Positions 1 to 64,000 of a stretch of 64,000 nt of DNA are shown in pieces. The position numbers were made by a program, and so were the translations under genes. Numbering within the stretch: position 1 is the stretch's first letter; the number at the start of each line of letters is the position of its first letter. This stretch comes from Angiostrongylus vasorum (Eukaryota; Nematoda; Chromadorea; Rhabditida; Metastrongylidae). Location of the stretch: positions 350,745-414,744 of the forward strand of contig JADANN010000009.1 of NCBI GenBank assembly GCA_018806985.1, read 5' to 3'. Under the pieces are notes generated by a model. It made no database searches, had not been told where the DNA came from, and saw only the letters and a program-made list of their open reading frames with translations.

Positions 1-1250
1 CGGTCCGCGGTATGCATCTTTTATAGAAATTTATTCTTGAGGGGGAAATTAGACTCCGTTAGAATTTACAAGTATCTGCATGCGTTCTTTACCGTGGTTA
101 AGAATCATAAGTGAGTTGAAAATGGACTTTTTTCACTCGAAAGTGCTAAAAATCGTTCTAGCTTTCCTTTTAATATTGGGAGTTTTCTATGGTTTTTGTT
201 GTCTCTTTCAAATGGATGCATATTCTCGCGGATGCTAGAGTTGTCCAAGAGTTCTGTTTTGTGCAGAATATTCTGGAAAGATCTAGGCGGATAATCAAAG
301 CACCTGATATCGAATGATTGTATATTGTATATACAAAACTAATTTGTTGCAACCTACGCTTCAAAAAAAGGCTATGAGGCTATGTTCTACGATTTATCCC
401 AGGGTCAAGAATATGGCACTTATTCAGTCGGAGTTATGATTTGAGTTTTCTATGACCTTGGAATGTTTGTAGGTTGCAATGGGTACTGTACGTTTGTGAG
501 CGTATGATCTTTCACTTTTCTATGTACGAAATTTTCACCAGTGTTTTCCTAACATTTTTTGCCTTCACAACGGGAATATGCCCGTTTCTGCTAGGATCCA
601 CCACCACCACCTTCCTTGATGTTCGATCTGACCATTATTCCGCTCATCGACGGCCAAAGACACTACTAGTGGAACTATACCACATGTAAATATATTGTTA
701 ATTACCTCGATGTAATTTTTTATTATTTAAAACGAGCAAAAAATGTGTTGTTTTCGCCGTTGGTATCCTTTGATATCTTGATTGCCTCGTTTAGCTTTTG
801 CCTGGCAGCTTGTAAGTGTATTGAATTGATTCTCACAAAGTTTTAAACTCCATCACTGAACGATTCCTATCTGTAAGACTGTTCACATGACCATAGAAAT
901 CGTCTGGTTTTGTTTTTCTTTTGTTTTCGATCCAATGCTTTATTGATCAAATCATCTTTTTCTATGAGAACATTCACTTTTATTCTGCAATTCCTTGTGA
1001 GGATGGTTCAGTTTCTGGCACTTTTCTAACGCTTGAAGTGAAATCCGAAACAGACGTGAGTTTTCTTGCCATCTCCCTTGTATCGATCATGTCTGTCCGA
1101 TTTCTTACGTGCCATCTGAACTCACACCTTCGTGAGACAATACGGAAGAGTTCCTGATCGTACTGTACATGTTGTTGTGATCACTGTAACCTTTTTTTTC
1201 TCTTTAGAATGAAATACCCATAACTATTTTTAGTCATATTCTCGTTTTTT
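1..1250. other. No gene recognised
   Basis: AT-rich sequence with short open frames on both strands. I see no splice-supported exon and no known repeat. A run of CCACCACCACCACC lies near 600. Distal exons of a minus-strand gene could be present but cannot be supported. Confidence 0.4.
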
Positions 1251-1258
1251 CCTCTTTT

Positions 1259-1441
1259 TTATTTTGCTGTGGGCTCCTCGATCTTTCGGGCTTGTCGCTC
1301 TGGGTTTTTTATCTGCGTAGAGAAAAATCGAAGGATGACCTGGCTTCTCAGTGTCGTGGATTGCTCGATTACCTTCTTCCACAGCTGCAATTCTTGTTCT
1401 ATGTTTTCCTTCTGTTCTTCGTTTGTACAAAACCTCTTCAA
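1259..1441 (-). CDS. Candidate terminal exon, coiled-coil protein
   Basis: The minus strand has an open frame of about 60 codons ending in TAA, and that stop overlaps an AATAAA-like string. The peptide is very hydrophilic and helix-prone: a Glu/Gln/Lys-rich stretch (NEEQKENIEQELQLWKK) is followed by VILRFF and a basic tail. A plausible acceptor (gaattgaag) lies at its 5' side. There is no ATG, so it would be the last exon of a longer gene, but I could not find upstream exons with confidence. I do not recognise a family. The overlapping plus-strand frame has a less natural composition. It lies about 1 kb downstream of the neuropeptide gene on the same strand. Confidence 0.35.
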   Translation of the reverse strand: MKRFCTNEEQKENIEQELQLWKKVIEQSTTLRSQVILRFFSTQIKNPERQARKIEEPTAK

Positions 1442-1599
1442 TTCATCAAATCAAATGTTATACTGGTGTAACGTAGCTACGAGTTTTCGTCTCTTTAGGC
1501 CCTACATACAATTACTAACGAATGTGTTGGAAAGTATTCATATTCTCCTATGGAAAATAAAGAATCTTCCAGGAAGAGAACGCCAAGTTACGTGATCAG

Positions 1600-2420
1600 T
1601 TTATATGTTGATGTTGATGGAAGCATATTCCCTGTTGCATTTATTCCAGTGCATCACTAGGTCTCTGTATAGTGACTTATGTGGTGAGCGGACGAACAAT
1701 TCAGACAAGTTTAACATCACTAGGCAGCGGAAGCGTCAAACGCTGGAGAATTGGCGAAGCTACAAATGCGTGCTTGTTACAACATACTGTAGCGCTTCTA
1801 AATGTTAAAGTTGTACACAAACAATTTATTTCATTTATTATTTTACAGAATAGACGATTTGAATAGAGTGGGAGTGGCGTCTAGGAAGTTCAAGATTTGT
1901 AAGTAAAGTGGACTTTTGATGTTCATTAGTACTGCGATCCTAACTGCTTAATACTGAAGTCGATGATACTGATATACATGAACGTGGCGATACCCGTAGT
2001 GATTGATTTACGAGATCTCAGAAAATGTGCTATTTTGATATGTTCGTATTATGAGATGATTTTAGGGATATAGATGATGGCTTAGTGTAGTTCGTCATCC
2101 ATGTTGTCTAGTACGGATTCGCTAAATCTATAAGACGGTCGAGTCTGTTCAGCTAACTATTTACTCATAGACAACTTATTAGTCTAGAATTTACACCTAT
2201 TACTAAGTAGACCCATCTTTTTTTATACCAATAAGTGCAAAGCTGTTCCTTACTGGGAACATGGTTATGAGCTCTGAAGCTGATGATTTAGTGATGAACC
2301 TCTGGAAATAATCAGATGGAATGAAAAGGAAATTGCACGCCACTTACTGGTGTGTTGGGAAAACTTAGAGGATGTCAACAACTAGCAAAACAAACACTGC
2401 TATGCACATAACTGCATATG
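1600..2420. other. No gene recognised
   Basis: No splice-supported exon, RNA gene or known repeat seen on either strand. This may be 3' flank of the neuropeptide gene. Confidence 0.4.
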
Positions 2421-2429
2421 TTCGACGAT

Positions 2430-3501
2430 TCAACGGGCGGTCATCTGGGGTTGTTCACGGTCCTGACGGTTTTTGGAGCTGAACATGGCGATACACGACG
2501 AGAACCAGTCGTTTCGGAAGCAATTGGCCCGACATTGAGCACGCAGATTAGGAGCCTCATGCGAGAACATCTCGTGGCAAAGCAGACATATTTGATCCAT
2601 GACATGGTGAACAGGCGGCACACGATGGACCTGGAAAAGCTCTCAGGTACGATTCGCTTCAGTATCGACTTCGTTTAATGCGTAATTAATACCTCAGTTT
2701 ATCGATAACCTTAAATTGGATTACAACCACAACGATGCTGAGATATTCGCAAAACTTGGTCCCCGGGCCAGATCGAGCCACGATTCCCCCTTTCTGGAGA
2801 CTCGCGTACTGCACACTGCACCACTGAGGCCCTTTGTCTTTCTCTCAGCTAGTTTTCTACATAGCGCTGCCATCATCAATTGCCCGTCAGATCAGATTGT
2901 TATAAAAATTTTATTGTAGCTGACGTTTTAATACATAGTCTTGTTCAGAACTGTAACGGTTAGAGTAGGGTGTCCAAAGCAATGTTTGTCCTTGTGATAT
3001 CACTCTTCAATCTTGCATCGAGTCGAATCGAGTGTTGTGGAGTACTCTTAGGTCCTGGTAGGCTCCCCTCGTTAAGTAAATGATCACGGTGAGAATTTTT
3101 GTACGAGTCTTTCTTCTTTAACATATTCGGTGGGAGTGCCCGTGGGTTCTTTGCCGGCTATACCATTAAACAGGTTCACTGTTTACTCAGCATCCAGATG
3201 AAAGTGTTAGATTCTTCAGACTAAGGTGGATCCGATGGAGCATGTGCACTGCGATATAGACGGCCACTTAGGTACAGCTTAGCCACAATTAGAGTGACAA
3301 AGCGTTAAGGGTGTGACAGTATGCATTCAAATAGTCAGGATTTCACTAAGATTGACAAATATTCCCTATTTTTGTTTTTTTTTAAAGCATTAACTAACTT
3401 TGCATCTTTTCTCCTGCGTTTCCGTTTTAACCAATTCTTCAGTGATGACTGGATCGAGTAGCACGAACAATATAAGTATAAGGAGAGAAAAAACGTTCCA
3501 T
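2430..3501 (-). CDS. CHH/ITP-family neuropeptide precursor, two exons, one frameshift
   Basis: Members of the crustacean hyperglycemic hormone / ion transport peptide superfamily are secreted hormones held by three disulfides. Exon 1 (3399-3501) follows an acceptor, attctattcag, three bases before the ATG. It encodes a hydrophobic signal peptide (SLLILILFVLLD), a short spacer with a dibasic KR, and the first Cys, and ends at a GTTAGT donor. Exon 2 (2430-2630) follows gcttttccag and runs to TGA. Both sides of the splice are phase 0. The joined cysteine pattern is C-x15-C-x2-C-x14-C-x3-C-x8-C; the family norm is the same except x12 in the third gap. The FRNDWFSSC end also fits the family. The intron of 768 bases carries a family D repeat. 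Oddity: the ATG is out of frame with the signal peptide because of a run of six T; five T would restore one frame. This could be a sequencing error, a real mutation, or a start in another exon. The predicted precursor is about 100 residues. Confidence 0.72.
2730..2905 (+). repeat. Dispersed repeat family D, copy 1
   Basis: This copy shares the block GATGCTGAGATATTTGCAAA and its downstream GTCAGATCAGAT part with copies near 6812, 21385, 21592, 24805 and 29945. It lies in the intron of the neuropeptide gene. It has no coding capacity and its class is unknown. Confidence 0.55.
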
Positions 3502-3855
3502 TATCTGAATAGAATGTAGTGATCTTTAAAGAAGAGAAAAATAGGATAGTATCCGCTATTTTATCTTTTTATGAGAATTGAAAGCGGTGAAGAACATGAA
3601 GGATAACGGTATAGCTATGAACCAGTAAATTCTTAAAATGAAGCAGCACTTAAGGCAATAGATCGAACACTGAACACTTCCGATCATCATTTTGACTAGG
3701 TGGCAGGTGGGGGATTCACCACAGAGAAATGACGACTATGTGCTGAGAACCAGGTGAATTAGGAGAGTGGACCACCTGTCACTGCTACACCACTTTGTTT
3801 AAATCCACTTTGTATTGCATAGCTACTCCTAACTGTTGTTATTGTTACTGTTGAG

Positions 3856-4137
3856 GCGTGTATAGCACAATGGTCAGAAGTGCCCTGCGACATGCACGTG
3901 TTCTTTGGTTCTATTCCGCGCCCCCCGGCTCACTAACCCATCCATCTCTCTGATGTCGGTAAATTGGCACCAGACTTGCTTGGAAGGGCAGTAGCACTGA
4001 CCCCACACATCAATAGGCCACCTTAAGTCACTGTCTAAGACAGAGATGCATTCAGTCACCTCTAACGATGCTTGATGAAGTCGAATGCACGACGCACCCC
4101 CTTACGGATTGATTAACACCGAGTGCTTTATCCTTTA
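3856..4137 (+). repeat. SINE-1 (tRNA-derived SINE-like), copy 1
   Basis: This is a degraded copy of a repeat of about 280 bases found many times in the window. It opens with a tRNA-like head (TAGCACAATGGTCAG as A box, GGTTCTATTCC as B box). A conserved body follows (AAATTGGCACCAGACTTG and GATGCATTCAGTCACCTC) and it ends in TTTATCCTTT. It is non-coding and presumably was transcribed by RNA polymerase III. Confidence 0.65.
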
Positions 4138-4377
4138 TTATGTATTGTTATTATTAGCAATTATTGTTATTGTTGTTCCACGTTGTTTTCAGTTGAAATT
4201 ATTGAAACAGTTGGATCTCACAGCCAACGGAAGTTTCTTCGAAATTTGAAGATCAGTTAGCCATAAGTCCAAAGTTATAATTTCTTTTTCTCCTGTTACT
4301 TAACTTATTTTCACTTGACTTCGGCGTGAATAAATCACTTTCAATTATTCAGCTTCTATGAGGTTGTTATATAAATT

Positions 4378-4505
4378 TTATTCGGCTAACATTCCGCCGT
4401 CTTCGTCTTCCGTCTTTCGATGTCTTCATCTTCCTCAGAGCCGAAGAAGATCAAGTCGATGGTCTCTGAGGAAGATGAAGACATCGGAACCTTAGCCGAA
4501 TAAAA
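4378..4505. repeat. Penelope-like terminal repeats, inverted, hammerhead-like
   Basis: Two inverted copies of a terminal motif face each other: TTTATTCGGCTAACATT on the left and CTTAGCCGAATAAAAC on the right. Each carries a hammerhead-like core; on the plus strand this is CTGAGGA, stem GATG/CATC, then GGAAC where GAAA is expected. Both copies are decayed. Confidence 0.45.
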
Positions 4506-4559
4506 CTTGTATAAAAACCTCTCGCATGGTGAACAATCTTCGTCTTTCGAATTTATCGG

Positions 4560-5260
4560 CTTTTTTCTCCTTTCCGCGAGAGATGAAATTCTGGACGAAG
4601 GAGTTGATGGCTTGATCCCGTGTAAAAATTTAGGTACAACAGCAACATCGGTTAGGCAAAACCTTCGATTTACTATGGTGTAGTCTGTTTCGCTATGGTA
4701 CTGTCAATTGGAAGACTCCCACGTCTAGCGTTGGGAGTGGGGCTTCTCGAATTGCGAGTTGCCATGAATGGTCATGACCTTCGTGATAAACTCAGACAGC
4801 CGCTCATCCTGCTTATGTGGCGTTCTTCTTGGTGTAATCTTAGCTTTAAAATTTTGAATGCTGTCCTTAAAGATTGAATGCTCTTCTCTATAGAATCGCT
4901 TAGTCCATATAGAATGCTTGAACTTCGTCTTCGTCATAGCTTGATGTCGGTGCGTAGATGGCGAAGATTGTCAAAGACGGTATTGATCAACAATTCTTCA
5001 ACCGTAGACGTCCAATTCCGGTTGCTGATTGTTCGAATGAACCCGATGTTCATGGCCAAACTCGTGTTGACGAGAACGCCGGCGCGGCCGACTCCTCCAC
5101 TATCGCATCCTCCGAGAAACAGATCTTCTCCGGTGTCGTAGATAGCATACCTCATCCTTCTTGCCTACATGATCAAGTCTTCCACCGAAGACTCAGATGC
5201 AAATGTGCATGCATTATAGGTACAGATCGTCACCTTAGTCTTTTGCGATTTAGGTAGTTT
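4560..5260 (-). mobile_element. RTE-type LINE, endonuclease domain, broken
   Basis: Read on the minus strand in shifting frames, this gives the start of an RTE apurinic-type endonuclease: VTICTYNA near 5225, then YAIYDTGEDLFLGGCDS near 5130, VLVNTSLAMN, a region like FKAKITPRR, and TWESSN near 4735 followed by a VVP..LHG.K.S-like stretch. This order matches the endonuclease of hookworm RTE elements as I know them. Stops and frameshifts break it, so it is a fossil. The 5' UTR lies at higher coordinates on the same strand, and a reverse-transcriptase part of the same family lies at 6200-7560 in the opposite orientation, so the locus has been rearranged. Confidence 0.7.
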
Positions 5261-6190
5261 AGAATGGCTCTGAGATTTTAGCAGCTTTTCCGCACGCGTC
5301 CTACACAATGCTGCCGTATCGGGGGGCTCTTCTGGGGTCAGGGGAATGAGACCCGTTTATTTTACTGTGTTTAGCTTTTGATATCTACGGATCCTCCCAA
5401 CGGTTTAACGCTCCACCTTGAGTGGGTGGTCTTCCTGGGATTCGGATTGCGATGTACAGCGGGGGGATTCGTCCCCCCGGCAGGTCTCCCAAGCTGAGAA
5501 GGAGTCCGGCGTTTCCATTAAGAAGCCTTGCTAAGAGTAAACTAATACCAGGATCCGCCACTGTCCTGGTATAAAACTGTTCGCATCGTGGCGAGTCTCC
5601 CTGTGATCCACAAGGGCTGCGACTGCCTCTGGTGGTGAAGACCTGGGGCAGACTTTGGCCAGGCTGACCTCGGGATTCCAGAGAAACACAATGGCTTGAC
5701 CAGCAAATCTCCGAAAAATGATAATTATGCTGGGCTCCGCACAACCGGTGAGGACGGGCCAAGTATCAAGTATGAAATATCTATGGATACTTTGCTGAGT
5801 TCTAGACGTAGGTATTCGGTATACTCATGGCTACTTACCAGTATCCCAGAGTAGAAGGCGAGCTTATTTGTTGGAGGTGACTCCTAACCTTCTCCCATGT
5901 ACTTTACTTACTTCATTGCAAGCTTTTGAGCTACTTGGTTGGTAGAATAAATTCGCATAAATAAAGAGAACACAGCCACGCACGCGAGTACGAATACGTC
6001 CGCGTAAATACGGAAGGTATGTGCCTAATCGGCGCAGCTGAAAGAGGGAGTCCATCCCCTGAATCTAACTGCGTTTCAAGGAAGGAAATACTGCTTTTGC
6101 TCCGCGATTAACACTCTGTCTACGTGAGGATGCGCCACGTTGCCTCGCGACCAACCGGTATGAGATCCCTCTAACAGGGATATCCGTGGA
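5260..6190 (-). mobile_element. RTE 5' untranslated region, split by family C
   Basis: Non-coding sequence directly upstream of the endonuclease start. A second copy of the same sequence is at 55385-55945 (shared blocks include GGGGTCAGG, ATGAGGCCCGTT-like and GTGACTCCTAACC). Family C is inserted at 5390-5782 and is absent at the matching place in the 55 kb copy, which dates that insertion as later than the split of the two copies. Confidence 0.55.
5390..5782 (-). repeat. Dispersed repeat family C, copy 1
   Basis: Repeat of about 390 bases. In reverse orientation it begins CTCCCAACGGTTTAACG and ends in GGCCAAGTATCAAGTA. Relatives are at 11941, 22340, 23497, 32318 and 37858. It has no coding capacity and no obvious terminal inverted repeats. 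Confidence 0.7.
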
Positions 6191-6199
6191 TCTCGGATC

Positions 6200-7560
6200 C
6201 TTTCAATAGCGACATCCTCTTGTCCTCATATGAAATAAAGGAGGATGGATATGTCGTAACACCGGTCCGCCCTTCCGGAATACGGCATGCTTTTTCATCG
6301 GCAAAGAATCGAACAACATCTGGTCCGGACAGGATGACATCTGAACACCTGAAAAACCTTCCGCTAGTCCTCATGAACACACTGGCTCGCCTCTTCACAC
6401 GTCACCTGCCCGAATGCAGAGCTCCTATTCAGTGGAAGTGAACCAGCAAGATCGTGCAATTGTGTAAGGAGGGTGAACTCCATGATATCAGCAAATATCG
6501 CCAAATCTACTTGCTGCCTGCCGTCTACAAACTTTTTCATTCGAGCCATCCTAAACACAATTGACAGAACACTGGACGAAGGACAGCCATGTGAGTAAGC
6601 AGGGTGTCGAGAGTAATTCAGTATGATGGACCACGTCTACACGATAACAAAGCTCGTCGAAGTATCGTGAGAATACGAGAGACCGCTCTGTCTCACCTTC
6701 ATCGATTTGAAGAAAGCTGTTTACTGAGTTGAGATAAAAGCAATCATAGAAGCCCTAGGCAGCCAGGGATTCCCTGCTCAGTATATAAGGATCCTTCGTT
6801 CACAACCAAGATTGCAAAACTCCTGACCGTAGGTGTTTGCGGTGGGGAACGAACGCGCTATTACCCTTTCCAGGGGCTAACGCATTCACCAACACGCCAT
6901 GCGGGCCCTTCGTTTTGCCTGTCTCTCAGATGGGTCTATCGATCAGGCTATCAGCAATCGCCCGTCAACGGGATTGATCTGGATAGCCCAAATCGGCAGC
7001 GAACCCAGTTAAGCTGAGGCTGTAGTCTAAATCACAATGTTATCTTTTTTATCTACTGACTATTACAATTTTTCGCGGCAAGTTACTTTATGTGACTCCA
7101 CCGCAATAATGCTGTGATATTTGCAAAACTCCGGACAGCAGGTGTTTGCTGTAGGGAACGAACGTGCTACTACCCTTCCGAGGGATATTAAGATCGATGT
7201 CAAAAGAGGAGTAATGCAAGGCGATACCATTTCGTTAAAATTGTTTATCACCACCTTTGCGAATTTCATGCGAACACTTGAATAAGGCAACGTGGGAGTG
7301 AAAATCGATGGTACGTAATTATACTATCATGGCTTTGGTGATGACGTCGTTCTTATAGCACCAAGCATTAGCCAAGCGGACTGTATGCTTGCCGACTTTG
7401 ATAAAGCCAGTGGAAAGATTGATCTTCGACATGATACATCATACTGGGATTGGTCAAAAGCGAACGGTTTTATGCCTTATGGGTTACGTACGACTCACGG
7501 GTGGTGCTCGAAAATGATTGCGGTGCTCGACGTCAAATAACTATATCTCGTCGTATAATA
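6200..7560 (+). mobile_element. RTE-type reverse transcriptase, broken, with family D insertion
   Basis: The plus strand shows reverse-transcriptase blocks in order: KNRTTSGPDRMTSEHLKNLP near 6305, ISKYRQIYLLP near 6487, FIDLKK-like near 6705, FTTKI near 6795, KRGVMQGDTISLKLF near 7204, and GDDVVLIAPSISQAD near 7338, where the canonical FADD is now FGDD. A family D block (6812-7190) splits the domain between FTTKI and DIKIDVKRG. Several stops and shifts are present, so it is inactive. It belongs to the same RTE family as the endonuclease fragment at 4560-5260. Confidence 0.72.
6812..7190 (+). repeat. Family D insertion inside the RTE domain
   Basis: The block is bounded by two near-identical direct copies of about 63 bases: 6812-6875 (GCAAAACTCCTGACCGTAGG) and 7122-7188 (GCAAAACTCCGGACAGCAGG). 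Between them is the second half of family D. The RTE reading is interrupted exactly across this block. Confidence 0.55.
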
Positions 7561-7569
7561 GATTTCTCT

Positions 7570-8220
7570 AATTGGAATCAGAACAATTAGGATCAGTAGA
7601 TGTTTTCAACAAGTTAGAGGTTTCCTTACTACATATGGGCTAAATTCTGACTTTTCTTTGATCTCGTAGGACGTGCTTTCGTCCCTTTTTTCTAGTGGAG
7701 ACTCATACGAAGAGTCAAGCAGCGGTATTGCACAAGCGTGATTTTGACTAGTACAGACGTGTTGAAATCCAAATTTGTCGTTGATATTTTCAACTTCCTC
7801 ACTTATGTTCAAAATTTAAAGGTTTAGGTTTGGGCCTCAATTTTCGAAAAGCTAATATTTAAACCAGTTTAGTACTATAATGACAGTTTAGAAAAATTCT
7901 TCATACTATTAGGCGGGTAGAGTAAAGACTTTTCTATACGTATATCGAGTTCCAAACTCATCGTTTGGACTAGCTGACGAGAAACATACAGCAGCTAACG
8001 GAAATCGAATGTCGTCACACGCCGCCATTATTCAAAATTAGGCGTTATTGTCATTTTCAGAAAAAAAAACGTGTGTTTTAAAGATCACCCTGTTTTAGAA
8101 TTACCCTTCACCATCTTAGACAAATTGTTGTGAACTACGGGAACTTGCTTGACTCTTATTTACTGCCTATTCTTTTTTTCATAGCACGGTATTGTGCGAG
8201 AAACCAAAACAAGGATGCTC
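7570..8220. other. No gene recognised
   Basis: AT-rich spacer. No splice-supported exon or known repeat was seen. Confidence 0.4.
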
Positions 8221-8224
8221 CAAT

Positions 8225-8332
8225 ATGAGCAAAACTTGAAGCGTTAGTTTGGCCTCGAACTCGCGATTACCTTCTGCAGGGCTCACGTGCTATCCACCGT
8301 ACCAACCATGGCCCTTGCTTTGCGTCTTTTTC
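8225..8332 (-). repeat. tRNA-like SINE fragment, third type
   Basis: The minus strand reads CATGGTTGGTACGGTGGATA (A-box-like) followed about 40 bases later by GCGAGTTCGAGGCC (B-box-like). The cloverleaf does not fold as a clean tRNA, so this looks like the head of a tRNA-derived SINE of a type different from SINE-1 and SINE-2. Confidence 0.4.
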
Positions 8333-8334
8333 AG

Positions 8335-8940
8335 GAAGTGACTTGCCTTCAAATGTCAGCAGAACTATAAAAGCTGCTGGTTTTGGTACCGGTAGTTTAT
8401 TGTATTGGCTCTTTTACCACCCTCTACTTCCACTTTGTTCATTTGACTGGTCTTTCGAAAGGAAATTGGTGAGTTCCCTAGACCACGGAATTTTTTTTCC
8501 GTTTTGTCGATTCTTTGATTTTTTTTTGGCATCAACTGAGCACACTTAAGATCTTATGTGTACCAATTTTTTTAAGAAAGTGTTACTGTATTTCTTAAAA
8601 TGCAGAGAAGTTCGACGTTAGTAATAAGGTCTCTGTTTTGTCCTAAGTTCTCCACTGGAGATAAAGCTCAGCTCGATGAATAGATAGGTGGGAAAATCTT
8701 ATCAAAGTTACCATTCAGCCTGTAGTTGACCTGTAGAATATCTACGCTGTAAGATAAACATTCATATAAGCAGAAAAGACCATTGCAGCTCAAAAACGAT
8801 CTAGTTAAAAAGTGCCGTTGGGATGTGTGGCGTTATAACGCCACGCTATCTGCACTGATGAGCGAAGAAGCGAAGATGGGTCTATCACTACATCCGGCCA
8901 CGATATGGGATTGATAACGAAGAAATTCCTGACCAACCTT
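8335..8940. other. No gene recognised
   Basis: Nothing supported. Weak RTE-like pieces may begin near 8830, upstream of the clearer match at 8950. Confidence 0.35.
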
Positions 8941-8949
8941 CTTGGTTCC

Positions 8950-9890
8950 ACAATCACCGTCGCGAACTCCGAAATCCGCACTGGAGAAAAAAGCGCCCAG
9001 GATCCTACCCTCTGAACTTGGAGCTGCGATAGAAAGCATAAAGAACTCCAGCACCCGATATTGTAATCGCCGACTTCCTTTGAGCAAGAAGCTACAAACT
9101 ACTCGTACTTCTAGCGATTTATGTGACATCTTACCCTTCAGGGGCACCACACCAGGGGAGGATGTTTTGGACGGTCATCCTACCAAAGAAAGGTGAACAA
9201 AGCGATCTTCGTAACTATCGTGCGATATGTTTGTTGAGCGTACTTTACAAGATGCTCACGAAAATTGTCCTCTTATGCATATCACAGACCTTGGATTAAG
9301 CACAACAAATTGAGTAAGCAGGGATTACAAGGAGGATCCTTCTCATCGGTCCCTTACTATTCCCATAGAGAAGGGGGTTCGACGAAGCGACACATTCTCA
9401 TCAAAGCTATTCAGAGCAGCATTGCAGTGGATAACAAAATCGCTCAACTGGGACGAAAAGAGCTTACGCATTAATGGCAAATTCCATCTTTTCGATGAGT
9501 ACCAGTGGATCAGAAAAAGATGCTCAGTAAATTCAACGAAGGGAAAAAAATATTGACTGCAAATAAACAGGACGAAGACCCAGTTCAAGAGGAACCCATG
9601 GTGCGAAGGCGAACCAACTTGTTCCCTTGACTACACACACGGGTATGTGTGTGTACTTCGGGCGTTCAAGGAATGTGAAGAACAATATGAAGAAGGAATT
9701 ATACAGGAGAAGAAGAGCAGCATGGGCGGCATTCGGATCTCTCAAGGAAGCTACCAACCAACTAAAAAATCCGCAAATCCGCGCTCATATTTTTAACTCA
9801 GCAATGCTCCCAGCGTTCTTTTATGCGTCAGAGACGTGAGTTGATAGCTCAACCACGTCAACAACTCTGCATGTCATCCAGAACTGGGAA
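8950..9890 (+). mobile_element. Second RTE-type LINE relic
   Basis: Plus-strand peptides in order: PSELGAAIESIKNSSTPD near 9010, the block SDLRNYRAICLLSVLYKML near 9203 (an RT finger motif of RTE elements), then after a gap YFGRSRNVKNNMKKELYRRR near 9655 and AAWAAFGSLKEATNQL near 9718, and HIFNSAMLPAFFYASETW near 9787. The middle, with the catalytic FADD box, is deleted or unrecognisable. Many stops are present. This is a different RTE subfamily from the one at 6200-7560. Confidence 0.65.
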
Positions 9891-10329
9891 GATGTCTTCT
9901 GAAATTTAACCGGCAGTCACTCTTCAGGATCGAGGAGAAAATACATCGATAGCGAAACCCAAGTGGACTGGTCACATTAGAAGAAGAACACAAGAGAGAT
10001 GAACGAAAGCAAAAGTTTAGTAGACTCCAAGATAATGCTTGCATTTTCTTGGAAGACTACTCAAACTATGGGCGCACATGTTTGTGGCTAAAGTCAACAA
10101 TCTGCATTCGCAGATAGGAACGATTTCAGGACTACAGAATGGACCTCGTATACATCACTATCTTCAAAGCATACCACCACAATGGACGAAGATTTCTTGA
10201 GAAAGAAAGGAATGGAATTTGTGTTAGGGCTCGCATTTGCAATGATTGCGGGCTATCCAAGTGTTCTAGTAGGTAACAGTAGGTTATTGACGCGTATGAC
10301 TACCCAATGTACCCAGACTCTGATTTGAT

Positions 10330-10600
10330 TACTCCTCGAACCTACCGAGCCCGTCATCCTTCCAAGATCTGAAATTTGTACCAGACTCGTTCGGAAACAT
10401 TCCATCTCCTGCAGTCCAAATGGGAACGCTCAAGCCCGGCTATTCCAGGACTACTATAGGTGTGCATTCGACCGGCACTCCTCGATATTCGTGACATAGA
10501 CGAAGAAATCTTGAAGCAGCACCCGAATCCATGTGCGGAAATTTGGAAGACCTTTATGGATGGTGGACGCGAAGAAGCGAATCGAATGCCGAAATGCTAG
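10330..10600 (+). repeat. SINE-2, 5'-truncated copy
   Basis: Shares the SINE-2 body: AATTTGTACCAGACTCG, ATTCGACCGGCACTCC, and GGATGGTGGACGCGAAGAAG near the 3' end. The tRNA-like head is missing. Confidence 0.5.
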
Positions 10601-10609
10601 TGTCTGCAC

Positions 10610-11935
10610 AACGTGACTTATCGACACTTTACGTAGTCATAATATAAAAAAAATAAACGAAAGAAGGATGCCATTCAAAAAACAAACGCTGCATTATCCA
10701 TATTAGCTTTTTTCCCTGATGTTATATATTCCACAGTAATTCTCTCCGAAGACAGAGTATTTGAAATAATTAAATTTTCCTGGGTTGAACTAATCTATTT
10801 TTATCAGAACCTTTAAATTGTTAATTTAATTTTTTGAATTAATTTTTTTAGAATTTTATGCGACAGTGGTAGTAGTGTGTTCTTTGTGCTGTACTTTAAG
10901 GCCATCGACGAAATGAACACCCACGTGGTCGCTGTTTTTTCCAACAACAACGTCATTTCGGAGTTTTTATTACGACCAAAAACAAACGTTGACGTCCTTC
11001 TTCCTTATTTGGACCCTGGACTTTTGTGACCCGTCGAATACATACGGGGTTTTGTTTCGATCCCTTGCCCCCAAGGTTGCCAAGCCTCCGGTCCATTCGG
11101 AATGGGCAAATAAATACATGAATTGATTGCGAATTGAAAACACGAAGGTGATGCACCGGCCTCAAAAGCCATCGTATACGCTAAATGTGCAGCAGATCAC
11201 CTCTTGGATACTACGAATAGAATCGAGTGCATGGCGAAAGAGTGGCAAACACCGAAAGCTTTATAATTCCTTTATCCATTGTAAATCTTTTTGGGATATA
11301 AGGCAAATATGACGAAATGAAAACAGGTAGGTGTTGAATCAGAACCGATGTAACACTGCCTTCTAGTAATCATTACGAAAAGTAACAAACAATGCTAAGA
11401 AAGACAAAAGATACTGAGAAATTGTACCGTGTAAGAAACCAAGTACAGAAAAGGGAAAAAAAAACGCGAAATTTCGCATCACAATATCATATAGCTCTAA
11501 ATTCAATACTTATACTTTGTGTGACAACGACTCACAGTATATTCGATGTAAATAAGCAGGAGATTTACCAGAGACGTATTAGAGCACTCAAAACATCGGA
11601 ATAACAACAACTAAAATGAACTACGTATTGACTTGTGGCGTTGTTAGGTGGTGCATACCCAATAAACTGACGCTTACTAAAAATTTGTACGCATTAAGGG
11701 CACGTGATCTGAAACGTGAGAAACAGCACTTCGGGTGAAGTACAATTAGCTGAACTTTGTTACATTTCCCAATAGTGATTTAAATCTATTACTACGTTAT
11801 TTGTTAATACTTGCTGATATACCAAGGACATAAGATGATTTAATTGTGGCAATATCGCTGCAGATGCTCTTATATTATTACCTTTATTATTGATGAGACG
11901 TTAAACATACGTATTGGTTTTTGTGCCATTGTATG
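10610..11935. other. No gene recognised
   Basis: Short frames occur on both strands near 10953-11312 and 11392-11604, but none has convincing splice borders or a known motif. Confidence 0.35.
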
Positions 11936-11940
11936 TAATC

Positions 11941-12340
11941 TACTTCCCAACGGTTTACTGCCTCAACGTGGCTGGGAGGTGTTCCTGTGTGTCGGGCTGC
12001 GACGTACAGCAGGGGCATTTATGCCCCGACCCAACTCCTCAGGGCATCCCAATCTGAGGAGTCTGACGTTCCATCAGGAAGCCTAGCTAAGAGTAAACCA
12101 ATGTCAGGTTCCACCACCGTCCTGTTATGAAACTAGTCACATGGCGGCAAATCTACCTCGGATCCCACGACAGCGGCTGCTGCGAATGGTGGTGACGACC
12201 GGGAGCAGACTTTGGCCAGGCTGATCTCGGAACTCTAGAGAACCACAATGTGTAGAACAGCAAGACTCCGGAAAAACGGAAATTATGCTGGGGCCCGCAC
12301 AACCAGTGAGGACGGGCCATCCAAATATCCAAATAACTAA
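11941..12340 (-). repeat. Dispersed repeat family C, copy 2
   Basis: Same order of blocks as the copy at 5390, from CCCAACGGTTTACTGCC to GGGCCATCCAAATATCC. Confidence 0.65.
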
Positions 12341-12344
12341 GAAT

Positions 12345-13270
12345 GTACGCTAAGATTTTTCTTTGGCCTTAAGAACCAGTAAGTGCACTAGAGTTCTGAA
12401 CATTTTTTTTCGCAACTGTTGGGCTACTGGTTTTTAAGCAATTCGATCTATACGCGCGTTTTTCACCGTGTTATATAGTGTGGCTCAAAATCATCTGAAA
12501 TGCGGTTTTTTATTCATATTTGCCTTACGTCTTCATAGCGCACTTTTTGATTATCTAGAGAGGTTTAAGGATAGAAAGCACTTGTTTTGATCAATTTATT
12601 ATTATTTTTACGGTATTTTTACACTTATGCGATGTGACGTCATTATCTAGGGACATAGTAGCCGGCATGAGCTCTATAGAAGTCGTTCTGTTTTCGGTGG
12701 TCTAATTTGGCCTAAGGAAGTGCTTTCCTACACTTCTGGTCAGTTGAGTCCTTATTCAACAGGGATATGGTGGTTTGCGTCGGCACGAGATAGCTCTGTT
12801 CTGCATTTGCAAATTTGCAGAAAACCTTTTCTGGAACGAGTTTATTAACCGACATTTTTGACTCGTCATTATTCCAATTTAGTCGCTATAAAGAATCATG
12901 GTTATATGGAGTGGGCGGGTATAAAAGTGATCGAAATAAACAGCATAAATTGCAAAATATTTCCAAATGCTGAGAAAAAAGCTCACATGACGGACCACAG
13001 AAACGTATAGTGTGCACCACTTGTACTTATATACCGATAGAGCAAGTCCAGTGTATAATTAGTTTTGTGATGTTCTCAACCCATCAAATCTTCTCGTTTT
13101 CAAGTTATTATCGCGTACTTTCAGAAGACCATCAGTTCCGTAAAGACAAAGTATGACGTCATCCGTCGTAGGAGTCGAGCAAAATTAGGAGTTTTTGCGT
13201 AAGTGTTAAAAAATACGATTACAAGTAATCGTTAATTCTAGACTATGCCTTGAGAAAACGAAGCCCTTTA
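12345..13270. other. No gene recognised; weak dispersed repeat near 13015-13150
   Basis: The stretch near 13015-13150 resembles 29205-29345 at moderate identity (shared GATAGAGCAA and TGTTCTCAAC blocks). Nothing else is supported. Confidence 0.35.
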
Positions 13271-13274
13271 TCTC

Positions 13275-13400
13275 TACGAGTTCGGATCTAGTTGGTACCA
13301 AACTCTAGTCTGGGAGAGTAAAAAGCACTGACTTCATAATATCGCTGTCCCTCCGCAAGTCATTATGTAAAGTAAATTGTGTAATCGGATCACCTCTACG
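13275..13400 (+). repeat. SINE-1-related fragment
   Basis: Carries TTGGTACCAAACTCTAGTC and an AAGTCATTATGTAAAG block matching the body of SINE-1, with a close relative at 14735-14940. Confidence 0.45.
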
Positions 13401-13558
13401 GTTGTATCCTTAAAAAGGTCCTGAAGAAACTAAAAAAAGACGAGAATATTACTGAAGGCTAGTACGAAGATGTTTGTGAGTTGCTTCCATCGAATCTATT
13501 CATACTTCGGTTAATGAGCTAAATCTCAATGTGTTCCTAATCCCTTTGTTTGTTGTAG

Positions 13559-13964
13559 AATGTTGCTATCTCTGTTTTCTTCATTCTATTTGTCAGCGTG
13601 GAAAGCCTAGGCCAATAATCCCTTTGATCTGTGAGGTATGTTTTATTTTTTGCACATGAATGGAATATTTCTTCTACAAGTGAACACACCGATGGACTGA
13701 AAAGCGTAGTTGATTAGAGAATCACGAGAACAGGACTATTAATTTCATCTTTTATGGTTGCAGACACAATATATTGATCCAGTGAAGCAAAAAATCAATA
13801 TAATTAATGAAAAAATAAAAGTAATCCTGCTCGGACAACAAACATCTTTAGATAATCTTTATAAAATGTCAACTTGGATAGAATTTTCAATTCAGAACGT
13901 CAAGGTTGTCAATCAATATTTGTTGAATAGAAAGTCATATTCAGTACCGGTTAAATTACTATGA
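13559..13964 (+). CDS. Candidate two-exon gene for a small secreted-type protein
   Basis: A strong acceptor, TTTGTTTGTTGTAG (ending at 13558), lies two bases before an ATG at 13560, as expected for nematode trans-splicing. Exon 1 ends at a GAG|GTATG donor (13635). Exon 2 starts after ATGGTTGCAG and spans 13764-13964. It is fully open for 66 codons in an AT-rich, protein-like frame (TQYIDPVKQKINIINEK at its start) and ends in TGA. The intron is 128 bases. The ATG frame gives a hydrophobic leader, MLLSLFSSFYLSAW, and then a stop. Losing one A from an AAA run would put it in frame with exon 2 through PRPIIPLICE. A frame without an ATG, open from further upstream, also joins exon 2 in phase. AATAAA lies 160 bases downstream. 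I recognise no family. Confidence 0.45.
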
Positions 13965-14124
13965 GATGACATTTATGTTGAAGGTAGTGTTTCAGTGAAC
14001 ATTTAAAAAATGATTGAATAGATGTGATCAATTGTTTTTGTCAGGAGGAACATTTTTTTGATAATGCCTACTTTTAAATTTTATAGTTTCCGACCTCACT
14101 GCTTTCCACCCTGTGCTGGAAAGA

Positions 14125-14130
14125 AATAAA
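14125..14130 (+). terminator. Polyadenylation signal AATAAA
   Basis: AATAAA, 161 bases after the stop of the two-exon gene ending at 13964 and followed by an A-rich stretch. Confidence 0.4.
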
Positions 14131-14202
14131 AAGGAAAAAAAAACCAAGTTAAAGTGCAGAAGAAAATTCATGACAATGATGAATCCTATCGTGGTGTATA
14201 AG

Positions 14203-14562
14203 GATCCGATAACACAGTGGTAATGAAGCTGATCATCACGAGCACTCTGCTAGTTCGATCCCGCTCTGGGCTCACCAGGCAGGCCTCTCATCTCTCCGAG
14301 GTCGGAATAAATTGGCACCAGACTTGTCCTGAGAAAGAATCATCCTCTACAATCCAATAGGGAACACTCCAACCCTGCTGTCTCAGGACTGCAGGGGAGA
14401 ATCGACTCGACCAGCATTCTACGACATTCGAAATGAAATGAAAATCCCTCAAGCAGTAGCAGAAGCCATACGTAGAAAGTTGGAAGACCCTCGTAGATGA
14501 TGGATGCGAGGAAATGAATCGAATGTGCTGGGATCCCCACAGTGGACGTGAGAACGGGTCGT
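14203..14562 (+). repeat. SINE-2, copy 2, near full length
   Basis: The tRNA-like head (GATAACACAGTGGTAATG as A box, TAGTTCGATCCC as B box) is followed by AATTGGCACCAGACTTGTCC. The SINE-2 body comes next (GGGAACACTCCAACCCTGC, CGACTCGACCAGCATTC, GATGGATGCGAGGAAATG), ending near TGCTGGGATCC. It shares its head and the CACCAGACTTG block with SINE-1 but has a different 3' half. Confidence 0.6.
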
Positions 14563-14734
14563 ATAAAGTAAAAAAAAACTTTTGTAATTTGTCGCTACAG
14601 ACCCATGCTAATCCACTCATTTCACCTTGTATAATGAATTTGAGCGTTATATATTAAGTGAGTGCGATCGTAATACACATGTACTTGTTGGTTCAACACC
14701 GCCCTTGGATAAACCAAGTTTTCCATCTGCGCGA

Positions 14735-14940
14735 TTCTGTTCCCATTGGTATCAGACTAGTTTGGGAGGACAAAAAACGCTGACTTGATAATATATGGTC
14801 GACTCCCGGAAGTTATTATGTAAACTAAATTATCTATTCAGCTCGCCCTTAGGATGCATAATGAAGTTGAATAACTGACGCATCCCTGAATGACAGAACA
14901 GCGCCGGAGCCTTTATCCTTCACGTCTAGTGAATTCGATC
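14735..14940 (+). repeat. SINE-1-related fragment
   Basis: TTGGTATCAGACTAG and TCCCGGAAGTTATTATGTAA match the fragment at 13275 and the SINE-1 body. Confidence 0.4.
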
Positions 14941-15141
14941 GATGTATTACCTAGTATTTTATTCTATGTCGGCTTATCTATCACCAAACAATCGTTCCCT
15001 TATAGTTTAGTCTACAGCGTTTGATTTGATGAACACCTTGATGAGATCACAACTAGTTCTATAAGCACTGGAGCAAGAGATGGTTACCTAGTATCATTAG
15101 ATTCATGATAGTTTGGTTTCTTATGTTTCTTGTTAAGGGAG

Positions 15142-15411
15142 GATAAAGCGTTCGGCCCTGATGAATCCCAAAAGGTGTATTATGCATTCTTCTCAATTCG
15201 CAGCATTGTTAGGGGTGATCGAATGCATATCTGTCTCACAGAATGATTTGCCGTGGCCTGCTCAGTAATGCTATCTTCCCAGGCAAGTCTTGTATCAATA
15301 TGCCGATCACGGAGGGAGAGAAGGCTTGGTAACGCTGGGGCGAGGGATCGTACTAACGAACACGTGTGCGTAGCAGGTCGTCTCTAACTATAGGCCACAC
15401 ACTACGTACCC
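15142..15411 (-). repeat. SINE-1 copy, degraded
   Basis: Reverse orientation. It runs from GATAAAGCGTTCGGCCC (3' end) through GGGTGATCGAATGCATATC to the tRNA-like head near 15390. The head is damaged. Confidence 0.5.
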
Positions 15412-15597
15412 CTTCTTTGGTTTTTTTATCTGTATAGAATCAATTCGAATTGATTTTATTTGATTTTGTCACTGACGTAACTTCACTGCATTGCTGACAT
15501 TTTCATATTTGCCATCTTTAGTTATCATTTGCATTTTATCCCTTAATCCAGATTTTGCGAAGGACACTGGTTAGAGGTACCCTGTAGCACGCAGCTA

Positions 15598-15800
15598 ATC
15601 CTTGGTACCATCTTTTAACCTAGACAAATCAAAGCACGGCCCAGCATTCCAAAGTCGGCAGATTAGTTGCAGATTTCTTTGGAGGGATAGAACGCTGACG
15701 TTGTACATCCAGTGTCCAGCCCGTCGCAATTCATTGTACATGCTAAGTATGCATTCAGTCACCTCAACGATCGTTAACCTACAACGCTCGAGATGCATTG
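15598..15800 (+). repeat. SINE-1 copy, 5'-truncated
   Basis: Contains GGGATAGAACGCTGACG, CGTCGCAATTCATTGTACA and GCATTCAGTCACCTCAACG, all body blocks of SINE-1. The ends are lost. Confidence 0.45.
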
Positions 15801-16162
15801 TATAAAATGCATTTGATGCGATAATGTGATGATCGCCTTCATTTTGAAACCTACATATCTCAGCTCATATTAAACTCTTTTAGTTGCAATTAAATTCATC
15901 AGAGTCTGCAGATATTTGCCTACAAGAAAGAAGAAGGTATATTCCGCCAAAATGAAATTTTTGGTTTTCTTAAAGCACATGACACCTGTTTTCGGAATTA
16001 GCGCAATCGGATACAGGTTTTTACACATGTGATTTCATCTGGTCCATAGCTACGCCATGAAAAACTTGTTTAAGGGGCAGCGTTGAAGATAGTTGCCCAT
16101 TCTCCTCATATTGTTTACTAAATTATAAGTAACTGTATTAACCAATATAATCACAAAACTAA

Positions 16163-16520
16163 GGCGCGTGTGGCTCAACGGTCGGACGCGCCCTGCAACA
16201 CGCATGTGGAATCAATCCCCACGCCCATGGGCCACCAAGCCTCCCATTGCTCCGGCGTCGGCAGTTTGGTAGCAGGCAATACACAGGGGGTCATTCCCTC
16301 GCCACTGGACCACCAAGCCTTCGATCGCTCCGCGATCGGCAAATTGGTACCAGACTTGTCTGGGAGGATAGCACACTGGCTCGATACATCGGCAGGCCAC
16401 CGCGAGTCATTGTAAAGGCCAGATATGCATTCAGTCACCTCCAAATGATGTTTGATGACGTCGATTTCATGGCGCATCCCTCAGGGGATTGATCAACGCC
16501 GAGAGCTTTATCCTTTGTCC
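16163..16520 (+). repeat. SINE-1 copy with internal duplication
   Basis: One of the best copies: A box GTGGCTCAACGGTCGGACG, B box GGAATCAATCCC, body AAATTGGTACCAGACTTG, end GCTTTATCCTTTG. Unlike other copies, the segment GCCACCAAGCCT to CCGGCGTCGGCA is present twice in related form (near 16222 and 16308), which lengthens the element by about 80 bases. Confidence 0.65.
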
Positions 16521-16524
16521 TTTA

Positions 16525-17490
16525 ATCACAAAACTAGGAGTTTAATTGCATCGAACTAATATATTTACGATTTTATCTATAAAAAGTGTTAATTTTATAA
16601 CTAAAGTTAGGTTTAAAAAATAAAGTAATTGGTTAGAAGTTTTAGTTTGAAGTTTATTTATTAAAATACTAAAGGTAGTCCGTCATTGAAATGGTAGAAT
16701 ACAGGGGGATGAAGGGATTTCCTGCTAGAAAAGCACAAAAAGTTTGTGCTATAGTGATAAAATAGTGCTGAATTGAACATGCTGAAAAAAAAAGCCTTAT
16801 CAATCCGCTGTTTCTTTTCAGTTGCTGTACATATAATAACTCCTATAAATATAGCCAAGTTTGAAGTCTTCTATGAATAACTTGTAGAAGACTATTAATA
16901 ACAGGCACTCATGCATTGAGATCTGACGCGTCATTAAACCGGGAGGTAAGTACTGGTGCCCACGAGATAAGAGATATGGGAATGTTTTGATGAGCAGAAG
17001 TTGTGTACTAGTAGAAACCCGATATGGAGGATGTTGTAGGACTAAAATTAGAAACTGTGGTGTTGGAATGGTTGCAAAAACGATCGCTGTCATTGCATTT
17101 GACTAGAGGTGGTAGAGATGAGGAAGATAAAGAAGATTAGATGAGAAGAACTGCAAAAAAAATGTGGAACGGAATACTTTTTTCGTGAGAACTGGAAATG
17201 AAATAGAATTGGCTTGTGAGTTATTCATGAGATGCACATAGAAATTAGAGGGCTATTATGAGTTCTGAAAGGTCGGGGTGTATTATGGGGAATTTCGAAA
17301 GGTCGAAAAAAATCGGAAAACTCGTTTAAAAAAAAGTTTAATCAAGCCTGACATTTATTCCGAGAATAAAAGTACCTAGCACTACTGTAATGAGGTTGTG
17401 TGCTTGGAATAAAGTATTGTTTTCATGATCGCAGCGGAATTGGACTTAATTAAACCCGAATTCTCTTTGAGGAGGAAATACCTACACCTA
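16525..17490. other. No gene recognised
   Basis: AT-rich spacer with short frames on the minus strand near 16661-17093, none splice-supported. A short imperfect repeat (AAAGGTCGGGG, then GAAAGGTCGAAAAAAATCGG) occurs near 17270-17310. Confidence 0.35.
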
Positions 17491-17604
17491 GGTGAGACCT
17501 CTTTGGGCGGACAATGCTGAACAACAATTTTTTAGAAACCGGCTTCCATTAAACCTCGGTATTGGTAATCATTGCACTACTTTTTCACCGATAACTTGGG
17601 ACGA

Positions 17605-17845
17605 GGTTGTTGCGAAAACGCTTATTAGGCTAGCGTCTCAAAGTCTTTCTTATTTTCAAAGCCATGATGAATCAAGTCGATTGTCCATAGCCGTTCGTCC
17701 TTGTGATATAGATCTCGACACCGAACCACCGGGACCCAAATCGCAAAGACGAATTGCTGTAGACAATGGACTTGAATCATCGTGGCTTTGAAAAAGATGA
17801 AGACGTCGAGGCGCTACCCGACTAAGTTTTCGCAACAACTTCGTG
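17605..17845. repeat. Decayed Penelope-like terminal inverted pair
   Basis: The left arm starts GTTGTTGCGAAAACGCTTA and the right arm ends CTAAGTTTTCGCAACAAC. They pair imperfectly over about 80 bases, including TTTCAAAGCCATGATGAATC against GAATCATCGTGGCTTTGAAA. A hammerhead-like remnant (TTTGAAAAAGATGAAGACG) is no longer canonical. Confidence 0.45.
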
Positions 17846-18227
17846 TGTGCTTATCAGTGAGAGAATTGCCGAATAACCGTTAGTTCGACCTACTTATGGA
17901 ATGTAACAAAAATCCAGGAAGCGGCATGTCGGTATTCTTAAGTTATTCTGCAGTCATGTATACCACAAAAGATTGCAATATTTATACGAGCGATAAAAGA
18001 CGAAATTAACAGCGTGGATCACTGTCAAAAAATTCGCAGCCTCCCATAGAAATGCTATATCGTGCTATAATAACCATCATCTCCAAGAAGCGGTAAGCGG
18101 GTCTCGCTGAATCACTTTGAGAAAACAAGAAGAGGAACATGAATGCGTCGTTTTCTTGTTCAAAAAATCGCGAGGTTGTTAGACAGCATACATTTACTTT
18201 CATAGAAAAACAATACAATACAACAGT

Positions 18228-18262
18228 AGCTGACATTTCGGCAGCATCGCCTTCTTCAGAGC
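18228..18262 (-). ncRNA. Hammerhead ribozyme-like motif in Penelope terminal repeat
   Basis: Minus strand: CTGAAGA, then a GGC/GCC stem with loop GATGCT, then GAAATGTCAGC. This fits the CUGANGA, stem II, GAAA order. Stem III is very short, as reported for Penelope-like elements. It is the left arm of the foldback. Confidence 0.5.
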
Positions 18263-18385
18263 CGCTTTTTTTACGTGCCTTCCAATGAGGAAGATTAGAA
18301 CAGCTGATTATAGTCGCATCAACTACAACTATGCGACTATAATCAGCTGTTCTAATCTTCCTCATTGGAAGGCACGTAAAAAAGC

Positions 18386-18425
18386 GGCTCTGAAGAAGGC
18401 GATACTGCCGAAATGTCAGCTACTG
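18386..18425 (+). ncRNA. Hammerhead ribozyme-like motif in Penelope terminal repeat
   Basis: Plus strand: CTGAAGA at 18390-18396, stem GGC/GCC with loop GATACT, GAAA at 18410-18413, then TGTCAGCTAC. It is the mirror copy of the motif in the left arm. Confidence 0.5.
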
Positions 18426-18939
18426 TTGTATTGCATTGTGTTTTTTCTATGGAAGTAAACGTATGCTGTTTAACAACCTCGCGATTGCTGAACAAGAAAA
18501 CGACGCATTCATATTCCAATGCCGAGGTTAATAGAAAGTCGATCCTGGGAAGAAGAGAAACGTCCTTGGGTCAGATGTCGGTGTCATGAGGCCAATGTCT
18601 GCTTGGCACTGACCAAGTCACGTCATTATCGTGGAGACTGGGTAGGTGGGTGGATGGGTAAACATGTTCTAAATTGCTAGTTTTCAATTCAGAAACTCTT
18701 TGATTAAATGACATAAACATTGAAGGCAATGTTTTCGTCTACAACGGTCATCGTTTAAATAATACCCCCTCCACCTATCATCTATTTACAGTAAAGGCTT
18801 ATTTGTCATTTTACGGTGGCGAGCTATTCTCATTGTTGAATTATGATACATGACTTCAGCAAAGTTATCCGACCCGTTAGAAGTTATGGCATGATTCAGT
18901 CGTTCATTTTTAGACCTACTACTTTTCAAAGCGCGAGGG

Positions 18940-19230
18940 TAGCGCGGTGGTCAGAGATGTTATGGAATAATACACGTATGGCTGCAAGGTCAATCCTCTC
19001 GAGTCAACCAAGCTTGTATCTCTTCAAGGACGGTGAAATAAAGCCAAATCTGTGTGGAACAGCTTTTTTTCGATCCGTAATGGCCATGGATTCTCTTGGT
19101 GGTGAGAACTACATAACCATGGTGGTAACGTATAAACTACATGTAAACCTGAAAACCTTCGTGCGTTGTGGATGCGAGACAACGAACCGAATGAAAGAAG
19201 TGGTGGTATCCAGGCGATGTGTGATACTGG
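18940..19230 (+). repeat. SINE-2 copy, degraded
   Basis: Head GGGTAGCGCGGTGGTCAG (A box) and GGTCAATCC (weak B box), then 3' blocks TGTGGATGCGAGACAACGAA. The 152-codon open frame across it is chance reading of the repeat. Confidence 0.45.
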
Positions 19231-19299
19231 ATTTATTAAATATATATAAACATAAGTATTTTGCAAAGATTTCAAAAAATTTCACAGTGTCGCAAGAAT

Positions 19300-20290
19300 G
19301 ATAGCCTATATCCAGGTGCGATGTACAGCAAAGATTAATCATTTAGGTGACTCAATTATGTATTCTAGTATGCTATTCTGTACATTCTTCTTGGGTTGCA
19401 GAATTCACCGAGAACATTAGTGATAAGAGGTATCGAGAATTTTTCTCTTGACCAGAGAATGAAACTTCTTTTAACAAAAAATATGAGGGTCTAAATCATT
19501 TGAAAACGCCGTGGTAGACAAAATTACTCCAACGGCCACCGTTGTTTTCTTTTTGTGGTTCTCATGATAAGTATGAATGATGCTCACTCAGAATAAATGA
19601 ATGACAAGTGGGCGAAACTAGAACAATATTCATGGCTCTTATAGAATGTAGTTCAGGTCTCACTTGAAGAATATGAACACTTAAGATGCTTAAAGAAGGC
19701 TACAATAGATGACAGTTGAAAAGTAGTGTCTATGCGATAAAGTCTCATCAATCGTTTTACATGAGTTCATCTTAAAACAGCTTTATATCTGTTTAAAGGT
19801 GGATGATGTACTTGCGTAGATGGAAGAATTTTGTGGTCCTTTTAATTGAGGTCAAAGCCATTGTTGTGAGATTACTAATAAATACTAAATGCACCTAAAT
19901 ATGCGAAACCCTGATAACCATTTTGAATTCAATCTGCTACAGTTTAGATCCTGATTCAAACAACCTTAAATAGAGGAATTCAAGACATCATATAGATTGA
20001 AGAAGGTAGAACACGGAAACTATAGCAGCGCTCAAATTTTCACCAGAGCCTATCGCTTTCATGTGATTCGTAGAAACAAAACTGGAATAACGCGTTTGGA
20101 AAAATGAGTTGTTTATTAATACGAACAATCTGAAGGGTAATCTCCACCTACAGGATCTAGAGAAGCAAGTCTGTCGGAGTTCAATTTCCCCAGAATACTA
20201 CACCTGTACGTGAAGTGTACTCCTAGTGAATACCAGTGACCTTGTATAACCCCCGATAAAGTGTTCTAGTACTATAGCTGAAAACACTGA
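19300..20290. other. No gene recognised
   Basis: AT-rich spacer. No splice-supported exon, RNA gene or known repeat was seen. Confidence 0.4.
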
Positions 20291-20509
20291 TTGGAATTAA
20301 CAGCTCGAGGCAGCTGGTTTACGCAAGTAATTCTCATCGCCAGCGCCGCCTACTTCAACGCGGTCCCGACGACCGTCATATGGCCGTAACACAATTATGA
20401 TCCCACCCAACCGCGGTGACATGGATACGAGCTTAAAAACAAAATTCATTGTTAACATTCGTGTGCCGACTGTGAAGTCCAACACCAGTGTAAATAAAAA
20501 CAGTCAATA

Positions 20510-20705
20510 CTCAGTTTTTCTAGGAATGGCAACTGCTGTGAGTCAAAGAACTGCTCGAGAAATGACTTAAGGTTGTCGAAGTTTACCGATGGTTTGCCAC
20601 AAAAGGCTTTTTTCAGGCTACGGAGAAGATGGATATCAGACGACGCAAAATTCCGAATATATTCAAGGTGTGGGGTGATGCCTCAGCTGAGACCTTTCTG
20701 CCCAG
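20510..20705 (-). pseudogene. Mariner transposase, C-terminal remnant
   Basis: The minus strand encodes LEYIRNFASSDIHLLRSLKK followed by NFDNLKSFLEQFFDSQQ. This is the end of the mariner DDE domain (consensus YSPDLAPSDFHLFRSL, then an EQFFDS-type tail). The catalytic PSD appears as SSD. Upstream catalytic parts are not recognisable and no terminal inverted repeats were found. It is a different mariner lineage from the copies at 39560 and 58060. Confidence 0.65.
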
Positions 20706-21384
20706 CAAAAATTATTGAAGTTTGAAACGACCCTGTTAGTTTATTAACATCACCGAAACTGAGAAGTCGATCCACGCAGATCTTCGCGGCAACGCCTTCG
20801 TTGTACGACACAAGTTCCTGGCACTCTGCGCTACTCGTACTATAGGAAGCAGTGAACGGTTAAGTACGGTCAGTTGGGGCTCGTATCAACATTCACTCCT
20901 TGCCAAAAGATCCTTCTTAAACCTTTTCCTCCGTGGATGGAATGTCCACTTCGACCGTAGCCGTGTAATCTGTTTGGTTATTGCCTTCTAGTCGATGGTT
21001 GGCATGTTTTAAATTCAAATAATGGTATAATTAAATTTATTTAAGGGATTTAATTGCCTTTTAAAATGATTTATCAACGAAACGACAGGCGCGAAACCAA
21101 GCCATGCTGGTCCTTCTTCCTTATTTTTCGTTACCCTGCCATCGTCACCCACCGAAATGGTGGAGCTAGTGCGTGGCAGCTTTGGATGGAAATGAAGACT
21201 ATTTGGTCACCTCTCTTCGAAATGCCCGTCGAGGACGAGTTTCGCTGGGAATTCAAGATATTCGACTGTCATGCACAAATCATCACTATTCGAGGGGATT
21301 CCAATGAATCCAGTGTGGGTGCGCCGCTGTGCGACTCTTCCATGAAGAGGGCAACTTCTACAGTGGCAGAGAATCCTACGATTA

Positions 21385-21795
21385 ACCACAGCGATGCTGA
21401 GATATTTGCAAAACTCCGGACTGCAGGTGTTTGCGGTGAGCATGGGACTCGCTATTGCCTTTTCCGGTCAGTTTTCTATCTAATGCTGCCATCAGCAGCT
21501 GCATCAGCACCACATTGTGATGTCGACTACTGCTTCAGCCTAGGTGGATGTAATGCCGATTTGTGCCTCCCAGATCAATCCCATTGACGAGTGATTGCTG
21601 ATGGAAGCGTTAGGTAGGGAACTATCTGCGAAAAGGCAAAACGAAGGAATCGCATGGTGTGCTGGTGAACACGTTGAAAGGCTGATAACGGGTTCGCTCC
21701 TCACCGTAGACATCTGCGGTCCGGAGTTTTGCAAATATCTTAGAGCTATTGTGGTTGTATTTCACGTCATACTCTACTGTGAAAAGTAGTAATAG
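21385..21795. repeat. Family D, two copies in inverted arrangement
   Basis: Plus-oriented copy 21385-21590 (GCGATGCTGAGATATTTGCA to CCCAGATCAATCCC) is followed at once by a minus-oriented copy 21592-21795 (GATTGCTGATGGAAGCG to TTTTGCAAATATCTTAGAGC). The two meet tail to tail at about 21590. Confidence 0.6.
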
Positions 21796-21839
21796 GTAGC
21801 AAATAAAAAAGTTGAACACTGAGATGCTTGTGTGTTTAT

Positions 21840-22340
21840 AATGTTGAGTTTACACGAGGTTGATAATGATGTTTATTCGGCTAACGTTTCGACGGTTTCG
21901 TCTTCATCAGAGCCGGTGACCCGAGTTGATGGTCAACAGTTGTTCAATTTCTCGAGGTGGCGTCTTCGTTGCGCATCAAACTGGATCTAGCTCAGTGGAG
22001 CATCCCTCTCGAATGAGCCATACTCACTCGACGATGCTCTTTATACAGCGCGGTTGTTGTCGATATTGTTATCCGTTGCTAATAGCGTGTTGTTCAACGA
22101 ATAATACACCCTGCAGCGGTCGGTATTATGTCAGCTAGTACGTAGCGAATAGCAAAACAATAATTTTGAAACCGACCGTCTTTTAACCTCGATAGCAAAA
22201 TAATCAACATGTGTTTACAGTGTTGAGCTTACGTTAGCCGAATGCACATCATTGTCAACCTCATGCAAGCTCGACATTATAAACACACGTTGATGACTTT
22301 ACTACCGAGGTTAAAAGACGATTGGTTTCAAAATTATTGA
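21840..22340. repeat. Penelope-like terminal sequences, second subfamily, inverted
   Basis: GTTGATAATGATGTTTATTCGGCTAACG near 21859 and the reverse block GTTAGCCGAATGCACATC near 22234 face each other. ATAAACACACGTTGATGACTTTACT near 22276 is the end of the unit. No coding part is visible between them. Confidence 0.45.
21872..21914 (-). ncRNA. Canonical hammerhead ribozyme core
   Basis: Best hammerhead candidate in the window. Minus strand: CTGATGA, then A, a perfect four-pair stem GACG/CGTC with loop AAAC, then GAAAC and GTTAGCCGAATAA. All core positions (CUGAUGA and GAAA) are intact. It sits in a Penelope-like terminal sequence, where such ribozymes are known. Stem I pairing GGCT with AGCC closes the core. 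Confidence 0.65.
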
Positions 22341-22740
22341 GATGCTTACTCGGATACTTCGACGGCCTGTCTTCACTGGTTGTGCAGGGCCCCACATAAT
22401 TTCCATTTTTCAAAGTTTTCCTAGTTTAACCATTGTGGTTCCATGGAGCCCTGAGATCAGCCCGGCCAAAATCTGCCCCAGGTCGCAACCACCACAGGCA
22501 GTCGCCGCCCTAGCGGATCAGAGGGAGGTTTGCCACCAAGCGACTAGTTTGATGCCAGAACGGTGACGGATCCTGGTATTAGTTTACTCTCAGCTGGGCT
22601 TCCTGACGGAAGCGTCGGACTCCCTTCTCAGCTTGGGATTCCCTGTCAGGAGATGAATCCCCCTCGCTGTACTGCACACCGTAGTCCGATAGGCAACAAC
22701 CCCTCCGAGCCACGATGATGGGTTAACCGTTGGGAGGAAA
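22340..22740 (+). repeat. Dispersed repeat family C, copy 3
   Basis: Near full length, from CTTACTCGGATACTTCGACGG to GGGTTAACCGTTGGGAGG. It serves as the orientation reference for the family. Confidence 0.7.
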
Positions 22741-22937
22741 CACTGCGATAGTATTACAATTTAAAAAGATGACTATTGCATGTGAAACCTGCACCTAGTC
22801 ACTGCTTAATACTAGGTCTTCTTGTCAGTCATATCACTAATCCGCTACTTGTCATGTTGCAATGATAGGTGCAACCACAATGATATTGTTAGCAACTATG
22901 ACACAACTTTATTGTTACTATCCCCGTTATTACTACA

Positions 22938-23245
22938 TGGTGGAAGCGGGTAGCACAGTGATAATGAAGCCGATCATCAGGAACATGGTCCTGGTTCGAC
23001 CCTGCGCCGGACTCAACCAGGACTCACTTTCTGTAATACAAGTGAGAACGCTCCAGCCTGGCCATCTCAGAACTCCAGAAAGAGTCCACTCGACCAGCAT
23101 TACGACATTCAAAATGAAATGGAAATCCTGAACGAACAGTCGAAGCCACAAGTAAATGTTGGAAGACCTTCATAGATGGTGGATGCGAGGAAACAAATCG
23201 TATGTGAGAAGTGCTGGGATCCGGGAGTAGATGTGAAAGACGGAT
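22938..23245 (+). repeat. SINE-2, copy with intact head
   Basis: A box GGGTAGCACAGTGATAATG, B box TGGTTCGACCC, then GAGAACGCTCCAGCCTGG, CACTCGACCAGCATTACG, TGGTGGATGCGAGGAAAC and TGCTGGGATCCG. It lacks the ACCAGACTTG block. Confidence 0.6.
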
Positions 23246-23496
23246 CATGTAAAAAACAGAAATTGGTTGCACGGCCTGCCACCACACCTACTTTGAGCAT
23301 CCCAGTACTTCTACTATTCGATTAGTATTGTCGGATTCACTGCCTACGAAGGCGTTCAAATTTTTATGCGAGCGGTTTCAGGTGTTGATCAAGAATTGAT
23401 CGTCTTCATCAGGAATGTCGTTGAAAGTTGGTGGAGTAGATTCTCCCTGGGATCCTGAGATGGCCGTACTAGGACGTTTTCACGCTGATTAGAGAG

Positions 23497-23870
23497 AGTG
23501 TGGTGATTCCTGTTCCTGGGTGTCGGGCGGCGATGTGCTGCGGGGAGACTCATCCCTCAGCAGGGCCTCCCAAGCTGAGAAAAAGTCAGGTTTTTCATCA
23601 TGAAGCCCAACTGAGAGTAGACCAGTAACCAGGATCCACCACTGTCCTGGTATCAAACTAGTCGCATGGTGGCAGCAAATCTCCCTTTTGATCCACAAGA
23701 GATGCGACTGCTTGTAATGGTGACAACCTGGGACAGACTTTGGCCAGGCTTACCTTGGGACTCCTGGAAACTAATAATGGCTATGCCAGCAAAACTCCGA
23801 AAAGAATGGAAATTGTGCTGAGGCCCGTAAAACCAATGAAGGTGGGCCATCCAAGTATCCAAGTGGTGGT
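23497..23870 (-). repeat. Dispersed repeat family C, copy 4, end-truncated
   Basis: Begins inside the element (CCTGGGTGTCGGGCGGCGATG) and ends GGGCCATCCAAGTATCCAAG. Confidence 0.65.
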
Positions 23871-23876
23871 GGGTGA

Positions 23877-23965
23877 TTCAATACAATTCTGGACCAATTT
23901 TCCGACCCCCCTAGGGTAAGGTGCTTATTTTAACCGGGCGAGGTCGAACCAGATCCTGAGTGAAG
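23877..23965 (-). repeat. SINE-2 head fragment
   Basis: The minus strand has TGGTTCGACCTCGCCC (B box) and CGGAAAATTGGTCC, so only the first third of the element is present. Confidence 0.4.
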
Positions 23966-24404
23966 TGTGGTGATCTGTCCATGTAATGAACTAGCTATCC
24001 GCTTTCCAAGGATATTATTAATTTTGACTAAATGGCAATTTCTTCTTTTTATGATACAGCATCCATTGTGTCGTTAAGTTATGCTCCAGTGATTAGTTTC
24101 ATTAATAATAAAGGTTTGGTCATCTCATTTATGAAAAGCTCATTCAGTATGCTCAGTTATTAATGGATATCGCAATTAGCACAATTATAGGAATACACCA
24201 CTGTTTTTTGCAAACGGTAACATTTCCGTGTGGTTATGAGAAGTATGAAAAAAACCTGAACTTGAGATTTACGCGTAATGTGCAAACACGCAGAAACGCT
24301 CTTAACTTGCATGAATTTTTAGCTAGATAGTTCTCTGCTAAATATGAAGAAAATGGATTGTACAAGGTACACGCTTTCAAGCATATGTCTTTATTAGCAT
24401 GTTT

Positions 24405-24690
24405 AGCTTGCGTGTATCACGCAATGGTTGGAGATGTCCTAAAATATAGTCTTTGTTCCGGCCCTATTCTCAGGATAGATGAAATCCTCCGGTGCTCCGA
24501 GAATGGCAGATCGGTACCAAGCTTTTCAAGGACGATAGCAGCACTGACGTGTTAGATTTGTAAGATCTAAGGCATTAAGCAAGCTAATTTCGAATACAGT
24601 AACCTCTACAGCGCTACGAATGGACTCTGTTGCATGGAGTACATCCACAGGAAACTAATCATTGCAGAGGATCTTTTATGCTATATCTTT
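24405..24690 (+). repeat. SINE-1 copy, degraded
   Basis: Weak head (GTATCACGCAATGGTTGG) and body (CAGATCGGTACCAAGCTTTTC, GATAGCAGCACTGACG), ending near GATCTTTTATGC. Confidence 0.4.
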
Positions 24691-24804
24691 TAATGGCGTT
24701 TTTTAGATATTATTTCGTTTTACTTTTTTCGTCCTGTTTTGTTTCTGATATGAAACATTTTTTAGCGAAATGATATTAATTTTAATGAATGTTAATATCG
24801 CTAC

Positions 24805-24895
24805 ATCTATATCTCAGCACCACTGTGGTTGTATTTTACATCATATCCTGCCGTGAACAATTACAGTAGGCAGCAAATAGAAGGTTAACACTTAA
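24805..24895 (-). repeat. Family D fragment
   Basis: TATCTCAGCACCACTGTGGTT and CATATCCTGCCGTGAAC match the end of the family D copy at 21592-21795. Confidence 0.4.
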
Positions 24896-25620
24896 TCAAT
24901 GTTTCTTAAGATCAACTCTCCACTAGTATGTCGTTCAGAGTTATGGCACTCATGAAATGTCGTCCGTTCCGGCTGCATCCAGAGAATTACTCGTCGTCAT
25001 TTCTCAACGACATTGCTGGTTAACCAAAATTTCCCCTAGAACCCCGGGTTAGTCGCACCATTTCCAAATGTTTTTAAGTAGCAACCGGCTATTGAATATC
25101 GGCAGATGAATTGTTGGCTTTCGATTACGATTCTTCCAGGATGGCAACTATTTCCGCGATTAGACGACTGGTCGATTGAGAATGATGTAGAAGGCCGAAT
25201 TCCGCTCACCAAAACAAGCAAGAGATGTGAAGGTATGGGAGAAACATGTTTTTCTTATGATGATGAACCACTTCACATTCGAGCACCATCTACGACAGTG
25301 TAAAGAATTAATGTGTCAGAATTTTGTAAATGACACTCGTGCCCGAAATCTCTCACCACTGTCTCTTTCGTAAGATATTTTATATTGCTACAGAAATCTC
25401 ACTTTCATTGAAATTGAAGCGAATTCACAACTCTGACATGGTTACGTCTAATCCTTCACATTTGTTTTCTTTGCAGTATCAAGCTTCCAGTTCCCAGGAT
25501 CCACTTTCTTTTAACCTCGGCATAGGAATACGAATGCGTCGTTTTCTTATTCAGCAATCGCCAGGTTGTTAAACAGCATTCATTTACTTCCATGGAAAAA
25601 CACAATACAATACAGCAGCA

Positions 25621-25655
25621 GCTGACGTCTCGGCAGTATCGCCTTCTTCAGAGCC
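25621..25655 (-). ncRNA. Hammerhead-like motif, one core change
   Basis: CTGAAGA, GGC/GCC stem, then GAGACGTCAGC. The second A of GAAA is G, which should weaken or abolish cleavage. Confidence 0.4.
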
Positions 25656-25812
25656 TGGAAAGATATACTGGTATACAATTTACTAGGCCAAACGCTTCAA
25701 TAACACTTACAAAAAGACGGGAAACTCACCGCTTTTTTACGTGACTTCCAATGAAGGAAGATTAGAACAGCTGATTATAGTCGCATATGGTTGATGACTG
25801 CACCACCCCACA

Positions 25813-27703
25813 TCAGAAATTGATTCGAAGGTACGAGGCCAGGTCGCGTGTGACCTCTGGGCATTCATCCCTATTATTCATTGTAGGGTTTTTGGCATTT
25901 ATCCAAATAGACTCAAGAAGTTTTCGCGCTAGTGTTTTTAGTCTCCTGTGCAAGGATATTGACTTTTACTTCAAAATCGTCTCCACTATGCTTTTTGTAT
26001 CCTATGCGTGTCTAGTGGGGTACTTTGTTTCGTTTGCCATCTAGATGTTCTTTTATACGGATACATAAAGGTCTGCTCGTTTCGCCAATATATTCATCTA
26101 CTCAATTATTACAAGAGATCAGGTATATCGTACCTGAACTCATGCAATCATCGTCCCTGCCATAAGGCCAAATTAGGCAAGTTGTTGTTTCACATAGACG
26201 GTCGTAGAGGCGGTTACCAACTAACTGACGACGTAGAGTAGCCGGTGGTATTTCAACTATCACTACCGATTCCTCTAGACCTGCCCTTCTTAAGCATCGT
26301 TCAATAGCTACGCTTACTTCATCGCTAATAAAGGGCAACATAAACGGTACTTTCTTTTGGCCAAGTGTTTCGCTTGGGCGCGTCGCTCTCCTTCTAAACC
26401 TATCTCGTGCGGTAACTATTTCGTGGCCATTGGAGATGGCTATTTGCCGAGCCAAGTCGCGCGATTCTTCCTGTAGTTCCCCGGTTGTGCACACAGAGGT
26501 GGCTGTTCGAAACATGTTTCTCACAAGCGCCCTCTTTGTGTGCGAACGGTGGAAGGAGAGGAAATGAACGATGATGTTCTTGTTACTTGGTTTTCGGTAC
26601 CACTTTGTCACATGACCGCTACTTGATAAGTTGATTTGAACGTTGAGAAACGGAAGCCAGGTCTCTTTCGGTTTCTCACGGGTGAATTTGATATACTCAG
26701 ACTGCTCATTCAATAATTCAAAGCATTTGTCCATCTCCTCTTGAGTAGAAAAGATGACAAAACATTCATCTATATATCTGCAGTAGAGTAGCGGCCGGAG
26801 ATCGACGACCGTGGCTTCTATTTTAGACATGAACGCAATGGCGAGAGTTGGTGCCAACCGCTGCCACATTGGCAGCCCTCTAATTTGTGCGCAATAGTTC
26901 CCAAACCATCTGAAAACCGAGCAGTTTAGGCACTCTTTCAGGAGAACCATAAGCTGCTGAATAGACAAGCCATGCATGTGTATTCCTCCTTCATGTATAA
27001 CAAGAAGTCCGTGGATGGCTTGCATTGTGGAGTCATTTGACACGATGGTGTAGAGCGCGGAAACGTCGAATGACTCCATCACGCATGCGTTGTTAGGAGA
27101 CGCGTTACGTAGATGTTCTAGGAGCATTTGGGTGTTCGCGAGGTGAGCTGGAATGTGGCTAAGCACTTGGTTAAGTATTCGGCCTAGAAACCATGTTATT
27201 CTATCCGTTGGCCCGTCTCCATAGCTGATAATGGGTCTAACCTTGTAGGAGAGTGGATTGGTAAACGTGAGATCATCAGCTGATACTAACTTATGTGTTT
27301 TAATAAGTAAGTATAAAACGGGACATGTTGGTCGATCTACTTTCAAATGCGAAATAACGGATGGTTTTAAGCCCGCCGCCTTTGCTACTGTGACCCATTA
27401 ATTGCTAAATTTTCGGTATTACCTTTTGTATTCCTTTTCAGACGATGGGTGATAAAGGGTGACATTACTAAGATGTTCCTCCGTTATCTTAGCATCTAAC
27501 TGCTGAGGAATAATTACGAACTCTCCGCCTTTATCACTAACAGATAGTCTAATGGTCCTTGAATTTATTAATTTTTCTAATTTCTCGCATACCACATTTT
27601 TGCGCAGCTGTGAGGTTAAAGATACTCTTTCTATCGTGATAGTGGACAATGACTTTGAGAACGTCGTCCGAAAACATGCGAAACTTTGCATCAATTTCGA
27701 CAT
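25813..27703 (-). pseudogene. Penelope-like reverse transcriptase and GIY-YIG endonuclease
   Basis: Reverse transcriptase of the Penelope class, which primes at exposed DNA ends and is related to telomerase. Minus strand: SDKGGEFVIIPQ (about 27540), then two in-frame stops near 27419 and 27398. The frame then stays open from about 27395 to 26105 with RPTCPVLYLLIKTHKL, PIISYGDGPTDRI, ESFDVSALYT, the catalytic box RYIDECFVIF (D-D replaced by D-E) and FLNVQINLSS. The GIY-YIG domain begins SSGTIYLISCNN and is cut by a TGA at 26102. It continues in frame as VDEYIGETSRPLCIRIKEHL. After one more stop and a frameshift near 25925, the tail NPTMNNRDECPEVTRDLASY ends at 25813. Premature stops show it is inactive, though the 414-codon open run suggests recent decay. 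Confidence 0.8.
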
Positions 27704-28496
27704 TGGGGGTCCTGCTGTGTGAAGAACACTCTGAGGAAAGGAGGAGGTGCTAATAGCGCCATTTCTTCATTTCAATTTCTATTCGATGTTTCTTTCTTGG
27801 CCTTATAGCGGAGTCGATCTTGAAGTTCATACAAGCTGCATACGATCCCACGCACAGTTACTTTTGAAATGGGTTGTGATTGTGGAAAACTTGGATCCAA
27901 TTGTAGTAGTGAACGCGCGTTCTCACGTAAGGTCATACCTCCAAGTACTGTGAGCCTAGATGTTCTTGGTGCACTATCAGTGTTTTTCTATGCAAGTAAA
28001 TACATGCTGTATAACAACCTCGCGATTGCTGAACAAGAAAACGACGCATTAATATCAAGCTTCCGCCTGACGACTGCATTGTTCGACCTGAGGGGCTACA
28101 CTAAGCGAAAGCCTATTCCAAAACAAGCGAAGCGAATCATAATTCCTAATGTGGTCACATTTAATCCTTTACGCTTATTTTTACGATCATCAAGCACACT
28201 GCTGACGATAGCATTATTCGGTGCAACAGTTTCACCATCTTCTGCATTTTTCCTCCTCACGGTTTTCGTTACCACATAGCGGACGACATAGACGTATGTA
28301 TGGTGCTCACTTCAAGTTCAGTGGAATGTGGAATTTCTTTTTACCATGCTATATAGTCATTCGATTCATAGATAGAAGGTCAATGTAGCACAGGATTGAC
28401 CAGACAAGCCAATCACTTGACATAATGATTTACAGAAAAAAAATGCTAACTGGTCATTTGACCAACAATTAACTGCTATTACATCTTGTAACAGTT

Positions 28497-28756
28497 CCCA
28501 GGATCGACTTTCTATTAACCTCGGCAGTGGAATACGAATGCGTCGTTTTCTTGTTCAGCAATCGCGAGGTTGTTAAACAGCATACATTTACTTTCACAAA
28601 AAAACACAATAAAATACAACAGTAGCTGACGTTTCGGCAGTATCCTTTCTTCAGAGCGGCTTATTTACGTGCCTTCCAATGAGGAAGATTAGAACATTTT
28701 GTTCAGAAGATTTGTTTAACAACCTCGCGATTGCTGAACAAGAAAACGACGCATTA
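28497..28756. repeat. Penelope-like terminal repeats, two pieces
   Basis: 28497-28697 matches the terminal repeat in one orientation (ATTAACCTCGGCAGTGGAATA to GAGGAAGATTAGAAC). 28710-28756 is a short piece in the other orientation (TTAACAACCTCGCGATTGCT). Confidence 0.6.
28624..28658 (-). ncRNA. Hammerhead-like motif with altered stem II
   Basis: CTGAAGAAAGGATACTGCCGAAACGTCAGC. The GAAA and CUGANGA boxes are intact, but stem II is weakened by a small deletion relative to the copy at 18386. Confidence 0.4.
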
Positions 28757-28873
28757 ACTGCTATTTTATTTGGTCGTTATGATGAACCATGCTTATTTCA
28801 TGGAATACCAAATACCGAAGCAGACATAGCATAAGTTGTAAAACACTTATAAATACTGAGAGTAATATGTTTG

Positions 28874-29164
28874 TAAGGGCGCTTGTCGCGCAGTGGTTGG
28901 ATGCGCCCTGCCATACACATGGGATCGATTCCCGCGTCCCAGGCACACAAGGCCCTCCATCTCTCCGGGGTCGACAAATTGATATTAGACTTGCCTAGGA
29001 GGATAGCAGCACTGGCTTGATACATCGGTAGGCTACAGCCAGTCATTCATTGTAAAGGTCAGATATGCATTCAATCACCTTCAAACAGTGCTTAATGAAG
29101 TCGAATGCATGGCGCATCCCTAAGGGATTGACCAACAACGAAAGCTTTATCCTGTGTCCTTTTT
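28874..29164 (+). repeat. SINE-1, best-preserved head
   Basis: A box TCGCGCAGTGGTTGGATGCG and B box GGGATCGATTCCCGCG are both close to tRNA consensus. The body and the 3' end (AAGCTTTATCCTGTGTCC) are complete, about 290 bases. The 5' end begins near GGGCGCTTGTCGCGCAG. Confidence 0.7.
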
Positions 29165-29204
29165 AATATGTTTGTATGATAAACAACAGTAACACATATC
29201 AAAT

Positions 29205-29940
29205 AGTAGCATATATACCACTTACAACCGTTCTGTGCAGCGATAGAGCAAAGTCTCGGGCATAAATTCTTGCTGTTCTCAACTTGTCAAATGTTTTGAT
29301 TCTCGAAATATTATCGTCTCCTTTCGCAAAACCTTCGTAAAGAAACGAAACAAGGCGTCGGCGTGAAAGGCAAGGTCGCTAAACATCGAGCGTCCGCTAT
29401 GTATCGTGCATCAATTAGTCTTGAAACTTTGTACATTATATGACCAGTGACACTTTCTTTACTACCTTCTCCAACGATGTTTTCACCATAACGTTATGAA
29501 TCACAAAAAAGGTCAAGCACTGGGTCCACGCCAATGGTCGGTCATATTGACGTGCACGAGACAAAAGAAAAATCCCAAAAGAAAAGCTCCAGATTTTCCA
29601 TGAGTTAAACATGAAGAAGACCAGTCAATAAATGAATCGGTTTTGTCACAGCAAGAAATTCAAACTTTGAAGACGTTAAAGGTTCGAACTAGGAATTGAC
29701 TCCGTTTCTGAACTTGGTTCCATATTCGACTCACTTCAATGAAAGTAAAAAATAGTGATATCTGAGAAAGAAGACCACCTCTGTGATTTCTCGCTTTTTT
29801 TAAAGCAGCGCGGTTGCTTACTCGTCATGTACCGAGTTGTGCACGGGAATTCTTTTTCTTGCATAACCATCCAAGTTGAGTTCAACGTTTCCACCGAGGA
29901 ATATAGCCATGAACTGCATCTATCCCATGCCAGAAACCTA
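29205..29940. other. No gene recognised
   Basis: Apart from the weak repeat shared with 13015-13150, only short frames on both strands at 29736-29966, with no splice support. Confidence 0.35.
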
Positions 29941-29944
29941 CGAA

Positions 29945-30290
29945 CTCTGACAATAGCTATAATCACAATTTTAACCTTTCTACTTACTGCCTACTGTTTT
30001 TGACGGCAGGGTCACCGGAAAGGACAATAGCGCGTTCGTTCCCCACCAAAGGCACCTGCGGGCCAGAGTTTTGCAAATATCTCAGCTTCGTTGAAGTTAT
30101 ATTTCTCAATATACCCTGCCGTCAAAAACAGTAGGCAGTAAGTAAAAAGGTTAAAATTGTGATTATAACTATAGCCTCAGCTTAACTGGGCTCAATGCCG
30201 ATTTGGGCTCTCCCAGATCAATCCCTGTTGACGGTTGATTGCTGATGGCAAGAAGATCGATAGAACTAGATGAGAGACAGGCGAAACGAA
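29945..30290 (-). repeat. Family D, long copy
   Basis: Reverse orientation with both halves: GTCACCGGAAAGGACAATAGC, then TTTTGCAAATATCTCAGC, and AACTGGGCTCAATGCCG to GACAGGCGAAACGAAGG. It shows how the two halves seen apart elsewhere belong together. Confidence 0.55.
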
Positions 30291-30316
30291 GGATCTGAGA
30301 ATAGCTCCTCGCCAAG

Positions 30317-30362
30317 AATAAAAATAAAGGACCAAAAATAAAGGCCCAAAATAAAGGCCTAA
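30317..30362. repeat. Short tandem repeat AAAATAAAGGCC-like
   Basis: Three to four imperfect copies of a 12-14 base unit (AAAAATAAAGGACC, AAAAATAAAGGCCC, AAAATAAAGGCC). Confidence 0.6.
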
Positions 30363-30426
30363 AGAGCCATGCTCTTCAGGAAAGGAGCTTTAAAAATTTC
30401 CTCATTGAGGTTTAGAGATTCCTAGG

Positions 30427-30609
30427 TGTCCAACAGCAATTTAGACTTTGAACGTTCTCTTCTACTAGCAAAGTCAACAATAAAGCCGAGAAAGGGTTTG
30501 ACGTTTCCAGCTAGGAAGATGACTTTACAACGAAAAATGTCAATAAGTTCTACAATTCTGAAAGGAACAAAGCCAGCGCTTGCCAGTGGCAACAACCTCG
30601 GAACACTCT
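30427..30609 (-). CDS. Unassigned open frame, strand uncertain
   Basis: The minus strand is open from about 30609 to a TAG at 30427 (RIVELIDIFRCKVIFLAGNV in its centre), with a possible acceptor CTTTCAG inside. The plus strand is open over the same stretch. The minus reading is more hydrophobic and more protein-like and lies on the strand of the SUN gene, but there is no independent support. No family recognised. Confidence 0.2.
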
Positions 30610-31113
30610 AGAACTGAGCTCCTGGAATTCAAAGAAAAAATCTTGCCAACTCAACAAAGTAGCAGTTAAATAGAAAATGACTTAGAAACCACGCCGTTCT
30701 TCGCCAAGGAGAGCGATTTATGCAGCTAAACAAGCAAGAGAATGAACCAATTTAACAGCGATACATCATGTCTAAGAACTATGAATCTCATCACGCAAGA
30801 AAGGGAACCTGTAGAATAAGGTAACCAGATAACGATAGAAATCAATACAACTGACTCTCTTTAAAAATAGACATTGCTTATCCTCTATTCCATTTTGGTC
30901 TCATTTCCTTCATGGAGATTACCTGAGTGACTAAAACAAGTCCGTCATCTATTCTTTTGTTTACCACATCGCAGCGAAATCCTTTCGAGATCTCACATGT
31001 TTCCGTCACAATTTTAAATATTAAGCTTCATTTTCATTTTCGCTTGAAAAATGATCTTACAAAGAATATCAGATGAGTGGGTGATATTCACGAATATTAC
31101 AAGCAAACGCACA

Positions 31114-31300
31114 TCACGTTAAACCACTTTGCGTCAAGCAAGTCTCGAATACATTTCCTAAGAACTGTAAGGACGCAAAAGTTCTTGAAAACTGAAAAAA
31201 ACAGAAAAGGAAGAAAAGACAAACCAATACCAAGCATTCGCTGGTGTACCTGACCTAATGATGAAGTAGAGTTATGAGATGCACTTCTTTTGAGTTTCAT
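31114..31300 (-). CDS. Candidate mini-gene or stray exons downstream of the SUN gene
   Basis: ATG at 31300, open to a CAG|GTACAC donor at 31250, a 58-base intron with a textbook acceptor (CTGTTTTTTTCAG), and a second exon 31114-31191 that ends in TGA in phase. The product would be about 42 residues with no recognisable motif. The splice sites are good but the peptide is not informative. Confidence 0.25.
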
Positions 31301-31554
31301 TTAAAGAACGGAGTTCAAACTTAGCTCGTTTACAACCTTAACGGAAGCTCTACTTCTACCGGGAGGCCATTTTGACTTCGAGGTGTTGAAAAAAAATGGC
31401 AATAACTTCAGCTTCTTCAAATGACGAGTGAGATCACGAAGGAATCTTCTGAGCATAATAAAACATACATGGAAATAACAAGCTAAATCTCAGCAGGATA
31501 AATTAAACAATAAGCGAATCACTGTGAGATACGCACTATTCAGAAAGCGTACTT

Positions 31555-34500
31555 CTATCTCCAACTAAGAACCCTCAGCTGGTAAATGCACGTGTATTCT
31601 TGCCCATGATTCGTCTTAAATGCCAGTTGCACTTGATCGCTTGAGACTGACATATTCCTCATCTGACATATTTGGGCAGGTCCATCTTTTAAATTCGAAG
31701 GATATGTGCACTCGCCGAGGACAACTGACTCCCTGCATTCGTGGTCTTTGCAAGCCTAGGATATAGAAATTTTTAACCGGAAACTCATTCAAGGGGAGAT
31801 AAAGATAAAGTAAAAACGACATCACTAAAACTGAATGAATAACTGTTGGTTAATCCACATTCGCCTACATAGTAAAAATATGAGCAAAATTTCGAGTTAT
31901 TTGCAAAGGATAAAAAAAAATACGTTTCTTGATGTTTTCATTACAGACGTCCAAATCAGATAGTTTGATTTTTAATGTAATTTCACTTCTTAAATCCGCA
32001 GAGGGTGATCAGGAATATTGAACTGCGATGGACAACGAAAGTCCTTTCCTTTAGTTGTGTCCCCTAAGATGTGAAGGTTGGCATTTCCATCAGGAAGCAC
32101 AGCTAACAATAAAGCTACACCGTGGCAAAAACAAGTGAGCACCTCCCAGCTACCTTTTCACAAAAATAGGTTTGAAAATGGCATCATACATAAACTGGAA
32201 TGCCTTAGGTGAGTTAGTGTCGCCTCTTTAGCTATAGTGCGTGACTAGAACGAATAAAGTTTGACGATGACCAATACGTTAGTCAACGACTTATGGACCT
32301 ATAGGCGACACTAACTTACTTGCCTGGATACCTGGACGGTCCATCCTGACTGGTTGTGAGGGCCTCACCATATTGTTCACTTTTCGGAGTTTTGCTGTGC
32401 TAGCCATTGTCTTCCCTTGGAATCTCAAGATCAGCGCGGCCAAAGTCTGCTTCAGACTGTCACCACCACGTGCAGTCGCCGCTCTTGTGGATCAGAGGGA
32501 GATTTGGCACCATTTTCATACCAGGACGGTAGTGGATCCTGGTATTGGTTTACTCTTAGCTAGGCTTCCTGATGGAAATGCAGGACTCCTTCCCAGCTTA
32601 GGAGACCCTGCCAAGGGGATGAATCCCTCTGTACATTGCAGCTCAACACCCAGGCACGATGAGGCGGTAAACCGTTGGGACGTAGGCGACGTGACACAGG
32701 AAGTGAAAAATTTTTACAACGAAAATGAATTATTCACCATCACATCGTACTGCTTTGGAGCGCTAATTGGTACGTGGTTACGCCAATAGTCATGTTCGTA
32801 TTCAACCGCTTCGATGGTTGTGTTTGACCACAGACGAATAGTCAAATTACCTTCAGAACCAGCGAAACAGAATGCTTCGGATGGCATAATGTGAGTCCTC
32901 TCCTGAGAACGTAACAAGAAATTTGGTCAAAAACAAATAACCCCACAACAATGGATACAAAAAGCACGACGGTCAGACTTACTGTGATCGCGAAGTTGTA
33001 TGTTTGCAGGCCAAAGACTGCGTCGACAAAAGTGTATAACAGAGATTCGGAAGTGACAGCCTTTGAAGTGAGATGAGGAACGACGAAAGCACCTCAATAC
33101 CTCTTATGAGTAAAGCAATCACACTGTGCTCCAGAAAGAATAAGAGAAAAAGGTGGAATGTTCAAGTGAGATTCGCCACATACAGTCATCAGAAAGCAGT
33201 TTGTGCCGAAGCCGTTATATCATGTAATTAGCAAATACTAAATAATCGAATGGATAGTAAAACGGACTTATCAACGGGTCAGGAACAAAGGTAAAACAGG
33301 AGACACTAAAAAAATATTATGACTAAGATTTTTTGAAGGCTTAAAATATAAGTGATTTAGTGAAGTAAGGAACGAAACAACAAGTACATTTGGATCTCAC
33401 CATGTGACCTACTGGCCAGATTCACTGCATGCCTTCTTGCCATTACACCTGCAGCCGACTCCAAGCACGGTGACTTTGAGAACGTAAGACAAGAATTCGT
33501 GTACTTCAGCATCTGCTCATTCATTGCCGCAATTCGAGACCCGATATCGTTAAAGCGATTGCTTACTTCTGCCTCCACTCCTTTCAATTGATTAGCCAAG
33601 TAGCTTCCAAAGGTTTCGGCAGCATCTTCTATGAGTCTTTCCTGCTCACTTCTATACTGCTCAACCTCCGCGTGTAACTAAATGAATGGCACATACGACG
33701 AACTAAGGCAATGTCAGAAATCACAGTAATAAAAACTGAAGGGTTTTTGTAAACAGTGGCACACGGGTGAAATCACCTTCTGCGTTTCACTACGGATTTC
33801 CGACAATGAATTAAACATGACCTGCTCCAAGTGCTTAAGCTTTTCGTTGTACAGGAGCTGGAAAACAACTATATTAATGCTTCCCAGCAAAAACTTCTAT
33901 TTGATAAACATGAACACTTCCAAGCCGAAAGAAAAATCACACGATGAATAAAGTCCTACCTTCCACTTTAGGCGCTCCTCCTCGAATCTTTCAAAACGCG
34001 AATCCACGATTTCCATAGAGTCCATTTCTTTGTCGTAACGAATCAATCCACTCCTTGGTAATATATCAGATCGCATCGCTTGAAAATATGAAAAAACCTC
34101 CGTGAGAAATAAGCAAAACAGTTATCACTGAATATCTTTCTTAATTTACTTGTTCCCAAGATCGTCTTAATATATTTGAATGGGAAGCACACAGACCCTG
34201 GCTAAGCAAACCAGCGACGAACAGAACGACCACTGTGCCAATAAGGCTATCCCGTGTAAGGAACCAAAAGTAGCGTGACCGAATCACAGAGACGTAGAAG
34301 GTCCTTGAAAGAACAAATGAAAAAAAAAACGAAAAATGAAGGAAAAAAACAACCCTGGTTGGAATGCCAAGTGAAAACTTCGAGAATCGGAGCACCCCCA
34401 TGTGAGATTTTTAGGCCCTTTCGAACCAAACACACGACAACAACAGACTTGTTTTCTCAAAGTTGAGTGAAAACACAGTCAACAATGTGTTTAGACAATT

Positions 34501-35479
34501 ACGGCTAATTCGAAATAACAACTGCTGTCATATACTGGTAAGAACCATATCAATCAATAAATTTGCGACAGCACAGGTTTCTCGACAACTGCCAATAAGC
34601 TTTTATGTAATTGGAGCATTTCTAGAATCGAGGATTTAAGAGCATTAATGAAAGGAATTTTCCCTATCGCCACTAAGTTAATCCTAAACTTGATTACAGC
34701 TAAAATGCTCACAGAGAAATCGAATTCGTAAATCTTTCGACACAAACGTCGCAACAGCAAACTTAGTTTTGCATCGTGGCAAAATTGGTTCTTCTTGGCA
34801 AAGTGCTGCACTGTAATAGTGTTCCATCGAGAACTACGAACTATACTTACTTAATGTTGAGGAGCTAAATTAATTTTGAAAAGAAAAGAATGCATTGAAA
34901 TCAATGCACTCAAGAAAACGTGAAAAAAACAAGGATTGTGCAAACGTATATAAAACAACTCTATAGAAGAACATCTGTTTTCAGGCAAAAAAAATGAGTA
35001 CAAGAAGGTCCTTACAATTTCTCCCACTTCCAGCAGAATCGCTCCCAATTCGAAGGCTTCAGATGAGTAGTCGGAACGCGAACTTCCTGTTCATGACAAA
35101 GTTACTTCTCTAACTGGATGACACACAGGAACAGAAATAGGAAGAACATGTAGGAATTAAAAATGAAACCACTGACGTCTTCAACACCACTTACTTCGTA
35201 CATGGGCATAATGGTCCAGCAGCTGCGCTCCTGATGTGAACTAACTGAAATAGGAAGTGCTAGAGAACCTTCGAAACCGTGACATCAACGACATCGTAGA
35301 GAGATGTAACAAACTCACGAAAAAAAGCACTTATATGCCAATTTTAATGAAGAACATAGCAGCACTACATTAGCGAAAAGAACGTTATCGAAATGAGAGT
35401 GACAAGCATTTTTTAACCAGAAACTCACGATATTCCGTTAGGAGAAGTTGTAGATGACCGATGCTATTCTTAAAAGCAC
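31555..35479 (-). CDS. SUN-domain protein gene, multi-exon
   Basis: SUN-domain proteins span the inner nuclear membrane and bind KASH proteins across the envelope through a C-terminal SUN domain after a coiled coil. Supported exons, 5' to 3': 35429-35479, 35195-35240, 35016-35086, 34713-34805, 34150-34201, 33960-34078, 33777-33857, 33401-33677, 32983-33061, 32738-32902, 31555-31755. Splice phases agree except 35429/35240 and 33401/33061, where an exon or base is missed. The SUN signature: AVNLASRSHG, ESLLYTFVDAVFGL, EAFCFAGSEGNLTIRLWS, VEYEHDYW, VPISAPKQYDV, then LGECTY and the hallmark ending NHGQEYTCIYQLRVLS, with a stop at 31555. Upstream exons (EAFELGAILLEVGEIHFAKK; RYDKEMDSMEIV; KHLEQVMFNSLSEIR) form a long coiled coil with BAR-like spacing. 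No transmembrane exon was placed with certainty. Partial pseudogene copies lie at 44279 and 62775. Confidence 0.75.
32318..32690 (+). repeat. Dispersed repeat family C in the last SUN intron
   Basis: From TTACTTGCCTGGATACCTGG to GTAAACCGTTGGGACG. TAGGCGAC flanks both sides. The orthologous intron of the pseudogene copy near 44245 reads GTAGGTGACAC without the element, which marks the empty site. Confidence 0.7.
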
Positions 35480-35751
35480 CTGAGTTTACTGGTGGATTTG
35501 AGCCAATTTAAGGATAATTCCTCTCAAAAACGACGCAAACACAAGACGTGTTCAGTTTGAGGGTAGACGTTTCGAGCAACATAGACAATAACGATACCTC
35601 TGACTCACTAAGACTCAAATAAAACGTCATATTGAGATTGCAAAACCTTATGATGAGTTCACGAAAGTTGAGAATTCCTAAACAACTCGAAATCTACGCG
35701 CATAAACTGCCTGCATGTCAAACCACAACTTGACTTAAGAATGAAAACAAT

Positions 35752-36094
35752 TTAGAAAAGATAAAAAAGACATCTGACCGAATCAGAACCCGGTTTGAAA
35801 GAAAACCACACTTGATGTGGCTTTGGCATCCGCACGGCTACGGTAGCTGCGACATTATGTACCAGTGGCCGGAGCAAATTTTTTCCAACAGAGCAAGGAC
35901 TTGCGCAACCAGTTAATCGAAACTGCCAGGTGACACACTGCACTAAAAAACTGATGCTTACTCCTTTTGTACTGCAATAAACGGCTATAAAGAAATGAAG
36001 AGACGAGAACCCTATCAAACAATGGTAAAACATAAGTGAGAAGTCGTTCGGCATCAACTTGGTTCTTATTGCGACGTCGTGCATCGGACTCCAT
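35752..36094 (-). CDS. Candidate 5' exon(s) of the SUN gene, frame unresolved
   Basis: Two overlapping minus-strand frames. One starts with an ATG at 36094 (ESDARRRNKNQVDAERLL) and runs 79 codons. The other begins after the acceptor CATCAGTTTTTTAG and is Cys-containing (TWQFRLTGCASPC, then MPKPHQVWFSFKPGSDSVRC), ending in TAA at 35752. Neither can be joined unambiguously to the exon at 35479. The second frame would require its own gene end, so it may be a separate small secreted-type protein. Confidence 0.3.
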
Positions 36095-36204
36095 TCATAA
36101 CATTACAAAAGTGACTGAACGTATATTTGGTCCATACAATGGCTTGCGACGTCTTATAGATCTCAGTGACTCTATCTTCCCATACAGTGCGAGTTCGCTG
36201 ATCG

Positions 36205-36310
36205 GGGGCTCGTAGCGCTTGTGGCTAAGGCTCGTAGTTCGTGCGTAGAGGTGGACCGGAATACACGCTTAGTCGTGAGTTCGATCGTGCGCCACAGACC
36301 AGTAAGCTCC
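36205..36310 (+). repeat. tRNA-like SINE head, fourth type
   Basis: CTTGTGGCTAAGGCTCG (A-box-like) and GTCGTGAGTTCGATCGTGC (B-box-like) lie about 60 bases apart and are followed by unrelated sequence. It does not fold as a functional tRNA. Confidence 0.35.
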
Positions 36311-36466
36311 TCATTTGTGCGGGATCAGTAGGCTACTACCACAAAATGATACTTGAATTGTATCAAGCCACTACAAGTATGCGCTTCCAAGTGACAAACT
36401 CTGCAACCAATTTCCACATGTTTTGAAGTCCCAGCATTTCTCCCATGTATTTCGTCATCTCCAGAC

Positions 36467-36777
36467 TCATTCGTAAGCTTCGACTGGGTCGACTTCATGT
36501 GCTGATCCCATTGCGATTCGCGGATCATCTGTCCTCATGGAGATCTCCATGTCGAGCGCATTTTCACTGGAACACTGAAACAGCTGTGCGACAGGGCTCT
36601 GCCGGCCTCTGTGGATAGGAGTGAGCTTTAAGCCTTTCAGGACCATGCGCTTTGGTGTCGACGTGGACGATCCTGCATCTTTCAAACCGCACATTTGGAC
36701 TTCAATGCGCCCAATTCCCTTGGCCCATTTCGCTGCACACTGCCCTTCTCCAGACTTTGTTTAGTCAGTCGATAACA
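36467..36777 (-). CDS. Unassigned open frame
   Basis: About 102 open codons on the minus strand, ending in TGA at 36467. The composition looks coding and includes AKWAKGIGRIEVQMCGL and VLKGLKLTPIHRGRQSP. There is no ATG at the 5' end and no convincing acceptor. It could be an exon or a fossil of a mobile element. No family recognised. Confidence 0.3.
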
Positions 36778-36779
36778 TG

Positions 36780-37855
36780 TCGAATAGGAAATTTATACTT
36801 GTGGCCAACCCATAGATAGGCGTTCTCAATGCGCTACACCTGCGAAAGGCCGTCTCGGACGATGCGATGGAATTGGTTGAGACACAAAACATGAAAGAGA
36901 CAAAGAAATATAGTGGTTAGATAACAGAAGCATTTCTTTTTCATCGCACTTGAGAGTTAGACCACACGGAAAAAGATGTCTAAGGTTATGGAAGCACATA
37001 CTGAAGGACATAACGGATACGCAAAAAATTAGAGAGACACAGAAAATGTGTGTGGGAAACGAGTAAAAAACCACAACCTCAAGAAACCGGTGCCGCGTGC
37101 CTTTCGAGAAGGTCCGTGGACCGTCCACTTTGATTACAATGCGCATGTGAAGCGCGCTCCACTGACACAGCGTGCGACGCGCCAGCAGCGCATGAATGGC
37201 CGCGAACGTCGATGGTTGGTTGGACCTTTTGTATTGTGACAACTATTTCGTGGACAGGGGTTGACCAGAACTGATTCTCTATCAGCATTTTCCCGTAGAG
37301 ACATTACCCTTTAATCACGTAGGATCTTCTCGACCTTTTGCAGTCAATCGATGGCTGTCGAACCCAGATTTCATGCCGGGGCTGGTGCGTTGGTATTCTC
37401 AGCCGGACTTGCAAAAGCCATTTCAGGCGGTGGAGTGGGATCAATGGATATAGAAAACTCGGAAGGGGCATAGTAATACACTTCAGATATCATACAAAAC
37501 CATTCGGAAAGCTAATAGCATCATGGTTGGACAACGGGCGGATTCTTTTCCCAGCACAAAGAAGAGGGTTCTAAACATTGGAACATACAATGGAGAACAT
37601 AGGGGATCTGTAATAGTAGGAAAGACATTGGAGAAAAGTGGCGAAGAATAGGACGGTAATCTCCCAAGGAACCAGTATGTTGGGTCTACTGTGCAGGCTC
37701 ACGGACTGTACATCTTCAATTCAGTGCGGGTTCCGATTGCACTCAACTGGAACGCGATCGTGTGGTGGTTGATTTCGGCATTGATCGATAATGCACTCTT
37801 TTCTTCATGAGCAGACGCGAGCTTGTTGCTAGGTTACCTATTTACGATAGATGGA
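36780..37855. other. No gene recognised
   Basis: A GC-richer patch near 37080-37230 has open frames on both strands. A weak RTE-like start (VLNIGTYNGE) occurs near 37570. Neither is secure. Confidence 0.3.
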
Positions 37856-37857
37856 GT

Positions 37858-38250
37858 TTCCTCCCAACGGTTTTCCGCCTCATCGTGGCATGGAGGTGCT
37901 CCTGGGTATCATGCTGCGATGTACAACGGGAAGGATTTATCCGACCGGTAGGGACTCCCAAGCTGAGAGGGAGTCCGGCGTTTTCATCAGAAACTCCAGC
38001 TAGGAGTAAAGCAATACCAGGATCCATCCACCAGTGTTCTAGTATTAAACTAGTCGTATGGTGGCAAATCTCCTCGGATCCACAAGGGCGGCGACTGCCT
38101 GCAGTGGTGACGATGTGGGGCAGATTTTGGCAAGGATGACCTCGGGACAGCAAGGTAACACAGTGGCTAAACCAGCAAAACTTCGACGAAGTGTAAATTA
38201 CGCTAGGGCTCGCATAATCAGTGAAGACGGGCCGTCCATGTATACAAGTA
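37858..38250 (-). repeat. Dispersed repeat family C, copy 6
   Basis: From TCCTCCCAACGGTTTTCCG to GGGCCGTCCATGTATACAAG, near full length, directly next to a hammerhead-like motif. Confidence 0.65.
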
Positions 38251-38252
38251 AA

Positions 38253-38287
38253 ATGACGCTTCGGCGGTTTCGCTTTTCTTCAGCGCC
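38253..38287 (-). ncRNA. Hammerhead-like motif
   Basis: CTGAAGA, stem GCG...CGCC-like with loop AAAC, then GAAGCGTCATT. The GAAA box is changed to GAAG. It abuts the end of family C. Confidence 0.35.
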
Positions 38288-38472
38288 TGAAAGGTGAAAT
38301 CGAGACGCTGTCTACTCGAGGGAACACTTTCCTAATCTCAGCGGATGGAATTTAATACGTTAATTATCATTCACATAGTAAACATCTCCTTTGTAAACAC
38401 TCAACGCTTTCTTCCCTGTAAGTCTTCCAGTTATCTGATGGAGAACAGCCACGCCACACAGTAATGAGGGAA

Positions 38473-38521
38473 TGTGCCTGGCACGGGTCGTAAAATCAAA
38501 TTTTGACCTCAGCCAGGCACA
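38473..38521. repeat. Short palindrome TGTGCCTGGC...GCCAGGCACA
   Basis: Ten-base perfect arms around an AT-rich centre with AAAATCAAATTTT. Related palindromes are at 46284-46330 and 56978-57027. Confidence 0.6.
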
Positions 38522-38632
38522 CTGCTAAACTATGTAGCACCCTGCGCGACTTGCCCTGCATAGAATAATCGTAAGATGGATAAGCGACAAGACGTTGGGA
38601 AGAAGCTGCTTACTATAGGATGAAAAGGGAAT

Positions 38633-38775
38633 AAAGCTCACAGCGTTGATCAATCCCTCGAGGGACGTGCCATGGATTCGGCTTCATTAAGCATCGCTTG
38701 GGGTGATTAAATGCACTTCTGACCTGCACACTAACTGGCCGTGAGCTACGATGCACCGAGTCAGTACCTACCTGT
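38633..38775 (-). repeat. SINE-1 3' fragment, unit 1
   Basis: From ATAAAGCTCACAGCGTTGATC to GCACCGAGTCAGTACC. Relatives at the same place in unit 2 (46425) and unit 3 (57134). Confidence 0.5.
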
Positions 38776-38886
38776 AACCTTGAGTGGGTTACTATGCAAA
38801 TAAAATTTGCATCGGGTTTTTTTCATATTAGGTTGAGAAAGCATTTGTATGTGTAAACTGCGCATCATTTTAAGCACTGCGGGCTC

Positions 38887-38930
38887 TGAAAAAGGCGAAG
38901 TCGGCTTCAGCGTTAGCCACTACCGAATAC
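38887..38930 (+). repeat. Penelope-like terminal remnant with decayed hammerhead
   Basis: CTGAAAAAGGCGAAGTCGGC then TTCAGCGTTAGCC. Both core boxes are mutated. The same remnant is at 57388 in unit 3. Confidence 0.35.
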
Positions 38931-39559
38931 TGTCATGAGATTCTTGGGTTCATCAAGAAACCAGTAAATTGTTGATAAATGGTAAGGTTAACAGTTGGTC
39001 CTGTGAAGAGAATGAATAGTTTCCATGAGGAAAAGTTTACCGGTAGAACCAATGCTTTAAGTAGTTGTGCCGCCGGTTTCATATTCCATGGGAACATTGG
39101 TCCAAGACTTTCAAATCTTCGAATATTAGATGTCGTGCTACATGTTAACCTATCGTTTAGTCACAGGAATCGCCTCCATCCTGGCGTAATCCCAGTCAAA
39201 CGGAGCAACAAGTGCTCAATAAGTGGATTTGGTGAGAACCTGAAGACGCATAACAGTTAGATAAACGTTAAAAGAATAATGACGTCCGACCAGCAACCAA
39301 CATGTGAATGAGGATAGAAACCACAGATATTCGAACGCCAGTTGTACAAATAGACGAATCCAGCACCTTTCAAGTTACCAATCAACGAAACAAATGAAAG
39401 AAATGCTCCGGGTAGTGTGTGGGGACAGGCTGTGCAGACTTTTAGTATTGGTCCCTCCAGAAACTAAATCTCAGCCCGGAATAAGTATTATTAATCGAAA
39501 TGAGAAACACTGGGATCTGCACACTTTTCCCACGACGGGCAATCTTATTTATACCAGTT

Positions 39560-40390
39560 GCATAAAACTTTGCACTTCAGAGGGACGACTAAGTCGCTGA
39601 AGGCGGTTTTGGCACCGCCATCATTTCCAAAGGATTTCTCGAACAGGAAGTCGTCGACATTGTTAAACAAGCGACAGTCGCTAGCTGAAAGATTTTGGCA
39701 GTATGGCGGATAATGCAGAGTTTCGTAGCTCCGTTCGTTCCAATTCTGAAGCGTCGGTAGGGCTACGGGTGCGTGCACTCGCGTTATAGTGGAAAAGGAT
39801 TGACGGCTTTCTGTTGATCATTGAAATGCGTAACCGTTGAAGTGTCTGATGCATTTCGTCGACTTGGTGACTGAGAAGCCGTAATGGATTGAACCAGCAG
39901 GAGACGGGAAAGCTGTCAGTAAGGCCTTTTTTGATGCGATTTTGACTTTGAGAAGTGCTACGAAGCCTTATCGTGATCAAAGCATTGAGCTCATCGTTTC
40001 CAGTTACCACATAGGATTCATTTGTCCTTTCTCGTCTTTTCACAATACGGTGGAAGAACTGTTCGTCTAGTGTGCATAATCGCCAACGGCACCTCGAAAA
40101 AGGCAATTTCTTTGGTTTTCATTCGATTTCTGCGGCATCCGTTTGTCGAGCTTCTTCGACTTTCTTATTTTCTTTAAATCTTTCGACACAACGAAGATGC
40201 TTGCACTGAGTTCTTCTGAAAGTTCTGGAAGAGTTATGCGCGTATTTGCTTCCATAGAATCCTTCAGTTCGTCGCCCTCAATAGCGGAAGGGTGTCTGCT
40301 GCCTCCCCTCATGTTCAGTGTCGAATTCGCCGCAACGAAATGTTTGGAATGAACGTTGCACTGAGTTTTCTTTAGCAAATTCATGATCTC
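39560..40390 (-). pseudogene. Mariner transposase pseudogene, unit 1
   Basis: Minus strand, in broken frames: SRHPSAIEGDELKDSMEANT and LPELSEELSASIFVVSKDLK (helix-turn-helix part), KSKKLDKRMPQ, then VDEMHQTLQRLRISMINRK, ALPTLQNWNERSYETLHYPP and YCQNLSASDCRLFNNVDDFL (end of the DDE domain, where the consensus PPYSPDLSPTD is changed), and FEKSFGNDGGAKTAFSDLV. At least two frameshifts and several stops are present. No terminal inverted repeats were identified. Confidence 0.78.
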
Positions 40391-40436
40391 ATTTATACTC
40401 TAATTCAGTTATACGGAGCGGAGGTGAGCATCATGA

Positions 40437-40727
40437 AAGGATAAAAGGATAGAGCTCTCGGCGTTGATCAATCCCCTGAGGGATGCGCCACGCATTCGAC
40501 TTCATTAATCATCGTTTGGAGGTGATTGAACGCATATCTGGCCTTTAAAGTGACTCGCGGTGGGCTACCGATGCATCGAGCCAGCGCTGCTATTCTCCCA
40601 GACAGGTCTGGTAGCAATTTGCCCACCCTGGAGGCATGGTAGGCATGGTGAGCCATGGGCGCGGAGATCGATTCCACATGTGCGTTGCAGGGCGTCTGCA
40701 ACTACTGCGCCACACTCGCCCTTGGTG
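40437..40727 (-). repeat. SINE-1, near full length, unit 1
   Basis: Reverse orientation with the head GCGCAGTAGTTGCAGACG, B box GGAATCGATCTCC, and the 3' end at GATAGAGCTCTCGGCGTTG. Confidence 0.65.
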
Positions 40728-41734
40728 AGCATCGCAGTATATAGGATAGCACAAAAAAAAATAAACTATTGCTGCTAAAACTCATACAGTAAGAGTGAAT
40801 TTGCAAGCCTGACAATGATTTCGAAGCAACCCAGTAAATGTTCACGTACTACTTAGAATTGTTCTGCTGAGGCTTACCTACCTCTGCCAAGATCTCTACT
40901 CCTGCTAACAAATACAATAAAAGAAATTCGCCACCATGAATCTTAGCAATATTTTTTTGAGAGATTTTATACACAGATCAGCTATCTGTTTCTTCTTCCA
41001 CCTGCGAAGCTCACTTTTACAAAGATCCCCATCCTCACGCATGCCGCTCACAAGAAAACTACCGGTTTACTAGCACCTCAACTACGCAATGCGATGTTTG
41101 AGTGTGGCTACAGATATTTCGAAACTGCCGGACTCAAAAAACGAAAAAAACACTAAGACCTTAATAATAAAGAAAGGCCTTGCCTAAACTAAGACATGAG
41201 AGGATGACCATGAAAGTTTATTTTAACATCGTAGTGTAATACATAAGATTTACCATGGAGATAAATGAAACAGGATGAAGGAAAACGTTGTGGTGATAAA
41301 TACATGAGCAAAATAAATATGATGACAAACATAGGAACAAAATAAAAGTTATCAAAAAACATAATAAGAACAGGCAGACTGGGAAATCTCCGCAAAAACC
41401 TATTCGATATCACCTCAACATTTGAAAGCAGCTGCTCCTGCCTCCACTTACAGAAGCTTAAGACAAATAAAGTTCTTTCCTTAGTTTGATCTCTTGCAAA
41501 ACACTTAGTGTTGCAACATTCTTACTACTAGTTCTGCACTGCAGCACAAATGCACATAAAAAAATGTGAAGTGTTATTCAAATGAAGAAGGAGAAATCTA
41601 ATAAAACAGTGCCCCTTGATCCATAATATCAGTTAAAGCTTCGTGCCTACAAATAGAATAGATGATTTCTGGAAGATTGGATGTGAAAAAGGGAAAGACC
41701 TCTTCATATGAAATGAAACGTAGGGGCAGCGCTT

Positions 41735-43075
41735 TGGTTATGACGCACGGTTGTCTAGATGACGGTCCTCTTGTAATTTCCCCCTGAAGGCCAGCACACC
41801 TTTGTTACACGGCACGTGATGATTGAGCTGTCTGGAAGTAATAACGGTAAGAAAAGGTTAAAAAAACTTCATACCAAACCACACTGCAACGTACTACTCC
41901 AATAGCTGATAAAATCTACCGTAAATATGTGTCATTCCACAATCTACTAACTTCTATAACTACTAATGAATTGTTATGGCTGAAGTATGCACTTACTTGA
42001 ATCCATGCTTCAACTCCCTCGATGTAGAACTCGAAAAGCATTGCGGACGACACTGTCGAACATTTCTACAGTGTAGCGCTTTGGAATGAGCTTCAGATAC
42101 TCACACGCCTTGAGAATAGAGCTGAGGAATTTGCCTTAGATGGCCATATTCTACGAGAGGTAAGCAAATTGTTACAGCCAAGACAACGTGCTCTCGCCAA
42201 TGACTGTCAAATCTACTTAACGGTTCAGAGGAATTTCGAAAGCAGAAGTCAGCTATCTGCAGCTATCAGTGATACGAAGACAAAATGGCCCAACTATTGT
42301 AATAATCACATACCCTGGATTCGAGGACATCTTCACGAGGACAAAGCCGCACTTCTGAAAGCATAGAACAAGACTGCTTAAGAATATTTTAGTATAAAAA
42401 CCTTCAAGCATGAAACAAAAAGTGTAACAAGCCGTAAAATTAAACATCAAATAGTTGAACCATTTTCAGCGGATATGGAATATAATTACAACGTATGTAG
42501 CGCCGACTTTCAGCACTCCAGTAGGCAAAAAACTTTGGAATAGAAAAAAACAAAAGTTTAGTGATAAGATGGATAGGTGAATTGCAAAGATTTAGTGAAC
42601 TGAGACCCTCCAAGGGGCTCCCTGAGACACTTGGCACTATGCAGATAAGTTGTACGCTATAAAAAACGCCATAACAAAAAAAACAACTATTGCAGCCTTT
42701 TCTAAACGTTAGGTGGAAGCTTCAAACAAATTTCTCTCGCAATTCACTAAGCAAATCCTACGCCTGAGATGTTCTATGTTCCTTCACGTTTGCATTAGAG
42801 GTCTCTTCTATTAATTAAACGCGTATGGCACCTTTCAAACGAAATAAACGCAATGCGATCACCAAATTTAAGGAACCACTTAAATTCGGTGTCCACGATC
42901 GGGACACCGCTGAACGGAAACCACATCGATACGGCACAGTTGGTAGGAAGATCGGTGGAAGACTAGTTCGAGAAAAAAGGAAGAAAAAGAAAAACGAAGA
43001 GGGCAATGAAATACTCACCTGTACGGACCGCGGCTTCGGCCGTTACTGTCACATCACGGTTTCGCTGAAACTAAT
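41735..43075 (-). pseudogene. Copy of the unrecognised multi-exon gene, unit 1
   Basis: Exon remnants on the minus strand in the same order as the gene at 47620-48904. 43070-43020 gives RNRDVTVTAEAAVRT. A block near 42530-42465 gives FAYWSAESRRYIRCNYIPYP. A mini-exon near 42370 gives KCGFVLVKMSSNPG. A first exon after TCGTAG has MAI, a TAA stop, then GKFLSSILKACEYLKLIPKR. A last one near 41830 gives QLNHHVPCNKGVLAFRGN. The stop right after the start codon and a later shift mark it as a pseudogene. Confidence 0.5.
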
Positions 43076-43794
43076 AATATTTGTTTTATTAATTGCAACT
43101 GTACATACAAAATAGCAGAGGTGAAAGAGGTGCCAAACTAATTCTGTTCGGATGGCGAGTATTTACAAGGTGACGAAATCTCATATCTCTTTGCTTCGTT
43201 CTCAAAAAAAACCCAGATCATTTGAATGACGATGGTAGTGTGGAAACAAATCCGCTATATTTCAAACTTACTCGTAGATTTCTGTGAACTATCAACGAAA
43301 GTTCTAGAATAATCTACTAAAAACAAATATTCACTGAGCACGATGAGTCCACTTTCAACGTGTTGGTATAGGTACTAAGGCGTCAAAAGAAATGTCCTTG
43401 AGACACGAAACAGAACGCATAATAGGACGGCCTTCCTTAAACAAATCTGATCCAGGAATAGACGAACTTAGCGAATTATTTCTTCCATTCTGACATAACA
43501 TCCAAATTTCAGCACTGGATCAAAAGCCGCAAGAAACAAAATTTAGTAGTAAATCAAACCATTTAGTCATTTCATATCAAGGCTAATCAGCGTTGTTCCC
43601 CATCTTCTGCATGTACTTAACTCCACAAATGAGATTAGATCAACCAATCTTTAAAAAATATCTTCCACACATTGACAAAAGTGAAATGCCAATAGCAAGG
43701 ATTGCAGCGATGATCTCGAAGGTAATAAAAGTCGTTCATAGTACACTGGGTCATAGTAGTTTGTCAGAAATTACATCTGCCTCCAATTTTGACT

Positions 43795-44095
43795 TTTGTC
43801 GACTATGAAAAGCCATTTGACACGACGAAATGGATCTAATAATGTTAGTCCTAGTCGACCAAGAAGTAGACGGGTCCCTGCAAAGAACTCTGTCTGACTA
43901 TTGTCGGAACTGTTCCATGAAAATACGGCTTTTCCATCGACCGCTCACCATATCCACCCAGTCCATGGAAAACCCTACGAGGCGAAAGCGAAGATATCAC
44001 ACTTGATGCCTCCCTGATTGTAAAGACCACCTCGTACGTGTACCTGACGTTAAATGAAAATGTGTAACGACAAGGAGGAGGCACTTCAGCAACAC
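43795..44095 (+). mobile_element. RTE reverse-transcriptase fragment, unit 1
   Basis: TFVDYEKPFDTTKW (RT block with the first catalytic Asp), then CSMKIRLFHRPLTISTQSM-like, and IVKTTSYVYL. It is broken by stops. Confidence 0.6.
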
Positions 44096-44278
44096 GATCG
44101 CTCGCTTTGAATTATCGACATTATGCCACTGATCACCTTCTACTGAAGCAAAAATTGTGTGGTGGAACTCTAGCTCCAGCGAGCGCTAAAACAAATAGAG
44201 TTTAATGATGCCCCATACGTCAGCCCTTATGGACCTGTAGGTGACACAAGAAGTGAAAACTTCTACAACGAGAAGGAA

Positions 44279-46245
44279 TTACTCACCATCACGTAGTACT
44301 GTTTTTGGAGCGCTAATTGGCACATAGTTATGCCAATAGTCGTGTTCGTGTTCAAGCGCTTCAATTACTGTGTTGGACAAAAGGCGATTCATTAAATTGC
44401 CTAAAAACCAGCGAAACAGAACGCCTTCGATGACATATTGTGAAACCTCTCCTGAGAACGTGACAAGAAATTTGCTGAGAAACAATTAAGCCTCTAATAA
44501 TAAATGCAAACAGCACGACGGTTAGGCTTACTGCGATCGCGAAGATGTATGTTTGTAGGCGAAAGAGTGAGCCGGCAAAACTATACAACAGAGATTCCGA
44601 AGTGACGTAAGGCGTGAAACCACGAAAGCGCCTCAGTACCTATTACGAAATAAGCAATCAGACTATCCTCTAGAAAGAATAAGAGAAAAAGGTGGAATGC
44701 TCAAGTGCGATTCGCCATATACAGTCATCAGAATGTAGCTTCTGCCAAACGTTACATCGCCAAATTAGCATATACTAAATGATCAAACGAATAGTAGAAT
44801 AAATTTTTCAACGATCAAGCAACCAAAAGAAAAACAGGAAACACCAAAGAAAAAAATCTTAAGACTGAGAATTTGTGAGGGGTTAGAATGTAAGTGGTTT
44901 TGTGAAGCAAAGAAAGGAAAGGTACGTACTAACCAAATTTACTGCACATCTTCTTGCCATCACACCTGCAGTCGGTTCGAAGCTCGCTTTAGCATCTGCT
45001 CATTCGTTGCCGCAATCCGAGACTCGAAGTCATTCAAGCGACTTCTGACTTCTCGCTTCCTCCTTTCAACTGAATAGCAAACTAGCTTCTAGAGGTTTCG
45101 ACGGCCTCTTGAATGACTGTTTCCTACTTGCTTCTATACTGCTCCACCTCCGCGTGTAACTAAATGATGCCACGTACGAAGCAAGGTCATATTAAAAACC
45201 ACAGTAATAAGAATGAAAGGGTTCTTGTAAACATGGGCACATGGGTGAAATCACCTTCTGCATTTCACTACGAATTTCCCTACAGTGACTCAAATATCAT
45301 CGGCTCCAACTGTTTGAGTTTTTCGTTGTACAGGAGCTGGAAAACAACTATTTAAATGTTCCCGAGCAAAAACTTCTATGAGACAAACATGAATACTTTC
45401 ACGCTGAATGAAAAATCACAGGATGAATAAAGTCCTACCTTCCACTTTAGGCGCTCCTCCTCGAATCTTTCAAAACGCGAATCCACGATTTCCATAGAGT
45501 CCATTTCTTTGTCGTAACGAATGAGTCCACCCTTTGGTAATATATCAGAGCGGATCGCTTGAAAATATGGAAAAACCTTTTTGAGAAATGACGAAACACT
45601 TGTCACTGAATATCCTCCTTAATTCACTTGTTCCAAAGATCGTCTTAATATATTTCAATAGGAAGCAAACAGACCCCTGGCTAAGCACACCAGCGAGGAA
45701 CAGAACGATCACTGTTCCAGTAAGGCTACCCCCGTATGAGGAACCAAGAGTAGCGTGACCAAATCAGAGAGACGTAGAAGGCCCTTGAAAGAGGAAAAAA
45801 GAAAAAAACATGAAAAAATGAAAGGAATGGACAACCCTGGTTTGAATGCCAAGTGAAATTTTGAAATACCCCCAGTACAATCATATTAGATTCTTGCCTT
45901 CTCGAGCCAAACACACAACAACAATACTTTTCCCAGAGCAGAGTATAAATAGCATCAGCAATTTCTTTTTGGACAACTACTGCTACCTCGAAATAACTAG
46001 TGCCCTCATACACTGGTACTAACCCTATAAGTTATTACATTTGCGACAGCACTAGTTTCTCCATAACTGCCAGTGAGATTTTATGTAATTGGAGCATTTC
46101 TAGAATCGAAAGTTTGGCAATAATAACGAAAGAAATTTGCTCTATCGCCATTAAATTAATCCTAAAGTTGACTGGAGCTGAAACGTTCAGAGACACCGAA
46201 TTCGCTAACCTTTCGACACAAACGTCGCGACAGCTATCTGATGGA
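44279..46245 (-). pseudogene. SUN-gene pseudogene, unit 1
   Basis: Matches the SUN gene exon by exon: a first block near 46200-46020 resembling 34820-34554; the exon at about 45430-45560 (RYDKEMDSMEIVDSRFERFE, intact); the coiled-coil exon near 44945-45160, with internal stops; and SUN parts ESLLYSFAGSLFRLQTYIFA near 44590-44520 and EALEHEHDYWHNYVPISAPK near 44370-44300. Frameshifts in FCFAGF and after SAPK, an in-frame TAG in the coil, and no C-terminal YTCIY exon show it is not functional. Confidence 0.65.
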
Positions 46246-47470
46246 GACCAGTCATACTGATGGAGTCATACATAATGAGAGAATGTCCCTGGCTTGAGTA
46301 GAAAAAATCAAATATTGATCTGGGCCAGGCGACGTGTCTCCATCAAATAACTGTAAGACTAATAAAGGACAAGATGCTGAATGTTGAGAATACGTCGTTT
46401 AGTATAGAATGAGAAAATAATAAAGCTTCCGGCGTTGATCAATTCCCGATGGATGCCCATGCATTCGACTTCAATAAGCATCGTAGGAGGAGAAAGAGTG
46501 CACATCCTACCTTACAGTGACTTGGGGTGGCTTACCGGTGTATCTAGTCAGTGCCTACCTCTAACCCTGACTCTGACGTGGTTGCTATGAAAATAAAATT
46601 TACGTAATGAGTTTTTTTCTAGTGAGGTTATGAAAGCATTTGTTTGAGTAGACTGTGTATCAATTTGACCTTTCCAAGCTCTGAATAAGACGAAACCTTC
46701 GAAACGTCAGCTATTGTGAATAAAAAATAGCGTTATAACAAACTCGTGTCTGCTCATGAAGAAAACAGTGCGTAACCCGTGCAGTTTCACCCACTGAATG
46801 AAATGTTTAGCTAACGATCGCGTAATTTGCGATGTCGTTGACCACCTTCTCTGCCAATCCATGAAGATGGCTTCTCGATAGTTAGCAGACTATTCTCGAA
46901 GATTCGGATTTTTAAAGAGAATACGAAGACGAAGTGGATTCTTACCTTGCCAATCACGTATCTTATTTATCCTGTTGTTCTCACGGGAGATCACTGTATA
47001 GAACCGCTTCAATAGTGTGGTCCTCAAAGAACCTCAGCTTGAGCCGAAATCGGCCTGATAAGGAGTACCCATACCTAAAGAGAGACGGTGTCCTAGCTAA
47101 TGTGTCTCAGCCGATTTGGCCTTCTTAAAAAGCATGGAAAGATCAAAATTAACGACTTTTAACCTAAGAGAGACATATTACTCAACCGTAAATACACTGC
47201 GTGGTTAGAATCCAGCAATTAGTTGACGATTCTTAAAAAACAATCACTATTTGAAGAAGTTATCTTCTATGTGACTGAAATTTAGGCCTCAGATTTCTCC
47301 AGACAAGTGTATGGGAGTATTTCGTTGGGTAACTTACGCACTATTTTTACTAGTCCAGACTCCGAAGAGGGCTAAAACGACTGAAACGTTAGCTACCATC
47401 GAATATTATCACAACGTCCTTGTGCTCATCAAGAAAACAGTAAATTATTGATCAGCGGCGAGGTTAAGAG
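46206..47470. repeat. Start of diverged duplication unit 2
   Basis: Resembles 38420-38970: CAGCTATCTGATGGAGACCAG, the palindrome CCCTGGC...GCCAGGC, a SINE-1 fragment at 46425-46560, then Penelope-like terminal remnants. The mariner found in units 1 and 3 is absent. Confidence 0.55.
46677..46720 (+). ncRNA. Hammerhead-like motif, core change
   Basis: CTGAATAAGACGAAACCTTC followed by GAAACGTCAGC. G8 of the core is T and stem II has a mismatch; the GAAA box is intact. Confidence 0.35.
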
Positions 47471-47619
47471 AATGCTCCTGTGAATAAAGCATATAGTTCG
47501 AAGATTAAATAGTTAACCAACAGAACTAACACTTTAAACTGCGCTTGCTTATGACGCACTATAGTCTGCATGGGAGTCTTCTTTCCTAACAGGCGAACGC
47601 GGATAATATATTTGTATAC

Positions 47620-48904
47620 CATGGTTTTCTCTGAAGGCCAGCACTCCTTCGCGACACAGCACGTGGTGGTAGAGCTGTCTGTAAGGAATAACAGTAAAAG
47701 TCACCGAACTTCATACCAGACCACACTGCAACGTATTACTCCAATAAGCTCCAATATCTGATGAAATCTACCACGAATATGTATCATTCTACAATCTAGC
47801 AACTTCTATAAATCCTAAGAAATTGTTATGGCTGAAGTATGCACTTACTTGAATCCAAGCTTCAACTCCCTCGGACTACCACTCGGAAACGCGCCGCGGA
47901 GAACACTGTGGAACATTTCCGCAGTGTAAGGCCTTGGCAGGCGCTTCAGATACTCGTACGCCTTGAGAATAGAGAGAAGGAATTTGCCTTCGATGGCCAT
48001 ATTCTATGAAAGGTAAGCAAATTGTTACATTTAAGACCACGTATTGTCACCAATCGCTGTCAAATTCTCTTAACGGTCCAGAGGAATTTCGAAAGCAGAA
48101 GTCAGCTATCTGTAGCGATCAGTGAAACGAAGACAAAACAGCCTAACTATTTTAATAAACACATACCCTTGATTGGAGGACTTCTTCAGGAGGACAAAGC
48201 CGCACTTCTGAAAGCATAGAACAAGACTGCTTAAGAATATTTTAGTATAAAAACCTTCAAGCATGAAACAAAAAGTGTAACAAGCCGTAAAATTAAACAT
48301 CAAATAGTTGAACTATTTTCAGCGGATATGGAATATAATTACAACGTATGTAGCGCCGACTTTCAGCACTCCAGTAGGCAAAAACTTTGGAATAGGGAAA
48401 AAAAATAAGCTTGGAGATTCGACGAAAAAAGTGAAATGAAATTCAGTGAACTGACACGCTCCAAGGGTATTCCTGAGGCACTTGCCACTTTGTAGAAATG
48501 TCCTATGATATGAAGACGCCATAACAAAGGAACAAGTATTGCAGCTTTTTTTTAAACGTTAGGTAGAGGCTTCAAACAAATTGTTCTCGCAATCCACTAA
48601 ACAAATCCCACCCCTGAGATGTTCTATGTTCTTTCACGTTTGTTCTAAAGGTTTCTTCCAATATTATTCACACTCGTGCGGCACCTTTTGAATGGAATAA
48701 ACGCAATGCGATCAACGACTTTAAGAAACCACCTATTCGGTTTGCATGATCGGGACACCGGTGAGTGGGAACCACATATACACGAAACAGTTGAAAGGAA
48801 GATCGGTTCGAGAAAAAGAGAACGACGAAGAGGACAATGAAATGCTCGAAATGCTCACCTGTAGGGAGCGCAGCTTCGGCCGTTACTGCCACGTGACGGT
48901 TTCG
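47620..48904 (-). CDS. Unrecognised multi-exon gene, intact copy
   Basis: The clearest exons are two. One follows the acceptor TTACCTTTCATAG and starts two bases later with an ATG at 48000. It is open for 50 codons (EGKFLLSILKAYEYLKRLPR, then AEMFHSVLRGAF) to a donor AA|GTAAGT at 47849. The next (47620-47678) starts after TTATTCCTTACAG and continues in phase as KQLYHHVLCREGVLAFRENH to a G|GTATAC donor. Upstream are an exon 48859-48904 (RNRHVAVTAEAALPT) with clean TTTCAG and GTGAGC borders, and two conserved blocks near 48370 and 48230 (FAYWSAESRRYIRCNY; KCGFVLLKKSSNQG). Whether those belong to the same transcript is unclear. The two near-identical copies at 41735 and 60230 have a stop where this one has Glu-4. 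No family recognised. Confidence 0.5.
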
Positions 48905-49639
48905 CTGAAACTAATAATGACATTTATTTTGTTAATTGCAAGTGTACATACAAAATAACAAAGGTGAAATTGGTGCTAACAAACTCTGTTGCATTTCAAA
49001 GATGATAACATGATAGGGTGAAAACAACTGTGCCAAATTCTATGGCCACCCGTAGATTTCCGTGGACTATAAACAAAAATTCTAGGATAATCTACCAAAA
49101 CAAGATATTCAACGACCTTTGATGACGAGACGACAGCAGCTGAAGTTCCCTGGTTGCTTGGAGCCCGAGCAGTCCGCTTTCGGCGTGGTGGTGTAGGTAT
49201 TAAGGCATCAAAAGAAATGTCCTTGAGACTCCACAGAGAACGGGTAATAGGACGGCCCTCCTACAACAAATATGATCCAGGAAAGGACGAACCTAACGAA
49301 TTAGTTCTTCCAGTCTGACATAACGTACATATTTCAACACTGGAACAAAGGCCTCAACAAACACAATTTAGTAAACAAAGTAGTAAATCAGACCGTTTAC
49401 TCATTTCATATCAAAGCTAATCAGCGTTTTTCCTTATCCTCTCCTCCGTTAGTACATTAGGTAAATAACTCTGCTGAGATGAGATTAGATCAGCTAAACT
49501 TTGGAAAATATCTTCCACACATTGACAAAAGTGGAAAGCCAATTGTAAGAATTGCAGCGATAATTTCAAAGGAAATAAAAATGGGCGGTCATGCTATACT
49601 GGGTCGTAATAGTTTGTCGAAAAAATACATCTGCCCTTA

Positions 49640-50250
49640 ATCATGACTTTTGGTGACTATGAAAAACCGTTCGACACCACGAAACGAATGCAATACTGTT
49701 AGCTGTCGTCGAGCAAGAAGTGGACGGGTCCTACAACAAATGCTACCTTATTGTTATCTAAACTGTTTTAAGAAAAGATGCCTTTTCCATTTACCGCTCA
49801 CCATATCCACTCAGTTCGTGGAAATCTCACGGGGCGAAGGCGAAGCGATCACACCTGATGGTTCCCAGATTGTAGAGACCACCTCCTGTGTGTGCCTTAG
49901 GCTCCAGTGACCACGGATAACGGCATGAGGAGGAATTAGACAGAAGAGCGAAAGCAGCCGGGCAGCATTCGGTCCTCTACACGAAGCCAAAGATCAGCTA
50001 AAGGACCCGAAAATCCGCATTCGCCTGTTCTATTCAACAGCCGTCCTAACTTCCTGTTATGCAGCAGAGTGGCATCGTAGAGACCTAGGCGAACATACAT
50101 CTGTAGTGAAATATAGACGGGTCGGTCGTATAATGGCAAGAACAAACGCCAGATGGACGAAACGAACTGTAGGGTGGACTTCTCGAGGACACTGAAGTCC
50201 CACAGGACGACCACCTGCAACTTGGGGCGGACCTTTTTGTAACTAACTAT
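49640..50250 (+). mobile_element. RTE LINE relic, unit 2
   Basis: GDYEKPFDTTK near 49655, FHLPLTISTQF near 49785, IVETTSCVCL near 49870, KAAGQHSVLYTK-like near 49950, and the C-terminal NARWTKRTVGWTS near 50140 with GRPPATWGGPF near 50205 (typical RTE end RWTKRTLEWIPR, GRPPTRW). Stops and shifts occur throughout. Confidence 0.6.
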
Positions 50251-50254
50251 CAAT

Positions 50255-50690
50255 CTGCCGTATTAGCAGCTGCAGTTGTTTTACAGAACACGGTACAAGA
50301 CTCACACCCGTCACCATTTTCGAGTCAAACTGCCACAGACGATGACCACTGCGAGGGAAGAGAAGGGTGGAAGCTGTGCTGGGGTCTGCACAACTAGTGA
50401 AGACGGCCCGTCCAAGTAGCTGAGTAGGTACTTCAGCATGTGATAAGACTCAAATTCACACTGCATATTTCTTTGCAAACGAGAATTACTTATCGAAAAA
50501 TTGACAACGAAGTTCACTCCAGCAAAAATATCGCTTGCTGTGAAATCTTCGACATTGTGCCATCGACCGTCTTTATAATGAACTGAACTTGTTGGGATGA
50601 AAAACCGCCGAATTTAGATGAATCTGTGATTGCTTCATGGACTATGAGACTTCTGCACAATAGCGTTCTGAAGAAAACACGGAAATGATG
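50255..50690. other. Family C fragment (50360-50428), otherwise nothing recognised
   Basis: GCTGTGCTGGGGTCTGCACAAC and GACGGCCCGTCCAAGTAG are the end of family C in reverse orientation. The rest shows no exon or repeat I can support. Confidence 0.4.
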
Positions 50691-50691
50691 A

Positions 50692-51061
50692 CTACCGCAA
50701 TAAAAGTCCGAAGAGTTTGTTCTCCAGGGCTTCTTCCACGTTCGGGAGATGGTGTCGTTTCAGAGGTCTCCCGATAGTTGACTCTCTAAATTTGAAGGAG
50801 AAAAATGGTAAAATTCCCAACAATGCGCTTACAAGAAAAATATTATGCTAAGAATGCAAAATAATGTCAGCATACCCTTTCCAATCATACGCTGACTGAA
50901 CCGACGGGTGGAAGTCCTCGTCATCGCGTCTGACGTATTGCACTGAAGAACGTGCTGCCAATTACTAAGAATTAACAAGCTTCGAATCAGAAACTGAACA
51001 AGGAACCTGTTTTCAAGCTTACCGCACATCTACCTCAATGCGCTTCATCCAGTCGAAGATT
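50692..51061 (-). CDS. Candidate multi-exon gene, three exons in phase
   Basis: Three exons join with matching phases: 51023-51061 (IFDWMKRIEVDV), 50876-50964 after TTAATTCTTAG (NWQHVLQCNTSDAMTRTS, then RRFSQRMIGK), and 50692-50783 after AAATTTAGAG (STIGRPLKRHHLPNVEEALE, then NKLFGLLLR), ending in TAG or at a possible CG|GTAGTC donor. The introns are 58 and 92 bases. The segment RMIGKESTIGRPLK...VEEALENKL recalls the DNA-binding region of pogo/CENP-B-type transposases, but the match is too short to rely on. An open exon upstream on the same strand (51191-51385) could be its first exon, though its phase does not fit directly. Confidence 0.45.
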
Positions 51062-51190
51062 CTTAGTCATTAATTTTTGATATGCTTCACAACGTTTCTC
51101 ATAACATCCAAAAAATGAGAAACAAGCAAACTGAGCTGATCCACAAAATGGATTTAGCGATGGAAGCACTTAGACCTAATAAGACCATTC

Positions 51191-51385
51191 CTATATTTGT
51201 CTCGGCTGTGCAAGCCTATGCGCCTTTATTGTTCGAAGTAAACATTTGAGGATTACTTCTGATGGAGCAAAAAGGTTCAAACACAGCACTTGTCGCATTA
51301 CTTCACAATGACCTAGTGTCCCATTAGACAAAAAAGGCTGAATTTCTGAATGTGCAGGCAGCTTTAAGAGAGAACTAGTAGCCAT
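51191..51385 (-). CDS. Candidate exon with ATG, same strand as 50692-51061
   Basis: The ATG at 51385 opens 64 codons (SLLKLPAHSEIQPFLSNGTL, then GHCEVMRQVLCLNLFAPSE) with a potential donor GAA|GTAATC after FAPSE. The composition is protein-like. No family recognised. It may be the start of the downstream gene through an unidentified middle exon. Confidence 0.35.
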   Translation of the reverse strand: MATSSLLKLPAHSEIQPFLSNGTLGHCEVMRQVLCLNLFAPSEVILKCLLRTIKAHRLAQPRQI

Positions 51386-51399
51386 TTATAAGTATTTCC

Positions 51400-52790
51400 A
51401 ACAGTAAACCCATTTTCTTGTCACACTGCTTATACTCAAAGCGATGGTTCATCACTAATTGTGACATTCAATGAAAAACTTGCTTAATCAACGGCTAAAG
51501 CTGAACGTAGTCATTGGGGTTGCGGCAGTGACTTCCATTAAATTCCAGCATAAATAATCGATGCCTCGGTTTTACTTGCAAGCTTGTACGAGGGTCTTAC
51601 TAAACTTTGTTTTTGCCAACACATCGACATGATCGCCTTCTTCAGAGCCGTGATGAATCAAGTGTCCAGAGCAGTTCAATTCTGTGATGTGTGTCTTCGT
51701 AGTAGCGTGGAGTCAAATTGAGTGGATTGCCGAATCACAGGAATTAATTCACGTAGACCAGTACTATCACAAAACCATGACATTCTTTACCTATACCGAG
51801 GCTCAGTGAGAGGTAGCGGTAAAGATAATGCCTTACTACACGGCAGTCGATATTTTTCGAACTGAAGAATAACGAATTATCCCCATGAAAATACAAAATT
51901 TGGTACTTCGAGACGCCAGCCATTTCTGCGGCCTCCACTCTACCCGATTCGATTCTATCCGACTACAAACACCCATAATTGGAGTAGCTATAGTTAGGCT
52001 ATACTGCTACCGGCAACCAAATCGAATCATTTTTTGCTTCGAAGAGGACTATGGCTCTGAGATGTTAGCTATAATACAACAAAAATTAGTGCATCAGCTC
52101 TGAATCAATTTCATCTGAACAAGTCCGAAAGAGTGGGAACATACCTGGTTCGACATATTGGAACCGATTTCTACCTCAGTTATTGCTCTCCTATAACAAT
52201 GTTATTAAAATCGATTGTATTGCACCAATTACAATCCTTTACAGCCTGAACTCGCCGAAAATATTAGTAGCTGCTTCAACCTATTCAGCACACCGCTACA
52301 ATCGCAAGATTAGTCGGAAGAAAAAGAAAGAAATCCACAGAATGTACAACGATCTACTGCTTCAATTAGTGAATGGTGAACTATTTTATCAAGAAAACCC
52401 TGCTACAAAACTTTTTCACTAAAGCGCGTCTGAACCTCTTATCTCATTGTCAGTATTACACTTTCACATATGTACAAAAATGACAGGAAGAAAGAAGCAA
52501 AAGTAATAAAACTGAATCCCTGCCTTACGCAACCCACTCGGCAACACAGGGACAGCCACACCGAGGACTGTCGACCGAGGGAAGCTTTTGTTTCTCTGGT
52601 GCCCACCATCAAAGTGCTCCCCGAGCAGTCGAGGCCGCAACAACGGCAGAGCCGCAACCGATAGGAAAACAGTTCCTATGGAATAGATAGTAGTCTCTGC
52701 GCAATCCACGACTTGTTTTATTTTGGTGACTGCTTGTGGTAGACGTGTGCATAGTTATCATTATTATTTTCTCTTGTTACCTGACCTGAC
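51400..52790. other. No gene recognised; Penelope remnant near 51620
   Basis: GATCGCCTTCTTCAGAGCCG at 51631 is a scrap of Penelope terminal repeat. 52439-52709 is GC-rich with open frames on both strands and may be an exon, but strand and borders are undecided. Confidence 0.3.
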
Positions 52791-52794
52791 ACCA

Positions 52795-52975
52795 CATGTA
52801 TATCACTGTGAGAATTCCAGCAGTTTTCCAATTCGATTCGTTTCCTTCCATCCACTATCCAGAAAGGTGTTCGGGCGTTTTTACGCATGATTTTCGACTG
52901 GTGCTTGAAGATTTTCTAGTCTTCGTTACGAATGTTGTTAAATGCTGGTTGATTCTATTCGGAGTGAGCTTGGCC
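52795..52975 (-). repeat. SINE-2 3' fragment
   Basis: The minus strand reads CAACCAGCATTTAACAACATT, TCTTCAAGCACC and GGATGGAAGGAAACGAATCG, the 3' half of SINE-2. Confidence 0.45.
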
Positions 52976-53085
52976 TAGACAAGTCTGCTACCATTTTTCC
53001 AACGCCGAAGGGAAGATAGGCGTCGATGGTTTTGTTCGTTGGCTAATGGATTTTTTCTAAAAAAGCTCATGAACTTATCTATTAC

Positions 53086-53568
53086 CTGTACGAACACTCT
53101 TCCGCATTGCCGAGTGCCTTGGACGGGTGACGCAAACCTGTAGACTATTCTGGCTCGTGTCTTTCAGGTGATGTCTTACGTTTAAATCAGTAGTCGGTTC
53201 GGTGCACTCTTTTAATGCTCCTGACACTAAGCTATTGCTCGATCGTGTTCGGCGCTTTTCTCTCTTATGACCACCTATCTGGGCTATTTGATTTTCGATA
53301 TCTTTCAATGTACAGCATTCTTCCATTCCGACGACACTAATATCCATGTCTCTCAAGAATACGTTCTCGAAGAACGAATGGTGTAATCGAAAGAGTGCGC
53401 ACTCAACCGACTGTTGATCAACTTTCGAGTAGAGTCCCTACTCAGGATTTCCAACTCGTTATAAACCATAGAAACATTTGAAGATGTTATCATTGGTGCC
53501 ACTAAGGGAGCAGAAAATAACTCGTGTTTAATGAACACTGGTTTTTTATGAGACAGATATTTCCACAC
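53086..53568 (-). CDS. Candidate multi-exon gene with a frameshift
   Basis: Minus strand. A long exon ends at an AAC|GTAAGA donor (53180) and encodes FLRDMDISVVGMEECCTLKD, then IENQIAQIGGHKREKRRTRS and ALKECTEPTTDLN. A 42-base intron follows, then exon 53086-53137 after AGTCTACAG (VCVTRPRHSAMRKSVRT) to a G|GTAATAG donor, all in phase. Further 5', after CTGCTCCCTTAG, another frame gives VYNELEILSRDSTRKLINSR. It leads into the same exon only across a shift near 53360, so there is either a missed intron or an indel. The product is hydrophilic and basic with no motif I recognise. Confidence 0.4.
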
Positions 53569-53616
53569 GAGTCACGAAAGTGGAAGAGTAGTTGCCCCTA
53601 ACGCCTCGACCACGAC

Positions 53617-53823
53617 ATGAATGAAGAGAAGCTGGTGTCCGCCCAGGACATCGATACCAGCATTATCATTTCCGGAATGGCAATTAAAGATTACATCGAG
53701 AGGGCGTCGTCCTACAAAGCCCTTCACTATTCACAGATGGACCACCTGTGGCTGATGAATATTTCATCTCAATCACTAAAGCATTACCTCGATTCTCAGT
53801 GTTTTTACCGTACTGCAGTCTAA
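53617..53823 (+). CDS. Unassigned open frame with ATG, plus strand
   Basis: 68 codons from ATG to TAA with natural composition (EEKLVSAQDIDTSIIISGMA, then IKDYIERASSYKALHYSQMD). The opposite strand is closed by stops. It could be a terminal exon or a decayed gene piece. No family recognised and no flanking acceptor stands out. Confidence 0.3.
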   Translation: MNEEKLVSAQDIDTSIIISGMAIKDYIERASSYKALHYSQMDHLWLMNISSQSLKHYLDSQCFYRTAV

Positions 53824-53829
53824 TTATGG

Positions 53830-54355
53830 ACAGTATTCAAAGAAACGACAAGTGATACAGATGATTTAAACAAACAGACATCGTTCGATGCGATTCCCAC
53901 TCCCAAAAGAAAAGAAAGGAAGAAAAAAAACGAAAAGGAAAAGCGAGACGAAAAAGTCCGTATGTACAAAAGAAGCGCCGAGAAAGGGACGCATTCAAAT
54001 TGCCCGCCATGCAACATCCCTTTAAATTCGTCTATTCCGCTGCCCTACGGTATTTCGTGGTAGGTCCAGCCGTGTACGCGGTTTTTTCTTCAGCTGCAGG
54101 AAACAGCGAAATCTCGTCCGCGTCCGCTTCCGACACTAATCAATACTTGCAACGGCCCTGATTTTTGGGTGGTCCGCTATATTCTTTCGCTAACTGAAAA
54201 GACTTCGAGGGTTTCCATCTTGACTATTTATTTTGCTATGTAGCTGTACCACACTGTGTTCCGCCTGTCAATCTTGCAGCCACATTGCTGCTTGTATTTC
54301 GTTCTTTTTAGGTCATAAAGTTGAACTTTCAGAAAAACTATAATGGGTTGGCGAT
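53830..54355. other. No gene recognised
   Basis: Purine-rich tract (GAAAAGAAAGGAAG type) at 53907-53960. Nothing else is supported. Confidence 0.4.
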
Positions 54356-54360
54356 TGATA

Positions 54361-54436
54361 GTTGAACTTTATATTCCCTACAGAACAACCTGTAGAGCGT
54401 TGAACTTTATATTCCCTACAGAACAACCTGTAGAGC
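54361..54436. repeat. 38-base perfect tandem duplication
   Basis: Two identical adjacent copies (54361-54398 and 54399-54436) beginning GTTGAACTTTATATTCCC. Each contains the small inverted pair CTACAG...CTGTAG. Confidence 0.85.
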
Positions 54437-54567
54437 TTTCCTGTCCCTCACATAATGTGCGATGTTGTTTCTTCTGCAATTCGCAACGCCTTGTTTTGAA
54501 TTTGAGTTAAGAATTTGAGGGGTTGGGGCACCAGCGCACTTGTTTAAATCGGTTACTTTACCGTTAC

Positions 54568-54785
54568 ACTTGCTGGTAGAATGCTGTTCAAGTCGACCCT
54601 CCATGTGCCGAGATAACTATGCTGGAGCGTTCGCGAATGGATTGCAGTGACCCTATCCAGGATAAGCCTGGTACCAATTTTCCGTCCTCGGAGGTTGAAA
54701 GGCTTGCTGGGCCTGGCGCTGGATCGAACCAGCATGGTACCCGTGATCATTGGCACCACTACCACTGTGCTGCCCGTACCCTAAA
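54568..54785 (-). repeat. SINE-2 5' part with good head
   Basis: Minus strand: GGGCAGCACAGTGGTAGTGG (A box), TGGTTCGATCCAGC (B box), AAATTGGTACCAGGCTTATCC, GAACGCTCCAGCATAG, GTCGACTTGAACAGCATTC. The 3' third is missing. Confidence 0.6.
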
Positions 54786-54869
54786 TCTAGATCACGTTAT
54801 GCAAAGGCACTTTCAGCGAGTTCTCTGCATATCTTTGCATTTTTCTCTTTCTTATTCATGTTAATTCCT

Positions 54870-55380
54870 TCCAACTATTTAGGTTCCTAGAGATCTAAGT
54901 CACATTTGGTCAAATTATGCTCGAGAATGCTTATAAAGAAGGTGGAAACGTAGAAAACCATGTGTGATTTCGTTGTCGAAGAAACTAGTAAGTGTTTATA
55001 TCCTTCCTTTCAGTAGTTCGATCTCATAATTTGGGAATATGTCCCTCTTCCATGTGGGCACCTGCTCTTTTCCAGTCGCACGGAGAATCTACTGCTCCTA
55101 CTTGCCCCTAATCTGGGTGGACGAATTCATAGTACAATGTTATAAACTTATCGCTGCTTTCCGATTCCTCATCATTGTGTGCTGCACATAAGAAGCGATT
55201 ATGTGTTTATGTTGTAGTTTCCGAAATAAGTGTTCTTACATTTTCTTTAGTGCCTTAAGCCCTCACACTACCAAATTCCAATAGATAAGGGAATGCGTAC
55301 AGTGGGTAACGCATTAATTCCCAGCAACGGTTTTCTGGAAGGAAACCGCTCCGGAGGAGCCAGCTATTATCAATGATAAT
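54870..55380. other. No gene recognised
   Basis: No splice-supported exon or repeat seen. Confidence 0.35.
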
Positions 55381-55384
55381 CACC

Positions 55385-55945
55385 ATTTCGCGATTTAGGC
55401 AGCTTAGAGTTGCATTGAGATTTTGGGAGCGGCTCCATTGTTGTCCTACCGAACGCCGCCGAATCGGAATCTGTTTCGGGGGTCAGGAGAATGAGGCCCG
55501 TTCATTTTACGGTGTTTGGCTTTTTGATACCCACGTATAGCTTTCTGAGCACTGAACGTAGAGCCTGGGTATACTCACGTGTAGCTTGCCAGTCTCTTCC
55601 AGAGTGGACACGGAGCTTATTTCTTGGACGTGACTCCTAACCGCCTCCTATACACTTCGCTGTCACTTGATTGCAGGCTCTTCGCCGAATTGACCCATAG
55701 AATACAATCCGCATAAGCGAGAACACACCCACGCACATATCAATGCGTACGCCCTCGTAAATACAGGAAATGTATGCCAAATCGGCTCCAGCGGGAGCAA
55801 GGAGTCCGTCCACTGAATCCACATGAGTCTCAGGAAAGCAGTGGTCGCCCTTGGTTCGCGACTAACTCCTATCGGCGACCCTGTGGACGAGCCACATAGC
55901 CTCGCGACATACCGGCGCGAGATATCTCACTTGAGGGATCCGTGG
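55385..55945 (-). mobile_element. RTE 5' untranslated region, solo fragment
   Basis: Second copy of the sequence at 5260-6190, without the family C insertion and without coding sequence after it. Confidence 0.5.
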
Positions 55946-56060
55946 ATTCATTGTACAGGCCAATTATGCACTCACTCTGCCTGCACTTTCACGAAAGAAA
56001 TCGAATGCAGAACGCATGCATGAGGGGTTGGTCGACGCCGACCACTTTATCCCTTTACTC
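55945..56060 (+). repeat. SINE-1 3' fragment
   Basis: ATTCATTGTACAGGCCA to GCCGACCACTTTATCCCTTT matches the SINE-1 3' half and its terminus. Confidence 0.45.
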
Positions 56061-56069
56061 CATGGTCGC

Positions 56070-56870
56070 GAGGCCACGTGGCGGATCCCTATGCGGCGGA
56101 AAGGGTAATAAATTCGACTGAAGAACAACTGCATATTTCCCATGATCATTAGGTGGATGCGAATTTAAGAGAAGTAAACTGCTAATGTCGGCTGGGATTG
56201 ATTGACCTGCTATCATATTCATGCATTCGTGTGGGAGCGTGAAGTATAAAAATATTTAGGTTCTGTTCCACACCGTCAACAAAGGAGAGCACATCTATTT
56301 CCCAGAGGATACCGTATTTTAACCGATTCACTTCCATGTTAATGATCTTGCAGTCTCCTGAAGATTATCCGTGATTATTTTGTCACCGAAACCACTAAAG
56401 TAAAGATTTTTTGTAAAAACTACTATTCTTCGTGCTCCTCAAGCGAGTGGATTTCCCTACTCAGCGATTAGACGTGCCAACTAGAGGTTCATTAGAAACC
56501 GTTGCTGGAGTCAGATCAATGTATTAGTGAGATTAAAGACGATGCAATGTGGTTTTATTTTATTGCATTTTATATTTTTTTAAAAATATTTTAGGGCTAA
56601 AAGTCGTGATTTCAGCCTTGCGAATACTTTTTGATGTCCTTGACGATGAATGCCTACAGCATTTTATTGCTGAGTAAATCCGTGCGACAGGATGTGGCAC
56701 GACGTTGGCGTCGATGGTTACCGGTTTCTCAAGTTAAGACTATTACTATGTTTTAGGTTTAATGTAAGCTCATGTGCTCAGAAAACAGCGATCTTTACTT
56801 TCTTACTCGTTGTCTTTGTTCTAACTAGCTACTGCTTCTTTTTATTGTGTGAATGTGGTTTATCGCGGTT
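56070..56870. other. No gene recognised
   Basis: AT-rich spacer up to the start of duplication unit 3 at about 56875. A short hydrophobic frame at 56692-56877 (plus) is unsupported. Confidence 0.4.
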
Positions 56871-58059
56871 CGCATAGTAAACATCTCCTTTGGAAACACT
56901 CAACGTTTTCTTCTGTGTAAGTATTCCGCTATCTGATAGAGAATAGCCACACTACACAGTCCTACATAACGAGGGAATGTGCCTGGCTCACGAAAAATCA
57001 AATTTTAAGCTGAGCCAGGGACATTTTTAATTCATGTAAGACTCTGTGCGACTTGCCCTTATCGGATAATCGTAAGATGAATAAACGACAAGACGTTGGG
57101 AAGAAGTGTGCTTAATATAGGATGAAAAGCGAATAAAGCTCACGGCGTTGATCAAACCCCGAGGGACGTGCCATGGATTCGGCTTCATTAAGCATCGCTT
57201 GGGGTGATTAAATGCACTTCTGACCTGCAGACTAACTGGCCGTGAGCTACGATGCACCGAGTCAGTACCTACCTCTAACCTTGAGTGGGTTACTATGCAA
57301 ATAAAATTTGCATCGGGTTTTTTTCATATTAGGTTGAGAAAGCATTTGTATGTGTAAAGTGCTCATCATTTTAAGCACTGCGGGCTCTGAAAAAGGCGAA
57401 GTCGGCTTCAGCGTTAGCCACTACCGAATACTGTCATGAGATTCTTGGGTTCATCAAGAAACCAGTAAATTGTTGATAAATGGTAAGGTTAACAGTTGGT
57501 CCTGTGAAGAGAATGAATAGTTTCCATGAGGAAAAGTTTACCGGTAGAACCAATGCTTTAAGTAGTTGTGCCGCCGGTTTCATATTCCATGGGAACATTG
57601 GTCCAAGACTTTCAAATCTTCGAATATTAGATGTCGTGCTACATGTTAACCTATCGTTTAGTCACAGGAATCGCCTCCATCCTGGCGTAATCCCAGTCAA
57701 ACGGAGCAACAAGTGCTCAATAAGTGGATTTGGTGAGAACCTGAAGACGCATAACAGTTAGATAAACGTTAAAAGAATAATGACGTCCGACCAGCAACCA
57801 ACATGTGAATGAGGATAGAAACCACAGATATTCGAACGCCAGTTGTACAAATAGACGAATCCAGCACCTTTCAAGTTACCAATCAACGAAACAAATGAAA
57901 GAAATGCTCCGGGTAGTGTGTGGGGGACAGGCTGTGCAGACTTTTAGTATTGGTCCTCCAGAAACTAAATCTCAGCCCGGAATAAGTATTATTAATCGAA
58001 ATGAGAAACACTGGGATCTGCACACTTTTCCCACGACGGGCAATCTTATTTATACCAGT

Positions 58060-58890
58060 TGCATAAAACTTTGCACTTCAGAGGACGACTAAGTCGCTGA
58101 AGGCGGTTTTGGCACCGCCATCATTTCCAAAGGATTTCTCGAACAGGAAGTCGTCGACATTGTTAAACAAGCGACAGTCGCTAGCTGAAAGATTTTGGCA
58201 GTATGGCGGATAATGCAGAGTTTCGTAGCTCCGTTCGTTCCAATTCTGAAGCGTCGGTAGGGCTACGGGTGCGTGCACTCGCGTTATACTGGAAAAGGAT
58301 TGACGGCTTTCTGTTGATCATTGAAATGCGTAACCGTTGAAGTGTCTGATGCATTTCGTCGACTTGGTGACTGAGAAGCCGTAATGGATTGAACCAGCAG
58401 GAGACGGGAAAGCTGTCAGTAAGGCCTTTTTTGATGCGATTTTGACTTTGAGAAGTGCTACGAAGCCTTATCGTGATCAAAGCATTGAGCTCATCGTTTC
58501 CAGTTACCACATAGGATTCATTTGTCCTTTCTCGTCTTTTCACAATACGGTGGAAGAACTGTTCGTCTAGTGTGCATAATCGCCAACGGCACCTCGAAAA
58601 GGCAATTTCTTTGGTTTTCATTCGATTTCTGCGGCATCCGTTTGTCGAGCTTCTTCGACTTTCTTATTTTCTTTAAATCTTTCGACACAACGAAGATGCT
58701 TGCACTGAGTTCTTCTGAAAGTTCTGGAAGAGTTATGCGCGTATTTGCTTCCATAGAATCCTTCAGTTCGTCGCCCTCAATAGCGGAAGGGTGTCTGCTG
58801 CCTCCCTCATGTTCAGTGTCGAATTCGCCGCAACGAAATGTTTGGAATGAACGTTGCACTGAGTTTTCTTTAGCAAATTCATGATCTCAT
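58060..58890 (-). pseudogene. Mariner transposase pseudogene, unit 3
   Basis: Same element as at 39560-40390, differing in a few homopolymer lengths (for example CGAAAAGG against CGAAAAAGG). These change where the frame breaks but not the overall decay. Confidence 0.78.
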
Positions 58891-58931
58891 TTATACTCTA
58901 ATTCAGTTATACGGAGCGGAGGTGAGCATCA

Positions 58932-59222
58932 TGAAAGGATAAAAGGATAGAGCTCTCGGCGTTGATCAATCCCTGAGGGATGCGCCACGCATTCGACTTC
59001 ATTAATCATCGTTTGGAGGTGATTGAACGCATATCTGGCCTTTAAAGTGACTCGCGGTGGGCTACCGATGCATCGAGCCAGCGCTGCTATTCTCCCAGAC
59101 AGGTCTGGTAGCAATTTGCCCACCCTGGAGGCATGGTAGGCATGGTGAGCCATGGGCGCGGAGATCGATTCCACATGTGCGTTGCAGGGCGTCTGCAACT
59201 ACTGCGCCACACTCGCCCTTGG
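58932..59222 (-). repeat. SINE-1, near full length, unit 3
   Basis: Unit 3 counterpart of 40437-40727, with one C fewer in CCCTGAGGG. Confidence 0.65.
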
Positions 59223-60229
59223 TGAGCATCGCAGTATATAGGATAGCACAAAAAAAAATAAACTATTGCTGCTAAAACTCATACAGTAAGAGTGAATTTG
59301 CAAGCCTGACAATGATTTCGAAGCAACCCAGTAAATGTTCACGTACTACTTAGAATTGTTCTGCTGAGGCTTACCTACCTCTGCCAAGATCTCTACTCCT
59401 GCTAACAAATACAATAAAAGAAATTCGCCACCATGAATCTTAGCAATATTTTTTGAGAGATTTTATACACAGATCAGCTATCTGTTTCTTCTTCCACCTG
59501 CGAAGCTCACTTTTACAAAGATCCCCATCCTCACGCATGCCGCTCACAAGAAAACTACCGGTTTACTAGCACCTCAACTACGCAATGCGATGTTTGAGTG
59601 TGGCTACAGATATTTCGAAACTGCCGGACTCAAAAAACGAAAAAAACACTAAGACCTTAATAATAAAGAAAGGCCTTGCCTAAACTAAGACATGAGAGGA
59701 TGACCATGAAAGTTTATTTTAACATCGTAGTGTAATACATAAGATTTACCATGGAGATAAATGAAACAGGATGAAGGAAAACGTTGTGGTGATAAATACA
59801 TGAGCAAAATAAATATGATGACAAACATAGGAACAAAATAAAAGTTATCAAAAAACATAATAAGAACAGGCAGACTGGGAAATCTCCGCAAAAAACCTAT
59901 TCGATATCACCTCAACATTTGAAAGCAGCTGCTCCTGCCTCCACTTACAGAAGCTTAAGACAAATAAAGTTCTTTCCTTAGTTTGATCTCTTGCAAAACA
60001 CTTAGTGTTGCAACATTCTTACTACTAGTTCTGCACTGCAGCACAAATGCACATAAAAAATGTGAAGTGTTATTCAAATGAAGAAGGAGAAATCTAATAA
60101 AACAGTGCCCCCTTGATCCATAATATCAGTTAAAGCTTCGTGCCTACAAATAGAATAGATGATTTCTGGAAGATTGGATGTGAAAAAGGGAAAGACCTCT
60201 TCATATGAAATGAAACGTAGGGGCAGCGC

Positions 60230-61567
60230 TTTGGTTATGACGCACGGTTGTCTAGATGACGGTCCTCTTGTAATTTCCCCTGAAGGCCAGCACACCTTTG
60301 TTACACGGCACGTGATGATTGAGCTGTCTGGAAGTAATAACGGTAAGAAAAGGTTAAAAAACTTCATACCAAACCACACTGCAACGTACTACTCCAATAG
60401 CTGATAAAATCTACCGTAAATATGTGTCATTCCACAATCTACTAACTTCTATAACTACTAATGAATTGTTATGGCTGAAGTATGCACTTACTTGAATCCA
60501 TGCTTCAACTCCCTCGATGTAGAACTCGAAAAGCATTGCGGACGACACTGTCGAACATTTCTACAGTGTAGCGCTTTGGAATGAGCTTCAGATACTCACA
60601 CGCCTTGAGAATAGAGCTGAGGAATTTGCCTTAGATGGCCATATTCTACGAGAGGTAAGCAAATTGTTACAGCCAAGACAACGTGCTCTCGCCAATGACT
60701 GTCAAATCTACTTAACGGTTCAGAGGAATTTCGAAAGCAGAAGTCAGCTATCTGCAGCTATCAGTGATACGAAGACAAAATGGCCCAACTATTGTAATAA
60801 TCACATACCCTGGATTCGAGGACATCTTCACGAGGACAAAGCCGCACTTCTGAAAGCATAGAACAAGACTGCTTAAGAATATTTTAGTATAAAAACCTTC
60901 AAGCATGAAACAAAAAGTGTAACAAGCCGTAAAATTAAACATCAAATAGTTGAACCATTTTCAGCGGATATGGAATATAATTACAACGTATGTAGCGCCG
61001 ACTTTCAGCACTCCAGTAGGCAAAAAACTTTGGAATAGAAAAAAACAAAAGTTTAGTGATAAGATGGATAGGTGAATTGCAAAGATTTAGTGAACTGAGA
61101 CCCTCCAAGGGGCTCCCTGAGACACTTGGCACTATGCAGATAAGTTGTACGCTATAAAAACGCCATAACAAAAAAACAACTATTGCAGCCTTTTCTAAAC
61201 GTTAGGTGGAAGCTTCAAACAAATTTCTCTCGCAATTCACTAAGCAAATCCTACGCCTGAGATGTTCTATGTTCCTTCACGTTTGCATTAGAGGTCTCTT
61301 CTATTAATTAAACGCGTATGGCACCTTTCAAACGAAATAAACGCAATGCGATCACCAAATTTAAGGAACCACTTAAATTCGGTGTCCACGATCGGGACAC
61401 CGCTGAACGGAAACCACATCGATACGGCACAGTTGGTAGGAAGATCGGTGGAAGACTAGTTCGAGAAAAAAAGGAAGAAAAAGAAAAACGAAGAGGGCAA
61501 TGAAATACTCACCTGTACGGACCGCGGCTTCGGCCGTTACTGTCACATCACGGTTTCGCTGAAACTA
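60230..61567 (-). pseudogene. Copy of the unrecognised multi-exon gene, unit 3
   Basis: Same exon remnants and the same TAA after the start codon (near 60635) as the unit 1 copy. Confidence 0.5.
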
Positions 61568-62287
61568 ATAATATTTGTTTTATTAATTGCAACTGTACAT
61601 ACAAAATAGCAGAGGTGAAAGAGGTGCCAAACTAATTCTGTTCGGATGGCGAGTATTTACAAGGTGACGAAATCTCATATCTCTTTGCTTCGTTCTCAAA
61701 AAAAACCCAGATCATTTGAATGACGATGGTAGTGTGGAAACAAATCCGCTATATTTCAAACTTACTCGTAGATTTCTGTGAACTATCAACGAAAGTTCTA
61801 GAATAATCTACTAAAACAAATATTCACTGAGCACGATGAGTCCACTTTCAACGTGTTGGTATAGGTACTAAGGCGTCAAAAGAAATGTCCTTGAGACACG
61901 AAACAGAACGCATAATAGGACGGCCTTCCTTAAACAAATCTGATCCAGGAATAGACGAACTTAGCGAATTATTTCTTCCATTCTGACATAACATCCAAAT
62001 TTCAGCACTGGATCAAAAGCCGCAAGAAACAAAATTTAGTAGTAAATCAAACCATTTAGTCATTTCATATCAAGGCTAATCAGCGTTGTTCCCCTATCTT
62101 CTGCATGTACTTAACTCCACAAATGAGATTAGATCAACCAATCTTTAAAAAAATATCTTCCACACATTGACAAAAGTGAAATGCCAATAGCAAGGATTGC
62201 AGCGATGATCTCGAAGGTAATAAAAGTCGTTCATATTACACTGGGTCATAGTAGTTTGTCAGAAATTACATCTGCCTCCAATTTTGA

Positions 62288-62560
62288 CTTTTGTCGACTA
62301 TGAAAAGCCATTTGACACGACGAAATGGATCTAATAATGTTAGTCCTAGTCGACCAAGAAGTAGACGGGTCCCTGCAAAGAACTCTGTCTGACTATTGTC
62401 GGAACTGTTCCATGAAAATACGGCTTTTCCATCCACCGCTCACCATATCCACCCAGTCCATGCAAAACCCACGAGGCGAAAGCGAAGATATCACACTTGA
62501 TGCCTCCCTGATTGTAAAGACCACCTCGTACGTGTACCTTAGACGTTAAATGAAAATGTG
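62288..62560 (+). mobile_element. RTE reverse-transcriptase fragment, unit 3
   Basis: Counterpart of 43795-44095 (TFVDYEKPFDTTKW, IVKTTSYVYLRR). Confidence 0.6.
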
Positions 62561-62774
62561 TAACGACAAGGAGGAGGCACTTCAGCAACACGATCGCTCG
62601 CTTTGAATTATCGACATTATGCCACTGATCACCTTCTACTGAAGCAAAAATTGTGTGGTGGAACTCTAGCTCCAGCGAGCGCTAAAACAAATAGAGTTTA
62701 ATGATGCCCCATACGTCAGCCCTTATGGACCTGTAGGTGACACAAGAAGTGAAAACTTCTACAACGAGAAGGAA

Positions 62775-64000
62775 TTACTCACCATCACGTAGTACTGTTT
62801 TTGGAGCGCTAATTGGCACATAGTTATGCCAATAGTCGTGTTCGTGTTCAAGCGCTTCAATTACTGTGTTGGACAAAAGGCGATTCATTAAATTGCCTAA
62901 AACCAGCGAAACAGAACGCCTTCGATGACATATTGTGAAACCTCTCCTGAGAACGTGACAAGAAATTTGCTGAGAAACAATTAAGCCTCTAATAATAAAT
63001 GCAAACAGCACGACGGTTAGGCTTACTGCGATCGCGAAGATGTATGTTTGTAGGCGAAAGAGTGAGCCGGCAAAACTATACAACAGAGATTCCAAGTGAC
63101 GTAAGGCGTGAAACCACGAAAGCGCCTCAGTACCTATTACGAAATAAGCAATCAGACTATCCTCTAGAAAGAATAAGAGAAAAAGGTGGAATGCTCAAGT
63201 GCGATTCGCCATATACAGTCATCAGAATGTAGCTTCTGCCAAACGTTACATCGCCAAATTAGCATATACTAAATGATCAAACGAATAGTAGAATAAATTT
63301 TTCAACGATCAAGCAACCAAAAGAAAAACAGGAAACACCAAAGAAAAAATCTTAAGACTGAGAATTTGTGAGGGGTTAGAATGTAAGTGGTTTTGTGAAG
63401 CAAAGAAAGGAAAGGTACGTACTAACCAAATTTACTGCACATCTTCTTGCCATCACACCTGCAGTCGGTTCGAAGCTCGCTTTAGCATCTGCTCATTCGT
63501 TGCCGCAATCCGAGACTCGAAGTCATTCAAGCGACTTCTGACTTCTCGCTTCCTCCTTTCAACTGAATAGCAAACTAGCTTCTAGAGGTTTCGACGGCCT
63601 CTTGAATGACTGTTTCCTACTTGCTTCTATACTGCTCCACCTCCGCGTGTAACTAAATGATGCCACGTACGAAGCAAGGTCATATTAAAAACCACAGTAA
63701 TAAGAATGAAAGGGTTCTTGTAAACATGGGCACATGGGTGAAATCACCTTCTGCATTTCACTACGAATTTCCCTACAGTGACTCAAATATCATCGGCTCC
63801 AACTGTTTGAGTTTTTCGTTGTGCAGGAGCTGGAAAACAACTATTTAAATGTTCCCGAGCAAAAACTTCTATGAGACAAACATGAATACTTTCACGCTGA
63901 ATGAAAAATCACAGGATGAATAAAGTCCTACCTTCCACTTTAGGCGCTCCTCCTCGAATCTTTCAAAACGCGAATCCACGATTTCCATAGAGTCCATTTC
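62775..64000 (-). pseudogene. SUN-gene pseudogene, unit 3, cut by window end
   Basis: Counterpart of 44279-45507. One T fewer in the GGTTTTTAGG run makes the SUN part readable in one frame from ESLLYSFAGSLF through SVSLVLGNLMNRLL to SAPK. That frame runs through what is an intron in the source gene, so it does not restore function. Confidence 0.6.

Follow-up and report, generated by a model that had tools for sequence, protein, structure and literature searches.

The window, a 64,000-nucleotide stretch of an Angiostrongylus vasorum contig, contains a gene of a known kind: it is an ordinary nematode member of the CHH/ITP family, as the initial annotation correctly recognised. We hold it to be very probable that the gene is functional in A. 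vasorum and that the one-base offset between its start codon and its reading frame is, most likely, an error of the assembly. The gene occupies the minus strand and is composed of the following features.

2430–2630, minus strand: exon 2, encoding the mature peptide that follows CK, up to the stop codon (66 amino acids and the stop), with Cys2 to Cys6
2631–3398, minus strand: predicted phase-0 intron of 768 bases with GT/AG ends, between Cys1 and Cys2
2722–2890, no strand assigned: interspersed repeat inside the intron
3399–3500, minus strand: exon 1, read in the exon-2 frame, with a signal-peptide-like stretch, the propeptide and Cys1; an in-frame ATG is absent from the assembly
3488–3493, minus strand: six consecutive Ts separating the ATG from the peptide frame, a possible site of the frame disagreement
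3499–3501, minus strand: ATG that is probably the start codon, displaced by one base from the exon-1 frame
3502–3510, minus strand: ATTCAG, resembling a splice acceptor, and a 3-base leader before the ATG

The two exons share one phase, as had been proposed: exon 2 is open to its stop codon, and exon 1 continues through a stretch of hydrophobic residues as far as EKRCK. In the translation of the assembled sequence, the phase of exon 2 meets a stop codon at 3503–3501, and exon 1 has no in-frame ATG downstream of it; the displaced ATG and the six-T run are both seen in the sequence, as first reported. From its sequence, the ATTCAG motif would be a trans- or cis-splice acceptor. The intron begins at the donor AAA/GTTAGT and ends at the acceptor TTTTCCAG/G (the slash marks the exon boundary), and splicing yields a peptide of 83 residues whose cysteines follow C-x15-C-x2-C-x14-C-x3-C-x8-C, confirming the spacing originally described. 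The cysteine skeleton of exon 2 exceeds chance: the window contains it once, whereas 40 first-order Markov simulations of the window did not produce it at all.

Membership in the family is established by a Pfam match, by close relatives from eight species of strongylids and by the solved chains of CHH and MIH. Exon 2 alone matches the CHH/MIH/GIH profile that had been suggested as a check (PF01147; E 3.7e-11, 43.2 bits, cut-off 25), and the spliced peptide scores 42 bits. A six-frame search of the 280-Mb genome, which ignores introns, placed PF01147 above its cut-off at one place, with four places scoring up to E 1, while none of the 14 control genomes had a place above the cut-off. Three weak places (L010–L012; 17.5–21.1 bits, each with a stop codon) were rejected as noise, as their matched stretches lack the family motif on both strands. 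Among sequences of solved structures, the matches were to CHH, MIH, a CHH-like peptide and U1-agatoxin-Ta1a (E 0.33). We also modelled P0002, the closest relative of the window peptide, from a 55-row alignment: the predicted structure is all-helical (pLDDT 70, pTM 0.49), and its structural matches include CHH and MIH among the top ones, but weakly. This model replaced a poor prediction from 7 strongylid rows (pLDDT 56, pTM 0.26).

By analogy with the family to which it demonstrably belongs, the two-exon gene would produce a precursor that enters the secretory pathway by means of the exon-1 signal peptide, adopts a small helical fold held by three disulfides and is released to act as a hormone. 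Insect ITP and crustacean CHH/MIH share the six cysteines and the PF01147 match with the window gene, alongside the sequence match to the solved CHH and MIH. The window peptide differs from these arthropod hormones in its C-terminus, which on inspection has no amidation signal, and in its third cysteine gap of 14, where the aligned CHH and MIH chains are two residues shorter (a difference read from the CHH/MIH alignments, with an expected arthropod gap of 12).

The initial annotation had treated this third gap as a departure from the family norm, but the relatives make 14 the norm of nematodes. Searching with the spliced peptide returned eight proteins, the best an unnamed Angiostrongylus costaricensis protein (P0002; 95% identity over all 83 residues) and the other seven also strongylid (77–92% identity over 43–93% of the query). 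A further search with an alignment of seven relatives returned 65 proteins, in which every row with a named organism is a nematode, and a third search with the paralogues described below brought the total to 87. With x2 and x3 fixed and the third and last gaps allowed to vary from 9 to 18 and from 6 to 10, respectively, 75 of the 87 relatives contain the full cysteine core, and in all 75 the third gap is 14 and the last is x8. Fragments and sequences without a full core make up the remaining 12, and Cys1 lies at x15 in 69 relatives. In a nine-row alignment, relatives are 68–95% identical to the window peptide; P0002 and the relatives from Dictyocaulus, Haemonchus, Strongylus, Teladorsagia, Trichostrongylus and Cooperia share its architecture and cysteine spacing. 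The expectation that ordinary gene finders could miss such a gene was not borne out, as it is annotated in the sister species, with several entries unnamed.

The reported KR site is present directly before Cys1, but among the six relatives with an N-terminus it is conserved as KR only in A. costaricensis. The other five carry KQ, MK, KK, KS and KK at this place, so that the pair is dibasic in three of the six. Four of the six (P0003–P0006) instead have a KR followed by D or E, 4–7 residues before Cys1; at this upstream position KT is found in the window gene and in P0002, and KA in T. colubriformis.

Searches of the genome with P0002, P0048, P0043 and P0078 revealed two further family genes, arranged in tandem on contig C465, which bring the A. 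vasorum genome to three CHH/ITP members.

Gene B, C465: exon 1 at 433441–433643, exon 2 from 433876; 102-residue peptide, 232-base phase-2 intron in the codon after Cys4
Gene C, C465: exon 1 at 442222–442421, exon 2 from about 449492, end at about 449.6 kb; phase-2 intron of about 7.07 kb after Cys4

Both genes have the six-cysteine spacing of the window gene and, unlike it, the classic phase-2 intron after Cys4. The gene B peptide scores 29.1 bits against PF01147, over the cut-off, whereas exon 1 of gene C alone gives no match up to E 1. A second exon of gene C close downstream of its first was discarded for its misfitting spacing, in favour of the exon near 449.5 kb. The tandem loci were recorded as L025, L026 and L030. 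Genes B and C have relatives in other strongylids, and the Necator pair bears consecutive gene numbers; one A. cantonensis protein (P0067) matches this genome at 90 of 95 positions, not exactly. A tree was built from 43 cores, namely the genome's own three and 40 selected among the 87 relatives; in it, the window gene falls into a clade of 7 rows (100/99), apart from the clade of 16 rows that holds B and C (100/100). Many forks of the tree, including the deep ones, are unresolved, and the window clade does not include the rows of C. briggsae and C. auriculariae.

The window gene lacks the classic phase-2 intron, its exon 2 being continuous from Cys2 to Cys6. According to the available text of a 2010 survey, this intron is held to be ancestral, with Caenorhabditis ITP2 and Trichinella as the only cases of its absence (PMC2841656). 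Consequently, the phase-2 intron is typical of the family but not universal, and membership is not defined by it. The window gene's intron differs from the one that the same survey describes for insect ITP and crustacean CHH/MIH, and the survey counts two CHH/ITP genes in Caenorhabditis and one in each of two other nematodes (PMC2841656). Caenorhabditis ITP1 (ZC168.2) and ITP2 (C05E11.6) are, like the window gene, nematode members of the CHH family, and ITP2 also resembles it in being described there without the intron after Cys4 (PMC2841656). In Cooperia, the gene model P0008 departs from the family immediately ahead of VHRSP, at the exon boundary of the window gene, which hints that the phase-0 intron after Cys1 is shared.

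We now turn to the start codon. An intact form of the gene is predicted in the sister species A. costaricensis, whose protein P0002 starts MERFSLLILILFVLLDPVIT and is unbroken onward; the intact relative begins MERFSLL. The hydrophobic stretch, which in the window has no in-frame ATG, is in frame in P0002. The window's exon-1 frame has FSLLILILFVLLDPVIT in common with P0002, and residues 4–36 of P0002 match at 94%. As P0002 is collinear from residue 4, the window's frame disagreement sits before the fourth residue.

Unpolished long reads leave more single-base indels than substitutions. We used histone loci of the same assembly as a control for such slips and compared three near-identical pairs (L037/L044, L038/L039 and L041/L042). 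Over 10,039 aligned bases these pairs differ by 14 substitutions and 41 indels; 39 of the 41 are single-base, and 34 of those 39 fall in runs of at least three identical letters. The pair L040/L043, with 65 substitutions and 12 indels over 1,433 aligned bases, was left out as too diverged. Among the H3 copies, the eight with the best scores (L036–L043) read to the end. A ninth copy, L044, stops at codon 65, and it differs from L037 by no substitution and by one gap in an A run over 412 aligned bases. A tenth copy, L066 (C108:3450110–3450488), is split between two frames; the resulting two broken copies in ten are a biased rate, as L066 was picked for its two overlapping pieces in different frames. 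Three other loci lie outside the ten (L045, L046 and L047, the last two divergent copies). The excess of single-base indels over substitutions, together with the intact P0002, leads us to prefer an assembly slip: a one-base error of the assembly, rather than a defect in the animal's own gene, most likely accounts for the displaced ATG, and the homopolymer error suspected at the outset is thereby favoured. Other true genes in this assembly may likewise look frame-broken.

The main rival to the assembly slip is a real null allele, in which a recent or polymorphic frameshift has made the gene defective, or a young pseudogene, in the sequenced worm. The assembled sequence, taken as it stands without an in-frame ATG, agrees with this reading, and none of the scored places in the genome proved to be a second copy of the window gene. 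Its splice sites, its six cysteines and about 95% of its residues are nevertheless intact, and single-base indels are many elsewhere in the assembly; we therefore regard a real frameshift as unlikely. Slightly less likely still is that the disagreement is both real and common, with A. vasorum losing, or being polymorphic for the loss of, a CHH/ITP hormone. If that were true, a hormone strongly conserved elsewhere in strongylids would be lost, and the species would retain genes B and C alone, the two with the classic intron.

It is also conceivable, at a distinctly lower probability, that the gene works exactly as assembled by using another start, either a non-ATG codon or a further exon upstream that is spliced to a site within exon 1. 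The AG within exon 1 (CGATCCAG) leaves room in principle for such an exon; against it, P0002 of A. costaricensis aligns collinearly with exon 1 from residue 4 onward. Peptides of the CHH superfamily have been recruited as toxins in some arthropods, and we give the smallest chance of all to the window gene encoding a venom-like or host-directed relative of the hormones.

Returning to the reading we prefer, a functional gene with an assembly slip, only the window gene's intron and the three-gene set are mildly new. Strongylids carry three kinds of CHH/ITP gene, one of them with an intron unlike the presumed ancestral one. Several genes per species are not special to strongylids, as Steinernema carpocapsae contributes five of the 65 rows, and the result has little significance beyond the family. 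In the available text of one study, knock-down of C05E11.6 (ITP2) in C. elegans is among the inactivations that delay reproductive senescence, with a 10% increase in mean life (PMC4256158); the family may therefore merit study in worms. ZC168.2 appears in the available text of another as a marker of the ATF-6 branch of the stress response (PMC12055002). In Drosophila, ITPa has been tested on the receptor guanylate cyclase Gyc76C by means of a cGMP sensor (PMC12611267). Among the papers that our literature search listed, PMC2841656 was the only one we saw to have nematode CHH genes as its subject, and the main text of a 2022 survey of neuropeptide-like genes in parasites contains none of the terms CHH, hyperglycemic, ion transport, C05E11 and ZC168 (PMC8764417).

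Elsewhere in the window, nine long open frames were scanned against Pfam and gave no match up to E 0.01. A further open frame of 414 amino acids (26102–27346, minus strand) resembles a reverse transcriptase (RVT_1, 24.9 bits), below the cut-off of 29.6. Two sub-threshold Rfam matches at 4100–4176, outside the intron repeat, were taken for chance. The repeat itself at 2722–2890 matched no Rfam family, and a tRNA-derived origin, considered on account of a faint likeness by eye, was set aside without Rfam support. It has at least 54 other matching stretches in the genome (74–100% identity), which bears out the description of the 768-base intron as repeat-bearing, and on several contigs its copies occur as inverted pairs.
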